Shown here: piece after piece, positions 1-64,000 of the stretch
Numbering within the stretch: the first letter of the stretch is position 1
Layout: the number at the start of each line of letters is the position of its first letter
DNA from: Propionibacteriaceae bacterium
Lineage (GTDB): Bacteria; Actinomycetota; Actinomycetes; Propionibacteriales; Propionibacteriaceae
Direction of reading: 5' to 3'
DNA: 64,000 bases
NCBI GenBank assembly: GCA_031271975.1
Contig: JAISUR010000037.1
Span: forward strand, 372,001-436,000
The notes under the pieces: generated by a model
The model's input: only the letters and a program-made list of their open reading frames with translations
Database searches by the model: none
What the model was told of the DNA's origin: nothing
Position numbers and translations under genes: made by a program

Positions 1-57
1 CTCAAGTCGTCTGGAAACACCTCATGCCTTTCCCTAAACGTGATCGTTAGGTACAGC

Positions 58-654
58 CTAGCGCGAATCGGTAACTGGGAACCTGGAGAACACGTCGAGA
101 CCTTGCCGCAAGTAGAGCAGCGCCGACCACCAATACAGGACGCTGCCCCAGATCGCGCAAGTCCAGCCCAGGACTTTGAAGAACAACTGCCACGGCTGGT
201 CACCGAAGCCGAGCAGGACACACGGAAATGCGTATAGCAGCAAGAATGTCGCCGCCTTACCGATGAAATGCACTGGAAGGCTGGAAAAGCCGCGCTTGCG
301 CAGACCCGGCCCCAGAACCAACCACATCGTGAGATCGCGGCCGACCAGAATGGCGACCCACCACCACGGAACGATTCCCCGAAAGAGGAACGCGACCAGC
401 GCGGCGAGCGTGTACAGCCGGTCGGCGACAGGGTCGAGCACCTGCCCCAATCTAGAGCGTTGGTTGAGGCGCCGGGCAAGATATCCGTCCAGATAGTCCG
501 TCAGCGACCCGACCGCCAAGACAACAACCGCGAGCACATCCGAATGGCTCTCCAGCAGCAGCCACAGGAACAGCGGTACGCCCAGCAGGCGAATGAACGA
601 CAAAACGTTGGGAACTGTGAGAACCCTGTCAGTGTCGTACGGCTCGCCTGTCAC
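58..654 (-). CDS. pgsA: CDP-alcohol phosphatidyltransferase (PgsA-like)
   Basis: A 198-residue integral membrane enzyme that transfers a phosphatidyl group from CDP-diacylglycerol to an alcohol acceptor in phospholipid synthesis. The CDP-alcohol phosphotransferase signature is complete: D53-x2-D56-G57-x2-A60-R61, G70, D74 and D78. Hydrophobic helices lie around residues 18-33, 38-52 and from about 85 onward. The start is GTG, 5 nt after the stop of the HIT gene, so the two are surely co-transcribed. In mycobacteria the same thrS-HIT neighbourhood holds a phosphatidylinositol-phosphate synthase, but the active-site loop here (YLARRLNQRSRLGQVLDP) looks more like phosphatidylglycerophosphate or cardiolipin synthases. 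The acceptor alcohol is therefore undecided. Confidence 0.85.
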   Translation of the reverse strand: MTGEPYDTDRVLTVPNVLSFIRLLGVPLFLWLLLESHSDVLAVVVLAVGSLTDYLDGYLARRLNQRSRLGQVLDPVADRLYTLAALVAFLFRGIVPWWWVAILVGRDLTMWLVLGPGLRKRGFSSLPVHFIGKAATFLLLYAFPCVLLGFGDQPWQLFFKVLGWTCAIWGSVLYWWSALLYLRQGLDVFSRFPVTDSR

Positions 655-659
655 GGCCT

Positions 660-1196
660 CTACTGTAGCCAGGCGTTCGCAATCTTGTTGCGCGTATCCC
701 CTAATAGTTCCGGCATTGCCTTTGTCTGGCCGATGATCGGAAAGAAGTTCGCGTCGCCGTGCCAGCGCGGCACGACGTGCTGGTGCAGGTGGGCCGCGAT
801 GCCCGCCCCGGCCAACTGGCCCTGGTTGATTCCGAGGTTGAATCCGTGCGGTCCGGAAACGCGCCGCAGCACTTCCATCGCCCGCTGGGTGAGCGCCCCG
901 ATTTCAGCGACCTCGGCTGCTTCCAAATCCGTGTAGTCGGCTACGTGGCGGTACGGGCACACCAGCAGGTGGCCCGGCGAGTACGGGAACAGATTCAGCA
1001 CCACATACGCACTCTGGCCGCGATGCGCGATCAGGCCATCGGCATCCGACTTGCCGGGAACGGCGCAAAACGGGCACTGTTCGGCGCTGGCGTCGCTGGG
1101 CCGGCCCGCACCATCGATGTAGGCCATGCGGTGTGGCGTCCACAGCCGCTGGAAACCATCCGGCTCGCCTGCCAGCATGTACCCGTCTTCGGTCAC
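660..1196 (-). CDS. HIT family protein (AP4A phosphorylase-like)
   Basis: A 178-residue histidine-triad nucleotide hydrolase or transferase. The triad H136-x-H138-x-H140 ([10 protein letters not shown]) is intact. C41-x2-C44 near the N-terminus resembles the zinc-binding CxxC of actinobacterial HIT proteins. The residues before the triad ([15 protein letters not shown]) match the family core. The chosen GTG start overlaps the thrS stop codon (GTGA), a coupled start; the reading frame is open upstream but that part overlaps thrS. It sits between thrS and the PgsA-like gene, as in mycobacteria. The physiological substrate is unknown; dinucleoside polyphosphates are likely from the family. Confidence 0.88.
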
Positions 1197-3196
1197 TTCG
1201 CCCTCGAATCGATCGCCCGCCGCACTTCGGCGACGGCCGACTCGGGGCTCACGCCGTTGTTCTGCGAGCCATCGCGGTAGCGGAACGAAACCGTGCCCGC
1301 CGCGACGTCGTCGTCGCCTGCGATAAGGATATACGGGACTTTTTGCTTGGTGGCGTTGCGGATCTTCTTCCCGAAACGGTCGTCGGAGTAATCGATGTCG
1401 ACGCGGATGCCAGCCGCCTTGAACTGCGCCGCCACCTGCTCCAAGTAGGCGATGTGGCCCTCGTTGACCGGTAACGCCAACACCTGGACCGGGGCCAGCC
1501 AAGCCGGGAAGGCGCCGGCGTAGTGCTCGGTCAGCACGCCCATGAAACGCTCAATGGAGCCAAACTTGGCCGAGTGGATCATCACCGGCCGCTGGCGCGT
1601 GCCGTCGGCCGCGGTGTATTCCAACTCGAAACGCTCCGGCTGGTTGAAGTCGTACTGAATCGTCGACATCTGCCAAGTGCGCCCGATGGCGTCCTTGGCC
1701 TGCACGGAGATCTTCGGCCCGTAGTATGCGGCGCCGCCCGGATCGGGCACCAGGTCCAGCCCGGATTCGAGGCCCACCTGCTCCAACACTGCGGTGGCCA
1801 CCGCCCAATCCTCGTCGGACCCGATGAACTTGTCCTTCTTCTTGCCGTCCTCGTCGCGCGTGGACAGTTCCAGGTAGAAGTCATCCAGGCCGAAGTCGCG
1901 CAGCAATTCCAAAATGAAGCCCAGCAGGTGGCGCACCTCGTCCGCCGCTTGCGAGGCCATCACATACGAATGCGAATCGTCCTGGGTGATGGAACGCACG
2001 CGGGTCAGGCCCTGCAGCACCCCCGACTTCTCGTCGCGGTAGACCGTGCCGAACTCGAAGAAGCGCAGCGGCAATTCCCGGTAGGAGCGCCCGCGGGACT
2101 TGAAGATCAAGTTGTGCATCGGGCAGTTCATCGCCTTGACGCGGTAGCGGTCGTGGACCTTGGTGACATTGCCTTCTGCATCGCGGTCCGCGTCGACCAT
2201 CTCCGGGAACATCATGTCCGCGTAGTACGGCAGGTGGCCGGAAGTGTAGAACAAGCCCTCCTTGGCGATGTGCGGCGTGCCGACGTAGTCGAACCCCCAC
2301 TTGATGTGCGCCTGGCGGACGTAGTCCTCCATCTCGCGCTTGATCACGCCGCCCTTCGGGTGGAACACGGGCAGGCCGGCGCCGAGTTCCTCGGGGAAGC
2401 TGAACAAATCGAGTTCCACTCCCAGCTTGCGGTGGTCGCGCCGAGCGGCCTCCTCCAGGCGGTGCTGATAGTCGTTGAGGGCCTCCTTGCTGGGCCACGC
2501 AGTGCCGTAGACGCGCTGCAGCGAGTCCTTGGACTGGTCGCCGCGCCAATAGGCGGCCGAGTTGCGGGTGATCGCCATGGCCTTGAGGTACCCGGTGTGC
2601 GGAACGTGAGGACCGCGGCACAGATCCTTCCAAGCCACAGTGCCGTCCTGGCGCACGTTGTCGTAGATAGTGAGTTCGCCCGCGCCCACCTCCACGGAAG
2701 CGCCGTCCGCGGCGGTGGCGTTGCCCTTGTCAGCGATCAACTCCAGCTTGAAGGGCTCGCCCGCCAACTCCGCGCGGGCTTCGTCATCGGTGACGACGCG
2801 GCGGCGGAACGTCTGGCGCTGGCCGATCAACTGCAGCGACTTCTTCTCGATCGCCTTCAAGTCCTCTGGCGTGAACGGCTTGTCGACCTTGAAGTCGTAG
2901 TAGAAGCCGTCCGTGATCGGCGGTCCGATGCCGAGCTTGGCCTCGGCGAAAAGCAGTTGCACGGCCTGCGCGGTGATGTGCGCGCAAGAGTGCCGGATGA
3001 TGGCCAAACCCTCGTCGGTGTCTATCAGCACCGGTTCGACTGTGGCGTCGGCGGGCACGGGCGTGGCCAGATCCACAGTCTTGCCGCCCAGCCGCATCGC
3101 GACCACCGCCAAGTCTTTCCCGAAGATATCCACTCCGGTGCCGTCCGCGGGCAGGCTCAGCAACTCGGATACCCCACCTCGAATGACGTTGACCAC
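1193..3196 (-). CDS. thrS: Threonyl-tRNA synthetase
   Basis: A cytosolic class II synthetase charging tRNA-Thr, 667 residues, the normal size for bacterial ThrRS. It has an N-terminal TGS-like domain, an editing domain (HSCAHITAQ), the catalytic core with the zinc-site region NCPMHNLIF and class II motif 2 (FRxE-like, [12 protein letters not shown]), and a C-terminal anticodon-binding domain. The start chosen is GTG (VVNVIRGG), because GAGAAAGG lies 6 nt upstream. An in-frame TTG at 3247 would add 17 residues but has no such site. It is followed with a 4-nt overlap by the HIT gene and preceded on the same strand by an amidotransferase gene. Confidence 0.96.
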
Positions 3197-3243
3197 GGTG
3201 ATGCCTTTCTCTTTGCGGCTTGGACCGGGAGCTAAGCCTACTC

Positions 3244-3948
3244 TCAAACCGGGCGCGAAACGTCCGCGAGGCGCGCTTCCACCTCGGCCAGGAATCCCTC
3301 CACCACCGTCCGGCTCAACGTGTCCAGTTCAGCCGCGTGCGCGGCGAACTGGGGCCCATATGCGCCCGCCGCCGGGTCTGCGGTCAACTCGGCCCAACGC
3401 TCCACCAACGCCCCGCTGGCCTCCGGGTGGAATTGCACGCCCAGCACGGACTTGAGCCGGAAGGCGTGGTAGGGATACTTGGCAGACCGCGCCAGCCAGC
3501 ATGCGCCCGCGGGCAGCTTGGTGACCGCGTCGCCGTGCGAACTCGGCGCGTAAAACCTGCCGCCCAGACGCCGGTAAACCAGGCCCAGGGTGGGATCGTC
3601 CTTGGCGGCGGGCAGCAGCTCGATTTCCACCGCCCCGCGTTCCACGCCCGCCGCAGCCGAGACAGCCACCTCTCCGCCCGCCGCCTTCGCGAGCATTTGG
3701 ATGCCCAAGCAAATGCTCAGCACGGGGATCCCCACATCGCCGCACGCGAGCATCAGCGCGTTTTCGGGAGCCATCCAGGGCGGATCGTCTTCCACTGACA
3801 TCCGGCCTCCCAGGATTACCAGGCCGTCGAAGTCGCCGATGTCTGGCAACGCCTCCCAGGCTTGGAACTTGAGCGCGCCGGGCAGCAGCGCGTCGAACAG
3901 ATCGAGGGGGACCTCCGGGTCGTTGATGATCACAGCAATGCGGGCCAC
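3244..3948 (-). CDS. Type 1 glutamine amidotransferase (GMP synthase-like)
   Basis: A 234-residue class I glutamine amidotransferase domain protein. The nucleophile C80 sits in SICLGIQ, and the H174 and E176 partners are in VQFHPE, so the triad is complete. There is no attached synthase domain, so it resembles the free-standing GuaA-amidotransferase-like proteins of uncertain substrate. It lies 47 nt upstream of thrS on the same strand and is divergent from the ABC cluster. The amide acceptor cannot be told from context; hydrolysis of gamma-glutamyl compounds is an alternative to ammonia transfer. Confidence 0.85.
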
Positions 3949-4111
3949 GGGCCAATAATGCCGTACCGGCGCGCGCTGGGCTCAATTGCGCCGCACAGCG
4001 GAATTCGCGCCGGTGGGCCACTAAGGTGGCAACCGTGTCACGAGTCATTCACACCAGGGGCCCAGACGTCTCACAGCATTTGCACAAGCCGCGCCGATTG
4101 GCTGGTTTGCC

Positions 4112-5419
4112 GTGATCGAGCTGCAGCATGTTGTCAAGAAGTATGGCCAGCGCACAGTAGTCGACGATCTGAGCTTGACTATCAAACCCGGGCGCATCTA
4201 CGGCTTTCTCGGCCCGAACGGCGCGGGCAAGACCACCACGATGAACATCGTCACCGGCTACCTCGCGGCGACGAGCGGTACCGTCAAGATCAACGACTTC
4301 GACATTCTGGAGCAACCGGACCAAGCCAAGCGCCTCATCGGCTACCTGCCGGAGCAGCCGCCGCTGTACCTGGACATGAAGGTGCTGGAATACCTCGACT
4401 TCGCCGCGGCGCTCAAGCAGGTTCCGAAGGCCGCGCGCTACCAGGCGGTGTTGGAAGCGATGGACAAGGCGCACGTCTCCGATGTCGCCAACCGCTTGAT
4501 CCGAAACCTTTCCAAGGGCTACCGGCAGCGCGTCGGCCTGGCCCAGGCGATTCTCGGCGACCCCGAGATCGTCATCCTCGACGAGCCGACCGTGGGCCTC
4601 GACCCGTCCCAGATCATCGAAATCCGGCAGCTGATCAAACACTTGGGGCGCAAACACACCGTCATCCTCAGTTCACACATCCTGTCCGAAGTGACCGAAG
4701 TGTGCGACTACGTCTTCATCATCGCTGAGGGCCGCTTGGTGGCCAACGACACCACGGCCAACCTGCTGCGTTCGCGCCGCGGGGATTTCTCCAAGCTCGA
4801 GATCATCGTGAAGGGCAATGGTTCCAAGGAGAAGGCCGTCTTGGCCCGCATGTCCAACCAAGTGAAATCGGCGCAGGCGACTCCCGGCAACGACGGCGAA
4901 GCGGTCATCGCCGTGCAAGTCGCCGGAAACCGCGACCGCCGCCAAGACATCCTGCGGGCGCTGGTCAAGGACGGCTGCGAGGTGCTGGAATACCGTGCCT
5001 TGCGCAAGTCCCTGGAAGAGACGTTCGTGGAGTTGACCACTCCTGGAGTGCGAAGGGCATACAAGCCGGAGTTCGAGGTGTACCCGGAACCAGAACCCGA
5101 GCCCGAACCTGAGCCGGAATCCGAGCCTGAGCCGGAACCAGAGCCTGAGCCGGAACCCGAGCCTGAGCCGGAACCCGAGCCCGAGCCGGAACCCGAATCG
5201 GAGCCTCCCCCGCCCGCGACCAAGCCAGCACGCAAGCGCGCTCCCAAGCCAAAGCCGGAAACGGATGCGGAGACGGAACCACCCGCTGCGGCCTCCAAGC
5301 CGGCGCGCAAACGCACTCCCAAGTCAGAGGCGGGAACGGATGCGGAGCTGGAACCACCCGCTCCGGCTCCCAAGCCGGCCCGCAAACGCCCGTCCAAGAA
5401 CCAGGGAGCGGAATCATGA
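4112..5419 (+). CDS. ABC transporter ATPase with PE-repeat and basic tail (GldA-like)
   Basis: The ATPase of a Gld/Nos-type ABC system. Residues 1-315 form a standard nucleotide-binding domain: Walker [10 protein letters not shown] (34-42), signature [13 protein letters not shown] (133-145) and Walker [14 protein letters not shown] (153-165). The rest is unusual. Residues 325-365 are almost pure Pro-Glu dipeptides. From 371 there are 2.6 copies of a 25-residue repeat starting KPARKR (371, 396, 421). The protein therefore ends in a strongly acidic rod followed by a basic tail, both presumably disordered and cytosolic. The start is GTG with no clear ribosome-binding site; the stop overlaps the permease start (ATGA). 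The tail function is unknown. Confidence 0.9.
5084..5209 (+). repeat. PE-dipeptide-encoding hexanucleotide repeat
   Basis: A run of GAG/GAA-CC(N) hexamers inside the ABC ATPase gene, encoding residues 325-366 as alternating Pro and Glu with only two Ser interruptions. Degenerate third positions (gagcct, gagccg, gaaccc) show it is selected at protein level and is not a recent slippage product. It is still a likely site for length variation. Confidence 0.9.
5222..5416 (+). repeat. 75-bp tandem repeat encoding KPARKR units
   Basis: Two full copies and one partial copy of a 75-bp (25-residue) in-frame repeat, at 5222, 5297 and 5372. Each begins KPARKR followed by a Lys/Pro stretch and then an acidic ETD-type stretch. 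The period is exact, so the array grew by in-frame duplication. Confidence 0.85.
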
Positions 5420-7536
5420 CCGCTGTCTTCAAACGCGAACTGTTCGCGATGCTACACACCGTCACCGGCTGGCTCTATATCGCCGCGACGATCGCGCTGT
5501 TCGGGCTGTTCACCTACGCCATCAACTTCACCTACGGCGATCCGCTGCTTTCCAACACGCTAGGGTCCATCTCCTATCTGATGCTGATCACGGTGCCGGT
5601 GTTGACCATGCGCACCCTGTCCGAGGAACGCCGCTCCAAGACGGACCAACTGCTGCTGACTTCCCCGCTGCCCGTCGGGCGGATGGTGTTGGCCAAGTAC
5701 CTCGCCTTGGCTGTGATCCACTCGGCGGCGGTGTTGATCATGTGTGTGGCGCCGCTGATCATCTTGGGCTCCGGCGGTGGGACGGGGCCGCAGAACTTCG
5801 TTTCGCTGTTGGGCTTTTGGCTGTACGGGATGGGCTGCCTGGCGATCGGCTTGTTCGTCTCCGCATTGTCGGAAAGCCAGGTCATCGCGGCGGTGTTGAC
5901 GTTCGTGTTCCTCTTCTTGGGCTACCTGATGAGTTCGATCACGCAGCTCATCACCGACACCGGATTCCTCGGCACTGCGGTCAAGGCCCTGCTGGGCAGC
6001 TACGACTTGACGACCCCGCTGAACACCTTCTTCGACGGCTGCGTTTCGCTGACCGGCGTCATTTACTACGTCTCGATCAGCGCGCTGTTCGTCTTCCTGG
6101 CGACCCAGGTGATCCAGAAGCGGCGTTGGACGGTCTCCACGAAGAAGCTGTCGCTGAGCGCTTTCTCAGCCGGATTCACCGGCATGGCCGTGGCGCTGGC
6201 CGTATTCGTGAACTTGGCCGCCAACGAGCTGCCGTCCACGATCTCGCAAATCGACGTGACCGCCGCCCAGCTCTATTCGCTCACCGACACGACCACCGCT
6301 TACCTGGGCACACTCGACAAGGACGTGAAGATCTATGTGATCGGCCAAGAGGCGTCTGTGGACACGACGGTGAAGCAAACGCTGCAGAAATACGCTGATT
6401 CTTCCGATCACATCGACGTGGAATACAACGATCCGTATGCGAATCCGACGTTCTACCAGCAGTTCACCTCCGACCAAATCAGCTACGGCTCGCTGATCGT
6501 CGTGTGCGGCGAGCGGTCGAAGGTTATCGACTACAGCTCGCTGTTCGAGTCCGAAATCGACTACGACACGTATCAGAGCACTGTCACCGGCTATGACGGC
6601 GAGGGGCAGATCGACTCGGCGATCCAGTACGTCACCAGCGAGACCCTGCCCGCCCTCTATGCCTTGGAGGGCCACGGCGAGACGGCGCTGTCCGGCAACT
6701 TCAGCGCCGCGGTGGAGAAGGCCAACGCGACCCTCACCACCATCTCGCTGCTGACCACCGACATACCCGAAGACGCGCAGGCCGTCATCGTCAATGGGCC
6801 CACCTCGGATTTGTCCAGCGATGACGCCGACAAGCTCATCAGCTATCTCAATGGCGGCGGGACGTTGCTGGTAACCCTGAACTACGAGGCCGGCCAACTG
6901 CCGAATCTGGGCAAGGTGCTGGCCGAGTTCGAGGTCACGCAGCTTCCCGGGTTGGTCTTCGAGAACGACCAGAGCATGTTCTACCAGCAGCAGTACTACT
7001 TGCTCCCCACCGTGGAATACTCCGACTACACCAAGTCGATCTCGAACCAGCGCGTCTTCCTGCCGTTGTCGCAGGGTTTGGGGCATGCCGACGCTTCCGA
7101 AACTGTGACCTACACGTCCATCCTCACCACGAGCGACTCGGCCGTAGCCAAGGCCGACCTGAACAATGTCACCACGACCGAGTTTGTCGAGGGCGACACC
7201 CGCGGGCCGCTGGACGTGGCTTTGGCGGCTACGAAGACCGTCTCCGACAAGACAGCCACCCTACTGGCCTTCGGCGGCTTCCAAATGTTCACCGACAGCG
7301 CCGACGAGGTCGTCTCCGGCGCCAACTTGACGCTGTTCACAGATACCCTGGCGACCCTGTCGAGCGACGGCGAATCACCCGCCGCGATCGTGGTTCCGGC
7401 GAAGGCCTACGACACTTCCCGGGTGACGATGGACGCCATGGCGGCCCTACTGTGGGGCGCGCTGCTGCTGGCGGTGATCCCGCTGGCGTGCCTCGCCGCG
7501 GGCGTGCTGATCTGGTATCGCAGGAGGAAGTCGTGA
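5416..7536 (+). CDS. ABC permease fused to GldG-like extracytoplasmic domain
   Basis: A 706-residue membrane protein. Residues 1-235 are an ABC-2 permease domain of six helices (GldF-like: [14 protein letters not shown] at the start, the conserved [17 protein letters not shown] loop near 70). A further helix at about 240-265 leads into a large extracytoplasmic region (about 265-670) like GldG/ABC-type uncharacterised transport domains, with [16 protein letters not shown] and a GGGTLLV strand. The chain ends with an anchor helix and RRRKS. In Bacteroidetes GldF and GldG are separate proteins; here they are one chain. The start codon overlaps the ATPase stop by 4 nt. The substrate is unknown. 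Confidence 0.87.
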
Positions 7537-8093
7537 AGAACACCAAGGGCCTCATCGTCGTCGGCGCGCTGCTGGCCGTTTGCATCGCCGCCTATTTCGG
7601 CCTGAGGGCCTGGAACGAGCAAACCGCCGCCGACGAGGAAGCACAGGCCGCCGCCGCCATCGTCTACGTGACGGACATCAGCGCCGACGAGATCACCGCC
7701 TTCGCCTTCGCGGCGGAGGGCCAAACCGTTTCCTTCACCAAGACCGACGACACCTGGACCTACGACGCGGACACTTCCATCGACATAGACGAATCCGCTG
7801 TGACCACGCTGCTGGGGAACTTGGACCACTTGCAGGCCACCCAGGCGGTGACCGCTGAACCGGATGTCGACTACGGCATGGAAACGCCGCAGAACATCAT
7901 CTCTTACACCACTTCGTCCGAGACCGTCAGCCTGCGCGTCGGCATGGCGAACCCAGTCAGCGGCGACTATTACCTGCAGGCGGGCGACAACCTCTATCTG
8001 GTGTCGTCGAGCCTGGTGACGGCGTTCACGACGACAGTCGCCGACCTGACCGTCGTGCCCGAGGAGACCGCGACGCCGACGCCGACACCGTGA
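7533..8093 (+). CDS. DUF4340 domain-containing membrane-anchored protein
   Basis: A 186-residue protein with one N-terminal helix (about residues 6-25) and an exported domain of DUF4340 type, the usual third partner of GldF/GldG-like ABC systems. The GTG start overlaps the permease stop (GTGA) and has a strong AGGAGG at 7522-7527. The C-terminus is a short Thr/Pro run (ATPTPTP). Together with the two upstream genes it forms a three-gene operon. Its role is probably to assist the extracytoplasmic half of the transporter; the molecular activity is not known. Confidence 0.82.
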   Translation: MKNTKGLIVVGALLAVCIAAYFGLRAWNEQTAADEEAQAAAAIVYVTDISADEITAFAFAAEGQTVSFTKTDDTWTYDADTSIDIDESAVTTLLGNLDHLQATQAVTAEPDVDYGMETPQNIISYTTSSETVSLRVGMANPVSGDYYLQAGDNLYLVSSSLVTAFTTTVADLTVVPEETATPTPTP

Positions 8094-8099
8094 ACCGAG

Positions 8100-8675
8100 T
8101 CAGCCCAACGGCCAGGTTTCGACGACATCGTAGACCGAGCCCGAAGGGGTCAATGTGGACTTGACCAGGTGGAACGCGTCCGCCTGGAAATCGAAGCTCC
8201 CGAAGCTCGCCACCACATCCAAAAGGCCGCGCGCCGGTGCGGGCTTGCGGGACCTGGCCAGCGTGATGTGGGCCTGAAACTTCGAACCGTCCGGCCGCAC
8301 ACCCGCCCGCGAGGCGGCCGCCCGTACGTTCGCCGACAGCGGCGCCAACTCGTCGGCCGAGGCCCCCATCCAGACCACCTTGGCCTTGAGGCCGGGTAAG
8401 TCACCGCCGGGATCGCGAATGTCCTCGCGCCGGAACGCTCCAGCGCCGCCCATGCGAATCGGAAAACCAGCCGCCTTGATCGCGCCCAGGTTTTCGCTCA
8501 GCGCATCGCGTCGGTCGTCGTCCACATCCCCCAAGAATGCCAGCGTGATGTGCCAAGTCTCCGGACGCACCCAGCGCCACGGCGGCGTCTGGTCCCGCCT
8601 GGGCCCGATGAAGGCTTCCAGAGCGTCCACCAGCGCGGCAGGCGGGATCACCGCCGCGAACAGCCGCTCAGCCAT
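8100..8675 (-). CDS. thpR: RNA 2',3'-cyclic phosphodiesterase (2H family)
   Basis: A 191-residue 2H phosphoesterase hydrolysing 2',3'-cyclic phosphate ends of RNA (formerly called 2'-5' RNA ligase). Both catalytic HxTx motifs are present, HITL at H42 and HITL at H136. Size and motif spacing fit ThpR. It converges with the DUF4340 gene at 6 nt distance, and its ATG overlaps the end of the sirtuin gene by 8 nt, so it is translated from the sirtuin transcript. Confidence 0.9.
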   Translation of the reverse strand: MAERLFAAVIPPAALVDALEAFIGPRRDQTPPWRWVRPETWHITLAFLGDVDDDRRDALSENLGAIKAAGFPIRMGGAGAFRREDIRDPGGDLPGLKAKVVWMGASADELAPLSANVRAAASRAGVRPDGSKFQAHITLARSRKPAPARGLLDVVASFGSFDFQADAFHLVKSTLTPSGSVYDVVETWPLG

Positions 8676-9390
8676 AGTTGACGAACTCGGCCAACGCCTC
8701 CCCGATCGGCTCGCGGATCGTGAGCGTGGCGCGCGAATCGAAACCGGTGGCGGCCTTGTTGATCAAGACGATTTGGGATCCGCGGAACACGTTGATCAGC
8801 CCCGCCGCCGGATAGACCACCAGTGATGTGCCGCCCACTATCAGCGTGTCCGCCGCCGCGATTTCGTCTACCGCGGCGTCCATGATCGACCCGTCCAGCG
8901 GTTCTTCGTAGAGGACCACGTCCGGCTTGACCAGCCCGCCGCAAGAGTCGCAGTACGGCACCGGGTCCGCCGCCAAGATCACTTCCAGGCCGAACCCCTT
9001 GCGGCACTTCGTGCAGAAGTTGCGCAACACGCTGCCATGCAATTCGAGGACGCGCTGTGACCCGGCGAGTTGGTGCAGCCCGTCGATGTTCTGTGTGACC
9101 ACCGCCGACAGCTTTCCAGCCCGCTCCAGTGCCGCCAGGGCCAAGTGCGCCGAATTCGGTTTGGCGTCGGGATAGATCAAGTTGCGCTTGTAATAGTCGT
9201 AGAAGTCTTTGGTGTGCCGCACGAAGAACGAGTGGCTGATGATCTCCTCCGGGGCGTAGTTGACGCCGGAGGCCTGCTGGTAGAGCCCGCCCGCCGAACG
9301 GAAGTCGGGAATGCCGGATTCGGTGGACACGCCAGCGCCGCCGAAGAACACGATGCGTTTGGATTGATCGATGATCTCGCTCAAAGTCAT
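8668..9390 (-). CDS. cobB: NAD-dependent protein deacylase, Sir2 family
   Basis: A 240-residue sirtuin that removes acyl groups from lysines using NAD. Visible are the NAD loop GAGVSTESGIPDFRS (18-32), TQNIDGLH (99-106), the catalytic H118 in ELHGS, and a zinc site C126-x2-C129 / C147-x2-C150. It is divergent from the ArsR gene (78 nt between them) and followed by ThpR with overlap. A SIR2/ThpR pair suggests an RNA- or acetylation-stress theme, but this is inference. Confidence 0.92.
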   Translation of the reverse strand: MTLSEIIDQSKRIVFFGGAGVSTESGIPDFRSAGGLYQQASGVNYAPEEIISHSFFVRHTKDFYDYYKRNLIYPDAKPNSAHLALAALERAGKLSAVVTQNIDGLHQLAGSQRVLELHGSVLRNFCTKCRKGFGLEVILAADPVPYCDSCGGLVKPDVVLYEEPLDGSIMDAAVDEIAAADTLIVGGTSLVVYPAAGLINVFRGSQIVLINKAATGFDSRATLTIREPIGEALAEFVNYG

Positions 9391-9467
9391 GGCACGAGCC
9401 TAGTGGCATCTGCGAGTTGGAGAACTGCTGGAATTTTCCCCGCAAGCACGGATTCTCGTGTTAGCAT

Positions 9468-9827
9468 ATGCGCATGTCCGAATATGAGCCACTCGACGAC
9501 GACCTGGCAGCCCTGGCCGTAGAGGTCTTCCGAATGCTCGCCGACGGCACCCGCATCCGGTTGCTCTGGGCGTTGACCGCCGGAGAGTTGGACGTGGGCA
9601 CGTTGGCCGCCAAGCTGGGCAAGCCGCAACCCACCGTCTCGCAACACCTGGCCAAGCTGCGCATGGCTCGTTTGGTGCGCGCCCGCCGCGAGGGCGCCCA
9701 GGTGTTCTACTCCCTGGAAAACGAACATGTGCTCCGGCTCGTCATGGACGGCGTCTACAACGCTGAACATGCCCAGCCCGGCACCCCGCGGCACCACGCG
9801 GACTCCGATTTACGGGTGGTGCGCTGA
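9468..9827 (+). CDS. ArsR/SmtB family transcriptional regulator
   Basis: A 119-residue winged-helix repressor. The DNA-recognition helix is in KLGKPQPTVSQHLAKLRMARLV (about 50-70), followed by the wing REGAQVFYSL. There is no cysteine, so the thiol-based As/Cd/Pb site of ArsR or CadC is absent. Histidines H87, H101, H109 and H110 in the last helix and tail could form an SmtB/CzrA-like Zn/Co/Ni site. The gene overlaps a metal exporter by 1 nt (TGATG), supporting metal sensing. The start is ATG at 9468 or the in-frame ATG at 9474; neither has a ribosome-binding site. The region around the start contains the palindrome ATGCGCAT. Confidence 0.87.
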   Translation: MRMSEYEPLDDDLAALAVEVFRMLADGTRIRLLWALTAGELDVGTLAAKLGKPQPTVSQHLAKLRMARLVRARREGAQVFYSLENEHVLRLVMDGVYNAEHAQPGTPRHHADSDLRVVR

Positions 9828-10534
9828 TGGGCCTGCTGGAACTGATGAAGCCCCATGCCCACACCCACGAACACCACGATTTGGCCGACCTGACGGCCGA
9901 AGGAATCAAAGCCGTCAAAGTTTCGCTGGCGGCCCTGCTGGTCACCGCTCTCGCCCAAGCCGGGATTGTGGCGATTTCTGGCTCGATGGCGCTCCTGGCC
10001 GACACCATCCACAACTTCTCGGACGCGCTGACCTCCGTGCCGCTATGGATCGCCTTCTATCTGGCCAAGCGGGCGGGCGCCAAGGACTTCGGACGGCCCG
10101 AACGCGTCGCCGGCTGGATAATCGTCGCCATGATCGGGCTCTCGGCTGCGCTGGCGGTGTGGGAGTCCATCCAGCGACTCATCCACCCTCAGCCGATGAC
10201 CCACTTGCTCTGGGTCGGCGCAGCGGGCGTCGTCGGGTTCCTCGGAAACGAGTTGGTGGCCCTCTACCGGATTCGCGTCGGCCGCCACATCGGCTCGGCC
10301 GCGTTGGTGGCGGACGGGCTGCACGCCCGCACTGACGGCATCACGTCGCTTGCGGTGGTGCTGGGAGCGGTGGCGACGTGGTTGGGCGCCCCGATTCTGG
10401 ACCCGGTGATCGGGCTCGTGATCGGCCTGGCGATCATTTGGATCACGGTCACGGCTGCCCGGGGCCTGCGCCATCCGGAAGACCATCACCACGATCACCC
10501 ACATGACCTGGATCATCTGCACGCGGAGTCCTAG
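9827..10534 (+). CDS. Cation diffusion facilitator transporter, short form
   Basis: A 235-residue CDF exporter, probably for zinc or a related divalent metal, in the cytoplasmic membrane. The two metal-binding half-sites are intact: D59-x2-H62-x3-D66 and D163-x2-H166-x3-D170. The N-terminus (HAHTHEHHD) and C-terminus (HHHDHPHDLDHLH) are His-rich. The usual C-terminal cytoplasmic metallochaperone-like domain of about 80 residues is missing; the chain ends just after the last helix. It is coupled to the ArsR-type regulator upstream, which probably controls it. Confidence 0.9.
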   Translation: MGLLELMKPHAHTHEHHDLADLTAEGIKAVKVSLAALLVTALAQAGIVAISGSMALLADTIHNFSDALTSVPLWIAFYLAKRAGAKDFGRPERVAGWIIVAMIGLSAALAVWESIQRLIHPQPMTHLLWVGAAGVVGFLGNELVALYRIRVGRHIGSAALVADGLHARTDGITSLAVVLGAVATWLGAPILDPVIGLVIGLAIIWITVTAARGLRHPEDHHHDHPHDLDHLHAES

Positions 10535-10688
10535 GCCGCACCACGGCCGTCATCTGGTCGAGATCCACTGAAACCTGGTCGTCTGGCCCTGATCCCGGCA
10601 CGGGGACGACATGGATCTTCTGGCGTTCCTGATCCTGGTGCTCGCGCCAAAAGCGCATTCCCGGATCGAAGACTTCTGTGAAACTCAT
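10449..10688 (-). CDS. Small protein, DUF6191-like
   Basis: A 79-residue protein starting MSFTEVFDPGMRFWREHQ and containing VDLDQMTAVVRP. This layout (a short FxPGxR segment, a charged linker, then a VDLDxxxxVVRP strand) resembles the small actinobacterial DUF6191 proteins of unknown function. The ATG at 10688 has GGGAG 6-7 nt upstream. The 3' end overlaps the convergent CDF gene by 86 nt, so the last 25 or so residues may not be conserved. Family assignment is from memory of the motif, not from a search. Confidence 0.5.
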   Translation of the reverse strand: MSFTEVFDPGMRFWREHQDQERQKIHVVPVPGSGPDDQVSVDLDQMTAVVRPRTPRADDPGHVGDRGDGLPDGAGPGQP

Positions 10689-10719
10689 GTGCGGCTCCCG
10701 TGTCGGAAGCAAATACTAC

Positions 10720-12075
10720 TCACTCGCGGCCCAGCAATCCGCGCAGCACCCTCATGCGCTCGATCATCGCGGCTTCGTTGCCATGATCGGTGGGCTGGTA
10801 GTACTGCGCCGACTCCAGGATGTCTGGAAGGTACTGCTGCGCGGCGACGCCGTGCTCGAAGTCGTGGGCGTACCGGTAGCCGACCCCGTGGCCCAGGCCG
10901 GCGGCAGACGAATAGTGGGCGTCGCGCAGATGCGGGGGCACCTGGCCGACCTTTCCCGCCCGGACGTCCGCCAGGGCGCCGTCGATGGCGTTGATGACGG
11001 CGTTGGACTTGGGCGCCAAGGCCGCCGCGATGGTGGCTTGCGCCAAGTTGAGCCGGGCCTCGGGCATGCCGATCAGCTGCACCGCCTGGGCCGCGGCCAC
11101 ACACGTCTGCAACACGGACGGGGCAGCCATGCCGATGTCCTCGCTGGCCAAGATGATCAGGCGCCGGGCTATGAACCGGGGGTCTTCACCCGCCGCTATC
11201 ATGCGGGCCAGATAGTGCAGGGCAGCCTGCACGTCTGAGCCGCGCACCGACTTGATGAAGGCGCTGATCACGTCGTAGTGCTGGTCCCCGTCGCGGTCGT
11301 AGCGCACCGAAGCCGCCTCCACGGCCAACTCCAGCGCGTGAGAATCGATTTCCACGGATCCGAGGCCGTCGGCGCTTGCCGCAGCCTCTTCGAGATAGGT
11401 CAGCGCGCGGCGGGCGTCTCCCTGGGCCAGCCGGATCAACGTGGCGCGGGCATCTGGGGCCAGAGCGTACTTGCCACCCAGTCCGCGCTCCTCGGCCAAG
11501 GCCCGGTCCACCAGAACGCTGATGTCGTCGTCGGTGAGCGGTTGCAGAGTCAGCAGCAGCGAGCGGGACAGCAGCGGGGAGATCACCGAGAAGGCCGGGT
11601 TCTCCGTGGTGGCGGCGATCAGCGTCACCAGGCGGTTCTCCACCGCCGGCAGCAGCACGTCCTGCTGCGCCTTGGAGAAGCGATGCACCTCGTCTACGAA
11701 AAGCACGGTGGGCCGGCCCCGGCCCAACTCGGCCCGGGCGGTGTCCAACTCGCGGCGGACTTCCTTCACTCCGGCGGTGACGGCCGACAGTTCCACGAAA
11801 CGCCTGCCGTGGGACTGCGAGACTATGGCGGCGATGGTCGTCTTGCCCACGCCCGGAGGTCCCCATAGAAAGACGGACATCGCCTGGTCCGTTTCGGCCA
11901 GCCGCCGCAGCGGAGAGCCCGGCCCGAGCAAGTGCTGTTGCCCGACGAGTTCGCCTATCGTCCTGGGCCGCATGCGGACCGCCAGCGGCTCCCGCCCAGT
12001 CGCGGCACCCGTCAGCGACCCGGAGGATGCGGGAGCGGCCGAAATATTGCCGAATAGGTCCTCGTCCAGTGCCAC
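10720..12075 (-). CDS. rarA: Replication-associated recombination protein RarA (MgsA)
   Basis: A 451-residue AAA+ ATPase acting at stalled replication forks. Walker A is GPPGVGKTT (72-80) and Walker B is LFVDEVH (D128/E129). The C-terminal half contains the RarA-specific region with [26 protein letters not shown] and the tetramerisation part ending in [13 protein letters not shown]. The start is GTG, preceded by GGAGG at only about 2 nt, an unusually tight spacing. It is divergent from the GyrI-like gene. Confidence 0.95.
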
Positions 12076-12200
12076 CCCTCCAGCGTACTAGCGCCCGCGA
12101 GGCGGCGACACTTTGCCGGGTACCCTTGCATCTGTGCGGCATGCTCCCCTACGCTCGTTTTGAGCGGTGGGAACCCCCCGCCCACGCCAAGGGGAACGAA

Positions 12201-12722
12201 GTGCGTATCGAGATTGTGAAGCGGGCCGCCTTCCGGGTTTGCGGCTACGCAGTCACCACGTCGCTGACCCAATATGGGCACGCGCCCGCCCAAAAGGAGC
12301 TTTTCGAAAACTATTTCCGCGATGAACGACCGGCCAACATAGCTGCCGTAGCCGACAACCCGGCCGAGCTGTACGGGTTGGCCTGGCTGGTGACCCGGCC
12401 CGGCGACCGCATCCAGTACCTGCTGGGCTCGGCCGTGACCGGCAATCCCCCGCTGCCAGCCGGCGCGATCATCAAAGAAGTCGCGCCCGCCACCTACGCC
12501 ATGACGCGGCTCGATCCGGAGATGTCGCTGCAGCAAGGGTGGATGGAGTTCTTCTACATCGCCGGCGGGCAAATCGGATACTCCCCGGACTACCACCACG
12601 ACGTCTGGTTCGAGCGGTTGCCCACCGGTGTCCATGGCCCGACCGAGCTGTGGATGGCCGTCACGAACTCCGTGCCGTCCTGGGCCGACCAGCAATCCCT
12701 GCCGGAGTATTTCCGCTTCTAG
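12201..12722 (+). CDS. GyrI-like / effector-binding-domain protein (copy 1)
   Basis: A 173-residue free-standing protein resembling the GyrI/AraC effector-binding fold: an N-terminal strand VRIEIVKRAAFRVCGYAV, a middle domain and the C-terminal strand pair GPTELWMAV. No DNA-binding domain is attached. The GTG start has AGGGGA upstream. It converges with hypE and overlaps its stop by 4 nt. A second protein of the same type lies at 44207-44665, with the same ...PxELWMA ending. These folds bind amphiphilic small molecules or peptides; the ligand here is unknown. Confidence 0.65.
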   Translation: MRIEIVKRAAFRVCGYAVTTSLTQYGHAPAQKELFENYFRDERPANIAAVADNPAELYGLAWLVTRPGDRIQYLLGSAVTGNPPLPAGAIIKEVAPATYAMTRLDPEMSLQQGWMEFFYIAGGQIGYSPDYHHDVWFERLPTGVHGPTELWMAVTNSVPSWADQQSLPEYFRF

Positions 12723-13492
12723 CCGCCGACGCGCACCATTGGGTAGTAGCGCAACACCTGCTCTTTCACGCGGCGCAACGTCTCTTCGGAAGGAGTGGTG
12801 AACGTCTGCGGCTCCAGCCCCAGTCCGGCGAACTTGTTCTGTCCGAGCCGGTGATAGGGCAACAGGTCCACTTCCACGAGTTCGATACTGTGGGTCTTCA
12901 GCCACAGCATGGTCTCCTCGATGACGTCCGCGGAGGTGTTCAGGCCCTCCAAGAGGATCATGCGCAGGTAGATCTTCGCCCGCAGCGAGTTGAGAAACTC
13001 CAGGTTCTTGAGCACTAGGTCGTTGGCCGCCCCGGTCCATTTCTTGTGGTCTTCGCTGGAGATGAACTTCAGGTCGTACAGCCAGAAATCTACGTACTTC
13101 GCGAGTTGGCTGAATCCCGTCTGGGCTGCTACCCCACAGGTGTCGACGCCCAGTGAGATCCCCTTGGCTTTGAGTTGGCGGGCGAGTTCCAGCAGGAAAG
13201 TCCGGTTCTGCGCCATCACCTCGCCACCGGACAGGGTCACCCCGCCACCCGAGTGGTCATAGAACATGACGTCTGACAAAACCTCGCTGACAAGCTCTTC
13301 CACGGTGTACTGCCGGCCGACGAGCTTCTTTTCGCCCTCGGTCACCATCAGCTCCGGCTCGAACAGCTTGGCTTCGGGATTGTGGCACCACGGGCAGTCC
13401 AGCGGGCAGCCCTTGAAGAAGATGGTCGTGCGCAGCCCCGGCCCGTCGTGCATCGAGAACCGTTGGATGTTGAAAACGTAAGGCGCGGACAT
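12719..13492 (-). CDS. hypE: Glycyl-radical enzyme activase (HypE-like)
   Basis: A 257-residue radical SAM enzyme that installs the glycyl radical on its partner. The cluster motif C29-x3-C33-x2-C36 is in GCPLDCPWCHNPE, and SGGGVTLSGGE (81-91) is the glycine-rich SAM loop. The only other cysteine is C119, so the ferredoxin-like insert with extra [4Fe-4S] clusters found in many eliminase activases is absent and the protein is PflA-sized. It is divergent from hypD with 57 nt between the genes, a dedicated pair. By sequence alone it could be called PflA; the partner decides for HypE. Confidence 0.85.
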   Translation of the reverse strand: MSAPYVFNIQRFSMHDGPGLRTTIFFKGCPLDCPWCHNPEAKLFEPELMVTEGEKKLVGRQYTVEELVSEVLSDVMFYDHSGGGVTLSGGEVMAQNRTFLLELARQLKAKGISLGVDTCGVAAQTGFSQLAKYVDFWLYDLKFISSEDHKKWTGAANDLVLKNLEFLNSLRAKIYLRMILLEGLNTSADVIEETMLWLKTHSIELVEVDLLPYHRLGQNKFAGLGLEPQTFTTPSEETLRRVKEQVLRYYPMVRVGG

Positions 13493-13513
13493 AGCGCCCC
13501 AATACTAGCCGTT

Positions 13514-13543
13514 TTCATTTCTGACACATTGTCTCGCTAGATT
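13514..13543 (+). promoter_or_regulatory. Candidate hypD promoter and GACA-N3-TGTC inverted repeat
   Basis: In the 57-nt divergent hypE/hypD gap a -35-like TTCATT (13514-13519) and a -10-like TAGATT (13538-13543) are separated by 18 nt. Between them lies the short inverted repeat GACA-CAT-TGTC (13523-13533), a possible regulator site. Transcription would start within about 7 nt of the -10, at or next to the hypD ATG, so a leaderless mRNA is likely. Confidence 0.4.
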
Positions 13544-13549
13544 GGTGCC

Positions 13550-15964
13550 ATGACGCTCACGTATGCACCTGAGGCAGGCATCGACTGGTCAGCCAAACGC
13601 GGCTCCACGCAACGCACGAAGCGGCTCCGCGAACTCTCCGAGACCACCCGCCCGTCCATCTCGCTGGAGCGGGCCATCATCGAAACGGACGTCTACACCA
13701 AGTACGAGGGCAAGGTGCCCACGCCGGTGCTGCGCGGCATCTTCTTCAAAGAGCTGATGAGCCGCCGCACGCTGTACCTCGGCGACGACGAGTTGATCGT
13801 GGGAGAGAAGGGCACCGGCCCGCAGTCGGCGCCGACCTTCCCGGAGCTTTGCTGCCACACCCTCGAAGACTTCGACAACATGAACAACCGCGAGCGGGTG
13901 TCGTTCGCCGTGACCGAGGCCGACAAGCGCATCCAGGAGCAAGTCATCATCCCGTTCTGGTCGCAGCGCGCCACGATGACCAAGATGTACGCCGCGCTGC
14001 CCGAGGCTTGGCACCTGCTGTTCAACGCGGGCATGTACACCGAGTTCATGGCCCAGCGCGGCCCGGGCCACACGGTCGCGGACGGGAAGATCTACCGCAA
14101 GGGCTACCTGGAGTTCATCGCCGACATCGACGCCCAGATAGCCGCCCTCGATTACGGCCAAGACATGAAAGCGGCCGAGAAACTCGCCGAATGGCAGGGC
14201 ATGCGGCTGGTCTGCGAGGGCATGGTCATCTTGGGCCAGCGTTATGCGGCGCTCGCCCGCCAGCGCGCCGAAGCCGAAGCAGACCCAGTACGCCGGGCGG
14301 AGTTGCTGGAGTTGGCCGAAGTGTGCGACGCGGTCCCAGCGCACGCGCCGACCACCTTCCGCCAAGCCGTGCAGATGTACTGGTTCACGCACATCGGCGT
14401 CACCTCGGAAATGAACAACTGGGACGCGTATTCGCCGGGCAAGCTGGACCAGCATCTGGAGCCGTTCTACCTGGCCGAAACCGCCGCCGGATCCCTGAGC
14501 CGCGAGCAAGCCCGCGAGTACCTGGAGTGCCTGTGGGTCAAGTTCAACAACCAGCCCGCGCCCCCCAAGGTGGGCATCACGCTCAAGGAATCTGCCACCT
14601 ACACCGACTTCTGCAACATAAACACCGGGTCGCTGCGCCCGGACGGCACCTGCGGCGTGAGCGACGTCTCGTACTTGATCCTCGAAGTCATGGACGAGAT
14701 GAAGCTGCTGCAGCCGAGTTCGAACGTGCAGATCTCGCGCAAGTCGCCGGAGCATTTCCTGCGCGAGGCCGTGAAGGTCTCCCGCAAGGGCTGGGGCCAG
14801 CCGGCTTTCTACAACTCGGAGGCCATCCTCGCCGAGTTGGGCAATATGGGCAAGACGCTCGACGACGCCCGCGAGTCGGGGATCGCGTCCGGTTGCGTCG
14901 AGACGGGCGTGGCCGGCAAAGAGGCCTACGTCCTGACCGGGTATTTCAACGTGCCGAAGGTGCTGGAACTGGTGCTCAACCGCGGCTACGACCATTACAC
15001 GGGCAAGCAAGTCGCCCCCGACATGGGCGACCCGCGCCACTTCGCCACCTTCGAGGAGCTTTACGCCGCGTTCGTGCAGATGCTCACCTATGTCGCCGAC
15101 GTCAAGGTGGCGGGCAACAACCTGATCGAGGCGTTGTTCATGTCCACGATGCCGGTACCGCTGCTGTCCGTCATCACCGACGACTGCATCGCCAAGGGCG
15201 TGGACTACAACTGCGGCGGCGCGCGCTACAACACCAGCTACATACAGTGCGTCGGCCCGGCGACGATCACCGATTCGCTGGCCGTGCTGAAGAAGCACGT
15301 CTTTGAGGACCGCACCATGGCCATGGGCGAGATCCTGGCGGCGTGCGACGCCGACTTCGTGGGCTTCGAAGACACCTTCGACACCGTCTTCAACCAAACG
15401 CCCAAGTACGGCAACGACGACGACTACGCCGACAACATCCTCAAGCGCGTGGTGGATTCGCTGCAGAAGGCAATCGCCGGCCGCCCGACGCCCAAAGGGT
15501 CGAAGACCATCGTCGAGTTCCTGCCGACGACCTGCCACGTCTACTTCGGCCAGGTCATGGAAGCTTCGCCGAACGGGCGCCACAAGGCGATTCCGCTGCC
15601 GGACGGTATTTCGCCGGAGAAGGGCGCCGACCGCAACGGGCCCACGGCCGTGATCAAGTCGGCCGCCAAGATCGACCAATTGAAGACGGGCGGCGCGCTG
15701 TTGAACCAGAAGTTCACCCCGTCGGTGATCGCCGGCGACCGCGGCGTGGAAGCCGTGGCCAGCCTGATCCGCACCTACTTCGCCATGGACGGCCACCACC
15801 TGCAGTTCAACGTGGTGGACCGCGCCACGCTGTTGGACGCCCAGGCCCACCCCGACCAGTACCCGGACTTGGTGGTCCGGGTCGCCGGGTATTCCGACTA
15901 CTTCAACAACCTGGACAAGGCCTTGCAAGATGAGATCATCGCCCGGACGGAGCAATCCATCTAA
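13550..15964 (+). CDS. hypD: trans-4-hydroxy-L-proline dehydratase (glycyl radical enzyme)
   Basis: An 804-residue glycyl radical enzyme that eliminates water from trans-4-hydroxy-L-proline to give 1-pyrroline-5-carboxylate. The radical loop RVAGYSDYF places the radical on G780; the thiyl residue is C449 with catalytic-base E451 in SGCVETG, followed by KEAYVLTGYFNVPK. I recognise extended identity to clostridial HypD in blocks such as KFNNQPAPPKVGITLKES, YGNDDDYAD, PTTCHVYFG and DEIIARTEQS. Pyruvate formate-lyase is excluded because it has two adjacent cysteines. About 15 extra residues precede the usual N-terminus. It pairs with the divergent activase and overlaps the downstream serine dehydratase. 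No proC lies in the window. Confidence 0.9.
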   Translation: MTLTYAPEAGIDWSAKRGSTQRTKRLRELSETTRPSISLERAIIETDVYTKYEGKVPTPVLRGIFFKELMSRRTLYLGDDELIVGEKGTGPQSAPTFPELCCHTLEDFDNMNNRERVSFAVTEADKRIQEQVIIPFWSQRATMTKMYAALPEAWHLLFNAGMYTEFMAQRGPGHTVADGKIYRKGYLEFIADIDAQIAALDYGQDMKAAEKLAEWQGMRLVCEGMVILGQRYAALARQRAEAEADPVRRAELLELAEVCDAVPAHAPTTFRQAVQMYWFTHIGVTSEMNNWDAYSPGKLDQHLEPFYLAETAAGSLSREQAREYLECLWVKFNNQPAPPKVGITLKESATYTDFCNINTGSLRPDGTCGVSDVSYLILEVMDEMKLLQPSSNVQISRKSPEHFLREAVKVSRKGWGQPAFYNSEAILAELGNMGKTLDDARESGIASGCVETGVAGKEAYVLTGYFNVPKVLELVLNRGYDHYTGKQVAPDMGDPRHFATFEELYAAFVQMLTYVADVKVAGNNLIEALFMSTMPVPLLSVITDDCIAKGVDYNCGGARYNTSYIQCVGPATITDSLAVLKKHVFEDRTMAMGEILAACDADFVGFEDTFDTVFNQTPKYGNDDDYADNILKRVVDSLQKAIAGRPTPKGSKTIVEFLPTTCHVYFGQVMEASPNGRHKAIPLPDGISPEKGADRNGPTAVIKSAAKIDQLKTGGALLNQKFTPSVIAGDRGVEAVASLIRTYFAMDGHHLQFNVVDRATLLDAQAHPDQYPDLVVRVAGYSDYFNNLDKALQDEIIARTEQSI

Positions 15965-17255
15965 GCAGTTTCCATCCATCTTCAACGATGTGATCGGCCC
16001 GGTGATGATCGGGCCGTCGAGTTCGCACACCGCCGCATCCGTCCGCATTGGGCGGCTGCTGCGCGAACGTGCCGGGGGCACTCCCCGGCACGTCCACTTC
16101 CGTTTCGACCGGCACAGCTCCATAGCCGCCACCTACCGCGCCCAGGCGGCCGATCTGGGACTGTTGGCGGGCCTGCTGGGCTATGAGACGCATTCACCTG
16201 AAATCGTGGACGCCCACGCCTTGGCTGGCGCCGCGGGCCTGGATTACGGCTTCGAGGTCGCCGACATCGGCCCCGGCCATCCGAACACGTACTATGCCGA
16301 GATCGACGGCGTACAGTACCGGGCTCTGAGCACCGGCGGCGGCATGGTCGAACTTTACGACTGCTCGGGACAGGCCCTCCCCACCGACCAAGTACTGCCG
16401 GTGCGCGACCAAACGATCCCAAGTGTCCCCTTCACGACGGCCGCCGAGATCGCAGATTCCGAACTCCCCCTGTGGGAATTGGCCCTCCAATACGAATCCG
16501 CCCGCGGCTCCATGGCACCTGGCCAGGTGCTGGCCAAGATGCAAGAGATCGTCTCCTTGCTGGAGCGCTCCTTGGCCACTAACCTCCCGCCTGATGCCGC
16601 CGAAGGGCACCTCCAGCGAATCCTGCCGAACCAAGCCGGCCTGCTGGAAGGCAAAACCCTCCTGGGCGGGGAATTCAGCCGAAAGGTGCTCTACTACGTC
16701 ACCCGCTTCATGGACATCAAGACATCCATGGGCGTCTTCGCGGCCGCTCCCACGGCAGGCTCCGCGGGCTGCCTGCCCGGCGTCGTCTTCGCTTTGGCTC
16801 AGCGCCGCGCGGAAGCCTTCCTCGCCGCCGGATTGGTAGGCGTCCTCATCGCGCACAAGTCAACTTTCGCCGCTGAAGTCTGCGGGTGCCAGGCTGAGTG
16901 CGGGGCAGGTTCGGGAATGGCTGCGGCCGCCGCCGCGCAAGTCCTGGGCTGCGACACGAAGACGTGCCTCGCGGCGGCGTCGCTGGCCCTGCAGAACACC
17001 TTCGGCATGGTGTGCGACCCGGTGGCCAACCGCGTAGAGGTCCCCTGCCTGGGCAAGAATGTGATGGCCGCCTGGAACGCGATCGCGGCGGCGAACATGG
17101 CGGCCAGCGGGTTTCGCGAAGTGATTGGGCTGGATGAGACGATCGCCGCGATGGACGCCGTGGGCCGGGCCATCCCGCGTGAGTTGCGCTGCACCGGCGA
17201 GGGCGGGCTGTCGACCACGCCCACCGCGTTAGCTCTCTTGCGCAGGACGTCCTGA
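15930..17255 (+). CDS. sdaA: L-serine ammonia-lyase, iron-sulfur-dependent, single chain
   Basis: A 441-residue fused beta-alpha L-serine dehydratase giving pyruvate and ammonia. The beta domain starts with VIGPVMIGPSSSHTAA (21-36). The alpha domain holds the [4Fe-4S] cysteines C320 (GCQAE), C362 (MVCDPVANRVEV) and C373 (PCLGKN), plus APTAGSAGCLPG (273-284). The only upstream ATG that keeps the conserved N-terminus overlaps hypD by 35 nt, so translation is coupled. Nearby cysteines C318 and C324 are extra. As hypD also needs anaerobic conditions, the two form an oxygen-sensitive amino-acid catabolic unit. Confidence 0.9.
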   Translation: MRSSPGRSNPSKQFPSIFNDVIGPVMIGPSSSHTAASVRIGRLLRERAGGTPRHVHFRFDRHSSIAATYRAQAADLGLLAGLLGYETHSPEIVDAHALAGAAGLDYGFEVADIGPGHPNTYYAEIDGVQYRALSTGGGMVELYDCSGQALPTDQVLPVRDQTIPSVPFTTAAEIADSELPLWELALQYESARGSMAPGQVLAKMQEIVSLLERSLATNLPPDAAEGHLQRILPNQAGLLEGKTLLGGEFSRKVLYYVTRFMDIKTSMGVFAAAPTAGSAGCLPGVVFALAQRRAEAFLAAGLVGVLIAHKSTFAAEVCGCQAECGAGSGMAAAAAAQVLGCDTKTCLAAASLALQNTFGMVCDPVANRVEVPCLGKNVMAAWNAIAAANMAASGFREVIGLDETIAAMDAVGRAIPRELRCTGEGGLSTTPTALALLRRTS

Positions 17256-17492
17256 CCCGACCGCTGCGCGCGCACCGTCATGGAGAACTTGCTTCAGCAT
17301 CTGGGCACGCGGTCCCATGCCCGCGCAGCGCTGCTCCTTGCAGAACGCGCGCAGCTCCGAATCACTCCTGACAAGGCCATTGACCCGGCCGTCGAGCGAA
17401 AGTGACAATTCGGTAAAGACCGCTGTCCGGAAACATGAAAGAAACAAAAGCTCCGTAACCTACTTGCGATCACCACTAGTGACATACCAGTC

Positions 17493-17515
17493 CGGCGGCT
17501 CGGCGCGGGCCGCCG
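17493..17515 (+). promoter_or_regulatory. Leader hairpin before the liv-type binding protein
   Basis: The 280-nt gap between sdaA and the binding-protein gene has no convincing gene. It holds a perfect 7-bp hairpin, CGGCGGC with GCCGCCG and a 9-nt loop, ending 20 nt before the ATG, and upstream of it the 8-bp palindrome CACTAGTG (about 17473-17480). A promoter for the transport operon is expected here, but I cannot fix its elements. Confidence 0.3.
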
Positions 17516-17535
17516 CTGAAAGATGGGATACCTAT

Positions 17536-18675
17536 ATGACAAACAGCTGGACAAAGAAGGCGCTGGCGCTCTGTGCGGCTATGGCGGCGGCAACGTTGTC
17601 GCTCACAGCGTGCGGCGGGTCGTCAGACACCCTCAAGATTGGCATGGCCATCCCCACCTCGGGCGAAAACGCGATGTACGGCGAGTATATGATCAAGGGC
17701 GCTCAGCTTGCCGTGGACGAGATCAACGCCGCAGGCGGCTTGCTCGGCAAGCAGCTCGAGATCAAGACTTCCGACAGCGCCTGCGAGGCAGGCCAGGCGA
17801 CCTCGGCCGCCAACGACCTGGTCACCGAAGAGATCGTGGTGTCCATGGGCGGCTACTGCTCCGGCGCGACGTTGCCCACGATTGACATCTTCTCCAAGGC
17901 CAACATCCCCATGATCATCCCGGCCGCGAACTCCAACTCGCTCGTGGAGACCCCCCGCGACAACGTCTTCTTGGTCAACGGCGTCGGTTCCGACCAGGCC
18001 AAGATGGGCTACGACTGGACACAGAAGAACGGCTACAAGAGCCTGCTCGTTATCGACGACAAGACCGACTACTCGGTGGGCGTCTCGACGTACTACCAGC
18101 AGTTCGCCAAAGAGGCCGGAGCCACGATCGACTCCATCTCGCTGAACCCGAAGGAAAAGGACTTTTCCGGGCAGGTCGCGGAGATCCTGAAGCACGACTC
18201 CTTCTACTTCACCGGATACGCCGAGGCGGCCGGCCTGTTGATCAAGCAGTCGCTGGAAGCCGGGTACTCCGGCGGCATCTTGGTGGCAGACGGCTCCGTC
18301 GACGTCCTGACCGGCAGCACCGTCGGCCAGCCGAAGGCCTCCGAGGTCATCTACGGCACCTTCTCGGTGACGCCTGACATGATCGACGACGGCGGCGCTT
18401 TCATCAGCACCTACAAGGCGAAGTTCGGCAACGAGGAGCCCGGCCCGTACGTCATCCAGACCTACGACTCGGTCAAGCTCTGGGCGCAGGCCGTGACTGA
18501 AGCGGGCTCCGTCGAAATGGACGCGGTCGACGCTGTGCTGCACAAGATCGAGTACGACGGCCTCACCGGCCCGATCTCCTTCAACGCGGACGGCTCGCGC
18601 AAGAAGTCCCCATTCGTGATCGTCAAGGTCTCCGAGGACAACACCTTCAAACTGTTCGACGACATGGCCAGCTGA
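17536..18675 (+). CDS. livK: Branched-chain-amino-acid-type ABC binding lipoprotein
   Basis: A 379-residue periplasmic-binding-protein family (LivJ/LivK) lipoprotein on the outer face of the membrane. A signal peptide with lipobox LTAC places the lipidated cysteine at C26, followed by GGSSDTLKIGMAIPTSGENAMYGEYMIKG, the typical start of the type I fold. The chosen ATG gives a normal signal peptide; the frame is open further upstream without a signal. It is the first gene of a complete five-gene Liv-type operon. The position behind hypD and sdaA makes uptake of hydroxyproline, serine or other amino acids as plausible as leucine. Confidence 0.9.
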   Translation: MTNSWTKKALALCAAMAAATLSLTACGGSSDTLKIGMAIPTSGENAMYGEYMIKGAQLAVDEINAAGGLLGKQLEIKTSDSACEAGQATSAANDLVTEEIVVSMGGYCSGATLPTIDIFSKANIPMIIPAANSNSLVETPRDNVFLVNGVGSDQAKMGYDWTQKNGYKSLLVIDDKTDYSVGVSTYYQQFAKEAGATIDSISLNPKEKDFSGQVAEILKHDSFYFTGYAEAAGLLIKQSLEAGYSGGILVADGSVDVLTGSTVGQPKASEVIYGTFSVTPDMIDDGGAFISTYKAKFGNEEPGPYVIQTYDSVKLWAQAVTEAGSVEMDAVDAVLHKIEYDGLTGPISFNADGSRKKSPFVIVKVSEDNTFKLFDDMAS

Positions 18676-18686
18676 GCCTGGCGGAT

Positions 18687-18726
18687 ATGGCGTGTCTCAG
18701 CCTACAAACGGGCTGGGACACGCCAT
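18687..18726 (+). terminator. Long hairpin between binding protein and permease genes
   Basis: A 16-bp stem (ATGGCGTGTC... pairing with ...GACACGCCAT, one G-U type mismatch) with an 8-nt loop lies 12 nt after the binding-protein stop. No T-run follows, so it is better read as an mRNA-stabilising or partial-attenuation hairpin that gives more binding protein than permease, as is common in such operons. Confidence 0.65.
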
Positions 18727-18772
18727 TCGCCACTTCGCCGTACAATCTGCCAAACGATGACATGAGGACTGC

Positions 18773-19675
18773 ATGACCCAGGTTCTGATCGACGGGCTCT
18801 TTTTGGGTTGCGTCTACGCGCTGATCGCGCTCGGTTATTCCATGGTGTACGGCATCATCAAGCTGCTCAACTTCGCCCACGGCGACATCTTCATGTTCGG
18901 CGCCATGATCGCCTTCACGATGCTGACAGCGGTGCCGGGATTGCAGAGCGCCGGCATCGTAGCCGTTTTCGGAGTGCTGATCTTGTCCATGTTCCTGACC
19001 GGCGGCACGGGCGTCCTGATCGAGGCGGTCGCCTACAAGCCGTTGCGCAGCGCGCCGCGATTATCCCTGTTGATCACCGCCGTCGGCATGTCGTTCGTGC
19101 TGGAGTACGGCGTGAAGCAGTTCTGGGGCTCCAAATCGATCACGTGGCCGCAATGGGCGCAGATGGGCGCCGGCTCCATCCCCATCTTCGACGGCACCAT
19201 CACGATATCGCGGCTGGTCTTGATGGCCGTCTCGATCGCGTTGATGGTCGGCCTGGGCTTCTACATCAACGGCACCCGGCAGGGCCGCGCGATGCGCGCC
19301 ATCGCCCTCGACCAGCGGGCTTCGACGCTGATGGGCGTGGACGTCAACCGCACCATCTCCTTGGTCTTCTTCATCGGCTCCGCCTTGGCGGGCGCGGCTG
19401 GTGTCATGTTCGGAATGTACTACGGCGCCATCGGCTTCATGATGGGCTTCCTGCTCGGGCTGAAGGCTTTCACCGCGGCCGTCATCGGCGGCATCGGCAA
19501 TATGTACGGCGCGATGCTGGGGGGCCTGACCTTGGGCCTGATCGAGCGCACCACCGTCTACTTCTGCAATGGCGACGACTCTTGGAAGGACGTCGTCTCG
19601 TTCGGCCTGCTGATCTTGTTCCTCACCCTGCGGCCCACCGGCATTCTCGGCGACCGCGTCGTGGAGAGGATGTGA
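18773..19675 (+). CDS. livH: Branched-chain-amino-acid-type ABC permease LivH
   Basis: A 300-residue membrane permease. The LivH fold is clear: LIDGLFLGCVYALIALGYSMVYGIIKLLNFAHGDIFM at the N-terminus and the coupling-loop region TAAVIGGIGNMYGAMLGGL near 240. Start ATG has GAGGA upstream. The stop is one base from the livM start. It forms the transmembrane pore with LivM. Confidence 0.93.
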   Translation: MTQVLIDGLFLGCVYALIALGYSMVYGIIKLLNFAHGDIFMFGAMIAFTMLTAVPGLQSAGIVAVFGVLILSMFLTGGTGVLIEAVAYKPLRSAPRLSLLITAVGMSFVLEYGVKQFWGSKSITWPQWAQMGAGSIPIFDGTITISRLVLMAVSIALMVGLGFYINGTRQGRAMRAIALDQRASTLMGVDVNRTISLVFFIGSALAGAAGVMFGMYYGAIGFMMGFLLGLKAFTAAVIGGIGNMYGAMLGGLTLGLIERTTVYFCNGDDSWKDVVSFGLLILFLTLRPTGILGDRVVERM

Positions 19676-19676
19676 C

Positions 19677-20807
19677 ATGGCGTCCGCGACTATCGCCCCC
19701 GCGCTGAAGCAGCCCGCCTGGACGAACGACCGCAACGTGCTGCGCGTCCTGGCTATCGTGTTCGTCGTCTTCGTCTACGTGCTGCCGCTGATCGACGACT
19801 CCACCAAGACCATGGACTTCATGACCAAGGCCATGATCTACGTCTTCTTGGGCATGGGCCTGAATGTGGTCGTCGGCTACGCGGGGCTGCTGGATCTGGG
19901 CTATATCGCCTTCTACGCGATCGGCGCCTACACCTGTGGCATCCTCACCCAGGCGTTCCACATCCCGCAATGGGCCGCAGTGCCCGGTGTCGTCGTGGCC
20001 TGCATCATCGCCGGCATCATCATCGGTGGCCCCACGCTGCGGCTGCGCTCCGACTATCTGGCCATCGTCACCCTCGGTTTCGGCGAAATCATCCGGGTGA
20101 CGGCCCGCAACCTCACTATCGACGCCCCGGACGGCTCGCCTATGGTGCGTGGCCCGTCGGGCATGGCCAACATCGAACAGTGGTCGTTCGGCGGGTGGAG
20201 CTTCACCGACGGGCTCAACATCGGCGGCATGTTCATCCGCGAGCAGGTCATCTTCTACTACTTCGTGACGACGATCGCCTTGGTGTTGGGCGTCTTCGGC
20301 ATTTCGCGGCTGGCCAACGGCCGCCTGGGCCGGGCTTGGAAGGCGGTGCGCGACGACGAGGACGCCGCCGAGGCCATGGGAATCAACACGTACACCACGA
20401 AGATCACGGCCTACATCATCGGCGCGGTGTGGGCGGGCCTGGCCGGGCAGTTGTCGGCCACACAGCAGTTGTCCATCGCGCCCACGTCGTTCGAGTTCTT
20501 GTTCTCGGCGCTGATCTTGATGGCCGTGGTGATCGGAGGCATGGGATCCACGCCGGGCGTCGTGCTGGGCGCGATGTTCGTCTCGCTGGTGCCCAACCTG
20601 TTGCGCAACTACGAGTGGGCGGAGAACCGCTACCTCTACTTCGGCATCTTGCTCGTGGTGGTGATGTTGTTCCGGCCGAAGGGGTTCTGGCCGGCCACCG
20701 ACATCCTGCCGTGGAGTTCGGAGAAGATCCACAAATGGCTCACGGCCCGCAAGGCGGCCAAAGCTGGGAAAGACCTGATCGCGACCGAGGAGGACACCTA
20801 TGAGTGA
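19677..20807 (+). CDS. livM: Branched-chain-amino-acid-type ABC permease LivM
   Basis: A 376-residue membrane permease partner of LivH. The segment GLNVVVGYAGLLDLGYIAFYAIGAYT and the loop VVIGGMGSTPGVVLGA are family hallmarks. GAGAGG precedes the ATG. The 3' end overlaps livG by 8 nt. A charged tail of about 35 residues (SSEKIHKWLTARKAAKAG) extends into the cytosol. Confidence 0.93.
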   Translation: MASATIAPALKQPAWTNDRNVLRVLAIVFVVFVYVLPLIDDSTKTMDFMTKAMIYVFLGMGLNVVVGYAGLLDLGYIAFYAIGAYTCGILTQAFHIPQWAAVPGVVVACIIAGIIIGGPTLRLRSDYLAIVTLGFGEIIRVTARNLTIDAPDGSPMVRGPSGMANIEQWSFGGWSFTDGLNIGGMFIREQVIFYYFVTTIALVLGVFGISRLANGRLGRAWKAVRDDEDAAEAMGINTYTTKITAYIIGAVWAGLAGQLSATQQLSIAPTSFEFLFSALILMAVVIGGMGSTPGVVLGAMFVSLVPNLLRNYEWAENRYLYFGILLVVVMLFRPKGFWPATDILPWSSEKIHKWLTARKAAKAGKDLIATEEDTYE

Positions 20808-21597
20808 GACTCCGCGCGACACGCTGCTGGAAGTGCGCGACCTGGTGCTCCGCTTTGGCGGCGTCGTCGCCGTCGACGGCCTGAACATGAGCGTCCACGC
20901 CGGCGAGATCGTCTCCGTCATCGGGCCGAACGGGGCCGGCAAGACGTCCGCGTTCAACTGCATCTCCGGCTTCTACCGGGCCAACTCCGGCTCGATCCGC
21001 TTCCTGGGCCAGTCGATCCTGCGCCGCCAGCCGTCCACGATCACCAAGATGGGCATGGCGCGCACTTTCCAGAACCTGCGCCTGTTCAAGGAGATGTCCA
21101 TCCTGGACAACGTCAAGACGGGCGCGCACTACCGGATGAAGCAGCACTGGTTCGACGCGCTGCTGCACACGCCGGCGTACGGCAAGTCCGAGCGCGAGTG
21201 CGAGGATGACGCGCGCTACTGGCTCGATTTCGTCGGCTTCAAGGGCGACACCAGCATGTATGTGACCGCGCTCCCCTATGGTGAACAGCGCCGCGTGGAG
21301 ATCGCCCGCGCGTTGATGACCAAGCCGCGCGTGCTGATGCTCGATGAGCCTGCCGCCGGGTTGAACCATTCCGAGAAGCAGGGCCTGATCGAGCTGATCC
21401 GCCGCATCCAGGCGCTCGGCATTTCGATCGTGCTGATCGAACACGACATGGGCTTGGTGATGGACATCTCCGAACGCATCATCGTGCTCAACTACGGCAA
21501 AGAGATCGCCGACGGGACGCCGGACGAGATCCGCAACGACCCGCTCGTCGTCGAGGCGTATCTGGGCACCGACGAAGACGAGGAGGACGCCGAATGA
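20800..21597 (+). CDS. livG: Branched-chain-amino-acid-type ABC ATPase LivG
   Basis: A 265-residue ATPase. Walker [10 protein letters not shown] (42-50), the LivG-type signature LPYGEQRRVEIARAL and Walker B VLMLDEPAAGLNHSE are present. It overlaps livM by 8 nt and livF by 4 nt (ATGA), so all are translated together. The C-terminus is acidic (DEDEEDAE). Confidence 0.94.
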   Translation: MSETPRDTLLEVRDLVLRFGGVVAVDGLNMSVHAGEIVSVIGPNGAGKTSAFNCISGFYRANSGSIRFLGQSILRRQPSTITKMGMARTFQNLRLFKEMSILDNVKTGAHYRMKQHWFDALLHTPAYGKSERECEDDARYWLDFVGFKGDTSMYVTALPYGEQRRVEIARALMTKPRVLMLDEPAAGLNHSEKQGLIELIRRIQALGISIVLIEHDMGLVMDISERIIVLNYGKEIADGTPDEIRNDPLVVEAYLGTDEDEEDAE

Positions 21598-22307
21598 GTT
21601 GGCTGGAAGTCTCCGGAGTCGACGTCCATTACGGGCGCATTCAGGCGCTGCGCGGCCTGTCCTTCGGCGTGGACCAGGGCGAGATCGTCTCTCTGCTCGG
21701 CAACAACGGCGCCGGCAAGTCCACCACGCTGAACATGCTCTCGGGCATCTTGCGGCCTACCGCGGGCACGGTCACCTGGCAGGGCGAAGACTTGGCCAAA
21801 GTGCCCCCGCACGACCTGGTGGCGCGCGGCATCGTGCAGGTGCCGGAAGGACGGCGCATTTTCTCGACCATGAAAGTCGAGGAGAACTTGCTGCTGGGCG
21901 GCTACCGAGTCTCGAACACGAAGCTGATCGCCCAGCGCATCGACATGGTCTACGACATGATGCCCCGCCTCAAGGAGCGCCGCAACCAAGAGGGCGGCAC
22001 GCTGTCCGGCGGCGAACAGCAGATGCTGGCCATCGGCCGCGCCCTAATCTCCGAGCCGCAACTCCTGCTGCTTGACGAGCCCAGCATGGGCCTGGCCCCG
22101 CTGATGGTCCGCGAAGTGATGAACATCATCAACCAGGTCAACGCCACCGGCACAACCGTCCTGATCGTCGAGCAGAACGCCAAGGCCGCCCTGCGCATCG
22201 CCAACCGCGCCTACGTCCTGGAAACCGGCTCAGTCACGCTCTCCGGCCCAGCCTCCGAACTCGCCAAGGACCCCCGCGTCGTCGAGGCCTACCTGGGCAC
22301 CGACTAA
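21594..22307 (+). CDS. livF: Branched-chain-amino-acid-type ABC ATPase LivF
   Basis: A 237-residue ATPase and last gene of the operon. Walker A GNNGAGKST (37-45), signature LSGGEQQML and Walker B LLLLDEPSMGLAP are complete, with the LivF-typical GRRIFSTMKVEENLLLG. The operon ends here; the next 399 nt carry only repeats. Confidence 0.94.
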   Translation: MSWLEVSGVDVHYGRIQALRGLSFGVDQGEIVSLLGNNGAGKSTTLNMLSGILRPTAGTVTWQGEDLAKVPPHDLVARGIVQVPEGRRIFSTMKVEENLLLGGYRVSNTKLIAQRIDMVYDMMPRLKERRNQEGGTLSGGEQQMLAIGRALISEPQLLLLDEPSMGLAPLMVREVMNIINQVNATGTTVLIVEQNAKAALRIANRAYVLETGSVTLSGPASELAKDPRVVEAYLGTD

Positions 22308-22334
22308 GCCCCCAGCGCCGTCATCCCGGACTCG

Positions 22335-22463
22335 TTCCGGGGTCCCCGCAAAGTATCGAAGAACTTTGCGGGGTGGGTTCCGGGGTCCCCGCAAAGTATC
22401 GAAGAACTTTGCGGGGTGGGTTCCGGGGTCCGAGCAAAGTATCGAAGAACTTTGCGGGGTGGG
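22335..22463. repeat. Three tandem 43-bp hairpin units
   Basis: Copies start at 22335, 22378 and 22421 with an exact 43-bp period. Each carries an 11-bp inverted repeat CCCCGCAAAGT / ACTTTGCGGGG around an 8-nt loop ATCGAAGA; in the third copy the left arm is degenerate. A related hairpin lies at 35306-35362. Confidence 0.9.
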
Positions 22464-22485
22464 TTCCGGGATCAAACCCCACCCG

Positions 22486-22596
22486 GTCATCCCGGACTTG
22501 TTCCGGGATCTTGGGACGAAGTCCCATGCACCCCGCAGGGGTGCCCTAACGGGCACACGGACTACGTCCGAGATCCCGGAACAAGCCCGGGATGAC
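22486..22596. repeat. 111-bp MITE/REP-like element with 26-bp terminal inverted repeats
   Basis: The ends GTCATCCCGG... and ...CCGGGATGAC are perfectly complementary and the complementarity runs 26 bp with a single mismatch. Inside are three more hairpins: GGGACGAAGTCCC, a GTGCCC/GGGCAC stem and GGACTACGTCC. Related copies are at 35206-35304 (right end truncated) and 46906-46948 (left end only). No coding capacity. Confidence 0.88.
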
Positions 22597-22706
22597 GAGA
22601 TCGGGATCTCGCACGCAGTGCGGTCCCAGCCCACCAACAACCGGGCTGCGTCCCAGATCCCGGAACAGGTCCGGGATGACCGATCTGAGGGCACTTCTTG
22701 GGCCAC

Positions 22707-23393
22707 TCAGAACAGCCGGTCTTCGGCGTTGTCCAGGCCGCGCAGGGCGTCGTAGTCCACCAATACACACTCGATGCCGCGGGTGCCGGCCAGGGTCTTG
22801 GCTTGGGGCTTGATGAGTTGGGCGGCGAAGACGCCGCGCACTGGGGCCAGCAGCGGATCGGCGTTCATCAGTTCCAGGTAGCGGCCCAGTTGTTCCACGC
22901 CGTCGATTTCGCCGCGGCGTTTGACCTCCACCGCCACGTAGGCGCCCATGGCGTCGCGCAGCAGCAGGTCGACAGGGCCGATGGGAGTCAGGTATTCGCG
23001 CTGGACCAGTTGCCAGCCGGGGCCGAAGGTGCTGGGGTTCTCGGCCAACAGGGCTTGCAGGTGCGCCTCCACGCCATCTTTGGTCAGGCCCGGATCCACG
23101 CCCAACTCGTGGGAGTCGTCGGCCGCGACTTCCCCCAGCAGGATCCGCAGCGTGTCGGCGCCGTTGGAGACTTCCCAGACGGCCGTCGCCTGCGGCGGGT
23201 CATCGGCATCCGGCTGCGACACGGCCAAGGTGCAGGGTGCGCTCATCCAGTTCAGCGGCTTGTAGGCGCGGTCGTCCGCGTGCACGGAAACGGAGCCGTC
23301 TGCTTTGACCATGATCAGCCGTTTGGCCCAGGGCAGGTGCGCCGACAGCCGCCCGGCGTAGTCCACCTGGCATTCGGCGATCAGCAAGCGCAT
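22707..23393 (-). CDS. nucS: Endonuclease NucS (EndoMS), mismatch-specific
   Basis: A 228-residue nuclease of the non-canonical mismatch repair of Actinobacteria and Archaea. The catalytic PD-(D/E)xK core is seen at D142 ([11 protein letters not shown]) and E156-x-K158 (VAVEVKRRG). The extreme C-terminus EDRLF fits the beta-clamp-binding tail of actinobacterial NucS. The ATG chosen gives the conserved [16 protein letters not shown] start; the open frame further upstream overlaps the divergent neighbour and is not conserved-looking. It converges with livF across the repeat block. Confidence 0.93.
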
Positions 23394-23421
23394 GGGGCAT
23401 ACGATAGCGCGCCGGGTGGGG

Positions 23422-23427
23422 TACGAT
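23422..23427 (+). promoter_or_regulatory. Candidate -10 of a leaderless transcript
   Basis: TACGAT lies 6 nt before the GTG of the small CxxC protein gene, the spacing expected when transcription begins at the start codon. The gene lacks a ribosome-binding site, which agrees with leaderless translation common in Actinobacteria. Confidence 0.35.
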
Positions 23428-23433
23428 CCTGCA

Positions 23434-23706
23434 GTGGCCAGACGTCCTTCCAAGCACCTGCGGGCACCGCGTCCGATCCTGGACAGTTTCGCGGCCACGC
23501 AGGTGAAGGCAGACGGCCGCTGGCTGGTCAACAACATGTCCGCGGACCGCGCCGTGAAGCCCTACATCTGCCCCGGCTGCCAGCAAACAATCCCGCGCGG
23601 CCAAGCTCACTTGGTCGCGTGGCCCGTGGAACCTTCGATCGGCTCCACGTCGCCGGTCGCCGAACGCCGCCACTGGCACACCGCTTGCTGGAACCGCAGG
23701 CCATGA
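23434..23706 (+). CDS. Small conserved CxxC/HxH protein (often annotated ATP/GTP-binding)
   Basis: A 90-residue protein with C46-x2-C49 ([13 protein letters not shown]) and H80-W-H82-x2-C85-W at the C-terminus, a likely zinc-binding set. Small actinobacterial proteins with the same RCPGC...HVVAWP...RRHWHxACW layout are commonly labelled ATP/GTP-binding, without a P-loop. None is visible here either. The start is GTG; an in-frame ATG at 23392 would overlap the divergent nucS start. It overlaps the hydrolase gene by 4 nt. Function unknown. Confidence 0.72.
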
Positions 23707-24473
23707 TCCACACCGAACTCGTCGGCGAAGCACCGCCGCGCATCGCCTACCTGCACGGGTTGCTGGGCCGCGGGCGCAACTGGGCGTCCATCGCCAAGAC
23801 ACTCGCCGCCGCGGGCTTTCCCGGCGTGCTCATAGACCTGCCCAACCACGGCGCCAGCGCTTGGACGCGCGAGTTCGGCTACGTGGCCATGGCCGACGAA
23901 GTCGCGGCCACGCTGCGCGAAATGCTGGCCGGGCGGCGCATCACCTTGGTGGGGCATTCGATGGGCGGCAAAGTGGCGATGCTCGTAGCGCTGCGGCACC
24001 CGGAGTTGATGCGCAAACTGGTGGTCGTCGACATCTCGCCCGACATTTCTGAGGGCGTGGCCAATTTCGACCCGGTGCTGGAGGCGGTCGCCGCGGTTGA
24101 CTTGGCCGCCATCTTGACCCGAGCGGACGCGGACGCCATGCTGCGCGACCGGATACCGCGGGCCGAAGTGCGCGCTCTGGTGCTGCAGAACTTGCGGCAG
24201 CGTTCCGGCGCCTGGGGCTGGCAACCCAACGTGGAGTTGCTGTCCAATGCGCTGGACGACATCGCCGGGTGGCCGCAACCGGGAGCGGCCAACTACTTGG
24301 GCCCGGTGCTGTGGATCAACGGGTCTGATTCCGACTACGTCCTGCCGGAGCACGACACCGCGATGTACCGGCTGTTTCCCAACACCCGGCATGTCGAGAT
24401 TCCCGGCGCCGGGCATTGGGTGCACGCGGACCAGCCAGCGGCGCTGGTGGCCGCCCTGCGCGAATTCCTGTGA
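23703..24473 (+). CDS. Alpha/beta hydrolase (YbfF-like esterase)
   Basis: A 256-residue alpha/beta-fold hydrolase. The nucleophile elbow is GHSMGG (S86), the oxyanion HG motif is LHGLLG near 18-22, and the catalytic H238 is in GAGHWVH, with an acid likely in the NGSDSDYVLP segment. The ATG overlaps the stop of the CxxC protein gene (ATGA). It converges with the cyclophilin gene with one base between the stops. The substrate is not predictable; short-chain esters or thioesters are typical. Confidence 0.85.
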   Translation: MIHTELVGEAPPRIAYLHGLLGRGRNWASIAKTLAAAGFPGVLIDLPNHGASAWTREFGYVAMADEVAATLREMLAGRRITLVGHSMGGKVAMLVALRHPELMRKLVVVDISPDISEGVANFDPVLEAVAAVDLAAILTRADADAMLRDRIPRAEVRALVLQNLRQRSGAWGWQPNVELLSNALDDIAGWPQPGAANYLGPVLWINGSDSDYVLPEHDTAMYRLFPNTRHVEIPGAGHWVHADQPAALVAALREFL

Positions 24474-24474
24474 C

Positions 24475-25146
24475 TCAGCCGCCCGTGACCGAAGTGATGG
24501 TGGCGGGCAGGATGGGCGCGCCGTCGCCATTCGCCCCGTCGGTGCCGCCCAAGGCGATGTCCTGAATGATCTTCAGGCCCGCCTCGTCAATGTGCGCGAA
24601 CACCGTGTAGGCGGGGCTGAGCGGCGAATCCTCGAAAACGAAAAAGAACTGCGACCCGTTCGTGGCCGGACCAGCATTCGCCATCGCGACGGTCCCCGCG
24701 GTGTACGACTGCTCCGTCAAGCCGTCAGTTTCGTCGTCGAACTGGTAACCCGGGCCGCCCGTGCCCGTCGCAGTCGGATCGCCGCACTGCAGCACGTAGA
24801 TGCCGGAATCCACCAGCCGGTGGCACTTGGTGCCGTCGAAATACCCCTGCTGGGCCAGCGACTCGAAGGAGTTCACCGTGCACGGCGCCTGCTCGCGGTC
24901 CAGCGTCAACTGGATGGGCAGGTCGTTCAACTCCAAGGTCATCACCGCGGTGCCCTTGGCATTCACATCCACGCCGTTCGGCAGCTCGACGTCCTTCGCG
25001 GCGTTCCCGGTCTCCCGATAGTCGCAACTGACCTTGTCCGGCTTGGCGGGCTCGGTGGGATCGGCGGTATCGCCGTCCGTGGAGTTTCCGGGGGTACAAC
25101 CGGCCAGCAGCCCGGCTGCGAATATCAGAGCAATCAGTTTCTTCAC
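24475..25146 (-). CDS. Cyclophilin-type peptidyl-prolyl isomerase lipoprotein
   Basis: A 223-residue extracytoplasmic PPIase. The lipobox LLAGC ends a short signal peptide (VKKLIALIFAAGLLAGC). The cyclophilin domain includes NSFESLAQQGYFDGTKCHRL, YTAGTVAMANAGPATNGSQFFFVFEDSP and YTVFAHI, matching the active-site strands of the family. The GTG at 25146 gives a proper signal; an ATG at 25194 would put 16 residues in front of it. It likely folds exported proteins, possibly the large surface protein among others. Confidence 0.88.
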   Translation of the reverse strand: MKKLIALIFAAGLLAGCTPGNSTDGDTADPTEPAKPDKVSCDYRETGNAAKDVELPNGVDVNAKGTAVMTLELNDLPIQLTLDREQAPCTVNSFESLAQQGYFDGTKCHRLVDSGIYVLQCGDPTATGTGGPGYQFDDETDGLTEQSYTAGTVAMANAGPATNGSQFFFVFEDSPLSPAYTVFAHIDEAGLKIIQDIALGGTDGANGDGAPILPATITSVTGG

Positions 25147-25215
25147 GTGTAATAGCTTGCCATCGCCGCACAAGTCTGCCCGGAACCGACTCACCGGATC
25201 CGGGACCCAGAACGT

Positions 25216-25851
25216 TCAGGTCTGAAGTTTCTGCTGCTGCTGGCTAATCCGCTCGCGCTGCCGGGCGGCCCGGGATGTCAGCGTCTCGCGGTCCTTGCCG
25301 GGGATCCACAGCACTTCCCCGGCCTGTTGGGCGGCCATGCGCGCGGCGACGAACAGCAAGTCGGAGAGCCGGTTCAAATACTTGATCGCCAAGGGGTTGA
25401 CGGTGCCCGGCTGGTCTTCGCCGACACGCCAAGCCTCCCGCTCCGCCCGACGCACCACGGCGCGGGCCACATGCAGCGTCGCGGCGGTTTGGCTGCCGCC
25501 GGGGAGCACGAACGAACGCAACTCGGGCAGCCCGGCCGACAACTCATCGCACCAGTCCTCCAGGCGGTCCACCGAATCCTGGATGACGCGCAGCGATCCC
25601 GCGTCACCTGGATAGGGATTGGACAAGTCCGTGCCCACGTCGAACAACTCGTTCTGCACGTGGCTGAGCGCTTCGGCGACAACTGCCGGCAAATCCGCCT
25701 GCGCCAACACCAGCCCCACCAACGAGTTGGCCTCGTCAACCGCCCCGTACGCCTCCACGCGGGGATCCGTCTTCGCCGTGCGGGACATGTCTGACAGCGT
25801 CGTCTGCCCCTCGTCGCCAGTGCGCGTGTAGATCCGCGTCAGATTGACCAT
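25216..25851 (-). CDS. Cob(I)alamin adenosyltransferase, PduO type
   Basis: A 211-residue ATP:corrinoid adenosyltransferase that makes adenosylcobalamin. The N-terminal ATP loop TRTGDEGQTTLSD (9-21), VEAYGAVDEANS and the QNELFDVGTDLSNP segment are the family's conserved elements. It lies 37 nt downstream of the last permease gene of the ureohydrolase operon and may be read from it. No B12 riboswitch is seen in the gap. Confidence 0.9.
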   Translation of the reverse strand: MVNLTRIYTRTGDEGQTTLSDMSRTAKTDPRVEAYGAVDEANSLVGLVLAQADLPAVVAEALSHVQNELFDVGTDLSNPYPGDAGSLRVIQDSVDRLEDWCDELSAGLPELRSFVLPGGSQTAATLHVARAVVRRAEREAWRVGEDQPGTVNPLAIKYLNRLSDLLFVAARMAAQQAGEVLWIPGKDRETLTSRAARQRERISQQQQKLQT

Positions 25852-25888
25852 GGGACCAGCCTAGCGGCTGGCCGCCGAAGCGCTGGAC

Positions 25889-26899
25889 CTAGGCCAACTC
25901 CACCCTCGGGTCAGCGGCGGATTGCAGGAAGTCCACCACCGTGTTGGAAACCACGTAGATGGTGCCCAGCACCAGCGTGCCGCCGGAGATAGCCGGGAAA
26001 TCGGCCACGCCCAGGGCGTTTGCCATATACAGGCCGATCCCCGGGTAAGAGAACACCTTCTCCACCACGATCAGGCCGGAGAACATGAAGCCCACTTGCA
26101 GGCCCAGCATGGACAGCGTGGCGGGCAGCGAGTTCCGCACCACGTGGCGGGTCAAGACGCGCCATTCGCTGAGTCCCTTCATCTGAGCCGTGCGAATGTA
26201 GTCGGAGGTGATCGTCTGCGACAACGAGGAGCGCAGCACGCGCCCGATGGCGACCGCGGGTATGGCCGCCAACGCGATCCCCGGCAGCACCAGGTGTGAG
26301 ACGACGTCGGCGAACAGGTCTGGCCGCCCCGCCAACAATGCGTCGATGGTGAAGAATCCCGTGGGCCCGTTCAGCGCGTCCGGGTCGCTGATCCGCCCGG
26401 AAGCCGGGAACACCTTCCAAGTCCGGTAGAAGAGCAAGATGCCGAACAGCGCCAGCAGGAAGCCCGGCGTGGTGTACGCGACGAACATCGCGCCGCGCAC
26501 CAGCGAGGTGCCCGGCCACCGCAACTGCGACGAAATGGCGAAGAACGACGCCCCCAGCACGGCCAGCACAAATGCGAAGCCGACGATTTCGATCGAGGCC
26601 GGCAAGTACATGGCTATGTCGTCCGTGATGGCGTGGACCGTGCGGTAGGACGTCCCGAGGTCGCCCTGTACGACGCCGCCGATGTAGCGCACGTAGCGCA
26701 CCAGGATCGGGTCGTTGAGGCCCATGCGCTCCCGTTCGGCCTGAATGGCCTCAGGCGATGCGTTCGCCCCCACTTTCACCGCCGCCGGGTCGAATCCCGA
26801 GATCTCCTCCAGCACGAACAGCAGAATCGTCAATGTGAACAGGATGCCGACGAGCGTGGCCAGCCGCAGCCCGATCTTCTTCCACAGCAACTGGTTCAT
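25889..26899 (-). CDS. Peptide/nickel-type ABC permease (DppB family)
   Basis: A 336-residue permease with six helices and the long extracytoplasmic loop after the first helix typical of DppB/OppB/NikB (VKVGANASPEAIQAERERMGLNDPILVRYVRYI). The coupling loop with EWRVLTRHVVRNSLPATLSMLG is present. It is the last gene of the operon, 4 nt after the second permease. Substrate class (peptide, nickel, other) cannot be separated by sequence. Confidence 0.92.
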   Translation of the reverse strand: MNQLLWKKIGLRLATLVGILFTLTILLFVLEEISGFDPAAVKVGANASPEAIQAERERMGLNDPILVRYVRYIGGVVQGDLGTSYRTVHAITDDIAMYLPASIEIVGFAFVLAVLGASFFAISSQLRWPGTSLVRGAMFVAYTTPGFLLALFGILLFYRTWKVFPASGRISDPDALNGPTGFFTIDALLAGRPDLFADVVSHLVLPGIALAAIPAVAIGRVLRSSLSQTITSDYIRTAQMKGLSEWRVLTRHVVRNSLPATLSMLGLQVGFMFSGLIVVEKVFSYPGIGLYMANALGVADFPAISGGTLVLGTIYVVSNTVVDFLQSAADPRVELA

Positions 26900-26903
26900 C
26901 CCA

Positions 26904-27770
26904 TCACCCTTTCGCCTGGAAAATCTTGCGGATGCCGTCCCCGGCCAGATTCGCGGTGAGGCTCAAGATCATCACCGCCACGCCGGGAAGCACGGGGATC
27001 CACCACGAACTGAGCAGTTCGACCAGCGACTTCGCCGTGTCGGCGCCCAACTCCGGGGCCGGCGCGGGCTGGCCGAGGCCCAAGAAGGAGAGCGACGCCA
27101 AGGTGAGCACCACCGCGCCCACGTCGAGGCTGGCCGTGACGATGGCGGTCGGGATCACACCTGGGATCAGGTGTTTCACCATGATCCGGGGCCAGCTGAC
27201 CCCCGCCATCCGGGCCGCTTCCACGTGCGGACGCGCCGCCCAAGAGCGAATCTCGCCGCGGATGATGCGCGCGTAATAGGGCCACCACACGATCGAGATC
27301 GCAATGACCGTATTGACCAGCGACGGGCCGAGCGACGCGGCCACGGCGACCGCCACCAACGTTGACGGGAGCGACAAGAACATGTCCGTGACGCGCATGA
27401 GGAGCGTGTCCACCCAGCCGCCGAACGTGCCCGCCGTGGTACCGATGACCATCCCGATGAACAGCCCGATCGCCACGATGAGCAAGGCGGTCAGCCAACT
27501 TGTCTGCAGGCCCAGCAGGATGCGCGACAGCAGGTCGCGCCCCACCTGGTCCGTGCCCAAGATGTGCCCCTGCACCATGATGCCCAGGCGCGGGCCGCCA
27601 GTGGGCTGCACTGCGTCGAACGGGGCGATTGCCCGCGCGGCCAAAGCGAACACCGTCAGCAGGAAGAACAGGCCAACGGCCGCCCAACTCGACACCAGCG
27701 AATCCCCGGCGCGCAATCGCAACACGCTCGACGCCCATCCCGAGCGCGGGGCAACGGCTACCGCAGTCAT
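26904..27770 (-). CDS. Peptide/nickel-type ABC permease (DppC family)
   Basis: A 288-residue DppC/OppC/NikC-like permease. The conserved LGTDQVGRDLLSRILLGLQTS segment after the first helix and the coupling loop EAARMAGVSWPRIMVKHLIPG are clear. ATG overlaps the ATPase stop by 4 nt (ATGA) and has GGAGG upstream; a longer frame without this site is possible. It pairs with the DppB-type gene immediately downstream. Confidence 0.92.
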   Translation of the reverse strand: MTAVAVAPRSGWASSVLRLRAGDSLVSSWAAVGLFFLLTVFALAARAIAPFDAVQPTGGPRLGIMVQGHILGTDQVGRDLLSRILLGLQTSWLTALLIVAIGLFIGMVIGTTAGTFGGWVDTLLMRVTDMFLSLPSTLVAVAVAASLGPSLVNTVIAISIVWWPYYARIIRGEIRSWAARPHVEAARMAGVSWPRIMVKHLIPGVIPTAIVTASLDVGAVVLTLASLSFLGLGQPAPAPELGADTAKSLVELLSSWWIPVLPGVAVMILSLTANLAGDGIRKIFQAKG

Positions 27771-29638
27771 TTCACCACCTCCATTGGCTTCAAGTCGGCG
27801 TAGTGCGGACAAGCCACCTCGTGCACCAACGGGCCGTGCTGCTCGTCGGAGACCCGGGCCAACACGGTGCCGATGTCACCGGCGGCGCATTCTGGCCTGG
27901 CGAACACGCAGCGCGGGTGATAGGCGCAGCCGGTGGGCGGATTCACCGGGCTGGGCGCCTCGCCTCTGACTGTGGCCAGCTTGATGCCCGCGCCGGGCAC
28001 GGCCTCCAGCAGCGCCCGCGTATAGGGGTGGCGCGGATTGCGGGTGACCTCTTCGACCGGCCCCACCTCCACCAGGCGGCCCAAATACATCACCGCGATC
28101 CGGTCAGCGACGAACCGGGCCACGGCCAAGTCGTGGGTTACGAACATTACTGTCATGTTCAGTTCGCTTTGCAGGTCGCGGATCAGGTTCAAAATGATGC
28201 CGGCCAGCGTGACGTCCAAGGCGCTCGTCGGTTCGTCGCAGAGCAGCACTTTGGGCGGAATGATCGTGGCGCGGGCCAAGGCGACCCGCTGGCACTGTCC
28301 ACCGGACATCTCCTTGGGCCGAGCGTGCATGATCTCTTGCGGCAAGCCCACCCGTTCCAGCGTTTCCGCGATCATCCGGTCCTGCTGCTCGCGCCCGATC
28401 CCGCGCAGGCGCTCGCGCAGAATCGACTCCGTCCGCAGCCATGGCGTGAGCGAAGCCCCGGCGTCCTGGAAGACCATTTGGATCTCCGCCTGGGCCGGTT
28501 TGATCAGGTCGCCGCCGATCTTCGTCTCCAGCCCGGCCACAGCCCGCAGCAGCGTCGATTTGCCGGAGCCGGACTCCCCCACGATCGCCATCGACTGGCC
28601 GTCGTAGACGCGCGTGGTCACGCCCCGCAAGGCATTCAGGTCCACCAGGCGCCCGGCCGGGCCCTTCACCTTGAATGTGCACGTCAGGTCGACCATTTCC
28701 ACTATGGGGCGGCGCAGCTTGGCGCGCGCCTGCTCCAGCGCCTTCTGGGCCGCTTTCGCAGACATCCCCGTGGTGTCAACCTCAGCCACAGGCTTAGGCG
28801 CGCGCGAAGGCGGCTTCTTGGTGGTCAGCGTCAGCCGGCTGGCCAGCAGGCCCTTTGTGTACTCATGCTGCGGCTCTTCCAGCACCTGGCGTGACGTGCC
28901 CAACTCCACGATGGAGCCGGAATAGATTACGGCGATGCGGTCCGCCACCTGCGCGGCCACGCCCAGGTCGTGGGTGATGAGGATTATGGAGCACCCGATG
29001 GTGTCGCGCATGCCTTTCAGCGTGGCCAACACCTGCGCCTGGACGGTCGTGTCGAGGGCCGTCGTCGGCTCGTCTGCGATGATCAGATCGGGATTGTCGG
29101 CGATGGCCATGGCCACCATCACCCGCTGCCGTAGCCCGCCCGAGAGTTGGTGCGGGAACGAACTGAGCCGCTCCGCCGGCTGCGGGATGGCCACGCGGTT
29201 CATCAGCGTGATCGCTTCCTCGGCGTCCTTGGTCCAAGCGGCTTCGGCGACTTGTTTGCCCACCCGCATCGTGGGGTTCAAAGACGTCATCGGGTTCTGG
29301 AACACGGCACCCAAGTGCTCACGGCGCACCTGTCTGCGCACCGCTTCGGAGGCGTGCGCCATGTCCACCTCGCCCACCAGCGCCGCACCTTCGATGATCG
29401 GCTTGGAACTGGCCGGGAGCAGGCCCAACAACGTCGTTGCGAGCACCGACTTGCCGGAGCCGGACTGGCCCACCACGCCCAGAATCTCGCCTTTGGCGAT
29501 GTCCAAGTCCACGCCATGCAGGATCTCGGACCGCACACCGCGGCGTTCCAGGGACACGACCAGCCCCTTCAGCTGCGCCACCAGCGGGCCCGCTGGGCTT
29601 TCGGCTTCCGCGATTTCGGGCAATACGGCGACACTCAT
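27767..29638 (-). CDS. Double-domain peptide/nickel-type ABC ATPase (DppD-DppF fusion)
   Basis: A 623-residue fusion of two ATPases. The first half has GQSGSGKSV and LSGGLRQRVMVAMAIADNP; the second has GESGSGKST and MSGGQCQRVALARA. Both have DEPT(T/S)ALD Walker B ends. The C-terminal oligopeptide-transporter signature with CAYHPRCVFARPEC contains a three-cysteine motif that in relatives binds an Fe-S cluster. It energises the two permeases downstream. ATG overlaps the MFS stop by 4 nt. Confidence 0.93.
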   Translation of the reverse strand: MSVAVLPEIAEAESPAGPLVAQLKGLVVSLERRGVRSEILHGVDLDIAKGEILGVVGQSGSGKSVLATTLLGLLPASSKPIIEGAALVGEVDMAHASEAVRRQVRREHLGAVFQNPMTSLNPTMRVGKQVAEAAWTKDAEEAITLMNRVAIPQPAERLSSFPHQLSGGLRQRVMVAMAIADNPDLIIADEPTTALDTTVQAQVLATLKGMRDTIGCSIILITHDLGVAAQVADRIAVIYSGSIVELGTSRQVLEEPQHEYTKGLLASRLTLTTKKPPSRAPKPVAEVDTTGMSAKAAQKALEQARAKLRRPIVEMVDLTCTFKVKGPAGRLVDLNALRGVTTRVYDGQSMAIVGESGSGKSTLLRAVAGLETKIGGDLIKPAQAEIQMVFQDAGASLTPWLRTESILRERLRGIGREQQDRMIAETLERVGLPQEIMHARPKEMSGGQCQRVALARATIIPPKVLLCDEPTSALDVTLAGIILNLIRDLQSELNMTVMFVTHDLAVARFVADRIAVMYLGRLVEVGPVEEVTRNPRHPYTRALLEAVPGAGIKLATVRGEAPSPVNPPTGCAYHPRCVFARPECAAGDIGTVLARVSDEQHGPLVHEVACPHYADLKPMEVVK

Positions 29639-30879
29639 GCGTTCGCTCCTTCCTTGTCGTCGCAGTCACTGCGATTTCGGCCCTCCGCCAGGGCGACCTG
29701 CTTGATGCGGACCTCGCGGCCACGGGCGGTCAACGTCATGATCACGGCCACCGACACGCAGGCCGCGGCGGCCGCCCACCAAAGCACGACACGGTCGGTG
29801 GCTTCCAGCAGCGCGCTGCCCACCATGGGGGCAAATGTGAGGCCCATCGACCAGTTGAGCCCGTAAATGCCTTGGTAGCGCCCGCGCATGACCGCCGGAG
29901 CCAAGTCCACGGCGATGGTCTGGCAGGTCGGATGCAGGCCCAGTTCTCCGAATGTCCAAAGGCACACCGCGGCGGCGTAGGCGGGCAACGACACGGCGTA
30001 GGCCTGCACGATCAGGCCCGCCGTGGTGAAGCAGAGTGTGGCCATTATCATCACTTTGCGCGGCGTGATCCGCAGCAGCTTCAACGTCAGCGGCTGCAAG
30101 AAGCACAGCAGCGCCCCGTTCAGCGAGATCAGGTAGCCGTATTCCTTCAGGCTGAAACCCTGGCCGGTCATCACCAGCGGGAGCGACGTGGTGGACTGCA
30201 TGTAGACGATCGAATACAGCGCCATGGTGGCGACGAAGATCATGAACACCTTGTCGCTGAAAACCGGCAACAGGCTCACTCCCGCGGCTTTGCGCTCCTG
30301 GGCGAACTCGCTGGGTGGCGGCTTCACGAAGATCCACACGAAAGTACCCGCGGTCACCATCAGGCAGGCCGCGGTGGCGAACATCGTCCAATAGGCGTAT
30401 TCGGACAGGAATCCGCCCAGGACCGGTCCGATGGCGTAGCCCAGGTTCATGGCCCAGGTCAAGGCGGCAAATGCCGACACGCGCCGGTTGGAGTCCACCA
30501 TGTCCGCCGCGAGGGTGTTCACGGCGGGATTGGACGCTCCGTTGAACACGCCGAAGCAAACCAGGGCCACCCCCACCTGGACCGGCTGGGTGCCCAGCGG
30601 GATCAGGCACAGCGCGGCGGCCGCGAGAAAGAAGGACGCGACCAGCACCGGCTTGCCGCCCAACCGGTCGGTCAGCATGCCGCCGATGAAGTTGGCCGCC
30701 AGCACCCCCGCGCCGTAACAGCCCACCACGATCCCCGCCACCGCCGTGGGGAACCCCATCGACTCCGTCAGCGTCACCGTCAGAAACGGGGTGACGAAAC
30801 GGCCGATCCACGCGATGAAATGGGCGCCGGCCAAGAACCAGAACGCCGGCGGGAAACCTGGTTTCTTCCCTGCGTGCAC
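29635..30879 (-). CDS. MFS transporter
   Basis: A 414-residue major facilitator with 12 predicted helices. The loop 2-3 motif GGMLTDRLGGKPVL is the MFS signature. It begins with a GTG, 9 nt after ureohydrolase 1, and overlaps the ATPase gene by 4 nt. Being inside the operon, it probably exports or exchanges a reaction product or the substrate itself. The family does not tell which. Confidence 0.88.
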   Translation of the reverse strand: MHAGKKPGFPPAFWFLAGAHFIAWIGRFVTPFLTVTLTESMGFPTAVAGIVVGCYGAGVLAANFIGGMLTDRLGGKPVLVASFFLAAAALCLIPLGTQPVQVGVALVCFGVFNGASNPAVNTLAADMVDSNRRVSAFAALTWAMNLGYAIGPVLGGFLSEYAYWTMFATAACLMVTAGTFVWIFVKPPPSEFAQERKAAGVSLLPVFSDKVFMIFVATMALYSIVYMQSTTSLPLVMTGQGFSLKEYGYLISLNGALLCFLQPLTLKLLRITPRKVMIMATLCFTTAGLIVQAYAVSLPAYAAAVCLWTFGELGLHPTCQTIAVDLAPAVMRGRYQGIYGLNWSMGLTFAPMVGSALLEATDRVVLWWAAAAACVSVAVIMTLTARGREVRIKQVALAEGRNRSDCDDKEGANA

Positions 30880-30888
30880 GCCCGCCTC

Positions 30889-32088
30889 TCAATCCGCGGT
30901 CGTCCGCAGCGCCCGCGAGACGCCCGTGCCGACAGCTTCCGGATCCAGATAGTCGGGCTGGGTGAGACCCCGCCGCCGCATCGCGATACCCGTCATCGCC
31001 TCCCGAATAGCGCGGTTGGCGAGCAGCGAGGTGATCTCCCCTTTGGCGTCGTACGGCGGGGAGACCTCCACCAGGTCCATCGCCACGATGCCCACCTCCG
31101 CAGACAGCCGGCGGATGGCTTTCAAAATGTCATTGCTGGTGATTCCGCCGGGCTCGGGCGTGCCGGTCCCGGGCGCAAATGCCGGATCGACAACGTCTAT
31201 GTCCAGCGAGATGTACAGGTGGTCGGCCTGGTCGAGCGCCTCGTCGACGGCCCGTTCCAACACGGAGTCAAAACCCCGGTGGTTGATCTCCGCCATGAAG
31301 TGCGACCGCATCTGGTGCGCTTGCATCCACTCGACCGCGGGCTGGTCGGGCCAGTAGCCGCGCAGGCCGACTTGGACGAAGTTCTTGCCCGGCACGGCGC
31401 CCGACTCGATCAGCTTCCGCATCGGCGTGCCGTGCCCAGCCAGGGAGCCCGGCGAATCCTCCCGGGTGTCGGCGTGGGCGTCGAAGTGGACGATGCCCAC
31501 CTTGCCGTATCCGAAATGGTCCGCCACAGCCGTCGCGCAGGGCCAGGTGATCGAGTGGTCGCCGCCGATGATGATCGGGATCGCACCGGTCTTCACGATC
31601 ACTCCGACGAATTTCCGCACGGCGTCGAAGGTGCCCCAGGTATTGCCCACCAGGATCGGCGAATCGCCGAAGTCGCACATGTTCAAGTCCTGGAAGGCAT
31701 CCACCCGCACGTGGTTGTGCAGCAGCGCCCGCCCAAAGCCCTTGTAATCACACGAACGCACATACATCGGCCCGTGGTTCGTTCCGGAGCGGCCGGTGGC
31801 GGTGGCGTCCCAGGGGACGCCACACACCGCCACGTCGATCTTGCCCGCGACCAAGTCCTCCTCGGTCAGGCAGATGGGCAGCTTCCCGAAGGTCTGGATG
31901 CCATGGAAACCTCCCTCGCCCTTGCGGTTCGCGAAGAACGGCCCCGGCGCGCGATCGGTGTTGAGCAGGTCGACGGCGCCGTGCCCGGCCAAGCCCTGCC
32001 CCAGCCGGTGTGGCTGGGGCCAGTAGCCAGGGCCCCAATCATGGTGGTGGCTGTGGTCACCGTGATCGTGGTCGTGATGGTCGCTCAC
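30889..32088 (-). CDS. Ureohydrolase family protein 1 with His-rich N-terminus (agmatinase-like)
   Basis: A 399-residue binuclear-metal ureohydrolase that splits a guanidino compound to urea and an amine. All ligands are intact: H178 (GGDHS), D203/H205/D207 (DAHAD) and D296/D298 (SLDIDVVDP), with APGTGTPEPGG after them. It is about 90 residues longer than usual agmatinases. The first 17 residues contain eight histidines, then DWGPGYWPQP. It is a close paralogue of the gene at 33727-34950, with one residue of length difference beyond the tail. The substrate is open: agmatine, guanidine or another guanidino compound. Nickel or manganese could be the metal. Confidence 0.87.
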   Translation of the reverse strand: MSDHHDHDHGDHSHHHDWGPGYWPQPHRLGQGLAGHGAVDLLNTDRAPGPFFANRKGEGGFHGIQTFGKLPICLTEEDLVAGKIDVAVCGVPWDATATGRSGTNHGPMYVRSCDYKGFGRALLHNHVRVDAFQDLNMCDFGDSPILVGNTWGTFDAVRKFVGVIVKTGAIPIIIGGDHSITWPCATAVADHFGYGKVGIVHFDAHADTREDSPGSLAGHGTPMRKLIESGAVPGKNFVQVGLRGYWPDQPAVEWMQAHQMRSHFMAEINHRGFDSVLERAVDEALDQADHLYISLDIDVVDPAFAPGTGTPEPGGITSNDILKAIRRLSAEVGIVAMDLVEVSPPYDAKGEITSLLANRAIREAMTGIAMRRRGLTQPDYLDPEAVGTGVSRALRTTAD

Positions 32089-32094
32089 GTCGCG

Positions 32095-33699
32095 TTACCC
32101 CGCATAGGTCAGGGTCAGGATGTCCAACGCGTACGGCTCAGCCATCGAATGGGACTCTTCGATGCCTCCCAGCCACGGCTGGGCGACGATGAAGTCCTTG
32201 GTCTGCGCCCAGGTCGGCGTGCACATCACGTCGCGGTCGATCTTCCCGGCCGCGACATAGTCCGCCGGATCGCCGGATTCAAGTGCCTTGGCCAGCGCGG
32301 CCGTCAGGGCGTCGTCCGCGCAGCCCAGGAAGTTGAGCCCGCCGTCGAGATCCCAGAACACGTGCCCGAAGAGGTAGCCGTTGTTCGCGTCCGGCCAAGT
32401 GCCCGAGTTGACCATCAGGTCCGGGGCGTTGGCGGGGTTCACCGGCCAGTCGCCGAAGATCTCCGCCGTCTTGTGTGCCGACGCTTCCGCCTGCAGGCCG
32501 AGCGCCTGCAACTGGGCCGCGATGATATTCGAGATGGCGGCGTCGTCGTCGGAACTGGCGTTGTAGCCGATGGCCACCTTAGTCCCCGCGGGCAGCGCGG
32601 CGACGAGCGCTTCGAAGGGCGCGGGATCATGCGTGATGGTGATCGAGTCGCCCTCGACCGCGCCCAGCGAATAGGCCGTGGTGGCCAACTGCGACTTGTA
32701 CGGCTCAACCGTCTGAATGATGTTCGCCCAATCGACCGCGTTGTAGAACGCCTGGCGCATCTCCTTGGTGTTGAAGAAGTCGCGGTTCGGGTTCATGTAG
32801 ACCATGCCGACCTGGAAGGTGGGCAACTGGTAGCCCTTCAGCGTCTCGTGGGTCACGAAGCGTTCCTGGGACGCGGACGGCACCGCGCCGACGATAGCGT
32901 CGAGTTCACCGGACTCCAAGCCCAACTCCATGGACGCCGTGTCCGAGAAGACCTTCAACGTCAGCGTCTTGTACTGCGGCTCAGTCTCGCCCCAGTAGTC
33001 TTCGAAGTACTCGATCTGGTAGCGGATGTCCGCCTCCGCGATTGTCATCTTGTAGGGCCCCGTGCCGGCGGACTGCGCGGCGATGTACGCCTGCGCGTTG
33101 TCGGCGGCGTTGGCGGCGATCACCGTCGGAGAGATTATGCGCGGCCCATATGGGGAGGCCATGAAGTCGAGGAAGGCCGAGTTCGGCTTGCTGAGCTTCA
33201 CGGTGACGGTGTAGTCGTCCGGCGTGTCATAGCCGATGACGTCCGCGACCATGTATGCCGGCCCGCCGTCCACGGCGCGACGCCGCTCGAACGACGCTTC
33301 CACGGCGGCGGAGGTGAAATCGGTACCGTCGTGGAACTTGACGCCTTCGCGCAGTTTGAACGTGAACTCGGTGAAATCGTCGTTATAGGACCATTCCGTC
33401 GCCAGAGACGGGACGATCTCGGCGGTCGTGTGGTTGCCGGAGGCGTACTTGACCAGGCCCTCATAGGTGTTGGTGAGGATCATCAGGCCATTGCCGGAAT
33501 AGTAGATGTCCGGGTCGGCCGGCTGGCCGATGTCGTTGAACAACGGGAAGGTCAGCGACGTCTTGGCTTCGCCGCCGGCGCCTGCGGATTCCGCCGCGGA
33601 ACCGGTGGTCGTCGGGGTTTGGCCGCCGCAACCCGCGGCGAGGACGAGGGCCGCCACGGTCGCGAACGCCGTACAGAGCTTGGCCAATTTGGTGTTCAT
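32095..33699 (-). CDS. Family 5 ABC binding lipoprotein (peptide/nickel type)
   Basis: A 534-residue extracellular solute-binding protein (SBP_bac_5). The signal peptide ends in LAAGC (lipidation on the cysteine near 24). The domain starts with NGLMILTNTYEGLVKYASGNHTTAEIVPSLATEWSYNDD and includes LREGVKFHDGTDF, a hallmark of the family. It lies between the two ureohydrolase genes and supplies the ABC permeases downstream. Relatives bind oligopeptides, nickel chelates, opines or other cationic molecules. Confidence 0.92.
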   Translation of the reverse strand: MNTKLAKLCTAFATVAALVLAAGCGGQTPTTTGSAAESAGAGGEAKTSLTFPLFNDIGQPADPDIYYSGNGLMILTNTYEGLVKYASGNHTTAEIVPSLATEWSYNDDFTEFTFKLREGVKFHDGTDFTSAAVEASFERRRAVDGGPAYMVADVIGYDTPDDYTVTVKLSKPNSAFLDFMASPYGPRIISPTVIAANAADNAQAYIAAQSAGTGPYKMTIAEADIRYQIEYFEDYWGETEPQYKTLTLKVFSDTASMELGLESGELDAIVGAVPSASQERFVTHETLKGYQLPTFQVGMVYMNPNRDFFNTKEMRQAFYNAVDWANIIQTVEPYKSQLATTAYSLGAVEGDSITITHDPAPFEALVAALPAGTKVAIGYNASSDDDAAISNIIAAQLQALGLQAEASAHKTAEIFGDWPVNPANAPDLMVNSGTWPDANNGYLFGHVFWDLDGGLNFLGCADDALTAALAKALESGDPADYVAAGKIDRDVMCTPTWAQTKDFIVAQPWLGGIEESHSMAEPYALDILTLTYAG

Positions 33700-33726
33700 T
33701 CGAGTTACTCCTTATAGATTTCTGGT

Positions 33727-34950
33727 TCAGTCGTTCGTGGAACGCAGTGCGCGGGAAACCCCCGGGCCCAACGCGTCGGGATGGACGTAGTTGGGATCGG
33801 TGATCCCGCGGCGGCGCATCGCGATGCCCGTCATCGCCTCCCGGATGGCCCGGTTGGCAAGCAGTGAAGTGATTTCCCCCTTGTCGTCGTACGGCGGCGA
33901 GACTTCAACCAGGTCCATGGCGACGATGCCCACCTCGGCGGCCAGGCGCCGGATCGCGGTGAGGATGTTGACGGACGTTATGCCGCCCGGCTCCGGGGTG
34001 CCGGTGCCCGGGGCGTAGGCCGGATCCACCACGTCGATGTCCAGGGAGATGTACAGGTGGTCGGCTTGGTCGAGCGCCTCGTCCACGGCCTGCTCCAACA
34101 CCTTGTCGAAGCCGCGGTGGTTGATCTCGGCCATGAAGTGCGTGCGCATCTGGTTTTCCTTCATCCAGTCGATGACCGGCTGGTCGGGCCAGTAGCCGCG
34201 CAGGCCGACTTGGACGAAGTTCTTGCCGGGTACCGCGCCGGATTCGATCAGCTTGCGCATCGGGGTGCCGTGGGAGGCGAGCGAACCGGGCATGTCGTCG
34301 CCGGTGTCGGCGTGCGCGTCGAAGTGGACGATGCCCACCTTGCCGTATCCGTAATAGTCGGCCACCGCCGTCGCGCAGGGCCAGGTGATCGAGTGGTCGC
34401 CGCCGATGATGATCGGGATGGCTTTTGTCTCGACGATCGCGCCCACGAATTTGCGGATCTGCTCGAATGTCTCATACGTGTTCCCGACCCGGATCGGCGA
34501 ATCGCCGAAATCGCACATATTCAGGTCGGTGAACGCGTCCACCCGCACGTCGAGGTGCGGCATCGCATTGCGGGAATTGCCGACATAATCGCATTGCCGG
34601 ATGTACATGGGGCCATGGTTGGTGCCGGAACGGCCCGTCGCCGTCGCATCCCAGGGCACGCCGCAGACCGCGACGTCGATCTTACCCGCGATCAGGTCTT
34701 CGGGAGTCAGGCAGACGGGGAGCTTGCCGAAAGTCTGGATCCCGGAGAAACCGCCTTCGCCTTTGCGATTGACGTAAAAGGGGCCGGGTTTGCGGTTCTC
34801 ATTGAGCAGGTCTACCGCGCCGTGCTCGGCGAGTCCCTTGCCCAACCGCAGGGGTTGCGGCCAGTATCCCTCACCCCAGTCGTGGTGGTGGTCGTGGTCG
34901 TGGGTGTGCCCATCTTCGTGGGTGTGATCATGTGCGTCGTTTTCGCTCAT
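33727..34950 (-). CDS. Ureohydrolase family protein 2 with His-rich N-terminus (agmatinase-like)
   Basis: A 407-residue paralogue of the enzyme at 30889-32088 and first gene of the operon. The metal ligands are H186, D211/H213/D215 and D304/D306, all kept. The N-terminal 24 residues contain nine histidines in HxH/HD pattern. The best ATG has AAGGAAGG upstream; the frame is open to 34980 but without such a site. The two paralogues agree over most of their length, including RSGTNHGPMY and HGTPMRKLIESGAVPG. Divergence is concentrated in the His tail and around residues 115-130. Two subunits in one operon raise the option of a hetero-oligomer, as known for metformin hydrolase; this is inference. 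Confidence 0.87.
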   Translation of the reverse strand: MSENDAHDHTHEDGHTHDHDHHHDWGEGYWPQPLRLGKGLAEHGAVDLLNENRKPGPFYVNRKGEGGFSGIQTFGKLPVCLTPEDLIAGKIDVAVCGVPWDATATGRSGTNHGPMYIRQCDYVGNSRNAMPHLDVRVDAFTDLNMCDFGDSPIRVGNTYETFEQIRKFVGAIVETKAIPIIIGGDHSITWPCATAVADYYGYGKVGIVHFDAHADTGDDMPGSLASHGTPMRKLIESGAVPGKNFVQVGLRGYWPDQPVIDWMKENQMRTHFMAEINHRGFDKVLEQAVDEALDQADHLYISLDIDVVDPAYAPGTGTPEPGGITSVNILTAIRRLAAEVGIVAMDLVEVSPPYDDKGEITSLLANRAIREAMTGIAMRRRGITDPNYVHPDALGPGVSRALRSTND

Positions 34951-35112
34951 TTCGCCTTCCTTGGGGGGATGCAACGACACGATTATGGAGCCGGAAACCT
35001 ACGGAACCGTTTACTTAATCGCCTCTTCGCCCAAGTGTCACGAGAGAGCAACAAATCCCCGAATCCGGTAATGGCAACGCAATATGCGATCAACGAAGCC
35101 TTAATGGGTCAG

Positions 35113-35138
35113 TTGTTACGAATAGATTCCCGTAACAA
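35113..35138. promoter_or_regulatory. Perfect inverted repeat, candidate operator of the ureohydrolase operon
   Basis: TTGTTACG and CGTAACAA are separated by 10 nt, 163-188 nt upstream of the ureohydrolase 2 start. Perfect 8-bp arms with a centre-to-centre distance of 18 nt suit a dimeric TetR- or GntR-type repressor. A second, weaker inverted repeat (GTAAAC...GTTTCC on the minus strand) lies near 34990-35012. The 34951-35112 leader has no gene and no recognisable guanidine riboswitch. Confidence 0.45.
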
Positions 35139-35171
35139 GTACGAAACATGGGCTAGAGCATTGCCCACCCC

Positions 35172-35304
35172 GTCATGCCGAACTCGTTCCCGGCACACCC
35201 CACCCGTCATGCCGGACTTGTTCCGGCATCTTGGGACGAAGTCCCATGCGCGCCGCAGGCGTGCCCTTGCCAGGGCACACGGACTACGTCCGAGATCCCG
35301 GAAC
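35172..35304. repeat. Second locus of the MITE/REP-like element
   Basis: A short left-end fragment (GTCATGCCGAACTCG, from 35172) is followed at 35206 by a 99-bp copy of the 22486 element. It carries the same order of internal hairpins (GGGACGAAGTCCC, GTGCCC...GGGCAC, GGACTACGTCC) and stops after AGATCCCGGAAC, so its right terminal repeat is truncated. Confidence 0.85.
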
Positions 35305-35305
35305 A

Positions 35306-35362
35306 CCACCCCGCAAAGTACCGGACTGGAGCGCAGCGGAAGGAGGACACTTTGTGGGGTGG
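35306..35362 (-). terminator. Inverted repeat after the ATP synthase/DUF2550 operon
   Basis: CCACCCCGCAAAGT and ACTTTGTGGGGTGG pair over 14 bp (one mismatch) around a 29-nt loop. It begins directly at the DUF2550 stop and matches the arms of the 43-bp units at 22.3 kb. It probably acts as the operon's transcript end, though no T-run follows. Confidence 0.5.
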
Positions 35363-35809
35363 CTATAGCCCCGGCGCCTCCACCGGCGGTGCGGCGTCCA
35401 ACCAGCTCAGCAGGCCGGTCATCGACTCCACACCCATGGACAGCTCCCAGGCGCGGCCGTCGACGCGGCGCAGTTCTATGATCCGCATGTCGTTCATCAG
35501 CAGGGCGGCCTCGCCGGGATCGGGTTCGCGCTGCGCACCGGCGGAGACCGTGGACCGGTCGAAGACCTTCCTGGGCCGCATCGCCAGCGAGAACGTCCGG
35601 AACCACTGCAAATGCTCGCCCTTATAACGCGCGACTCCGAGCACCCAGCCGGCACCCGGAGTCTCGTCATACAAACGCAAGCAACAATCAAAAAGGCCGC
35701 CGCGGCGAGAAAGCCAGCGGCGGCGGATGAACAGCCAAGCCAGGGGCAATACGACGGCGATGGCCAGGATAATTGCGATGGTCTCGGTCAGCGGAAGCAA
35801 CCAATCCAT
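35363..35809 (-). CDS. DUF2550 domain-containing protein
   Basis: A 148-residue protein with one N-terminal membrane helix (about 5-28, then RRRWLSRRGG) and a cytosolic domain. Position right after atpC and the segment GWVLGVARYKGEHLQWFRTFSLAMRPRKVF match the actinobacterial DUF2550 protein that follows the ATP synthase operon in mycobacteria. Function unknown. Its stop abuts a palindromic repeat. Confidence 0.88.
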   Translation of the reverse strand: MDWLLPLTETIAIILAIAVVLPLAWLFIRRRWLSRRGGLFDCCLRLYDETPGAGWVLGVARYKGEHLQWFRTFSLAMRPRKVFDRSTVSAGAQREPDPGEAALLMNDMRIIELRRVDGRAWELSMGVESMTGLLSWLDAAPPVEAPGL

Positions 35810-35818
35810 CGCGTCGGC

Positions 35819-36229
35819 CTATCTGTGTTCGGAGGCCGCCAACTGTGCGGCCTTGACTTGCGCCTGAGCGCGGTGGAAACGAGCACGCGTCTCGTCGTCC
35901 ACCTCGCTGCCTTCGATCTGTTTCTCCAAAGCGGCCAACTCGCGTTCGGCGGCCGCCTGGTCAATTTCTCCGGCAACGCGAGCATACCCCGCCAGAAGCG
36001 AGACGCGGTTGTCCGCCACGGAAATGAAACCGCCATCCACGGCGACGATTTCGCGCCGGCCGTCTTCGGTGAGCACTTCGGCGGCGCACGGCACCAGGGC
36101 CGCCAGGAAAGGCTCGTGCTTGGCCATGATGCCCACATCGCCCTCGGTCGTGCGCGCGATGACCGACTGGGCCTCGCCCTCCCAGGCGATCCCTTCGGCG
36201 GCGACGACCTCGACGCGGATGGTCTCCAT
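35819..36229 (-). CDS. atpC: ATP synthase F1 subunit epsilon
   Basis: A 136-residue epsilon subunit: an N-terminal beta-sandwich with TTEGDVGIMAKHEPFLAALVP and a C-terminal helical hairpin rich in Ala and Glu. It couples rotation and inhibits ATP hydrolysis. One nucleotide separates it from atpD. Confidence 0.95.
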   Translation of the reverse strand: METIRVEVVAAEGIAWEGEAQSVIARTTEGDVGIMAKHEPFLAALVPCAAEVLTEDGRREIVAVDGGFISVADNRVSLLAGYARVAGEIDQAAAERELAALEKQIEGSEVDDETRARFHRAQAQVKAAQLAASEHR

Positions 36230-36230
36230 G

Positions 36231-37679
<1,449 letters not shown>

Positions 37680-38573
37680 CTAGTTCTGTTCCGCCAGCGC
37701 GCCTGCGCCGCCGACGATCTCGCTGATTTCTTGGGTGATTTGGGCCTGCCGGGCCTGGTTGGCCTGCAGGGTGAGTTTTTCCACCAACTGTTGGGCGTTG
37801 TCGGTGGCGGATTTCATGGCGCGCTGCTGGCTGGCCAACTGCGAAGCGGCCGACTGCAGCAGGTAGAACCAGATACGCGAACGCACGTAGAGCGGCAGCA
37901 GGGCGTCCAACACCGTCTCCGGATCGGGCTCGAACTCGTACAGCGGGACCAACTCATGCACGTCGGGGTCGTGGACGCCCTCGACCACTTCCAGTGGCAG
38001 GATGCGCCGCACCCGCGGCACCTGGGAGATCATCGACTCCATGCGGGTGTAGACCGCCCAGATCTCGTCAACGCCGTCTTCGGCGAGGAAGTCGGCCACC
38101 AAGCGGTCGGCGATCTCCACCGCGTTTTCGTAGCGCGGAGCGTCGGAGAAGCCCTCCCAATGCGCCTCGATGGGCAGTTGGCGGAAGTTCAGGTAGCTGA
38201 CGCCTTTGCGCCCCACCACGTAGCGGTAAGGCTCCTTGCCCTCGTCCAGCAAGCGCCGGATCATCCGGTCGGCCGCCTTGATCGCGTTGGATGAATAGGC
38301 GCCGTTCATGCCCCGGTCCGAGGTGATGAAGAAGACCGCGACCTTCTTGACCTCTTCGGTGGAGTGCTTCGTCAGCGGGTGGTCCGCACGGGAATATGTC
38401 GCGACCGCCGAGACCGCCCGGTTCAACTCGTGTGTGAACGGCAAAGCCCGCGCCGCGGCCCGCTGCGCCTTGATGATCCGCGACGAAGCGATCAACTCCA
38501 TGGCTTTGGTGATCTTCTTCGTCGCCATCACGGAGTTGCGCCGCTGGCGCAGTTCCCGCAAGCTAGCGGCCAT
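37680..38573 (-). CDS. atpG: ATP synthase F1 subunit gamma
   Basis: A 297-residue central stalk subunit. The terminal helices (LRELRQRRNSVMATKKITKAMELIASS and ARQAQITQEISEIVGGAGAL) form the coiled coil inside the alpha3beta3 ring, and SDRGMNGAYSSN is the conserved middle strand. Its C-terminal region ends close to GAGAL, as expected. Confidence 0.96.
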   Translation of the reverse strand: MAASLRELRQRRNSVMATKKITKAMELIASSRIIKAQRAAARALPFTHELNRAVSAVATYSRADHPLTKHSTEEVKKVAVFFITSDRGMNGAYSSNAIKAADRMIRRLLDEGKEPYRYVVGRKGVSYLNFRQLPIEAHWEGFSDAPRYENAVEIADRLVADFLAEDGVDEIWAVYTRMESMISQVPRVRRILPLEVVEGVHDPDVHELVPLYEFEPDPETVLDALLPLYVRSRIWFYLLQSAASQLASQQRAMKSATDNAQQLVEKLTLQANQARQAQITQEISEIVGGAGALAEQN

Positions 38574-38604
38574 CGCGGTCTCCTTCTCGGGACTTGGGCA
38601 TTGC

Positions 38605-40242
38605 TCAGCGCTTCCTTACCACGATCTGCTCGTTGGCCAGCTTGTCTTCCTCGATGGCCGTGTTTTCGGCCTCTCCGGAGACGAGCGGCTTGCCTTCGCT
38701 GGTAATGAACTGCGCCTTGAACTGGTTGATGCTGTCGGCCACCGTCGCAGCGATGTCGTCATCCCATTGGCCCGTCTCGGCGATGGTGGTCAGCACCTTC
38801 GTGTTCCGCTTCAGGTAGTCCAGCAGTTCATGCTCGAAGCGCAGCACGTCGGCAACCGGCACATCGTCGAAGTGCCCGTTGGTGCCCGCCCAGACCGAAA
38901 TCACCTGTTCCGCCACCGGGTACGGCGAATACTGCGGCTGGCGCAGCAACTCTGTGAGCCGCTGGCCGCGCTCCAACTGGCGCCGGGTGGCGGCGTCCAG
39001 GTCGGAGGCGAACATGGCGAACGCCTGCATGTCACGATACTGGGCCAAGCCGATCTTCAGCGTGCCCGCGACCTTCTTCATCGCTTTGACCTGCGCGTCG
39101 CCGCCCACGCGGGACACCGAAATGCCCACGTCGATAGCCGGACGCTGGTTGGCGTTGAACAGGTCGGACTGCAAGAAGATCTGGCCGTCCGTGATGGAGA
39201 TCACATTGGTCGGGATGTACGCGGAAACGTCGTTGGCCTTGGTCTCGATGATCGGCAGGCCCGTCATGGACCCGCCGCCCAACTCGTCGGACAGCTTCGC
39301 GCAGCGCTCCAGCAGGCGCGAGTGCAGATAGAAGACGTCACCCGGGTATGCTTCGCGGCCCGGTGGGCGGCGCAGCAGCAGCGACATGGCGCGGTACGCC
39401 TCGGCCTGCTTGGTGAGGTCGTCGAAAATGATCAGGACGTGCTTGCCCTGGTACATCCAGTGTTGGCCAATGGCCGAGCCGGCGTACGGCGCGATGTACT
39501 TGAACCCGGCCGGATCGGACGCGGGGGCGTGCACGATGGTGGTGTAGGCCATGGCCCCGGCTTCTTCGAGCGCCGTCTTCAGCGAGGCGATCGTCGAACC
39601 CTTTTGGCCGATGGCCACGTAGATGCAGCGCACTTGCAGCTTCGGGTCACCGGACTCCCAGTTGGCCTTCTGGTTGATGATCGTGTCGATGGCGATTGCC
39701 GTCTTGCCGGTCTTGCGGTCGCCGATGATCAACTGGCGCTGTCCCCGGCCGATGGGGATCATCGCATCGATGGCTTTGATGCCGGTCTGCAGCGGCTCTT
39801 TGACCGACTGGCGGTCCATAACGCCCGCGGCCTGCAACTCGAGCTGGCGCCGCCCGTCCAGGCCCTTGATTTCGCCCAGCCCGTCGATGGGGTTACCCAT
39901 GGCGTCGACCACGCGGCCCAGATATCCATCGCCGACGGGGACGCTCAGTACCTCGCCGGTGCGCTTGACCGTGGAGCCTTCCTCGATGCCTTCCGAGTCT
40001 CCCAGGACCACGACGCCGATCTCGCGCACGTCGAGGTTGAGCGCGATGCCCAACTCGCCGTTGGCGAATTCCAGCAGCTCGTTGGCCATGGCCGAGGGCA
40101 GCCCTTCGACGCGGGCGATGCCGTCGCCCGAAGTGACAACCGTGCCCACTTCCTCGCGTGCCGCGGTGTCGGGATTGAAGCTGGCCACGAACTTGTCGAG
40201 GGCATCGCGGATCTCGTCGGGCCGGATGGTGAGTTCAGTCAT
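38605..40242 (-). CDS. atpA: ATP synthase F1 subunit alpha
   Basis: A 545-residue regulatory subunit with P-loop [11 protein letters not shown], the ALPHA signature [14 protein letters not shown] and a C-terminal extension of about 30 residues after the usual end, as is common in actinobacteria. The ATG overlaps the atpH stop by 1 nt. Confidence 0.97.
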
Positions 40243-41039
40243 TATTTCTCCAGTTGTTTCTTCGCACTCGCCAGCCGACCGGCGACAGTGCCATCGATAA
40301 TCTCGTCACCGACCCGGACGAGAACGCCGCCGAGCACGGCGGGATCCACGGCGACCTCGAGATTCACCTCGCGGCCGACCTGCGCGGACAGGGACTTGGC
40401 CAGGCGCTTCGCCTGCTCCGCCGTCAAGGGCTTGGCGACGGTCACGCGCGCCACGGCGCGGTTGCGGGCCGCCGCCGCCAGCGCCAGCATCTCGTTGACG
40501 GCCAGGGCGAACGTGCGGTGCCGCCCAGCGACCGCGCGGGCAGCCAGCGTCACCGTGACCGGGTCTGCCTTCTTGTCGAGCAGATCCGCGACCACTTGCC
40601 GGCGCCGTTCCACACCGGCCGCGCGGTCGTTCAGCGCCGCCTGCAAGCTGGGGTCGCCCGCCACGACGCGCTCGAAGCGGAACAGCTCGTCCTCTACTTG
40701 GTCGAGCTTGCCCGCCGCCTGCGCCGCGCCGATGAGGGCCCGCAGCCCCTGCCGTTCGATGCCGGCGGCGAAATCGAGCCCGCTGCCCCAGCGCAGCGCG
40801 GTGGCCGCGGCCACGACCTGCAGCGCCGCCGCGGATACCCGGCCGCCAAAGACAGATTCCGCCAGTTGGCCGCGCGCCGCGTCGGCCGCCGTCGGATCCG
40901 ACAGCGCGTTGCGCAGTGTCGGCTGGGCCTCCAGCAGCGCCGCCACGGCGAACAGCTCGTCCGCCAGCGCCTGTGTGGGTTGGGCTTCGTCCGCGGCCGC
41001 GTCCAATTGGGACAGCCGGGCTGCCTGCGATGCGTTCAT
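40242..41039 (-). CDS. atpH: ATP synthase F1 subunit delta
   Basis: A 265-residue peripheral-stalk subunit, longer than the roughly 180 residues of E. coli, as typical for actinobacteria, but not fused to a b-subunit as in mycobacteria. The C-terminal block [28 protein letters not shown] is the family hallmark. Confidence 0.94.
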
Positions 41040-41563
41040 CAGACCTTTTCCGATTCCAGTTCAGCCAGGAAACGGTCGACCGTGCGCTGGGCGGCCGCGT
41101 CGTCGGCGAGGGATTCGCCCACGATCTTCCCGGCCAACTCGGTCGCCAACCCGCCGATCTCGCCACGCAGCGAACGCACGGCCAACGACCGTTCCGCCTC
41201 GATCTGCGTCTTGGCGGACTCCACCAGGCGAGCCGCCTCGTCCGCGGCCTGCTGCTTGATCTCTGCGGCGATTTGGGCGGCTTGGGCGCGCGCCTCGTCG
41301 CGGATCTTCGCGGCTTCCTCGCGGGCGGACGCCAACTGCGCTTTGTACTCTTCCAGCGCGGTCTGGGCTTCCTTTTGGGCGATCTCGGCCCGCTCCATGC
41401 CGCCTGTGATCGCTTCGGCGCGCTTCGCGTAGGTGTCCTCGAACATCGGGACGATCTTCTTGGCGACGACAAACCAGATCAGGGCGAACAGCGCGATGCC
41501 GACGACAAACTCTGAGATGTGCTCGGGCAGCAGCGGCCCGAGGCCTTCCAAGGGGATCATCAC
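41039..41563 (-). CDS. atpF: ATP synthase Fo subunit b
   Basis: A 174-residue peripheral stalk subunit with one N-terminal helix (about 17-35, [34 protein letters not shown]) and a long charged coiled coil. It overlaps atpE by 4 nt and atpH by 1 nt. Confidence 0.95.
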
Positions 41564-41787
41564 GACAAGACGAACGCCAACGCGATACCGATGATCGCCA
41601 GGGCCTCAACCACGGCGAAGCCGATGAAGGCCGTCCCCATCAACGCGCCGCGGGCCTCGGGCTGGCGGGCAGTGCCGTTGATGACAGACGAGAAGATCCA
41701 TCCCACACCGATTGCCGGGCCCAGCGTCGCCAAACCGTAACCGATCATGTTGATCGAGCCGTTGATCCCTTCCAAGATGGTCAGCAT
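41560..41787 (-). CDS. atpE: ATP synthase Fo subunit c
   Basis: A 75-residue ring subunit of two helices. The loop ARQPE and the ion-binding carboxylate E61 ([10 protein letters not shown]) are clear. Neither the helix-1 Gln nor the Glu-Ser/Thr pair of sodium-binding rings is present, so a proton ring is expected. Confidence 0.96.
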
Positions 41788-41805
41788 TTCTTACCTTTCG
41801 ATTGT

Positions 41806-42660
41806 TTAGTGTTCCTCGGCGATCGACGAGTGAACGTATTGGGCGGTCAGCACGGTGAAGATGTAGGCCTGCAGCGCGCCGATGAAGATCTCCAAGGCGA
41901 AGATCGCGAACGAGAAGAGAATCGAGATTCCTCCCGTGAAGTTGTAGAAGAGGTTGTCCTTGACCTCAAGCAGGAACGTGCCGCCGAGCACGAAGACCAA
42001 GATGACGAGGTGTCCGGCGAACAGGTTCGCGAACAGACGCAGCGCCAGCGTGACCGGCCTCACGACGATGTTGGACAGGAATTCGAGCGGGACCAGCAGC
42101 CAGACCAGGTAGATGGGCGTGCCCTCGGGGAGGACCTGCTTGCGCAGGTAGGTGCCGAACCCGTACTTGGCGATGCCGGCGCCGTTGTAAAGCAGCCAAC
42201 TGCACAGCGCAAGCGCGTAGGGGAAGCCGATCTTCGAAAATGTCGGGAACATGAACACGAAGAACTCGCCGAACAGGTTGTTGACCAGGATGAACGTGAA
42301 CAGGGCCACCAGGTAGGGCGTGAACTTGCGGTATTCGTGGCCGAGCACGTCGCGCGCGATGCCGTTGCGCACGAAGTCGTAGAGCCACTCGCCGACGAAT
42401 TGGAGACGGCCGGGCACCATTTTCTGGTTGCGCGACACCAGGAACCAGAAACCCAGCACCAAGACGGCGGCGATCACAGCTTGGGCGACGTGGTTGGTCA
42501 GCCAGGCGTCCGTCCAGGTCTCGGTGTAGGAGCAGCCTTCCAGCAGCTCGCCGTGCGGATGGCACTGCTCCCAGCCTTCGCTGGGGAACAACGGGCGTGA
42601 ATTGAAGCTCTGCGTACCAGGGGGCGTGAATGCGTCACCCTCCAGCGGAACTGCCACCAT
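41806..42660 (-). CDS. atpB: ATP synthase Fo subunit a
   Basis: A 284-residue membrane subunit with the proton half-channels. The essential arginine lies in TLALRLFANLFAGHLV; the C-terminus includes ALEIFIGALQAYIFTVLTAQYV. ATG at 42660 is chosen because AGGAG lies 5 nt upstream; a GTG at 42675 would add five residues. The start overlaps the end of the AtpZ-like gene. Confidence 0.95.
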   Translation of the reverse strand: MVAVPLEGDAFTPPGTQSFNSRPLFPSEGWEQCHPHGELLEGCSYTETWTDAWLTNHVAQAVIAAVLVLGFWFLVSRNQKMVPGRLQFVGEWLYDFVRNGIARDVLGHEYRKFTPYLVALFTFILVNNLFGEFFVFMFPTFSKIGFPYALALCSWLLYNGAGIAKYGFGTYLRKQVLPEGTPIYLVWLLVPLEFLSNIVVRPVTLALRLFANLFAGHLVILVFVLGGTFLLEVKDNLFYNFTGGISILFSFAIFALEIFIGALQAYIFTVLTAQYVHSSIAEEH

Positions 42661-42847
42661 CGCCACTCCTGCCACTTCCGTACCTCTTGATGACCAGGTA
42701 GACGCCGAGCCCCGTTCCCAACACGAGGCCTGTCGGCATCAAGAACACGGTGTGAAGCCATTGGTCCAGGCCCCATCCAAGACCGCCATAGAACACCATC
42801 CCGGCGATCAAGATGGAAAGGACCCTCATCGCGTCATCCATGCTCAC
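42635..42847 (-). CDS. AtpZ/AtpI-family small membrane protein
   Basis: A 70-residue protein with two helices (VLSILIAGMVFYGGLGWGLDQW and LMPTGLVLGTGLGVYLVIKRYG) of the AtpZ/AtpI type, which helps assembly or ion supply of the Fo sector. The C-terminus is Gly/Ser-rich. It precedes and overlaps atpB. Confidence 0.82.
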   Translation of the reverse strand: MSMDDAMRVLSILIAGMVFYGGLGWGLDQWLHTVFLMPTGLVLGTGLGVYLVIKRYGSGRSGDGGSSAGG

Positions 42848-42898
42848 CCGGACTTTAGCAGGATTGCGCCCGCTTCGCCGGACGACGGCTCCGCTTGA

Positions 42899-43345
42899 TT
42901 ACCCATTGCCAGGAGAGTCGAACGCCGGGATCCGCAGCCGCGCGAAAACCCAGAACTCCGCCGCCAACCAGCCGACCACCACCACGAAGGTGGTGATGAT
43001 CACCGCCGGCGGGTCCAAACCGAGCACGTCGCGGTTGTTCAGGGCGGCCAACAGCAGCAGCCCGAGCACGGTGACGCGCGCGATGTAGCTGGCAAGGGAG
43101 GCGAATAGCACGACGCGCGGGTCAGCGTCCGCGACGATCACCTGCACGGCCTGGCCGATGGTGAAGAACAACAGCGTCACCGCCGCGAAGATGGCGGCCG
43201 ACACTCCCGCCACCAGGCCACCCAGAATTCCGAAGACGCACACGCAGGCCAGCGCCGCGATGTGCCCTCCGCACAACCCCCCGAAGAGCAGTTTGCGGGC
43301 GCGCTGCGAGTGGGCCGATACCGAAACTTGCTTATTCTGCGGCAA
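42899..43345 (-). CDS. atpI: ATP synthase I-like membrane protein
   Basis: A 148-residue protein with four helices, in the position of the ATP synthase protein I gene of actinobacteria, first of the atp operon. The start is TTG with GAGGTGG upstream and overlaps the sua5 stop by 14 nt, so sua5 and the atp operon are translationally linked. Conservation is low, so the name rests on topology and location. Confidence 0.75.
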   Translation of the reverse strand: MPQNKQVSVSAHSQRARKLLFGGLCGGHIAALACVCVFGILGGLVAGVSAAIFAAVTLLFFTIGQAVQVIVADADPRVVLFASLASYIARVTVLGLLLLAALNNRDVLGLDPPAVIITTFVVVVGWLAAEFWVFARLRIPAFDSPGNG

Positions 43346-43952
43346 GGTCGACCACCTCGGCGATGTCCGCGCGGCTCAAGATGCCCTCCCGCAAAATGCG
43401 GGCCGGGCCGGTCAGATCCACGATCGTGGACGACTGCAAGCTCGACGTCGGCCCGCAATCCAAATAGACGCAAACCGACTCTCCCAACATGGCTTCGGCC
43501 TGTTCGACGTCCGTCGCTGCGGGCTGGCCCGACACATTCGCCGAGGACACCGCCAACGGGCCGGTGAGCCGCAACAAGTCGCACGCGAAACCGTGGTCCG
43601 GCACGCGCACGGCGATGGTGTGGCCCCTGTCCCCCAGTTCCATGCGCAGCGCCGGCGACGCGTTCATCACCAACGTCAAAGCGCCCGGCCAATACGCCTG
43701 CGCCAACGCCTTGGCGTCCACAGTCACCTCTTCGACCAGGGCCGACATGGCCCCGGCGTCGGCGATCAGCACCGGCGGAGGCATGTCGCGCCCGCGCTGT
43801 TTGGCGTCCAGCAGCCGCTGCACGGCGTCGGCGCGGAACGGGTCGGCGGCGATCCCGTAGACGGTGTCCGTCGGCATCACAATGCACTCCCCAGCGCGGA
43901 TGGCCTTGAGCGCGGCCTGCATCGCCTCGTGCGGTTGGTTCAACGCGTCCAT
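43332..43952 (-). CDS. sua5: L-threonylcarbamoyladenylate synthase (Sua5/YrdC)
   Basis: A 206-residue enzyme making the threonylcarbamoyl-AMP used for t6A in tRNAs that read ANN codons. The core MPTDTVYGIAADPF (about 26-39), AKQRGRDMPPPVLI and PLAVSSANVSGQPA segments are typical. The ATG chosen gives a normal-length protein; the open frame extends upstream to 44186 through non-coding-looking sequence. The gene is in its conserved place before the atp operon. Confidence 0.93.
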   Translation of the reverse strand: MDALNQPHEAMQAALKAIRAGECIVMPTDTVYGIAADPFRADAVQRLLDAKQRGRDMPPPVLIADAGAMSALVEEVTVDAKALAQAYWPGALTLVMNASPALRMELGDRGHTIAVRVPDHGFACDLLRLTGPLAVSSANVSGQPAATDVEQAEAMLGESVCVYLDCGPTSSLQSSTIVDLTGPARILREGILSRADIAEVVDLAAE

Positions 43953-44206
43953 GATCACGGCAACAATCTTCTCACCCAGAGCACACACCGGCGAGTCTGG
44001 CGGCGCCGGCTGCCCGTTCTGGGGTCCAGGAGACCGCCAACGATGGACGCTGCAAACTGCCAAAGAACTGGTGGCAGCACTCCCTTCGCGTGATACCGCC
44101 CGCTGTGAATGTGTGAAGAATCTGTAAAACTGCCCCCACGGCTGCATAAAGCCCGCTAGGCTCTGGAACGGCGCAAGTGCCACCAAAATTCCCCCAGGAG
44201 CGAGTC

Positions 44207-44665
44207 ATGACGAGCCGGATCGAACACCACGAGGCCTTAGTGCTGTGCGGCTACGGTGAAAAGATGACCGCGCGCGAATACGGCTACAACGACACGCGGG
44301 AACGGTTGATGGCCCACCTCGAAGAGCAGGGCAAGCTGGACATTCTGCGCAGCATCGATGGCGGCGTCTACATGTCGGCCTGGTTCGCTTCGGATTCGCC
44401 CGATGAGATCGTGTGGGCCTGCTGCCGGTCCATCGCGTCCCCGGCCGACGCTCCCGAAGACGCCATCGTGCGGTTAGTCGCGCCATCGCGGTTCTTGGTG
44501 TTCCCGCACCCGCCCACTGACGACCGCGCGCGGATGTGGACCGACGATTATTACCGCGCCTGCGCGATGCAAGCGCCCTTCGCCTTCAGCCGGGAGTGGT
44601 TCGAGTACTACCCCGAAGGGGACCTTGACGGCCCCTATGAGTTGTGGATGGCGCTTAAGGATTGA
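44207..44665 (+). CDS. GyrI-like / effector-binding-domain protein (copy 2)
   Basis: A 152-residue protein with the same layout as the one at 12201-12722 and the ending [12 protein letters not shown]. It has AGGAG 6 nt before the ATG. It is alone on the plus strand in a minus-strand cluster (sua5 - prmC) and its 3' end overlaps the prmC stop by 11 nt. Several Cys and Trp in the middle (VWACCRS, ARMWTDDYYRACAM) could line a ligand pocket. No DNA-binding domain is present. The 254-nt upstream gap to sua5 shows no other gene. Confidence 0.62.
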   Translation: MTSRIEHHEALVLCGYGEKMTAREYGYNDTRERLMAHLEEQGKLDILRSIDGGVYMSAWFASDSPDEIVWACCRSIASPADAPEDAIVRLVAPSRFLVFPHPPTDDRARMWTDDYYRACAMQAPFAFSREWFEYYPEGDLDGPYELWMALKD

Positions 44666-45434
44666 TCGCCACGACGCTGCGGGCGGTGGTGAAACGGGGA
44701 CGCCCGGCCAGGTCGGCGAGCGTCTGGACATCGCAGAACTCCGGGGCCTCCAGGCCGCCGTTGCCTTCCGCGTGCTCGAAGACGAGGATGCCGCCGGGCT
44801 TCAGCAACCGGGCCGCCACCGTGGCCACCACCGCTATCGCGTCCCGGCCGTCCGGGCCCGCGAAGAGAGCACGCTCCGGCTCGTGGCGCACCTCGGGGGG
44901 CACCTCGGCGCCTGCGGGGATGTACGGCGGGTTGGCGATCACCAGGTCCACGCTGCCGTCCAACTCCAGAAACGCGCCCGCCATGTCGCCCAGGCGCACG
45001 TCCACGCCGGTACCTGCGAGGTTGCGCACCGCGTACTCGTACGCCACTTCGTCGACCTCCACGGCGTACTGGCGGCACCCGGGGCCTTCGGCCGCGAGGG
45101 CCAGTGAGATCGCGCCGGAGCCCGCGCACAACTCCACCACGGTGTCGCCCGGCGCCAGGTGCCGCAGCGCCCAGCCCACCAGCACTTCGGTTTCGGGCCG
45201 CGGGATGAACACGCCCGGCCCGACTTCCACCCGCACGGTGCGGAAGAACGCCTCGCCGGTGAGGTACTGCAGCGGGAAGCCTGTCTTGCGCACGCCCACT
45301 GCGGAACGGTAGCGGGCCAACTGCTCCGGTGCAGGCTCGCGCAGCAGCACCTCGCCCGCGTCACAATCCATCGCCCACGCCAGCAGCGTCACCGCCTCGT
45401 GGAACGGGATGCCGGCGCCGCGCAACTCATCCAC
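44655..45434 (-). CDS. prmC: Release factor glutamine methyltransferase PrmC
   Basis: A 259-residue SAM-dependent enzyme that methylates the GGQ glutamine of release factors. The catalytic NPPY is in IANPPYIP, the SAM loop is [15 protein letters not shown], and the [11 protein letters not shown] motif is present. The GTG start overlaps prfA by 8 nt. This leaves an N-terminal domain shorter than usual by about 10-20 residues; the frame is open upstream inside prfA. Coupled to prfA, its own substrate gene. Confidence 0.92.
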
Positions 45435-46491
45435 CCGCGGCCAGCCGTTCCTCCAGGTCGGCCGCCTGCAGGGCGTCGGAGACGGCGCGCAGGTCACCGT
45501 TCAACACCTGGTCCAGGTTGTATGCCTTGTAGCCGATGCGGTGGTCGGCGATGCGGTTCTCGGGGAAGTTATAGGTGCGGACGCGTTCGGAGCGGTCCAC
45601 TGTGCGCACCTGCGACTTGCGGGCGTCGGAGGCAGCTTGGGCCGCCTCTTCTTCGGCCTTGGCGATCAGGCGCGCGCGCAACACGCGCATGGCCTGCTCC
45701 TTGTTCTGCAACTGCGAACGCTCATTTTGCGAGGAGACGACGATGCCCGACGGCAAGTGCGTGATGCGGACAGCGGAGTCGGTGGTGTTGACGCCTTGGC
45801 CACCCGGTCCGGAAGACCGGTAAACGTCGATCCGCAGGTCGTCCTCGTTGATGTCGATCTCGGCGTCTTCGACTTCGGGCATCACCAGCACGCCCGCCGC
45901 CGAAGTGTGGATCCGGCCCTGCGACTCTGTGACGGGAATGCGCTGCACACGGTGCACACCGCCTTCAAACTTCAACACGCCATACGGAGAGTTCTCCGGA
46001 TCGCCGGAGCCCTTCACCGCAATGGTGACGGATTTGTAGCCGCCCAGGTCAGTGAGCTGCGAATCCAGCACCTCGACCTTCCAGCCGCGAGCCGCCGCAT
46101 AGCGGGTATACATGTTGAACAGGTCCCCGGCGAACAACGCCGATTCTTCTCCCCCAGCGCCGGCCATGATCTCCATGATGCAGTCCGCCGAGTCGTTCGG
46201 GTCCCGCGGGGCGAGCAGTTTGGTCAGCCGCTCCACGACCGCATCGAGTTGGGCCTGCAAGCCAGGTAACTCAGCGGCGAACGACTCGTCTTCGGCAGCC
46301 AACTCAGTGGCGGCGGCGACGTCGTCGCTGAGCCGGTGGTACGCGTCCAGGCCTTTGATGATCGGAGTCAGCTCGGAGTAACGGCGGCCCACTTTCCTGG
46401 ACAGCGCGATATCGGAGTGCGTCGCCGGATCGGCCATTTTGGCCTCCAGGTCGGCGAACTCCGCGCGGAGCGCTTCTGCTGCCTCAAACAT
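45427..46491 (-). CDS. prfA: Peptide chain release factor 1
   Basis: A 354-residue factor terminating translation at UAA and UAG. The GGQ loop is at 230-232 ([10 protein letters not shown]), and the RF1-type codon-recognition tripeptide region PVT (186-188) is followed by ESQGRIHTS. It is preceded by a terminator hairpin behind rpmE and followed by prmC with overlap. Confidence 0.97.
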
Positions 46492-46513
46492 GGTTCCCTA
46501 CCGTTGATGTGGA

Positions 46514-46555
46514 CAAAAGAAAACACCGGGAGCGGGTCTCCCCGCGTCCCGGCGT
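46514..46555 (-). terminator. Rho-independent terminator after rpmE
   Basis: On the minus strand a GC-rich stem (ACGCCGGGA/GCGGG pairing with CCCGC/TCCCGGTGT, one bulge) with a GAGA-type loop is followed by TTTTCTTTT. It lies just after the rpmE stop and 23 nt before prfA, so prfA needs read-through or its own promoter. Confidence 0.8.
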
Positions 46556-46564
46556 TCAATCCAG

Positions 46565-46780
46565 CTACTTCTTCTTCGTCTTCGCGTAGCGCTTCTCGAA
46601 GCGGGCGACCCGGCCGCCGGTGTCGAGAATCTTCTGCTTGCCCGTGTAGAACGGATGGCAGGCCGCGCAAACTTCGGCGTGGATCGTGCCGGACTTGGCC
46701 GTGCTGCGTGTCGTGAAGGAGTTACCACAGGTGCAAGTCACCTTGGTCTCCACGTAATCGGGATGAATCCCTGCCTTCAT
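46565..46780 (-). CDS. rpmE: 50S ribosomal protein L31 (zinc-binding type)
   Basis: A 71-residue L31 of the C+ type: cysteines in CTCGN and [12 protein letters not shown] bind zinc. The ATG giving [14 protein letters not shown] has AGGAG upstream; the frame is open 11 codons further but lacks such a site. The C-terminus is basic ([10 protein letters not shown]). Zinc-type L31 can be exchanged when zinc is scarce, but no second copy is seen here. Confidence 0.95.
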
Positions 46781-46840
46781 TTCTTCTCCTTGCTCAGGCG
46801 CTGGGTCGGGCAAGGCGGCCCGTGAACCAGCAGCGACTAA

Positions 46841-46868
46841 CTATTGTGCCCCAAACGCCGCCGATCAA
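46841..46868 (-). promoter_or_regulatory. Candidate rpmE promoter
   Basis: On the minus strand TTGATC (46863-46868) and CAATAG (46841-46846) are 16 nt apart and 60-90 nt upstream of the rpmE ATG, inside the 125-nt gap behind the sugar-phosphate transferase gene. Confidence 0.4.
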
Positions 46869-46905
46869 CCAAATGCCCACCGAGGCCCGTTGCACACAGC
46901 CCATC

Positions 46906-46948
46906 GTCATCCCGGACTTGTTCCGGGATCTGGGGACGCAGTCCGGCT
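46906..46948. repeat. Third locus of the MITE/REP-like element (left end)
   Basis: GTCATCCCGGACTTG...GGGATCT, identical to the first 26 bp of the 22486 element, followed by GGGGACGCAGTCC, a variant of its first internal hairpin. The sequence then runs into the 3' end of the sugar-phosphate transferase gene, whose stop codon lies within the repeat. Confidence 0.85.
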
Positions 46949-47983
46949 GCCCCGGGACAGGCGCAGGCAGACGACCTCGTAGGCGGCGACGGTAAGCAGG
47001 CCGAGGATCCAGCCCAGCGGTTCGCAGCCGAGCAGCCATGTGGTGATCGCGGTCACGACCACGATGGCGCTGGCCGTGGTGGCCACGGCTGTGGCCAGAG
47101 CATGGGAATGCCGGGCCGCGGCCAGCAATTGGTAGGCGTGTTCACGGTGGGATTCGGTGAGCTTCTTGCCCGTCCGCCAGCGGCGGAACAGCGTCACGCA
47201 AACGTCGGTGGTGTAGACGGCGATGGGGGCGGCGGCTACCAGCAGGGATCCGGTGAACAGCCATGAGCAGGCGCCCAACACCCACATCAGGGCGCCGAGC
47301 AGGTAGCTGCCCACGTCGCCCAAGAACATCTTCGCCTTGGGGAAGTTCCACGGCAGGAAGCCCGCAAAGGCGCCAGCGGTGATCACACCCAGGGCCATCT
47401 GGTCGGGGACCCGGGCAAACAGCCCCACCAAGATGGCGGAGCCTCCCGCCACGAGGCCCTGGAAGGATGAGATGCCGTTGATGCCGTCCATGAAATTTGC
47501 GGCGTTGACACAGAAGACGCCGGCCGCCATCAGCAGCAGACCCGCTGCCACGGCGGTGAAAAGACCGAGATACGTGTCCCGGCCCGAGTCGCCGGCACTG
47601 CCCGGCCCAAACAAGACGATGGAGGCGACCAAGGCGGGCACCGCGGTGATCAGGCATTGGGCGGCCATGCGCTCCCGCACCCCCAAGGTGCGGGCATCCT
47701 CAACGAAACCAACCAGCGCCAACAACGCGGGCACACCGATGAGGGGCCACAAACGCAGGGCGTCCAGGTCAACTGCGACCCACACGATCCAACAAACCAA
47801 CACCGTCGCCAGTGGCGCCAAACCCCCGCCCCGCAGTGTCACTTGGGTGTGCGACGAGCGCGCGTTGGGAACATCCAGCAGTTCGAGCCTGCGCAGCACT
47901 GGCTGGACTACCGCGGGGGCCAGGGCGCCGACGACCAGCGCGACCGCGAACAGCGCGATGATCAGGGGCAACTGGGCTTCCAC
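46907..47983 (-). CDS. Undecaprenyl-phosphate sugar-phosphate transferase (WecA/MraY family)
   Basis: A 358-residue polytopic enzyme (about 10-11 helices) that loads a sugar-1-phosphate onto a lipid carrier to start a cell-wall glycan. The family motifs NFMDGINGISSFQG and FLGDVGSYLLGAL are present, as is SHTQVTLRGGGLA after helix 1. The last 13 or so residues (SRTASPDPGTSPG) are encoded by a palindromic repeat, so the native C-terminus was replaced. GTG start; overlaps the dehydratase stop by 1 nt. Which sugar nucleotide it uses is not clear. Confidence 0.85.
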   Translation of the reverse strand: MEAQLPLIIALFAVALVVGALAPAVVQPVLRRLELLDVPNARSSHTQVTLRGGGLAPLATVLVCWIVWVAVDLDALRLWPLIGVPALLALVGFVEDARTLGVRERMAAQCLITAVPALVASIVLFGPGSAGDSGRDTYLGLFTAVAAGLLLMAAGVFCVNAANFMDGINGISSFQGLVAGGSAILVGLFARVPDQMALGVITAGAFAGFLPWNFPKAKMFLGDVGSYLLGALMWVLGACSWLFTGSLLVAAAPIAVYTTDVCVTLFRRWRTGKKLTESHREHAYQLLAAARHSHALATAVATTASAIVVVTAITTWLLGCEPLGWILGLLTVAAYEVVCLRLSRGSRTASPDPGTSPG

Positions 47984-49794
47984 TACTCCCCCGTGGAAAG
48001 AGTCGCCAACCAGGCCTCCATGTCGAGATCGGCCGGGTCGAAGACCTCGACCGGGGCACGGGAGATCTTCTTGTGTTCGGTGGGCTGGGCCTCCTCGGTG
48101 TGGCTGACCAATGCCTCGTGGAGTTTCTCGCCGGGGCGCAAGCCCACGAACTCGATGTCGATGGCCTTGCCGGACATGTCGATCATGCGCTTGGCGATTT
48201 CCAGGATCGACACCGGCTCGCCCATGTCGAGAATCAGCGCCTCGCCGGGCTGGCCGATGGCGCCAGCCTGCAGCACGAGTTGGCAGGCCTCGGGGATCGT
48301 CATGAAATAGCGGGTCACCTCGGGATGAGTCACCGTGACCGGGCCGCCCTTCTCAATTTGCCCGACGAACAGCGGCAGCATCGAGCCACGGCTGCCCAGC
48401 ACGTTCCCGAAGCGCACCGAGATGTAGTGCGCACCCGTCTTGCGGGCCATGAAGGCGGTCAGTTTCTCGGCCATCAGCTTCGAGTAGCCCAGCACGGAAG
48501 TCGGATCGGCGGCCTTGTCGGTGGAGATGTTCACGAACGTCGTCACACCGGCGGCGGCGGCCGCTTCCAGGACGTTCAACGAGCCGATCACGTTCGTCTT
48601 CCAACCCTCGGTCGGATACTGCTGCAGCATCGGCAGGTGCTTCAGCGCGGCGGCGTGGAACACCACCTCGGGCGCACGCTCCACAAAGATCTCGCGCAGG
48701 CGCGCGGCGTCGCGGATGTCGGCCAGCACCACTTCTTTGTCGTTCAACAGGCCGTGGCCCGACACCGCGACTTCGGCGTTCTGCAGGCCGGTTTCGTCGC
48801 GGTCGAGCATTATCAACTCTTTGGGGCCGAAGCGGTGCACCTGGCGGCACAGTTCCACACCGATCGAGCCCCCCGCGCCCGTGATCAAGACCCGCTTGCC
48901 GGTGAGGTAGCCGCCCACCTCCGCCAGGTTCGTGTCGACTGGCTGGCGGCCGATCAGGTCGTCGATGGACAGCGCCCGCAGGTTCACGGCGACGCGGGCC
49001 GGGCCGCCCAACATCTTCTCGATGGTGGGAACGACTTTGACTTCCAATCCCAGCGGGCGCGCGGCGTCCGAAACCCGGCGCAGCAGTTTGGAATCGGCCG
49101 CCGCGATGGCGACTATCAACACCTCTGCGCGCGTCTTGTCGGCCACTTCCGCCAGATCCTCGAAAGTGCCGGCGACATCTACATTGCGGATGCGCGTGCG
49201 GCGCTTCGCGGGATCGTCGTCGAGCAGGGCGACCGGATGATAGGGGGATTTCGCATCGGTGGTCAGTTGACGCACGATCTCCGAGCCGACATAGCCGGCC
49301 CCGTAGACGATGGCGGGCGCGGATTCCGCCTTCGAGCGCGCGCGGGCCTCCAGCACCAGGCGGGTCACGTACCGCACGCCCAGCATCAGCACGACCGAGA
49401 TCGGGAAGACGATCACCATCAGGGAACGGGGAACGCGCAGCCAAGGATTCGGATACCACAACGCCAAGACGATCACTTCGTTGATCAGCGCGTTCGCGGC
49501 GACGGAGACCACCACCGCGGTGACTTCTTCGAACGAGCCGTAGAAATAGCGGTGGCGGTACAGCCGCAGCGGCAGCGAGACCAACAACTGCACGGCGACC
49601 ACGCAGGCGATCATCATGCCGATCGCTTCCCAGCGCAGCTTGGTCATGTCGAACTCGTAGCGCAGCACGCCGGAGACAACCACGGCCAACGCCAGGCAGA
49701 CCGAGTCCAGAACGTATTGGCGGACTGAGCGAATTGCCAACGTGCGCTTCGGCGACGTCGACGCGTGCGGCTGCGTCGGACGCTCGTTACTCAT
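47983..49794 (-). CDS. Membrane-bound nucleotide-sugar 4,6-dehydratase (PglF/CapD family)
   Basis: A 603-residue protein: four to five N-terminal helices (about 20-150), a first Rossmann-like domain with GAGYVGSEI, then the dehydratase domain with GAGGSIGVELCRQV and STDKAADPTSVLGYSKLMAEK. In this family the usual Tyr of SDR enzymes is replaced just before GxSK, here by Leu. It makes 4-keto-6-deoxy sugars for surface polysaccharide or glycoprotein. ATG at 49794 has GGGGG 8 nt upstream. It is in one unit with the WecA-like gene. Confidence 0.88.
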   Translation of the reverse strand: MSNERPTQPHASTSPKRTLAIRSVRQYVLDSVCLALAVVVSGVLRYEFDMTKLRWEAIGMMIACVVAVQLLVSLPLRLYRHRYFYGSFEEVTAVVVSVAANALINEVIVLALWYPNPWLRVPRSLMVIVFPISVVLMLGVRYVTRLVLEARARSKAESAPAIVYGAGYVGSEIVRQLTTDAKSPYHPVALLDDDPAKRRTRIRNVDVAGTFEDLAEVADKTRAEVLIVAIAAADSKLLRRVSDAARPLGLEVKVVPTIEKMLGGPARVAVNLRALSIDDLIGRQPVDTNLAEVGGYLTGKRVLITGAGGSIGVELCRQVHRFGPKELIMLDRDETGLQNAEVAVSGHGLLNDKEVVLADIRDAARLREIFVERAPEVVFHAAALKHLPMLQQYPTEGWKTNVIGSLNVLEAAAAAGVTTFVNISTDKAADPTSVLGYSKLMAEKLTAFMARKTGAHYISVRFGNVLGSRGSMLPLFVGQIEKGGPVTVTHPEVTRYFMTIPEACQLVLQAGAIGQPGEALILDMGEPVSILEIAKRMIDMSGKAIDIEFVGLRPGEKLHEALVSHTEEAQPTEHKKISRAPVEVFDPADLDMEAWLATLSTGE

Positions 49795-49860
49795 GCGCAA
49801 AGCCCCCTAACGACGTACATTCTCGCAGATCCCCGCGACAGGTCGGGAAACGACGGGCGG

Positions 49861-51525
<1,665 letters not shown>

Positions 51526-51638
51526 GGATTTTTCCTTCCGGTACTTTCGTCCAGAATCTCTTGAACCACACGCTCTTGAATCTTGATCGGTGGGGAGCCG
51601 TTTGTGTGATGTGCCTTTCGGCGCGTTCGGCGTAGACA

Positions 51639-51669
51639 ACCATAGCACCATTCCCAACCAGGGGCGCAA
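51639..51669 (-). promoter_or_regulatory. Candidate rho promoter
   Basis: On the minus strand TTGCGC (51664-51669) and TATGGT (51639-51644) are 19 nt apart. The resulting leader contains a direct repeat, TTCAAGAG twice 15 nt apart (51558-51580). Rho is autoregulated in other bacteria, which would fit a long leader. Confidence 0.35.
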
Positions 51670-51696
51670 ATGCGGCGCTGATTCGAAGCGGGGCCG

Positions 51697-52305
51697 CTAC
51701 GACAGGCGCGCCGTGGCCTCCTCGAACGCCGCCCGCAACTGGTCATAGTCGCGGACCACGGGGAACTGCGGAAACTCGGCGACCACGTTGTCGGGCGGGT
51801 TGAACAGGATGCCGGCGTCGGCCTCCCCCAGCATCGCGGTGTCGTTGTACGAGTCTCCCGCCGCGATCACCTTGAAGTTGAGCCGGTGGAAACCGCGCAC
51901 CGCTTCGCGCTTCGAGTTGTCTTGCCGCAGGGCATATCCGGAGATCCAGCCGTTGGAGATGTCCAGGTTGTGGCAGAAGAGCGTCGGATGGCCGAGCTGG
52001 GCCATCAACGGCATAGCGAAGTCGTAGAAGGTGTCGGACAGGATGATCACCTGATAGCGTCCGCGTAGCCATTCCAGGAAGTCGCGCGCACCGGGCAGCG
52101 GCCCCATCGACGCGATCACCTTCTGGATGTCTTCCAGGTTGATGTGGTGCTTCTCCAGCAAGGCGATGCGGTAGGCCATCAGCTCGTCGTAGTCGGCGAT
52201 GTCGCGCGTCGTGAGCCGCAACTCGCCAATGCCGGTGCGCTCGGCGACGTTGATCCAAATCTCTGGCACCAGCACGCCCTCAAGGTCAAGGCAAGCGATC
52301 AGCAT
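51697..52305 (-). CDS. thrH: ThrH: phosphoserine phosphatase / homoserine phosphotransferase
   Basis: A 202-residue HAD-family protein. The start MLIACLDLEGVLVPEIWINVAERTGI, the TTRDIADYDELM, IILSDTFYDFAMPLMAQLG and AAGDSYNDTAMLGEADAGILF segments agree closely with Pseudomonas ThrH. The nucleophile is D7 in the DLE variant of the HAD motif. ThrH dephosphorylates phosphoserine and can pass the phosphate to homoserine. It follows hom by 10 nt, the place usually held by thrC/thrB, so it may replace homoserine kinase in threonine synthesis. Confidence 0.93.
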   Translation of the reverse strand: MLIACLDLEGVLVPEIWINVAERTGIGELRLTTRDIADYDELMAYRIALLEKHHINLEDIQKVIASMGPLPGARDFLEWLRGRYQVIILSDTFYDFAMPLMAQLGHPTLFCHNLDISNGWISGYALRQDNSKREAVRGFHRLNFKVIAAGDSYNDTAMLGEADAGILFNPPDNVVAEFPQFPVVRDYDQLRAAFEEATARLS

Positions 52306-52315
52306 GCGCGGCCCC

Positions 52316-53596
52316 CTATTCCCCTTCAACCCGCATCATGGACACGCCCGGGCTCACAGCGTCCAGGCGCTCCAACTCTACGAGGGCCTGCGTCATGTCG
52401 ACCACGCGGGCCGGGTGGGTGACCACGCCGAGGCGCGCCTGCTCGGAACCGGGGTCCTGCCGCACGGCTTGCAGCGACACGTTGTGGCGGGCGAATGTCG
52501 CGGCCACGTCCGCCAGGACGCCAGGGCGGTCGACGACCACCATGGACACATAGAACTTGGAGCGTTCCTCGCCGGCCGGCAGGATCTTGCCGGGCGACCG
52601 CGGGATCACCGGGGCGATGACACCTCGGGCGCGGTTGCGGGCGGCGGTGATCACGTCTCCCAGCACCGCGGAGGCTGTGGGCGAGCCCCCGGCGCCCGGC
52701 CCCATGAACATCAGCCGCCCGGCGTAGCGGGATTCGATGAACACGGCGTTGTAGGCCCCAGGGATGCTCGCCAGCGGGTGGCCCAGCGGGACCATCGTCG
52801 GATGCACGCTGGCCAACACGGCGCCGTCGGCGCCCACTTCGCAGCGCGCCAGCAGCTTGATGACACATCCCTGCTCTTTGGCCGCCGCGATGTCCGCGCT
52901 AGTCACCCCAGTGATGCCCTCTCGCGAAACGTCGTCGAGGGTGACCTCGGTATGGAACGCCAGCGTCGCCAAAATCGCGGCCTTGGACGCGGCGTCGAAA
53001 CCCTCAACGTCAGCTGTGGGGTCAGCTTCGGCGTAGCCCAGCGCCTGGGCCTGTTTGAGCACCTCTTCATACGAGGCGCCGTCGTTGGTCATCTTCTCCA
53101 AGATGAAGTTCGTCGTGCCGTTGACGATGCCCTTGACCGCGGTGATCTCGTCTCCGACCAACGACTCGCGCAATGGCCGGATGATCGGGATAGCACCCGC
53201 GACGGCGGCCTCGTAGTAGACATCCACTCCGGCGGCGTCGGCGGCGGCCTGGATTTCAGCGCCGTGTGTGGCGATCAGCGCCTTATTGGCCGTGATGATG
53301 GACGCCCCGGCGGCGATGGCGGCCAGCACGAACTCGCGCGCGGGCTCGATGCCGCCGATCAACTCGATGACGATGTCCAACTTGGGCCGCGACAACAGCT
53401 CGCCGACATCGTTTGTCAGCAATTCGCGCGGGATGCCGGGGCGTTCCTTGGCCAAGTTCCGCACGGCGATGCCGACGATCTCCAACGGCCGGCCGGTCCG
53501 GCTCAACAGCCCTTCGGATTGCCCCAGCAGCACCTTTGCCACTTGGGAGCCGACAGTGCCTGCGCCCAGCAGCGCGACACGCAACTTCTCACTCAT
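52316..53596 (-). CDS. hom: Homoserine dehydrogenase
   Basis: A 426-residue enzyme reducing aspartate semialdehyde to homoserine. The NAD(P) loop GAGTVGSQV is at the N-terminus, the catalytic domain has GIVNGTTNFILEKM and EADPTADVEGFDAASKAAILA, and the C-terminal roughly 85 residues form an ACT domain for threonine feedback (FYVSMVVVDRPGVLADVAATF). ATG overlaps the lysA stop by 4 nt. Confidence 0.96.
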   Translation of the reverse strand: MSEKLRVALLGAGTVGSQVAKVLLGQSEGLLSRTGRPLEIVGIAVRNLAKERPGIPRELLTNDVGELLSRPKLDIVIELIGGIEPAREFVLAAIAAGASIITANKALIATHGAEIQAAADAAGVDVYYEAAVAGAIPIIRPLRESLVGDEITAVKGIVNGTTNFILEKMTNDGASYEEVLKQAQALGYAEADPTADVEGFDAASKAAILATLAFHTEVTLDDVSREGITGVTSADIAAAKEQGCVIKLLARCEVGADGAVLASVHPTMVPLGHPLASIPGAYNAVFIESRYAGRLMFMGPGAGGSPTASAVLGDVITAARNRARGVIAPVIPRSPGKILPAGEERSKFYVSMVVVDRPGVLADVAATFARHNVSLQAVRQDPGSEQARLGVVTHPARVVDMTQALVELERLDAVSPGVSMMRVEGE

Positions 53597-54999
53597 TCCA
53601 GTCCTTCGTCCAGCGACAACAAGTCTTCCAGAGTTTCGCGCCGCAGCAGCACCTCAGTTCCGGCGGTGGTCACCGCGATGACGGGCGGACGCGGCACATG
53701 ATTGTAGTTCGAAGCCATCGAACGGCTGTACGCCCCAGATGCGGGGACTGCGATCAGGTCGCCGGGGGCGACGTCGCCGGGCAGGAATTCATCGCGCACG
53801 AGGATGTCGCCGGACTCGCAATGCACGCCCACGACCCGTGACACCACCGGGTCCGCATCCGACACCCGGGAAGCCAGCGTCGCGGAGTATTCGGCCCCGT
53901 ACAGCGCCGGGCGGATGTTGTCGCTCATCCCGCCGTCGACCGAAATGTAGCGCCGGCTGAGCCCGCCGCCGATGTCGACCGGCTTGACCGTGCCCACTTC
54001 GTACACCGCTGTTCCCGCGGGGCCGACGATGGCGCGTCCCGGCTCAATGGACAGCTTTGGCTGCGGCAGCCCGAAGGCGCGGCATTCGTGGTCGACGATG
54101 TCCCGCAGGCCCTCGGCCAGCTCTTCCGCCGTCGACGGGGTGTCCTCTTTTATATAGGCGATGCCGAAGCCGCCACCCAAGTCCAGCTCGCTCATCGCCG
54201 ATCCGGTCGCCTCCCGGAATTGGGAGAAGAGCTTCAATGTGCGGCGCGCGGCCACTTCGAAGCCGTTCGTGTCGAAGATCTGCGAGCCGATGTGCGAATG
54301 GATGCCCAGCAACTCGATGTGCGGCGAGTGGTAGCAGCGCATCATGGCGACCAGCGCCGCGCCGCCGTTGATGGACAGGCCGAACTTCTGGTCGTCGTGA
54401 GCCGTGGCGATGTAGTCGTGCGTGTGCGCCTCTACTCCCGCCGTGACCCGGATCATGACCTTGACCGTGGTGCCACGCTCGGCGGCGAGCGACTCCACCC
54501 GGGTGATTTCGTCGGCGGAATCCACGATGATCCGCCCCACACCCGCTTCGATGCCCGCGCGCAACTCGGCGACAGACTTGTTCGAGCCGTGCATCCCGAT
54601 GGTCGCCGGATCGACGCCGGCGCGCAGCGCGACGGTCAGCTCGCCCAGCGAGCACACATCCAGGAACAGTCCTTCTTCGGCGACCCAACGCGCCACTTTG
54701 CCGCACAGGAACGCCTTGCCCGCGTAATACACCCGCCAGGGGTCGAACGCGGCCTTCCAACGCCGGGCCCGGTCGCGGAAGTCGGCTTCGTCGATGACGT
54801 ACAGCGGCGTCCCGTACTTCTTGGCCAACGCCGTCACGGGCTGTCCGGCGATAGTGACGACGCCGTCGGGGCCGCGCACGGTGTTGGCACTCCACAGCTT
54901 CGCCGTGAGGGCGTTCACGTCCGCGGGCTTGGTCAGCCACACCGGGGCGGGCGATGAAACCTCGGCATGGACAGATCCGGCGACGTGCATATGGCTCAT
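53593..54999 (-). CDS. lysA: Diaminopimelate decarboxylase
   Basis: A 468-residue PLP enzyme making lysine from meso-diaminopimelate. The PLP lysine is in VYYAGKAF; GGGFG, EPGRAIVGPAG and HCESGD are in their normal places. The start ATG at 54999 (another at 54990) follows a -10-like TATAGA at 55010-55015 so closely that the mRNA is nearly leaderless. It heads the lysA-hom-thrH unit and lies downstream of tRNA-Arg. Confidence 0.95.
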   Translation of the reverse strand: MSHMHVAGSVHAEVSSPAPVWLTKPADVNALTAKLWSANTVRGPDGVVTIAGQPVTALAKKYGTPLYVIDEADFRDRARRWKAAFDPWRVYYAGKAFLCGKVARWVAEEGLFLDVCSLGELTVALRAGVDPATIGMHGSNKSVAELRAGIEAGVGRIIVDSADEITRVESLAAERGTTVKVMIRVTAGVEAHTHDYIATAHDDQKFGLSINGGAALVAMMRCYHSPHIELLGIHSHIGSQIFDTNGFEVAARRTLKLFSQFREATGSAMSELDLGGGFGIAYIKEDTPSTAEELAEGLRDIVDHECRAFGLPQPKLSIEPGRAIVGPAGTAVYEVGTVKPVDIGGGLSRRYISVDGGMSDNIRPALYGAEYSATLASRVSDADPVVSRVVGVHCESGDILVRDEFLPGDVAPGDLIAVPASGAYSRSMASNYNHVPRPPVIAVTTAGTEVLLRRETLEDLLSLDEGLE

Positions 55000-55009
55000 G
55001 GGAGCAAAG

Positions 55010-55015
55010 TCTATA
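55010..55015 (-). promoter_or_regulatory. Candidate -10 of lysA
   Basis: TATAGA on the minus strand ends 10 nt before the lysA ATG. No ribosome-binding site lies between them, which suits a leaderless or nearly leaderless transcript. A -35 element is not evident. Confidence 0.35.
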
Positions 55016-55135
55016 GGTCAGGCGCCACACGCAAACGCCACGATCACGATGGCGGGGCAGAGCCCAACGTCGTCAGCGTGACAGTGAGCTGGGAACCGCG
55101 CTCCCCAGGTGTCGCCGCCCGGGCTCAATCAACTG

Positions 55136-55207
55136 CGCCCCTAGTAGGATTCGAACCTACGCTCCCGCCTCCGGAGGGCGGTGCTCTATCCCCTGAGCTA
55201 TAGGGGC
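55136..55207 (-). tRNA. tRNA-Arg (anticodon CCG)
   Basis: On the minus strand a full cloverleaf can be drawn: acceptor GCCCCTA/TAGGGGC, D arm GCTC...GAGC, anticodon stem CCGCC/GGCGG with loop CTCCGGA (anticodon CCG, reading CGG), and T arm with GGTTCGAATCC. Discriminator is G; the 3' CCA is not encoded. It is transcribed toward lysA. Confidence 0.95.
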
Positions 55208-55250
55208 CAAATGGCCAAAGGCAAGCCTAGCATCGATGACGCGGAACTAA

Positions 55251-55296
55251 GTTGCCCGGGCGCCCCGACTGACGGGGTTGGGGCGGCCCGGGCAAC
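55251..55296 (-). terminator. Terminator of the giant surface protein gene
   Basis: GTTGCCCGGGCGCCCC pairs with GGGGCGGCCCGGGCAAC (16 bp, one bulge) around a 13-nt loop, 5 nt after the stop codon. A TTAG follows, with only a weak T-run, but the stem is very stable. Confidence 0.75.
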
Positions 55297-55301
55297 GTTC
55301 T

Positions 55302-58300
55302 CTATCGGGCTCGTCTGGGGTGTTGGCTGCGGCTGCGGACCAGGTAGATTCCGGCCACCAGCAGGGCAAACGCGGCGGCCAACCAGCCTAGCGGATCGAA
55401 ACCGCTGTACGGCAAGCGTCCATCTCCGTCGCCGTCCACATCCTCCAAGAGTTCTCTGAATCCGGCGTTGTAAACCCCTTCGAAGTGGGCGGTTGGGCTC
55501 ATCGCGTAGGCGGTCGAGGCTTCCCGCTGCCTGCCGCCGCTGGCCGCGACCACGTTGGTGGCCGAGTGGTGTACGCCGGCCACGGTGAACAACAGTGAGT
55601 TCATGTCCGGGTTGTCGAACACCACCTTGTATTGGGTCGCGGTGGAATACAGCAGCCCGTCGAAGATGTACGCCCCGTTGACGTCGGTGTACGTTTCCGC
55701 GACCAGCGTCTCTCCGGCCGCACCGAAGATGGCTCCCAGGCCGCCGGAGTCATGGCGGTACAGCCGCACCCGGACATTCTCGAACGGTTCCTCCGGGCCC
55801 GGGCCGAACGGGCCGCCTTGCCATTCGCCGTCGGAGTTGATGTCGAGCCATGCGAAGCCGGAGATGTGCAGGTACGGCACCAGGCCGGCGTCCAAGTGTT
55901 CGACGTCTCCGGCGTAATCAACCGTGAACTCAGCCGTCGTCGCGGTCACGTCGGTCCGGGTGACGGCCACAGCGTCGGAATCCACATCCGGATCGACGCC
56001 CTGCAGGGCGTTGGACCACTCGTAGGACAAGTTCGGATAGGCGGCCTCCAAGCCAGTCATGTCGAATGTCACCGTATAGTCGCCCGGCAAGACAGCCGAG
56101 AACAGGTAACTGCCGTCCGAGTTCGCGGCGATCTGGACGGGTGCGCCCGGACCTCCGGTGAGGGTGACCAACACGTTGGACAGATCATGGCCGGTCAGCG
56201 GCGAGTCGTCTTGGATGCCGTCGTCGTCCAAGTCCTCCCAAACCACTCCGGAAATGCTGGCCGGGCGGAACAAGCCCGCGTCCAGCACCGCCTGGCCGGT
56301 ATAGACCTTTACCCAATCGGTGGACCCCTTCGCGAACTCCGGCGGCGCCGCGGTGTCATCGTCGGGGTGAACGTCGGAATCGGTAGTTTCCGGGCCGACG
56401 CCCATCAACGTGTATTCCCAGTCCCCCGCCGGCGTGCCGAAACGCACCTGGTATTCGATCTCGGAGCCGTCGCCATAGCTGGCCGGCAACCCCGCGAACA
56501 AGTACGCGCCGCTGGCGTCGGTCTGCGTCGGGAAGGTGACGCCGAGTGGAGCCACGACCTCGGATTCGACGCCGCCGATGCGGGAGTACAACTTCACCGG
56601 GACGCCAGCCAGCAGCGTCTCGGAAGCGTCGCGCACGCCGAAGTTGGCCGTGTCGTCCCAAGCCACGCCGGCGATCGACACCACGTCGGCGCGCAACTCA
56701 AGCTTGGCCTTGTTCGACGTCACCGACACGTCCGTGCCGACGGCGTTGTCGTTGATGGCCTGGAAGTATCCGCTGAAGGTGTTCGCAGCCAACTCGTGGT
56801 TGTTGTCCAACAGCAGCGCGTGTTGCGCGGCGGCGTCCAGCCCGGAGAACTCCATGGTGTACTCGACGAACAAGATGTCACCCGGCGCCAGCCGGAATCC
56901 GGCGGCCACCGGAGCATCACCGGTGTTCTCGGCATCGCCCATATTCACGGCAAACGAAGTCGCGTCGGCAGTGATGCCCGACGTGCCGGTGTTGCCCGCG
57001 CCCCAGTCGGCCACCTGCGTGGCCATCGCGACACCGGACGCGAGCGGATCCGCGGAGGAATACACCTGGTACTGCGCCGCCGGAACATCGCCGGTGTTCT
57101 GCGTGTAGACGCGCAGCGACCCGGCCTGGTACGTCCAGGCATCGGTCAGGGCCGCGTCCCACGTCGTGCCGCGCCCATCGTCCGCGAACGGCAGCACGTC
57201 GGCGATGCGGATGTTGGTCACCCAGTTCTCGGGCTCGCCACCGGCCGCTTCCTGCGCGTTCCAAAGCATGAGCCGGAAAGTCACCTCGTCGTTCAGCGAC
57301 ACGTCGACCGGATTATCGGAGATGATGAAATCGCCATCGGAAACCTTGACGGCCTTGGCACGCCGGATGTCGCCCGACGAGTTGACCGTCACCTGGGCGG
57401 TCGCCGCCCTTGCGAACAAACCGTAGTTGTCCGCATGCCCCTGCAGCGCGGCGTCGACCGTCGCCCAGTTCTCCTCGCGCGCCGGCGCGGGGGTCGAACC
57501 CCAGGTTTGGTGGTAGACGGCGTCGTTGCTGGACATGTCGGCCACGGTGAACGACGCCCCGGTCGGATAGGAACTCGACGGCAGCAGCGGCGTGGTGGCG
57601 GACGTCACGAACAACTCGTTGATTGGGAAGTTGGTGGTGATGACGTCGGCGATCTTGGCCGTGAACACGATCTTGATCTCGCTGCCCGGCGCCAACTCGA
57701 AGTCGGCCGGGAACTCCCAGATGACCACGGATCCGCGCTCGGTGAAGCTGATCGGACTCAGGTATTCAACGTCGTCCACGTAGACCGTGTAGACCGGTTC
57801 CCCGCCCACATGCAGCATCGAGAAGGCCGCCGGGTCCATCCGGTCGATCAGCACCGGCGCGGTGAACGGCAGGTCCGGGTCGGCCGCGTTGGCCGCAGTC
57901 AACGTGAACTCGACCGTCTGCCCGGCGAAGAACTTGCGCTGGTTCGAGTCCAGCGGCTGTCCGGTATCCCGGTCGGTACCCGTGCACTTGTCGTCGGAGC
58001 AGACCTTGGCCGCCGAGACGACTGGGCGTTCGTAGACCGGGACCTCCACCTCGGCCGAATCGTCCGCGGCCAAGATGTGCTCATCCAGGCACACACCATC
58101 GCCATCCAACGCCGACCGCAGGCAGGCGCTCACCTGCGCGGTGTTGCGGATCAGCGAGACTTCCGGTTGTTCGGCGGTGGGCACGAACACGTCGAAGGCC
58201 ACCGTCGCGACGACGTCGCCGGGCGTGAAATACGCGCCCACGCTGGCTGGCTCACCCGAGGCTGGAATCGCGTCCGCGTACTCGATCTTGAGTTCGTCGC

Positions 58301-61300
58301 CAGTCACGGTAAAGGTGCGCTCCACGTCCAGGAGCGTCCAGGCCCCGCCGTTGACGCGGGCATAGACCGGCTCCGCGTTGTCGGCTTGGTCCGGAGCCCC
58401 ATCGTGGTCGGTGTCGTCGGCGGCCAGGGCCTCGGCGCTGTGATACGACGTCGACGCGCCGATCACAACCTGGGAGAACGAGTACCCGGGCGCCGGATTG
58501 TCCGCGTCCGAGGGAACGTCGATCTGGGTCGGGCTCGGGCCGGAATCGGTTCCCCGGAACACGAGCGAGCCGTCTGTGAGCGTGTAGTTGAACAACGGCA
58601 GCACGTTCTGGGGCGCGTTCGGCGTGAGCGTGTATTCGGCTTCGAAACCGGAGCGGTTGAGCGGTTGGGCCGCCTGATCCGGGCTCACCGTCTTGTCGAG
58701 GGTGAGACTGGGTGTGTCCGCCTTTCCGTCATAGAAACGCACCACGTAGGCGCCCACGCCGCTGGCCGGGTCGATCTCCACCTTCTTGATGATGTCGTCG
58801 TACCACGGATCCAGCCCGTAACCGCTGGGCGCGACCTCCTCGCGGACCCACCACGTCAGCTTGCCGTCCACCAACCGCGGGTCGTTGACCGACGTCACAT
58901 CGGGTTGGAAGACCACGATGCCGGTCGGGTAGTAGTCCACCGGGTCGGCGGTTTGCCCATCGGCAACCAACTCCTGGCGTCCGGACGTGCCATCGGCGAG
59001 CGCGTCTTCGTAGCTGGTGTACAGCCCGAACTTCGCGCCGTCGACGGTCACCAACTCACCGGTGACTCCGTCGAACTTCTCCACAATGATCACGTAGCCG
59101 TGGAACGGGTTGTTGATCGTCAGCAACTGGTCCGCACATGACCACCCCGAATCATCGTCGTCCGCGCAAGCGTGGTCGTCGCCGACCGTCCCGTTGGCGA
59201 CGTACAGCGAGTTGGTATCCGCGTCGTATTCCACGATGATCGAGTCCGCCGTGCCGAGCACGCCGCCGTCGACCTTGTATGCCGGGTTGGTCTCCAGGTG
59301 GCCGTGCGAACTGGTGAGCACCTCGGTGACGCGGTACTCCCCCGGCTTGGTGATCGTGAATGGGGAGATGCCGGTCAGGTCGGCCGAAGCCACCTGGTTG
59401 CGTGCCTTGGTGTTCACCGTGGCGACTTCTTCGAAGTTGGCCTGTGCGTTGTCGCCGTCGGCGACCCGCAGCCACAGCGTGATCGGCAACGCGACCACTC
59501 GTGAGGTGCGCGCAGCGATGTAGCCTGGCTCGCCTTCAGTGCCCACCGCGTTATAGGTGACCTCCTTGGCCACCTTCAAGGTGAGCGCGGGCGGATCCAG
59601 CACGACGGCTACGTTTTGGTTGGTCGCCGCGAAGACGCCGTTGGCGTAGCCGGTGTAGACCGCGCCTTGGCCCGGCAGCACCGTGATGGGGAGGTACTCT
59701 TCGGACATGCCATAGCCGGTCGGCGCCTTGGTCTCCTTGAGCAGGTACTGCCCGGCCCGCGCGGTGAACTGGTAGCGGCCGCCGCTGGCCACGATGTGCT
59801 GCAGCGCCGATCCGCTGGGCGTAGTGCCGTCGTCAGTCGGGTACAGGTCGAACTCCGCGCCGGGAAGGTTGGCTGTGTTGACGACGCCGTCGGCCGGCTT
59901 GGCGGCGAACTTCTTGATCTCGAAATCGCCGAGCGCCGACGGGTTGTAGAACGTGGCCGCGTCGGTGCCCTGCAGCAGCGGGTTGGCGGCGCTGCTGCCC
60001 GCGCCCGAAGCCGGCCGGTTGACCAGCCACACCGCGCCCACGCCGTTGATCTTGATGTAGACCGGATTCGGGTCGGTGAGCCACGTGCCCGCGACAGCCT
60101 CCGTCAGGCCGGTCTCCTGGACGCGGTACAAGCCGTTGTCGAGGCCGATTCGCGCGCCGCCGGCGGCAACCTGCGCCGGGGTCCAGGTGATGGTGCCGGA
60201 GTTCGTCGTGCCGCAGGTGGCGGCGTCATTCCCAGCCGCGTCCACGCACTGATAACTGAACGTGGCCGAGTCCAGACCTGCGGGCGGGGCGGATTTCACA
60301 CCAGCGTGGTCGCTGCCGCCCTTCACGATGACGAGTTGGCCCTTCGCGGGATGGTTGACGTGGATGACGACCTTCCCGGACTCCACGGTGTACCACACCC
60401 CATCGGCCGCCAAACCCGCCGTCCGAGTCGTCGGCATCGCCACACCGTTCACCTTCAGCGACGACGTCAGCAGCGTGCCCGCCACGGTGAACGTGATCTC
60501 GCCCTGCGCGGCGGTATTCGGATAAAAGAACACTGCCTGCGAGATCGAATCCAGCTGGATCGTGTAGTCCCCGTCGGCGAGGTAGTCCAGCCCCAAGCCG
60601 ACCCCGGCCGAAGTGATCGTGGCCGAGCCGCCGGGCGTGGTGTACGTGTAGTCGGCTGAATAAGCCGTCGCGGAGACTTCCGCGCCGCCCCAGGTATTGG
60701 CCAGCACCGCGGACGGGCGCAGCTTGTCGGTGACCGTCACTCGCGTGGCAAGCCTGGCCTCGGTGTTCTGCGGCACCACGACCGGGCCGATCACCCCGCC
60801 CAAGGCGTACGAGCCGGACTTGTCCCAGGCCGCGTTTTGGTTCGACGCGTGGTCAAAGGCCACGTCCGAGTTCGGCGCGGCGTCCGAGGTGAAGGTGCCG
60901 TACGCGTTGTGGTTGGCCGGGGCGGTCACTTCGACCAGCAGATAAACACCGGCTTGCAGCTTGAGATCCTGGTTGGCGTTGGCATTCGTATAGGGATCCA
61001 GGGACACGCCGTTGCGGTCGGCGGTCACCTTGGTCGCCCGCGAGATGTCGGTGGGATACTCCGGGTCGGCGAGGTAGAACTCGAAAGCGGAGCCCGCGAC
61101 CTGGGCGTCATCCGTAGTCGCGCTGGTGCCGTTGTCGCCGAGCTTGGCGAGGCGGACGAAGCCCGTGCCCTTGTAGTTGGCGAAGCGAACCGGCTCGGGA
61201 TCCGAGTCGGCCGGATCCGTGCCGGCGGCTGAATTGCCGTTGTCGTAGTACCGCACCACCAGTTCGCCGGCGTTCTCAATGGTCACGCCGAACTCCGGCG

Positions 61301-64000
61301 GGTTGGCCGGGTCGAATTCGTAGCCCTCGGGCAGCGGCGAGCAAGGGCTGGCGCCGGGGCAGCCGCTGGTCTTGGGCTGTTCCACGAACACGACGCTCCA
61401 AGTTGTGTACGAGTTCGCCAACTCATGCCGCAGCGCCGCGGACACCCGAGACCAGTCGATGGTCACCGGACCGGGCGCGTTGACCTTGCCGTCGGCCCCG
61501 TACTGCGCGTAGTCGGATTCCCACACGCCCGGTGCCACCCACTGGCCGGCGGTGTCCCAGTCGGCGCAGGCATCGCCCACGTTCTTCCCACAGGCGAACA
61601 CTCCGGCTATGTCGAAGTAGTCGGTGAGGAACTGGCCTTCCTTGATCAGCTCCGAGGCTGCCACGTTCGAGGTGATCGTGGTCAGCGGACCATCGCCAAC
61701 CGTTGGCAGCTTCACATACTTGCCGTTCGCGTCCACATAGGCCGGATACACGTCGAACGTGATGCCGCCCAACCGCCAAGCGGGTTCGTCCAACTCGTAG
61801 CGCCCGGTCAGCGGGTTGAGGCGGTAGCCGGCCTTCTCCCCGTACCAGCTCACCATGCGGGACTCGTTCATGCCGTCGCCGGCCGCGAGCCGGTTGGAGT
61901 TGCCGAAGGTGACCGGCACGTTCTCGTCGCTGATCTCGATGATGGCCGAGGCCGGCGGCTGCGCGGCGTTGCCCGGCATCCAACCCCCATCGCAAGACGG
62001 GTTGAGCGCGTAGCACATGTCTGCGGGGTCGTCCGGGTTGATCGTGTCCGGCGTCTCGCCCACCTGGTAGTACACCGACGTGGTCTGATCGCCCTGCGGA
62101 TTAGCCAAGCCGTAGCCGCCGGAGCCGCCCCACGAGTCCACCGGGGCGTTGAACAGCGCGGCCTGGCATTCCTCGACGACGTACTTTCCCGCCGGGAGTT
62201 CGGTGGAGCGCCCAGAATTCGACCCGTCCACGGACGACTTGCCGATGGTCATGGTCTCGATCAACTGGCCCTTCTTGTCTGTCGCCAGATCGTCGTAGGC
62301 GTAGACGCAGAACTTCGCGTCGAGCACCTTGAAGTCGTCCCAAGCCCCGTCTGCCGCGAACCCGTTTTCGACGGTCTCACCGTCGGCCAGCTTGATCGGC
62401 AGTTTGTAGACGTCGATGTGGTAGGCGTCGGTCTGGTTCAGCAACGCGTGCCGGCCGTCCGAGTCCGCGGCCCAGGCGTCAGTGTCGTCCGGGTCGTCAC
62501 CGCGCACGGCCACCCACTTGTTCGAAACCCAGGCGAAGTGGAAGGTGACTTGCAGAGGTTCGTATTCCAGTCCGTCCACGGAATCCTGCGGGATTTCGGG
62601 CACGAAGACTTCCGTCAACGTGTAGGTGCGGTACGGATCAAGCCCGCCGAAGTCGATGCGGCCGTTGCCGTCGCTGCACGTGACGGAATCCAGATCGGCG
62701 CAATCACCGCCCGCTGACGCGTATGCGACCGTGCTGGGCACCGTTGCTGTTTCTACGATGTTGCCCTGGCCATCCAACTCGTAGTAGTTGCCCAAGTCGT
62801 CCGAGAGGATGAAACCCGCGCCCAGCAACGGCTGGCGCTGCCGCTCGCCCGCGTTGTTCCACTCGTTGACCAACCCGTATTTCACGAAGCCGATCGACAC
62901 CTTCTTGGTGTTCCCGACAGTGACCGCCGTGGTGACCTGGGTGGTGCCGTTGGAAGCCGTGGGCGCGAACGACACCGTGGAACTGGGTTGCGGTGTGGCC
63001 GGGGCGCCGTCGGCGTCGACCCAGGAGAAGGTGGGATAGCCGTCGGAATCGATCGAGACGCGCAGGCGCACCGCGTTGGGAACAAATGTGGCGCCGGCGT
63101 TGGATTCGCCCACATAGTAGGTGCCTGGGGCCAGTCCGGCGAAGTCCGCCCGGCCGTTGGAGTCGGTGGTCTGCGTGGCGCAGTCAGCGCTGAGCGCCAA
63201 GTCCGAGCACAGCGAGAAGCTGATGTTGCCGATCTTGGTCGTGGTGCCGGAGACCACCTTGGTCAGGTTGAGAGTGTTCTTGGGGACGTTGGTGAACTTG
63301 CCCAGGTCGATGGTTTGCACGGTGGTGTCGTGGTAGTCGGCCGTGGTCACCTGGAACTTCAGGTGAGCGGGGACATCGCCGGCGGGCACGCTCGTCGCCA
63401 CGGTCCCGCCCGGAACGAACACGTCGAAATAGTCTGGCGCGACGAAGTTGGCGCTGGGCAGCGCCGTTTCAGCCAGCGCGTAATCGCCCGCGGTCAAGTA
63501 GGTGGCCGCCGGCAACGTGATGTTGCCCGAGGCGTCCACAGCAGCCGTGGCGACCAGGGTGTAGTCGGCTCCGTCCAGTTTGTAAAGCGAGAACTTCGCC
63601 GCCGTCATCCCGGACGTCGAATCCGTCTTCGCGGCGTTGTCGTGGCGCACCTTCTTGGCTGCGGCCTTGGGCAGGAACTTCCACACGAACACACCCGTCT
63701 GCACGCTCGCGCCCGGAGTGATCACGCCAGAGACGACGCTGGCCGCGGCAACGGCGTTCACACCCGCGTCCACCGTCACCTGGACGGTGGCGCCTGGGCT
63801 GGCCGGCGCGTTGTCAGAACCCATCGTCGCCCACAGGTAGCCGCCAGTCGGGGCGGGTTTCGCGGTGATGGTGTACGTCCCGTCGGGCACGAATTCCGTG
63901 TACACACCGCCGACGCCCACCGTAACGTCCTTCTTGCAGTCGTTGTCCCAGGCCACGTCGTCGGCCGTGCAAGTGGTCTTCTCAATGGTGAAAGTGCCCG
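55302..64000 (-). CDS. Giant Cna-B/SpaA- and SdrD-type surface protein, LPxTG-like anchor (5' end outside window)
   Basis: At least 2,898 residues; the frame stays open to the window edge, so the signal peptide and true start are missing. The N-terminal two-thirds is a chain of SpaA/Cna-B-like prealbumin domains (for example AKFSLYKLDG...YALAETALPSANF, AEFDLYPTDDG...YLLKETKAPTGYG). Two DUF11-like repeats follow (around 57.3-58.1 kb), then three SdrD B-like domains starting SIAGVAWDD (56.68 kb), SISGVVWEDLDDDG (56.25 kb) and HISGFAWLDINSDG (55.87 kb), whose Asp-rich strands likely bind calcium. The C-terminus is a sorting signal: DGDGDGR, LPYSG (55401-55415), a hydrophobic helix and RSRSQHPRRAR. 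It is a sortase-linked adhesin or fibre; LPYSG differs from canonical LPxTG. Confidence 0.93.
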   Translation of the reverse strand, partial: GTFTIEKTTCTADDVAWDNDCKKDVTVGVGGVYTEFVPDGTYTITAKPAPTGGYLWATMGSDNAPASPGATVQVTVDAGVNAVAAASVVSGVITPGASVQTGVFVWKFLPKAAAKKVRHDNAAKTDSTSGMTAAKFSLYKLDGADYTLVATAAVDASGNITLPAATYLTAGDYALAETALPSANFVAPDYFDVFVPGGTVATSVPAGDVPAHLKFQVTTADYHDTTVQTIDLGKFTNVPKNTLNLTKVVSGTTTKIGNISFSLCSDLALSADCATQTTDSNGRADFAGLAPGTYYVGESNAGATFVPNAVRLRVSIDSDGYPTFSWVDADGAPATPQPSSTVSFAPTASNGTTQVTTAVTVGNTKKVSIGFVKYGLVNEWNNAGERQRQPLLGAGFILSDDLGNYYELDGQGNIVETATVPSTVAYASAGGDCADLDSVTCSDGNGRIDFGGLDPYRTYTLTEVFVPEIPQDSVDGLEYEPLQVTFHFAWVSNKWVAVRGDDPDDTDAWAADSDGRHALLNQTDAYHIDVYKLPIKLADGETVENGFAADGAWDDFKVLDAKFCVYAYDDLATDKKGQLIETMTIGKSSVDGSNSGRSTELPAGKYVVEECQAALFNAPVDSWGGSGGYGLANPQGDQTTSVYYQVGETPDTINPDDPADMCYALNPSCDGGWMPGNAAQPPASAIIEISDENVPVTFGNSNRLAAGDGMNESRMVSWYGEKAGYRLNPLTGRYELDEPAWRLGGITFDVYPAYVDANGKYVKLPTVGDGPLTTITSNVAASELIKEGQFLTDYFDIAGVFACGKNVGDACADWDTAGQWVAPGVWESDYAQYGADGKVNAPGPVTIDWSRVSAALRHELANSYTTWSVVFVEQPKTSGCPGASPCSPLPEGYEFDPANPPEFGVTIENAGELVVRYYDNGNSAAGTDPADSDPEPVRFANYKGTGFVRLAKLGDNGTSATTDDAQVAGSAFEFYLADPEYPTDISRATKVTADRNGVSLDPYTNANANQDLKLQAGVYLLVEVTAPANHNAYGTFTSDAAPNSDVAFDHASNQNAAWDKSGSYALGGVIGPVVVPQNTEARLATRVTVTDKLRPSAVLANTWGGAEVSATAYSADYTYTTPGGSATITSAGVGLGLDYLADGDYTIQLDSISQAVFFYPNTAAQGEITFTVAGTLLTSSLKVNGVAMPTTRTAGLAADGVWYTVESGKVVIHVNHPAKGQLVIVKGGSDHAGVKSAPPAGLDSATFSYQCVDAAGNDAATCGTTNSGTITWTPAQVAAGGARIGLDNGLYRVQETGLTEAVAGTWLTDPNPVYIKINGVGAVWLVNRPASGAGSSAANPLLQGTDAATFYNPSALGDFEIKKFAAKPADGVVNTANLPGAEFDLYPTDDGTTPSGSALQHIVASGGRYQFTARAGQYLLKETKAPTGYGMSEEYLPITVLPGQGAVYTGYANGVFAATNQNVAVVLDPPALTLKVAKEVTYNAVGTEGEPGYIAARTSRVVALPITLWLRVADGDNAQANFEEVATVNTKARNQVASADLTGISPFTITKPGEYRVTEVLTSSHGHLETNPAYKVDGGVLGTADSIIVEYDADTNSLYVANGTVGDDHACADDDDSGWSCADQLLTINNPFHGYVIIVEKFDGVTGELVTVDGAKFGLYTSYEDALADGTSGRQELVADGQTADPVDYYPTGIVVFQPDVTSVNDPRLVDGKLTWWVREEVAPSGYGLDPWYDDIIKKVEIDPASGVGAYVVRFYDGKADTPSLTLDKTVSPDQAAQPLNRSGFEAEYTLTPNAPQNVLPLFNYTLTDGSLVFRGTDSGPSPTQIDVPSDADNPAPGYSFSQVVIGASTSYHSAEALAADDTDHDGAPDQADNAEPVYARVNGGAWTLLDVERTFTVTGDELKIEYADAIPASGEPASVGAYFTPGDVVATVAFDVFVPTAEQPEVSLIRNTAQVSACLRSALDGDGVCLDEHILAADDSAEVEVPVYERPVVSAAKVCSDDKCTGTDRDTGQPLDSNQRKFFAGQTVEFTLTAANAADPDLPFTAPVLIDRMDPAAFSMLHVGGEPVYTVYVDDVEYLSPISFTERGSVVIWEFPADFELAPGSEIKIVFTAKIADVITTNFPINELFVTSATTPLLPSSSYPTGASFTVADMSSNDAVYHQTWGSTPAPAREENWATVDAALQGHADNYGLFARAATAQVTVNSSGDIRRAKAVKVSDGDFIISDNPVDVSLNDEVTFRLMLWNAQEAAGGEPENWVTNIRIADVLPFADDGRGTTWDAALTDAWTYQAGSLRVYTQNTGDVPAAQYQVYSSADPLASGVAMATQVADWGAGNTGTSGITADATSFAVNMGDAENTGDAPVAAGFRLAPGDILFVEYTMEFSGLDAAAQHALLLDNNHELAANTFSGYFQAINDNAVGTDVSVTSNKAKLELRADVVSIAGVAWDDTANFGVRDASETLLAGVPVKLYSRIGGVESEVVAPLGVTFPTQTDASGAYLFAGLPASYGDGSEIEYQVRFGTPAGDWEYTLMGVGPETTDSDVHPDDDTAAPPEFAKGSTDWVKVYTGQAVLDAGLFRPASISGVVWEDLDDDGIQDDSPLTGHDLSNVLVTLTGGPGAPVQIAANSDGSYLFSAVLPGDYTVTFDMTGLEAAYPNLSYEWSNALQGVDPDVDSDAVAVTRTDVTATTAEFTVDYAGDVEHLDAGLVPYLHISGFAWLDINSDGEWQGGPFGPGPEEPFENVRVRLYRHDSGGLGAIFGAAGETLVAETYTDVNGAYIFDGLLYSTATQYKVVFDNPDMNSLLFTVAGVHHSATNVVAASGGRQREASTAYAMSPTAHFEGVYNAGFRELLEDVDGDGDGRLPYSGFDPLGWLAAAFALLVAGIYLVRSRSQHPRRAR

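Follow-up and report, generated by a model that had tools for sequence, protein, structure and literature searches.

The palindromic repeats in the window, by which we mean the whole 64,000-nucleotide stretch of DNA analysed here, are best explained as a CGTC-tagged REP family, that is, multiplying non-autonomous repeats made up of short non-coding hairpins, and we put the probability of this reading at about 0.8. An earlier note had taken the 111-bp unit for a MITE-like element with terminal repeats; it consists of two REPs in inverted orientation, a dimer, around a structured spacer, and the 43-bp units next to it are a second hairpin that is tandemly expanded inside the REP and occurs only beside REPs. 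CGTC-tagged REPs are a superfamily described by Di Nocera et al. in 2013 with families CGTC-1 to CGTC-4, and the phyla in that survey are Proteobacteria, Chlorobi, Bacteroidetes, Spirochaetes and Thermotogae; Actinomycetota is not among them (PMC3733652). These REPs have been known since 2013 with no known mobiliser, and the genus described here, which belongs to a phylum not listed in the survey, ranges from 0 to about 311 copies between species. The features of the window that concern the repeats are as follows.

21594–22307, plus strand: LivF-type ABC transporter ATPase gene, with the array at its 3' end
22320–22344, plus strand: CGTC-REP arm, the 25-nt hairpin GTCATCCCGGACTCGTTCCGGGGTC, at the left end of the array, with the 43-bp hairpin array directly after it
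22334–22473, plus strand: three tandem 43-bp units, each the module A hairpin CCCCGCAAAGTATCGAAGAACTTTGCGGGG with the repeated GTTCCGGGGTC of the arm
22477–22485, plus strand: 9-nt lead rich in C, CCCCACCCG, as is usual at the tagged end of each arm
22486–22510, plus strand: CGTC-REP arm, the left half of a head-to-head dimer
22511–22571, plus strand: structured spacer with the small hairpins GGGAC-gaa-GTCCC, ACCCC-gca-GGGGT and GGAC-tac-GTCC
22572–22596, minus strand: CGTC-REP arm, the right half of the dimer
22656–22680, minus strand: additional CGTC-REP arm in this array, which has a second hairpin of its own
22707–23393, minus strand: convergent gene to the right of the array
35206–35310, plus strand: G-type arm (GTCATGCCGG..CCGGCATC) and spacer hairpins, with the right arm cut off
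35308–35362, plus strand: module A hairpin, long-loop version
46906–46930, plus strand: single CGTC-REP arm that overlaps the 3' end of a minus-strand gene

The whole array (22320–22680) fills the gap between the LivF-type gene and the convergent gene. The earlier note had placed it at 22335–22596; repeats are present there, but the array is larger, with extra arms at 22320–22344 and 22656–22680. The 111-bp unit itself (22486–22596) is as the note had it, with 26-nt inverted ends (22486–22511 and 22571–22596) that differ by one mismatch and with smaller hairpins nested inside. The three 43-bp units are also present, but the 11-bp stem ascribed to all of them is perfect in only two; the third (22420–22462) has 7 perfect pairs followed by two mismatches. 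Both repeat types do recur at 35.2–35.4 kb (35206–35362), as a composite lacking its right arm and a long-loop 43-bp hairpin, and the end of the larger unit reported at 46.9 kb is a single arm; our own codon-usage gene calls bear out that all three sites lie at the 3' ends of genes. No such hairpin is present at the livF orthologue locus in the seven nearest genus orthologues. The nearest LivF (80%) is from the MAG Gx481_bin65, Propionibacteriaceae, and the host most likely belongs to this family. A search of the window against Rfam gave no match to the repeats, and the sole match in the window is a tRNA gene on the minus strand at 55136–55207. A literature search by sequence string returned only unrelated matches.

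The source genome (G000; 2.70 Mb in 49 contigs, 99.86% complete) contains 289 copies of the 25-nt arm hairpin with at most two mismatches (147 + 142) and 71 copies of the 43-bp core (32 + 39), 56 of them exact, and the reversed-pattern controls gave 0 in both cases. Such numbers are far above chance, and the repeats are real. Their density along the genome is very uneven: contig C9 (L038–L047) is almost free of them across most of its first 200 kb, and C16, C32 and C33 have dense stretches. Composition statistics were taken from a 463-kb sample of this genome that was partly picked for repeat-rich stretches, the resulting bias in orientation classes being expected to be small; the sample holds 94 arms in 41 clusters.

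The unit in the source genome has a lead, rich in C and about 9 nt long, then the C-GTC tag, and then a stem of 8 bp (ATCCCGGA/TCCGGGAT) with a 5-nt loop, either CTTGT or CTCGT. Most units have a second hairpin after the arm, and its sequence is variable (GGGAC/GTCCC, CGGAC/GTCCG or CGCAC/GTGCG). The GTC of the tag is near-invariant, and C precedes it in 82% of the 60 outer units from G000 and in 63 of 78 units from G009, a repeat-rich genome of the same genus. At the start of the stem, pair 4–24 is A:T in 81 of 94 arms and pair 5–23 is T:A in 82 of 94 (G000 sample). The tail is C followed by TC or TT in G000 and is TC in 75–76 of the 78 units of G009, where 6-nt loops are also present beside the 5-nt form. 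The 43-bp unit consists of a second hairpin, module A, inserted after the arm, with the GTTCCGGGGTC half common to both. Among the 20 CAAAGT..ACTTTG hairpins of the G000 sample, 19 lie within 100 bp of an arm; the twentieth is far from any arm and is without the flanking sequence.

An arm may stand alone, be joined head to head with another around a structured spacer of mostly 46–65 nt, or belong to a head-to-tail array with a period of 33–39 bp. The pairs in the G000 sample comprise 15 head-to-head, 4 tail-to-tail and 30 head-to-tail, and of the 25 pairs in G009 (L169–L208), which have mixed loop types, 17 are tail-to-tail and 6 head-to-head. In a set of 27 distinct sequences of the arm, drawn from G000, its genus and a viral-contig hit, 95.8% of stem cells are paired, changes on both sides are seen at three pairs, and the covariation score is 0.208 as compared with 0.084 for shuffled sequences. 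Pair 6–22 is C:G in 59 and G:C in 32 of the 94 arms of the G000 sample, and 11 of the 15 dimers join a C-type to a G-type arm, against 6.8 expected by random pairing (p ~0.03, a small sample). The conserved element is the hairpin and not the long inverted repeat. Because these 11 dimers have arms of different type, the near-perfect 26-bp ends of the window copy are an exception within the family.

Published CGTC REPs have an 8–9-bp stem that starts with AT, a loop of 4–5 nt and in most, not all, cases a CCA tail; they form structured-spacer dimers, among which mismatched dimers are common and the head-to-head arrangement predominates, and clusters are rare (PMC3733652). The repeats in G000 share with them the C-GTC tag, the 8-bp stem starting with AT, the 5-nt loop, structured-spacer dimers that are frequently mismatched, the location at gene 3' ends and, in searches for Y1 and IS110 genes, the lack of a flanking transposase. 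They differ in having a C-T-C/T tail rather than CCA, which is not strictly defining, and in their conserved C-rich lead of 9 nt, frequent tandem arrays and nested module A; the related genome G009 differs further in the predominance of tail-to-tail pairs. By stem and loop length the closest family is CGTC-2, and the layout of the spacer resembles that of the Agrobacterium tumefaciens CGTC-3 dimers as described (PMC3733652). A further likeness is to Neisseria dRS3/NIME, which the same survey assigns to CGTC-1 (PMC3733652), in the mosaic intergenic arrays where tagged hairpins are interleaved with other repeat blocks, but the sequences of the stem, loop and spacer and the phylum all differ.

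In a sample of 296 Actinomycetota genomes, only G000 has more than two hairpin-framework matches, and the other 295 have at most 2 each. Within the genus (30 genomes, mostly draft assemblies), the counts are 311 in G018, 239 in G000, 153 in G009, 103 in G005, 48 in G021 and 13 in G012, and 0–2 in the other 24. The repeat-rich genomes are scattered on a single-gene LysS tree, the well-supported branches of which require five changes or more. Loops are species-specific in sequence: a GTTCC form that is common in G000 is all but missing from the other genomes, and other loops are found in G009. The site 3' of lysS is occupied only in G000 among the 30 genomes. Nine repeat sites of G009 can be aligned on both flanks with its copy-poor sister species G010, which has 2 copies; eight of these are hairpin-free in G010, which supports recent spread, and the ninth has a diverged copy. 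With the polarity of gain and loss unrooted by an outgroup, the pattern is best read as repeated recent gains. The suggestion in the earlier note that a REP-type family is spreading in this genome is upheld by the copy number, the lineage-specific loop, the scattered presence in the genus and the empty sites in the sister species.

If the unit were a MITE, its 26-bp terminal inverted repeats would be recognised by a DDE-type transposase and it would move by cut-and-paste with target-site duplication. The near-perfect inverted ends and compact 111-bp length of the window copy fit this, full-length copies are numerous, and MITEs such as NEMIS/Correia are likewise compact, with inverted ends of about 26 bp like those of some copies here. 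However, the ends are unmatched in most copies, the arms vary independently while the hairpin of each is kept by compensatory changes, and single arms make up many of the copies. The flanks of 17 G009 pairs gave no match of 4 bp or more, and there was no excess of 4–7-bp flanking matches in 15 G000 dimers; the empty-site junctions between G009 and G010 are too diverged for a firm duplication test. One 7-bp direct duplication, TCATCGG, bounds a repeat block in G009 (contig C33; L190, 2150–2430), and the empty G010 site has just one copy of it. This is an isolated case, adjacent to a start codon. Because the arms mismatch and target-site duplications were not found, a MITE recognised by its ends is very improbable. 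REPINs mobilised by RAYT (GTAG REPs) are also similar, in their inverted hairpin pairs of about 100 bp, their short 5' tag followed by a hairpin, their 3' location, their population-like amplification and the lack of target-site duplication, and Y1 genes are present in 14 of the 30 genus genomes, so that the Y1 transposase of such a population might have been lost from the G000 assembly or missed in it. Against this, PF01797 gave 0 matches to a Y1 (RAYT/IS200) gene in G000 and G009, both of which are essentially complete and repeat-rich, although a gene in an assembly gap is possible; Y1 genes occur in the genus irrespective of repeat number; and no hairpin lies within 1.5 kb of the 10 genus Y1 loci examined. 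The tag, moreover, is CGTC and not GTAG. The survey that defined the CGTC REPs contains no RAYT flanked by them and names no dedicated transposase for them, and their possible extinction was raised there (PMC3733652). The matching RAYT that the earlier note had envisaged was thus not found, Y1/RAYT was rejected as the mobiliser, and we consider a RAYT-mobilised population rather unlikely.

Placement bears on another explanation, in which the hairpins are selected terminators or mRNA-stabilising structures that were amplified for their usefulness at gene 3' ends. By our own gene calls, clusters are found in 14 of 50 convergent gaps and in 23 of 246 other gaps of the G000 sample (p = 0.0015), although convergent and divergent gaps compared alone do not differ significantly (p = 0.16), and the median distance is 52 bp to stop codons and 126 bp to start codons. 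The 111-bp dimer would also fold very stably as RNA from either strand (−80 and −89 kcal/mol, z ~−12). A single suggestive case is the G029 orthologue of livF, whose 3' end, at the position of the G000 array, has an ordinary hairpin with TTTCTTTT after it and no repeat. However, there is no T-tract signal after the hairpins, with one weak match in the array region as compared with 0.6 expected and no enrichment in the G000 sample. Sites with repeats do not have fewer classical terminators (6/28) than those without (8/72; not significant), copies are found in divergent gaps too, and the patchy distribution within the genus speaks against a required function. The placement is equally well accounted for by weak purifying selection against insertion at other sites. 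The earlier suggestion that the repeats might double as terminators is compatible with their location, but the T-tract signal is missing, and amplification for such a role is unlikely. The repeats might instead have multiplied with no mobility, by ectopic recombination and replication slippage, with stem compensation arising from hairpin-templated mutation and not from function. Local head-to-tail arrays of exact 33–38-bp and 43-bp units do show active slippage, and paired stem changes alone are no proof of selection, because hairpin-templated correction could also make them. Hundreds of copies at unrelated single sites and the empty sites in the sister species, however, need dispersal beyond local slippage, and this explanation has little chance of being correct.

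For a CGTC-tagged REP family, the design of a tag plus a hairpin, together with the lack of duplicated target sites, suggests that new copies would arise via a hairpin intermediate in single-stranded form, on which an enzyme would act in trans. This enzyme would not be a Y1 transposase now visible in G000. Arrays would grow by slippage, and mismatched dimers would be favoured since perfect long palindromes are removed. Copies would survive mainly where they are least harmful, just past stop codons and between convergent genes, and those that are transcribed would give strong 3' hairpins with a possible effect on mRNA ends. The transposase and nuclease families searched were PF01797, PF01548 and PF04480. 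The IS110 family, which had no match in G000 or G009, was rejected as the mobiliser. An association known for the DUF559 nuclease was the basis for trying it in this role, and it was likewise set aside: none is present in G000, and its presence elsewhere does not track repeat number. We suggest tentatively, as possible rather than probable, that CGTC REPs are moved by a still-undescribed enzyme distinct from RAYT, in view of the recent, repeated and species-specific bursts in nearly complete genomes with no detected Y1 gene. If this is true, a comparison of repeat-rich with repeat-poor sister species would let the mobiliser gene be found by its presence or absence. The sister pair G009 and G010, with 153 and 2 copies and empty sites at orthologous positions, allows a direct test of what moves CGTC REPs through the gene content of a few closed genomes.

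Two further observations concern the lysS locus. The lysS 3' flanks of several genus relatives (L148, L149, L152, L154 and L157) contain another repeat, palindromic and of the GGGGACAGGTACCTTTTCGTTCA type, with no relation to the CGTC hairpins. Upstream of lysS, both G000 and G018 (L139, L152) have hairpins at a similar distance, about 240 bp, and of different loop type, and these represent either a shared old site or a preferred target. The plasmid and phage records searched gave no match. Among viral contigs there was one exact match, L098 (IMG/VR, 14620 bp), in which positions 5528–14054 contain ten hairpins of the framework GTCATCCCGG..CCGGGATC. This region looks like an alphaproteobacterial gene-transfer agent or prophage, and one of its hairpins, GTCATCCCGGACTTGATCCGGGATC, is identical to copies in the genus relatives.
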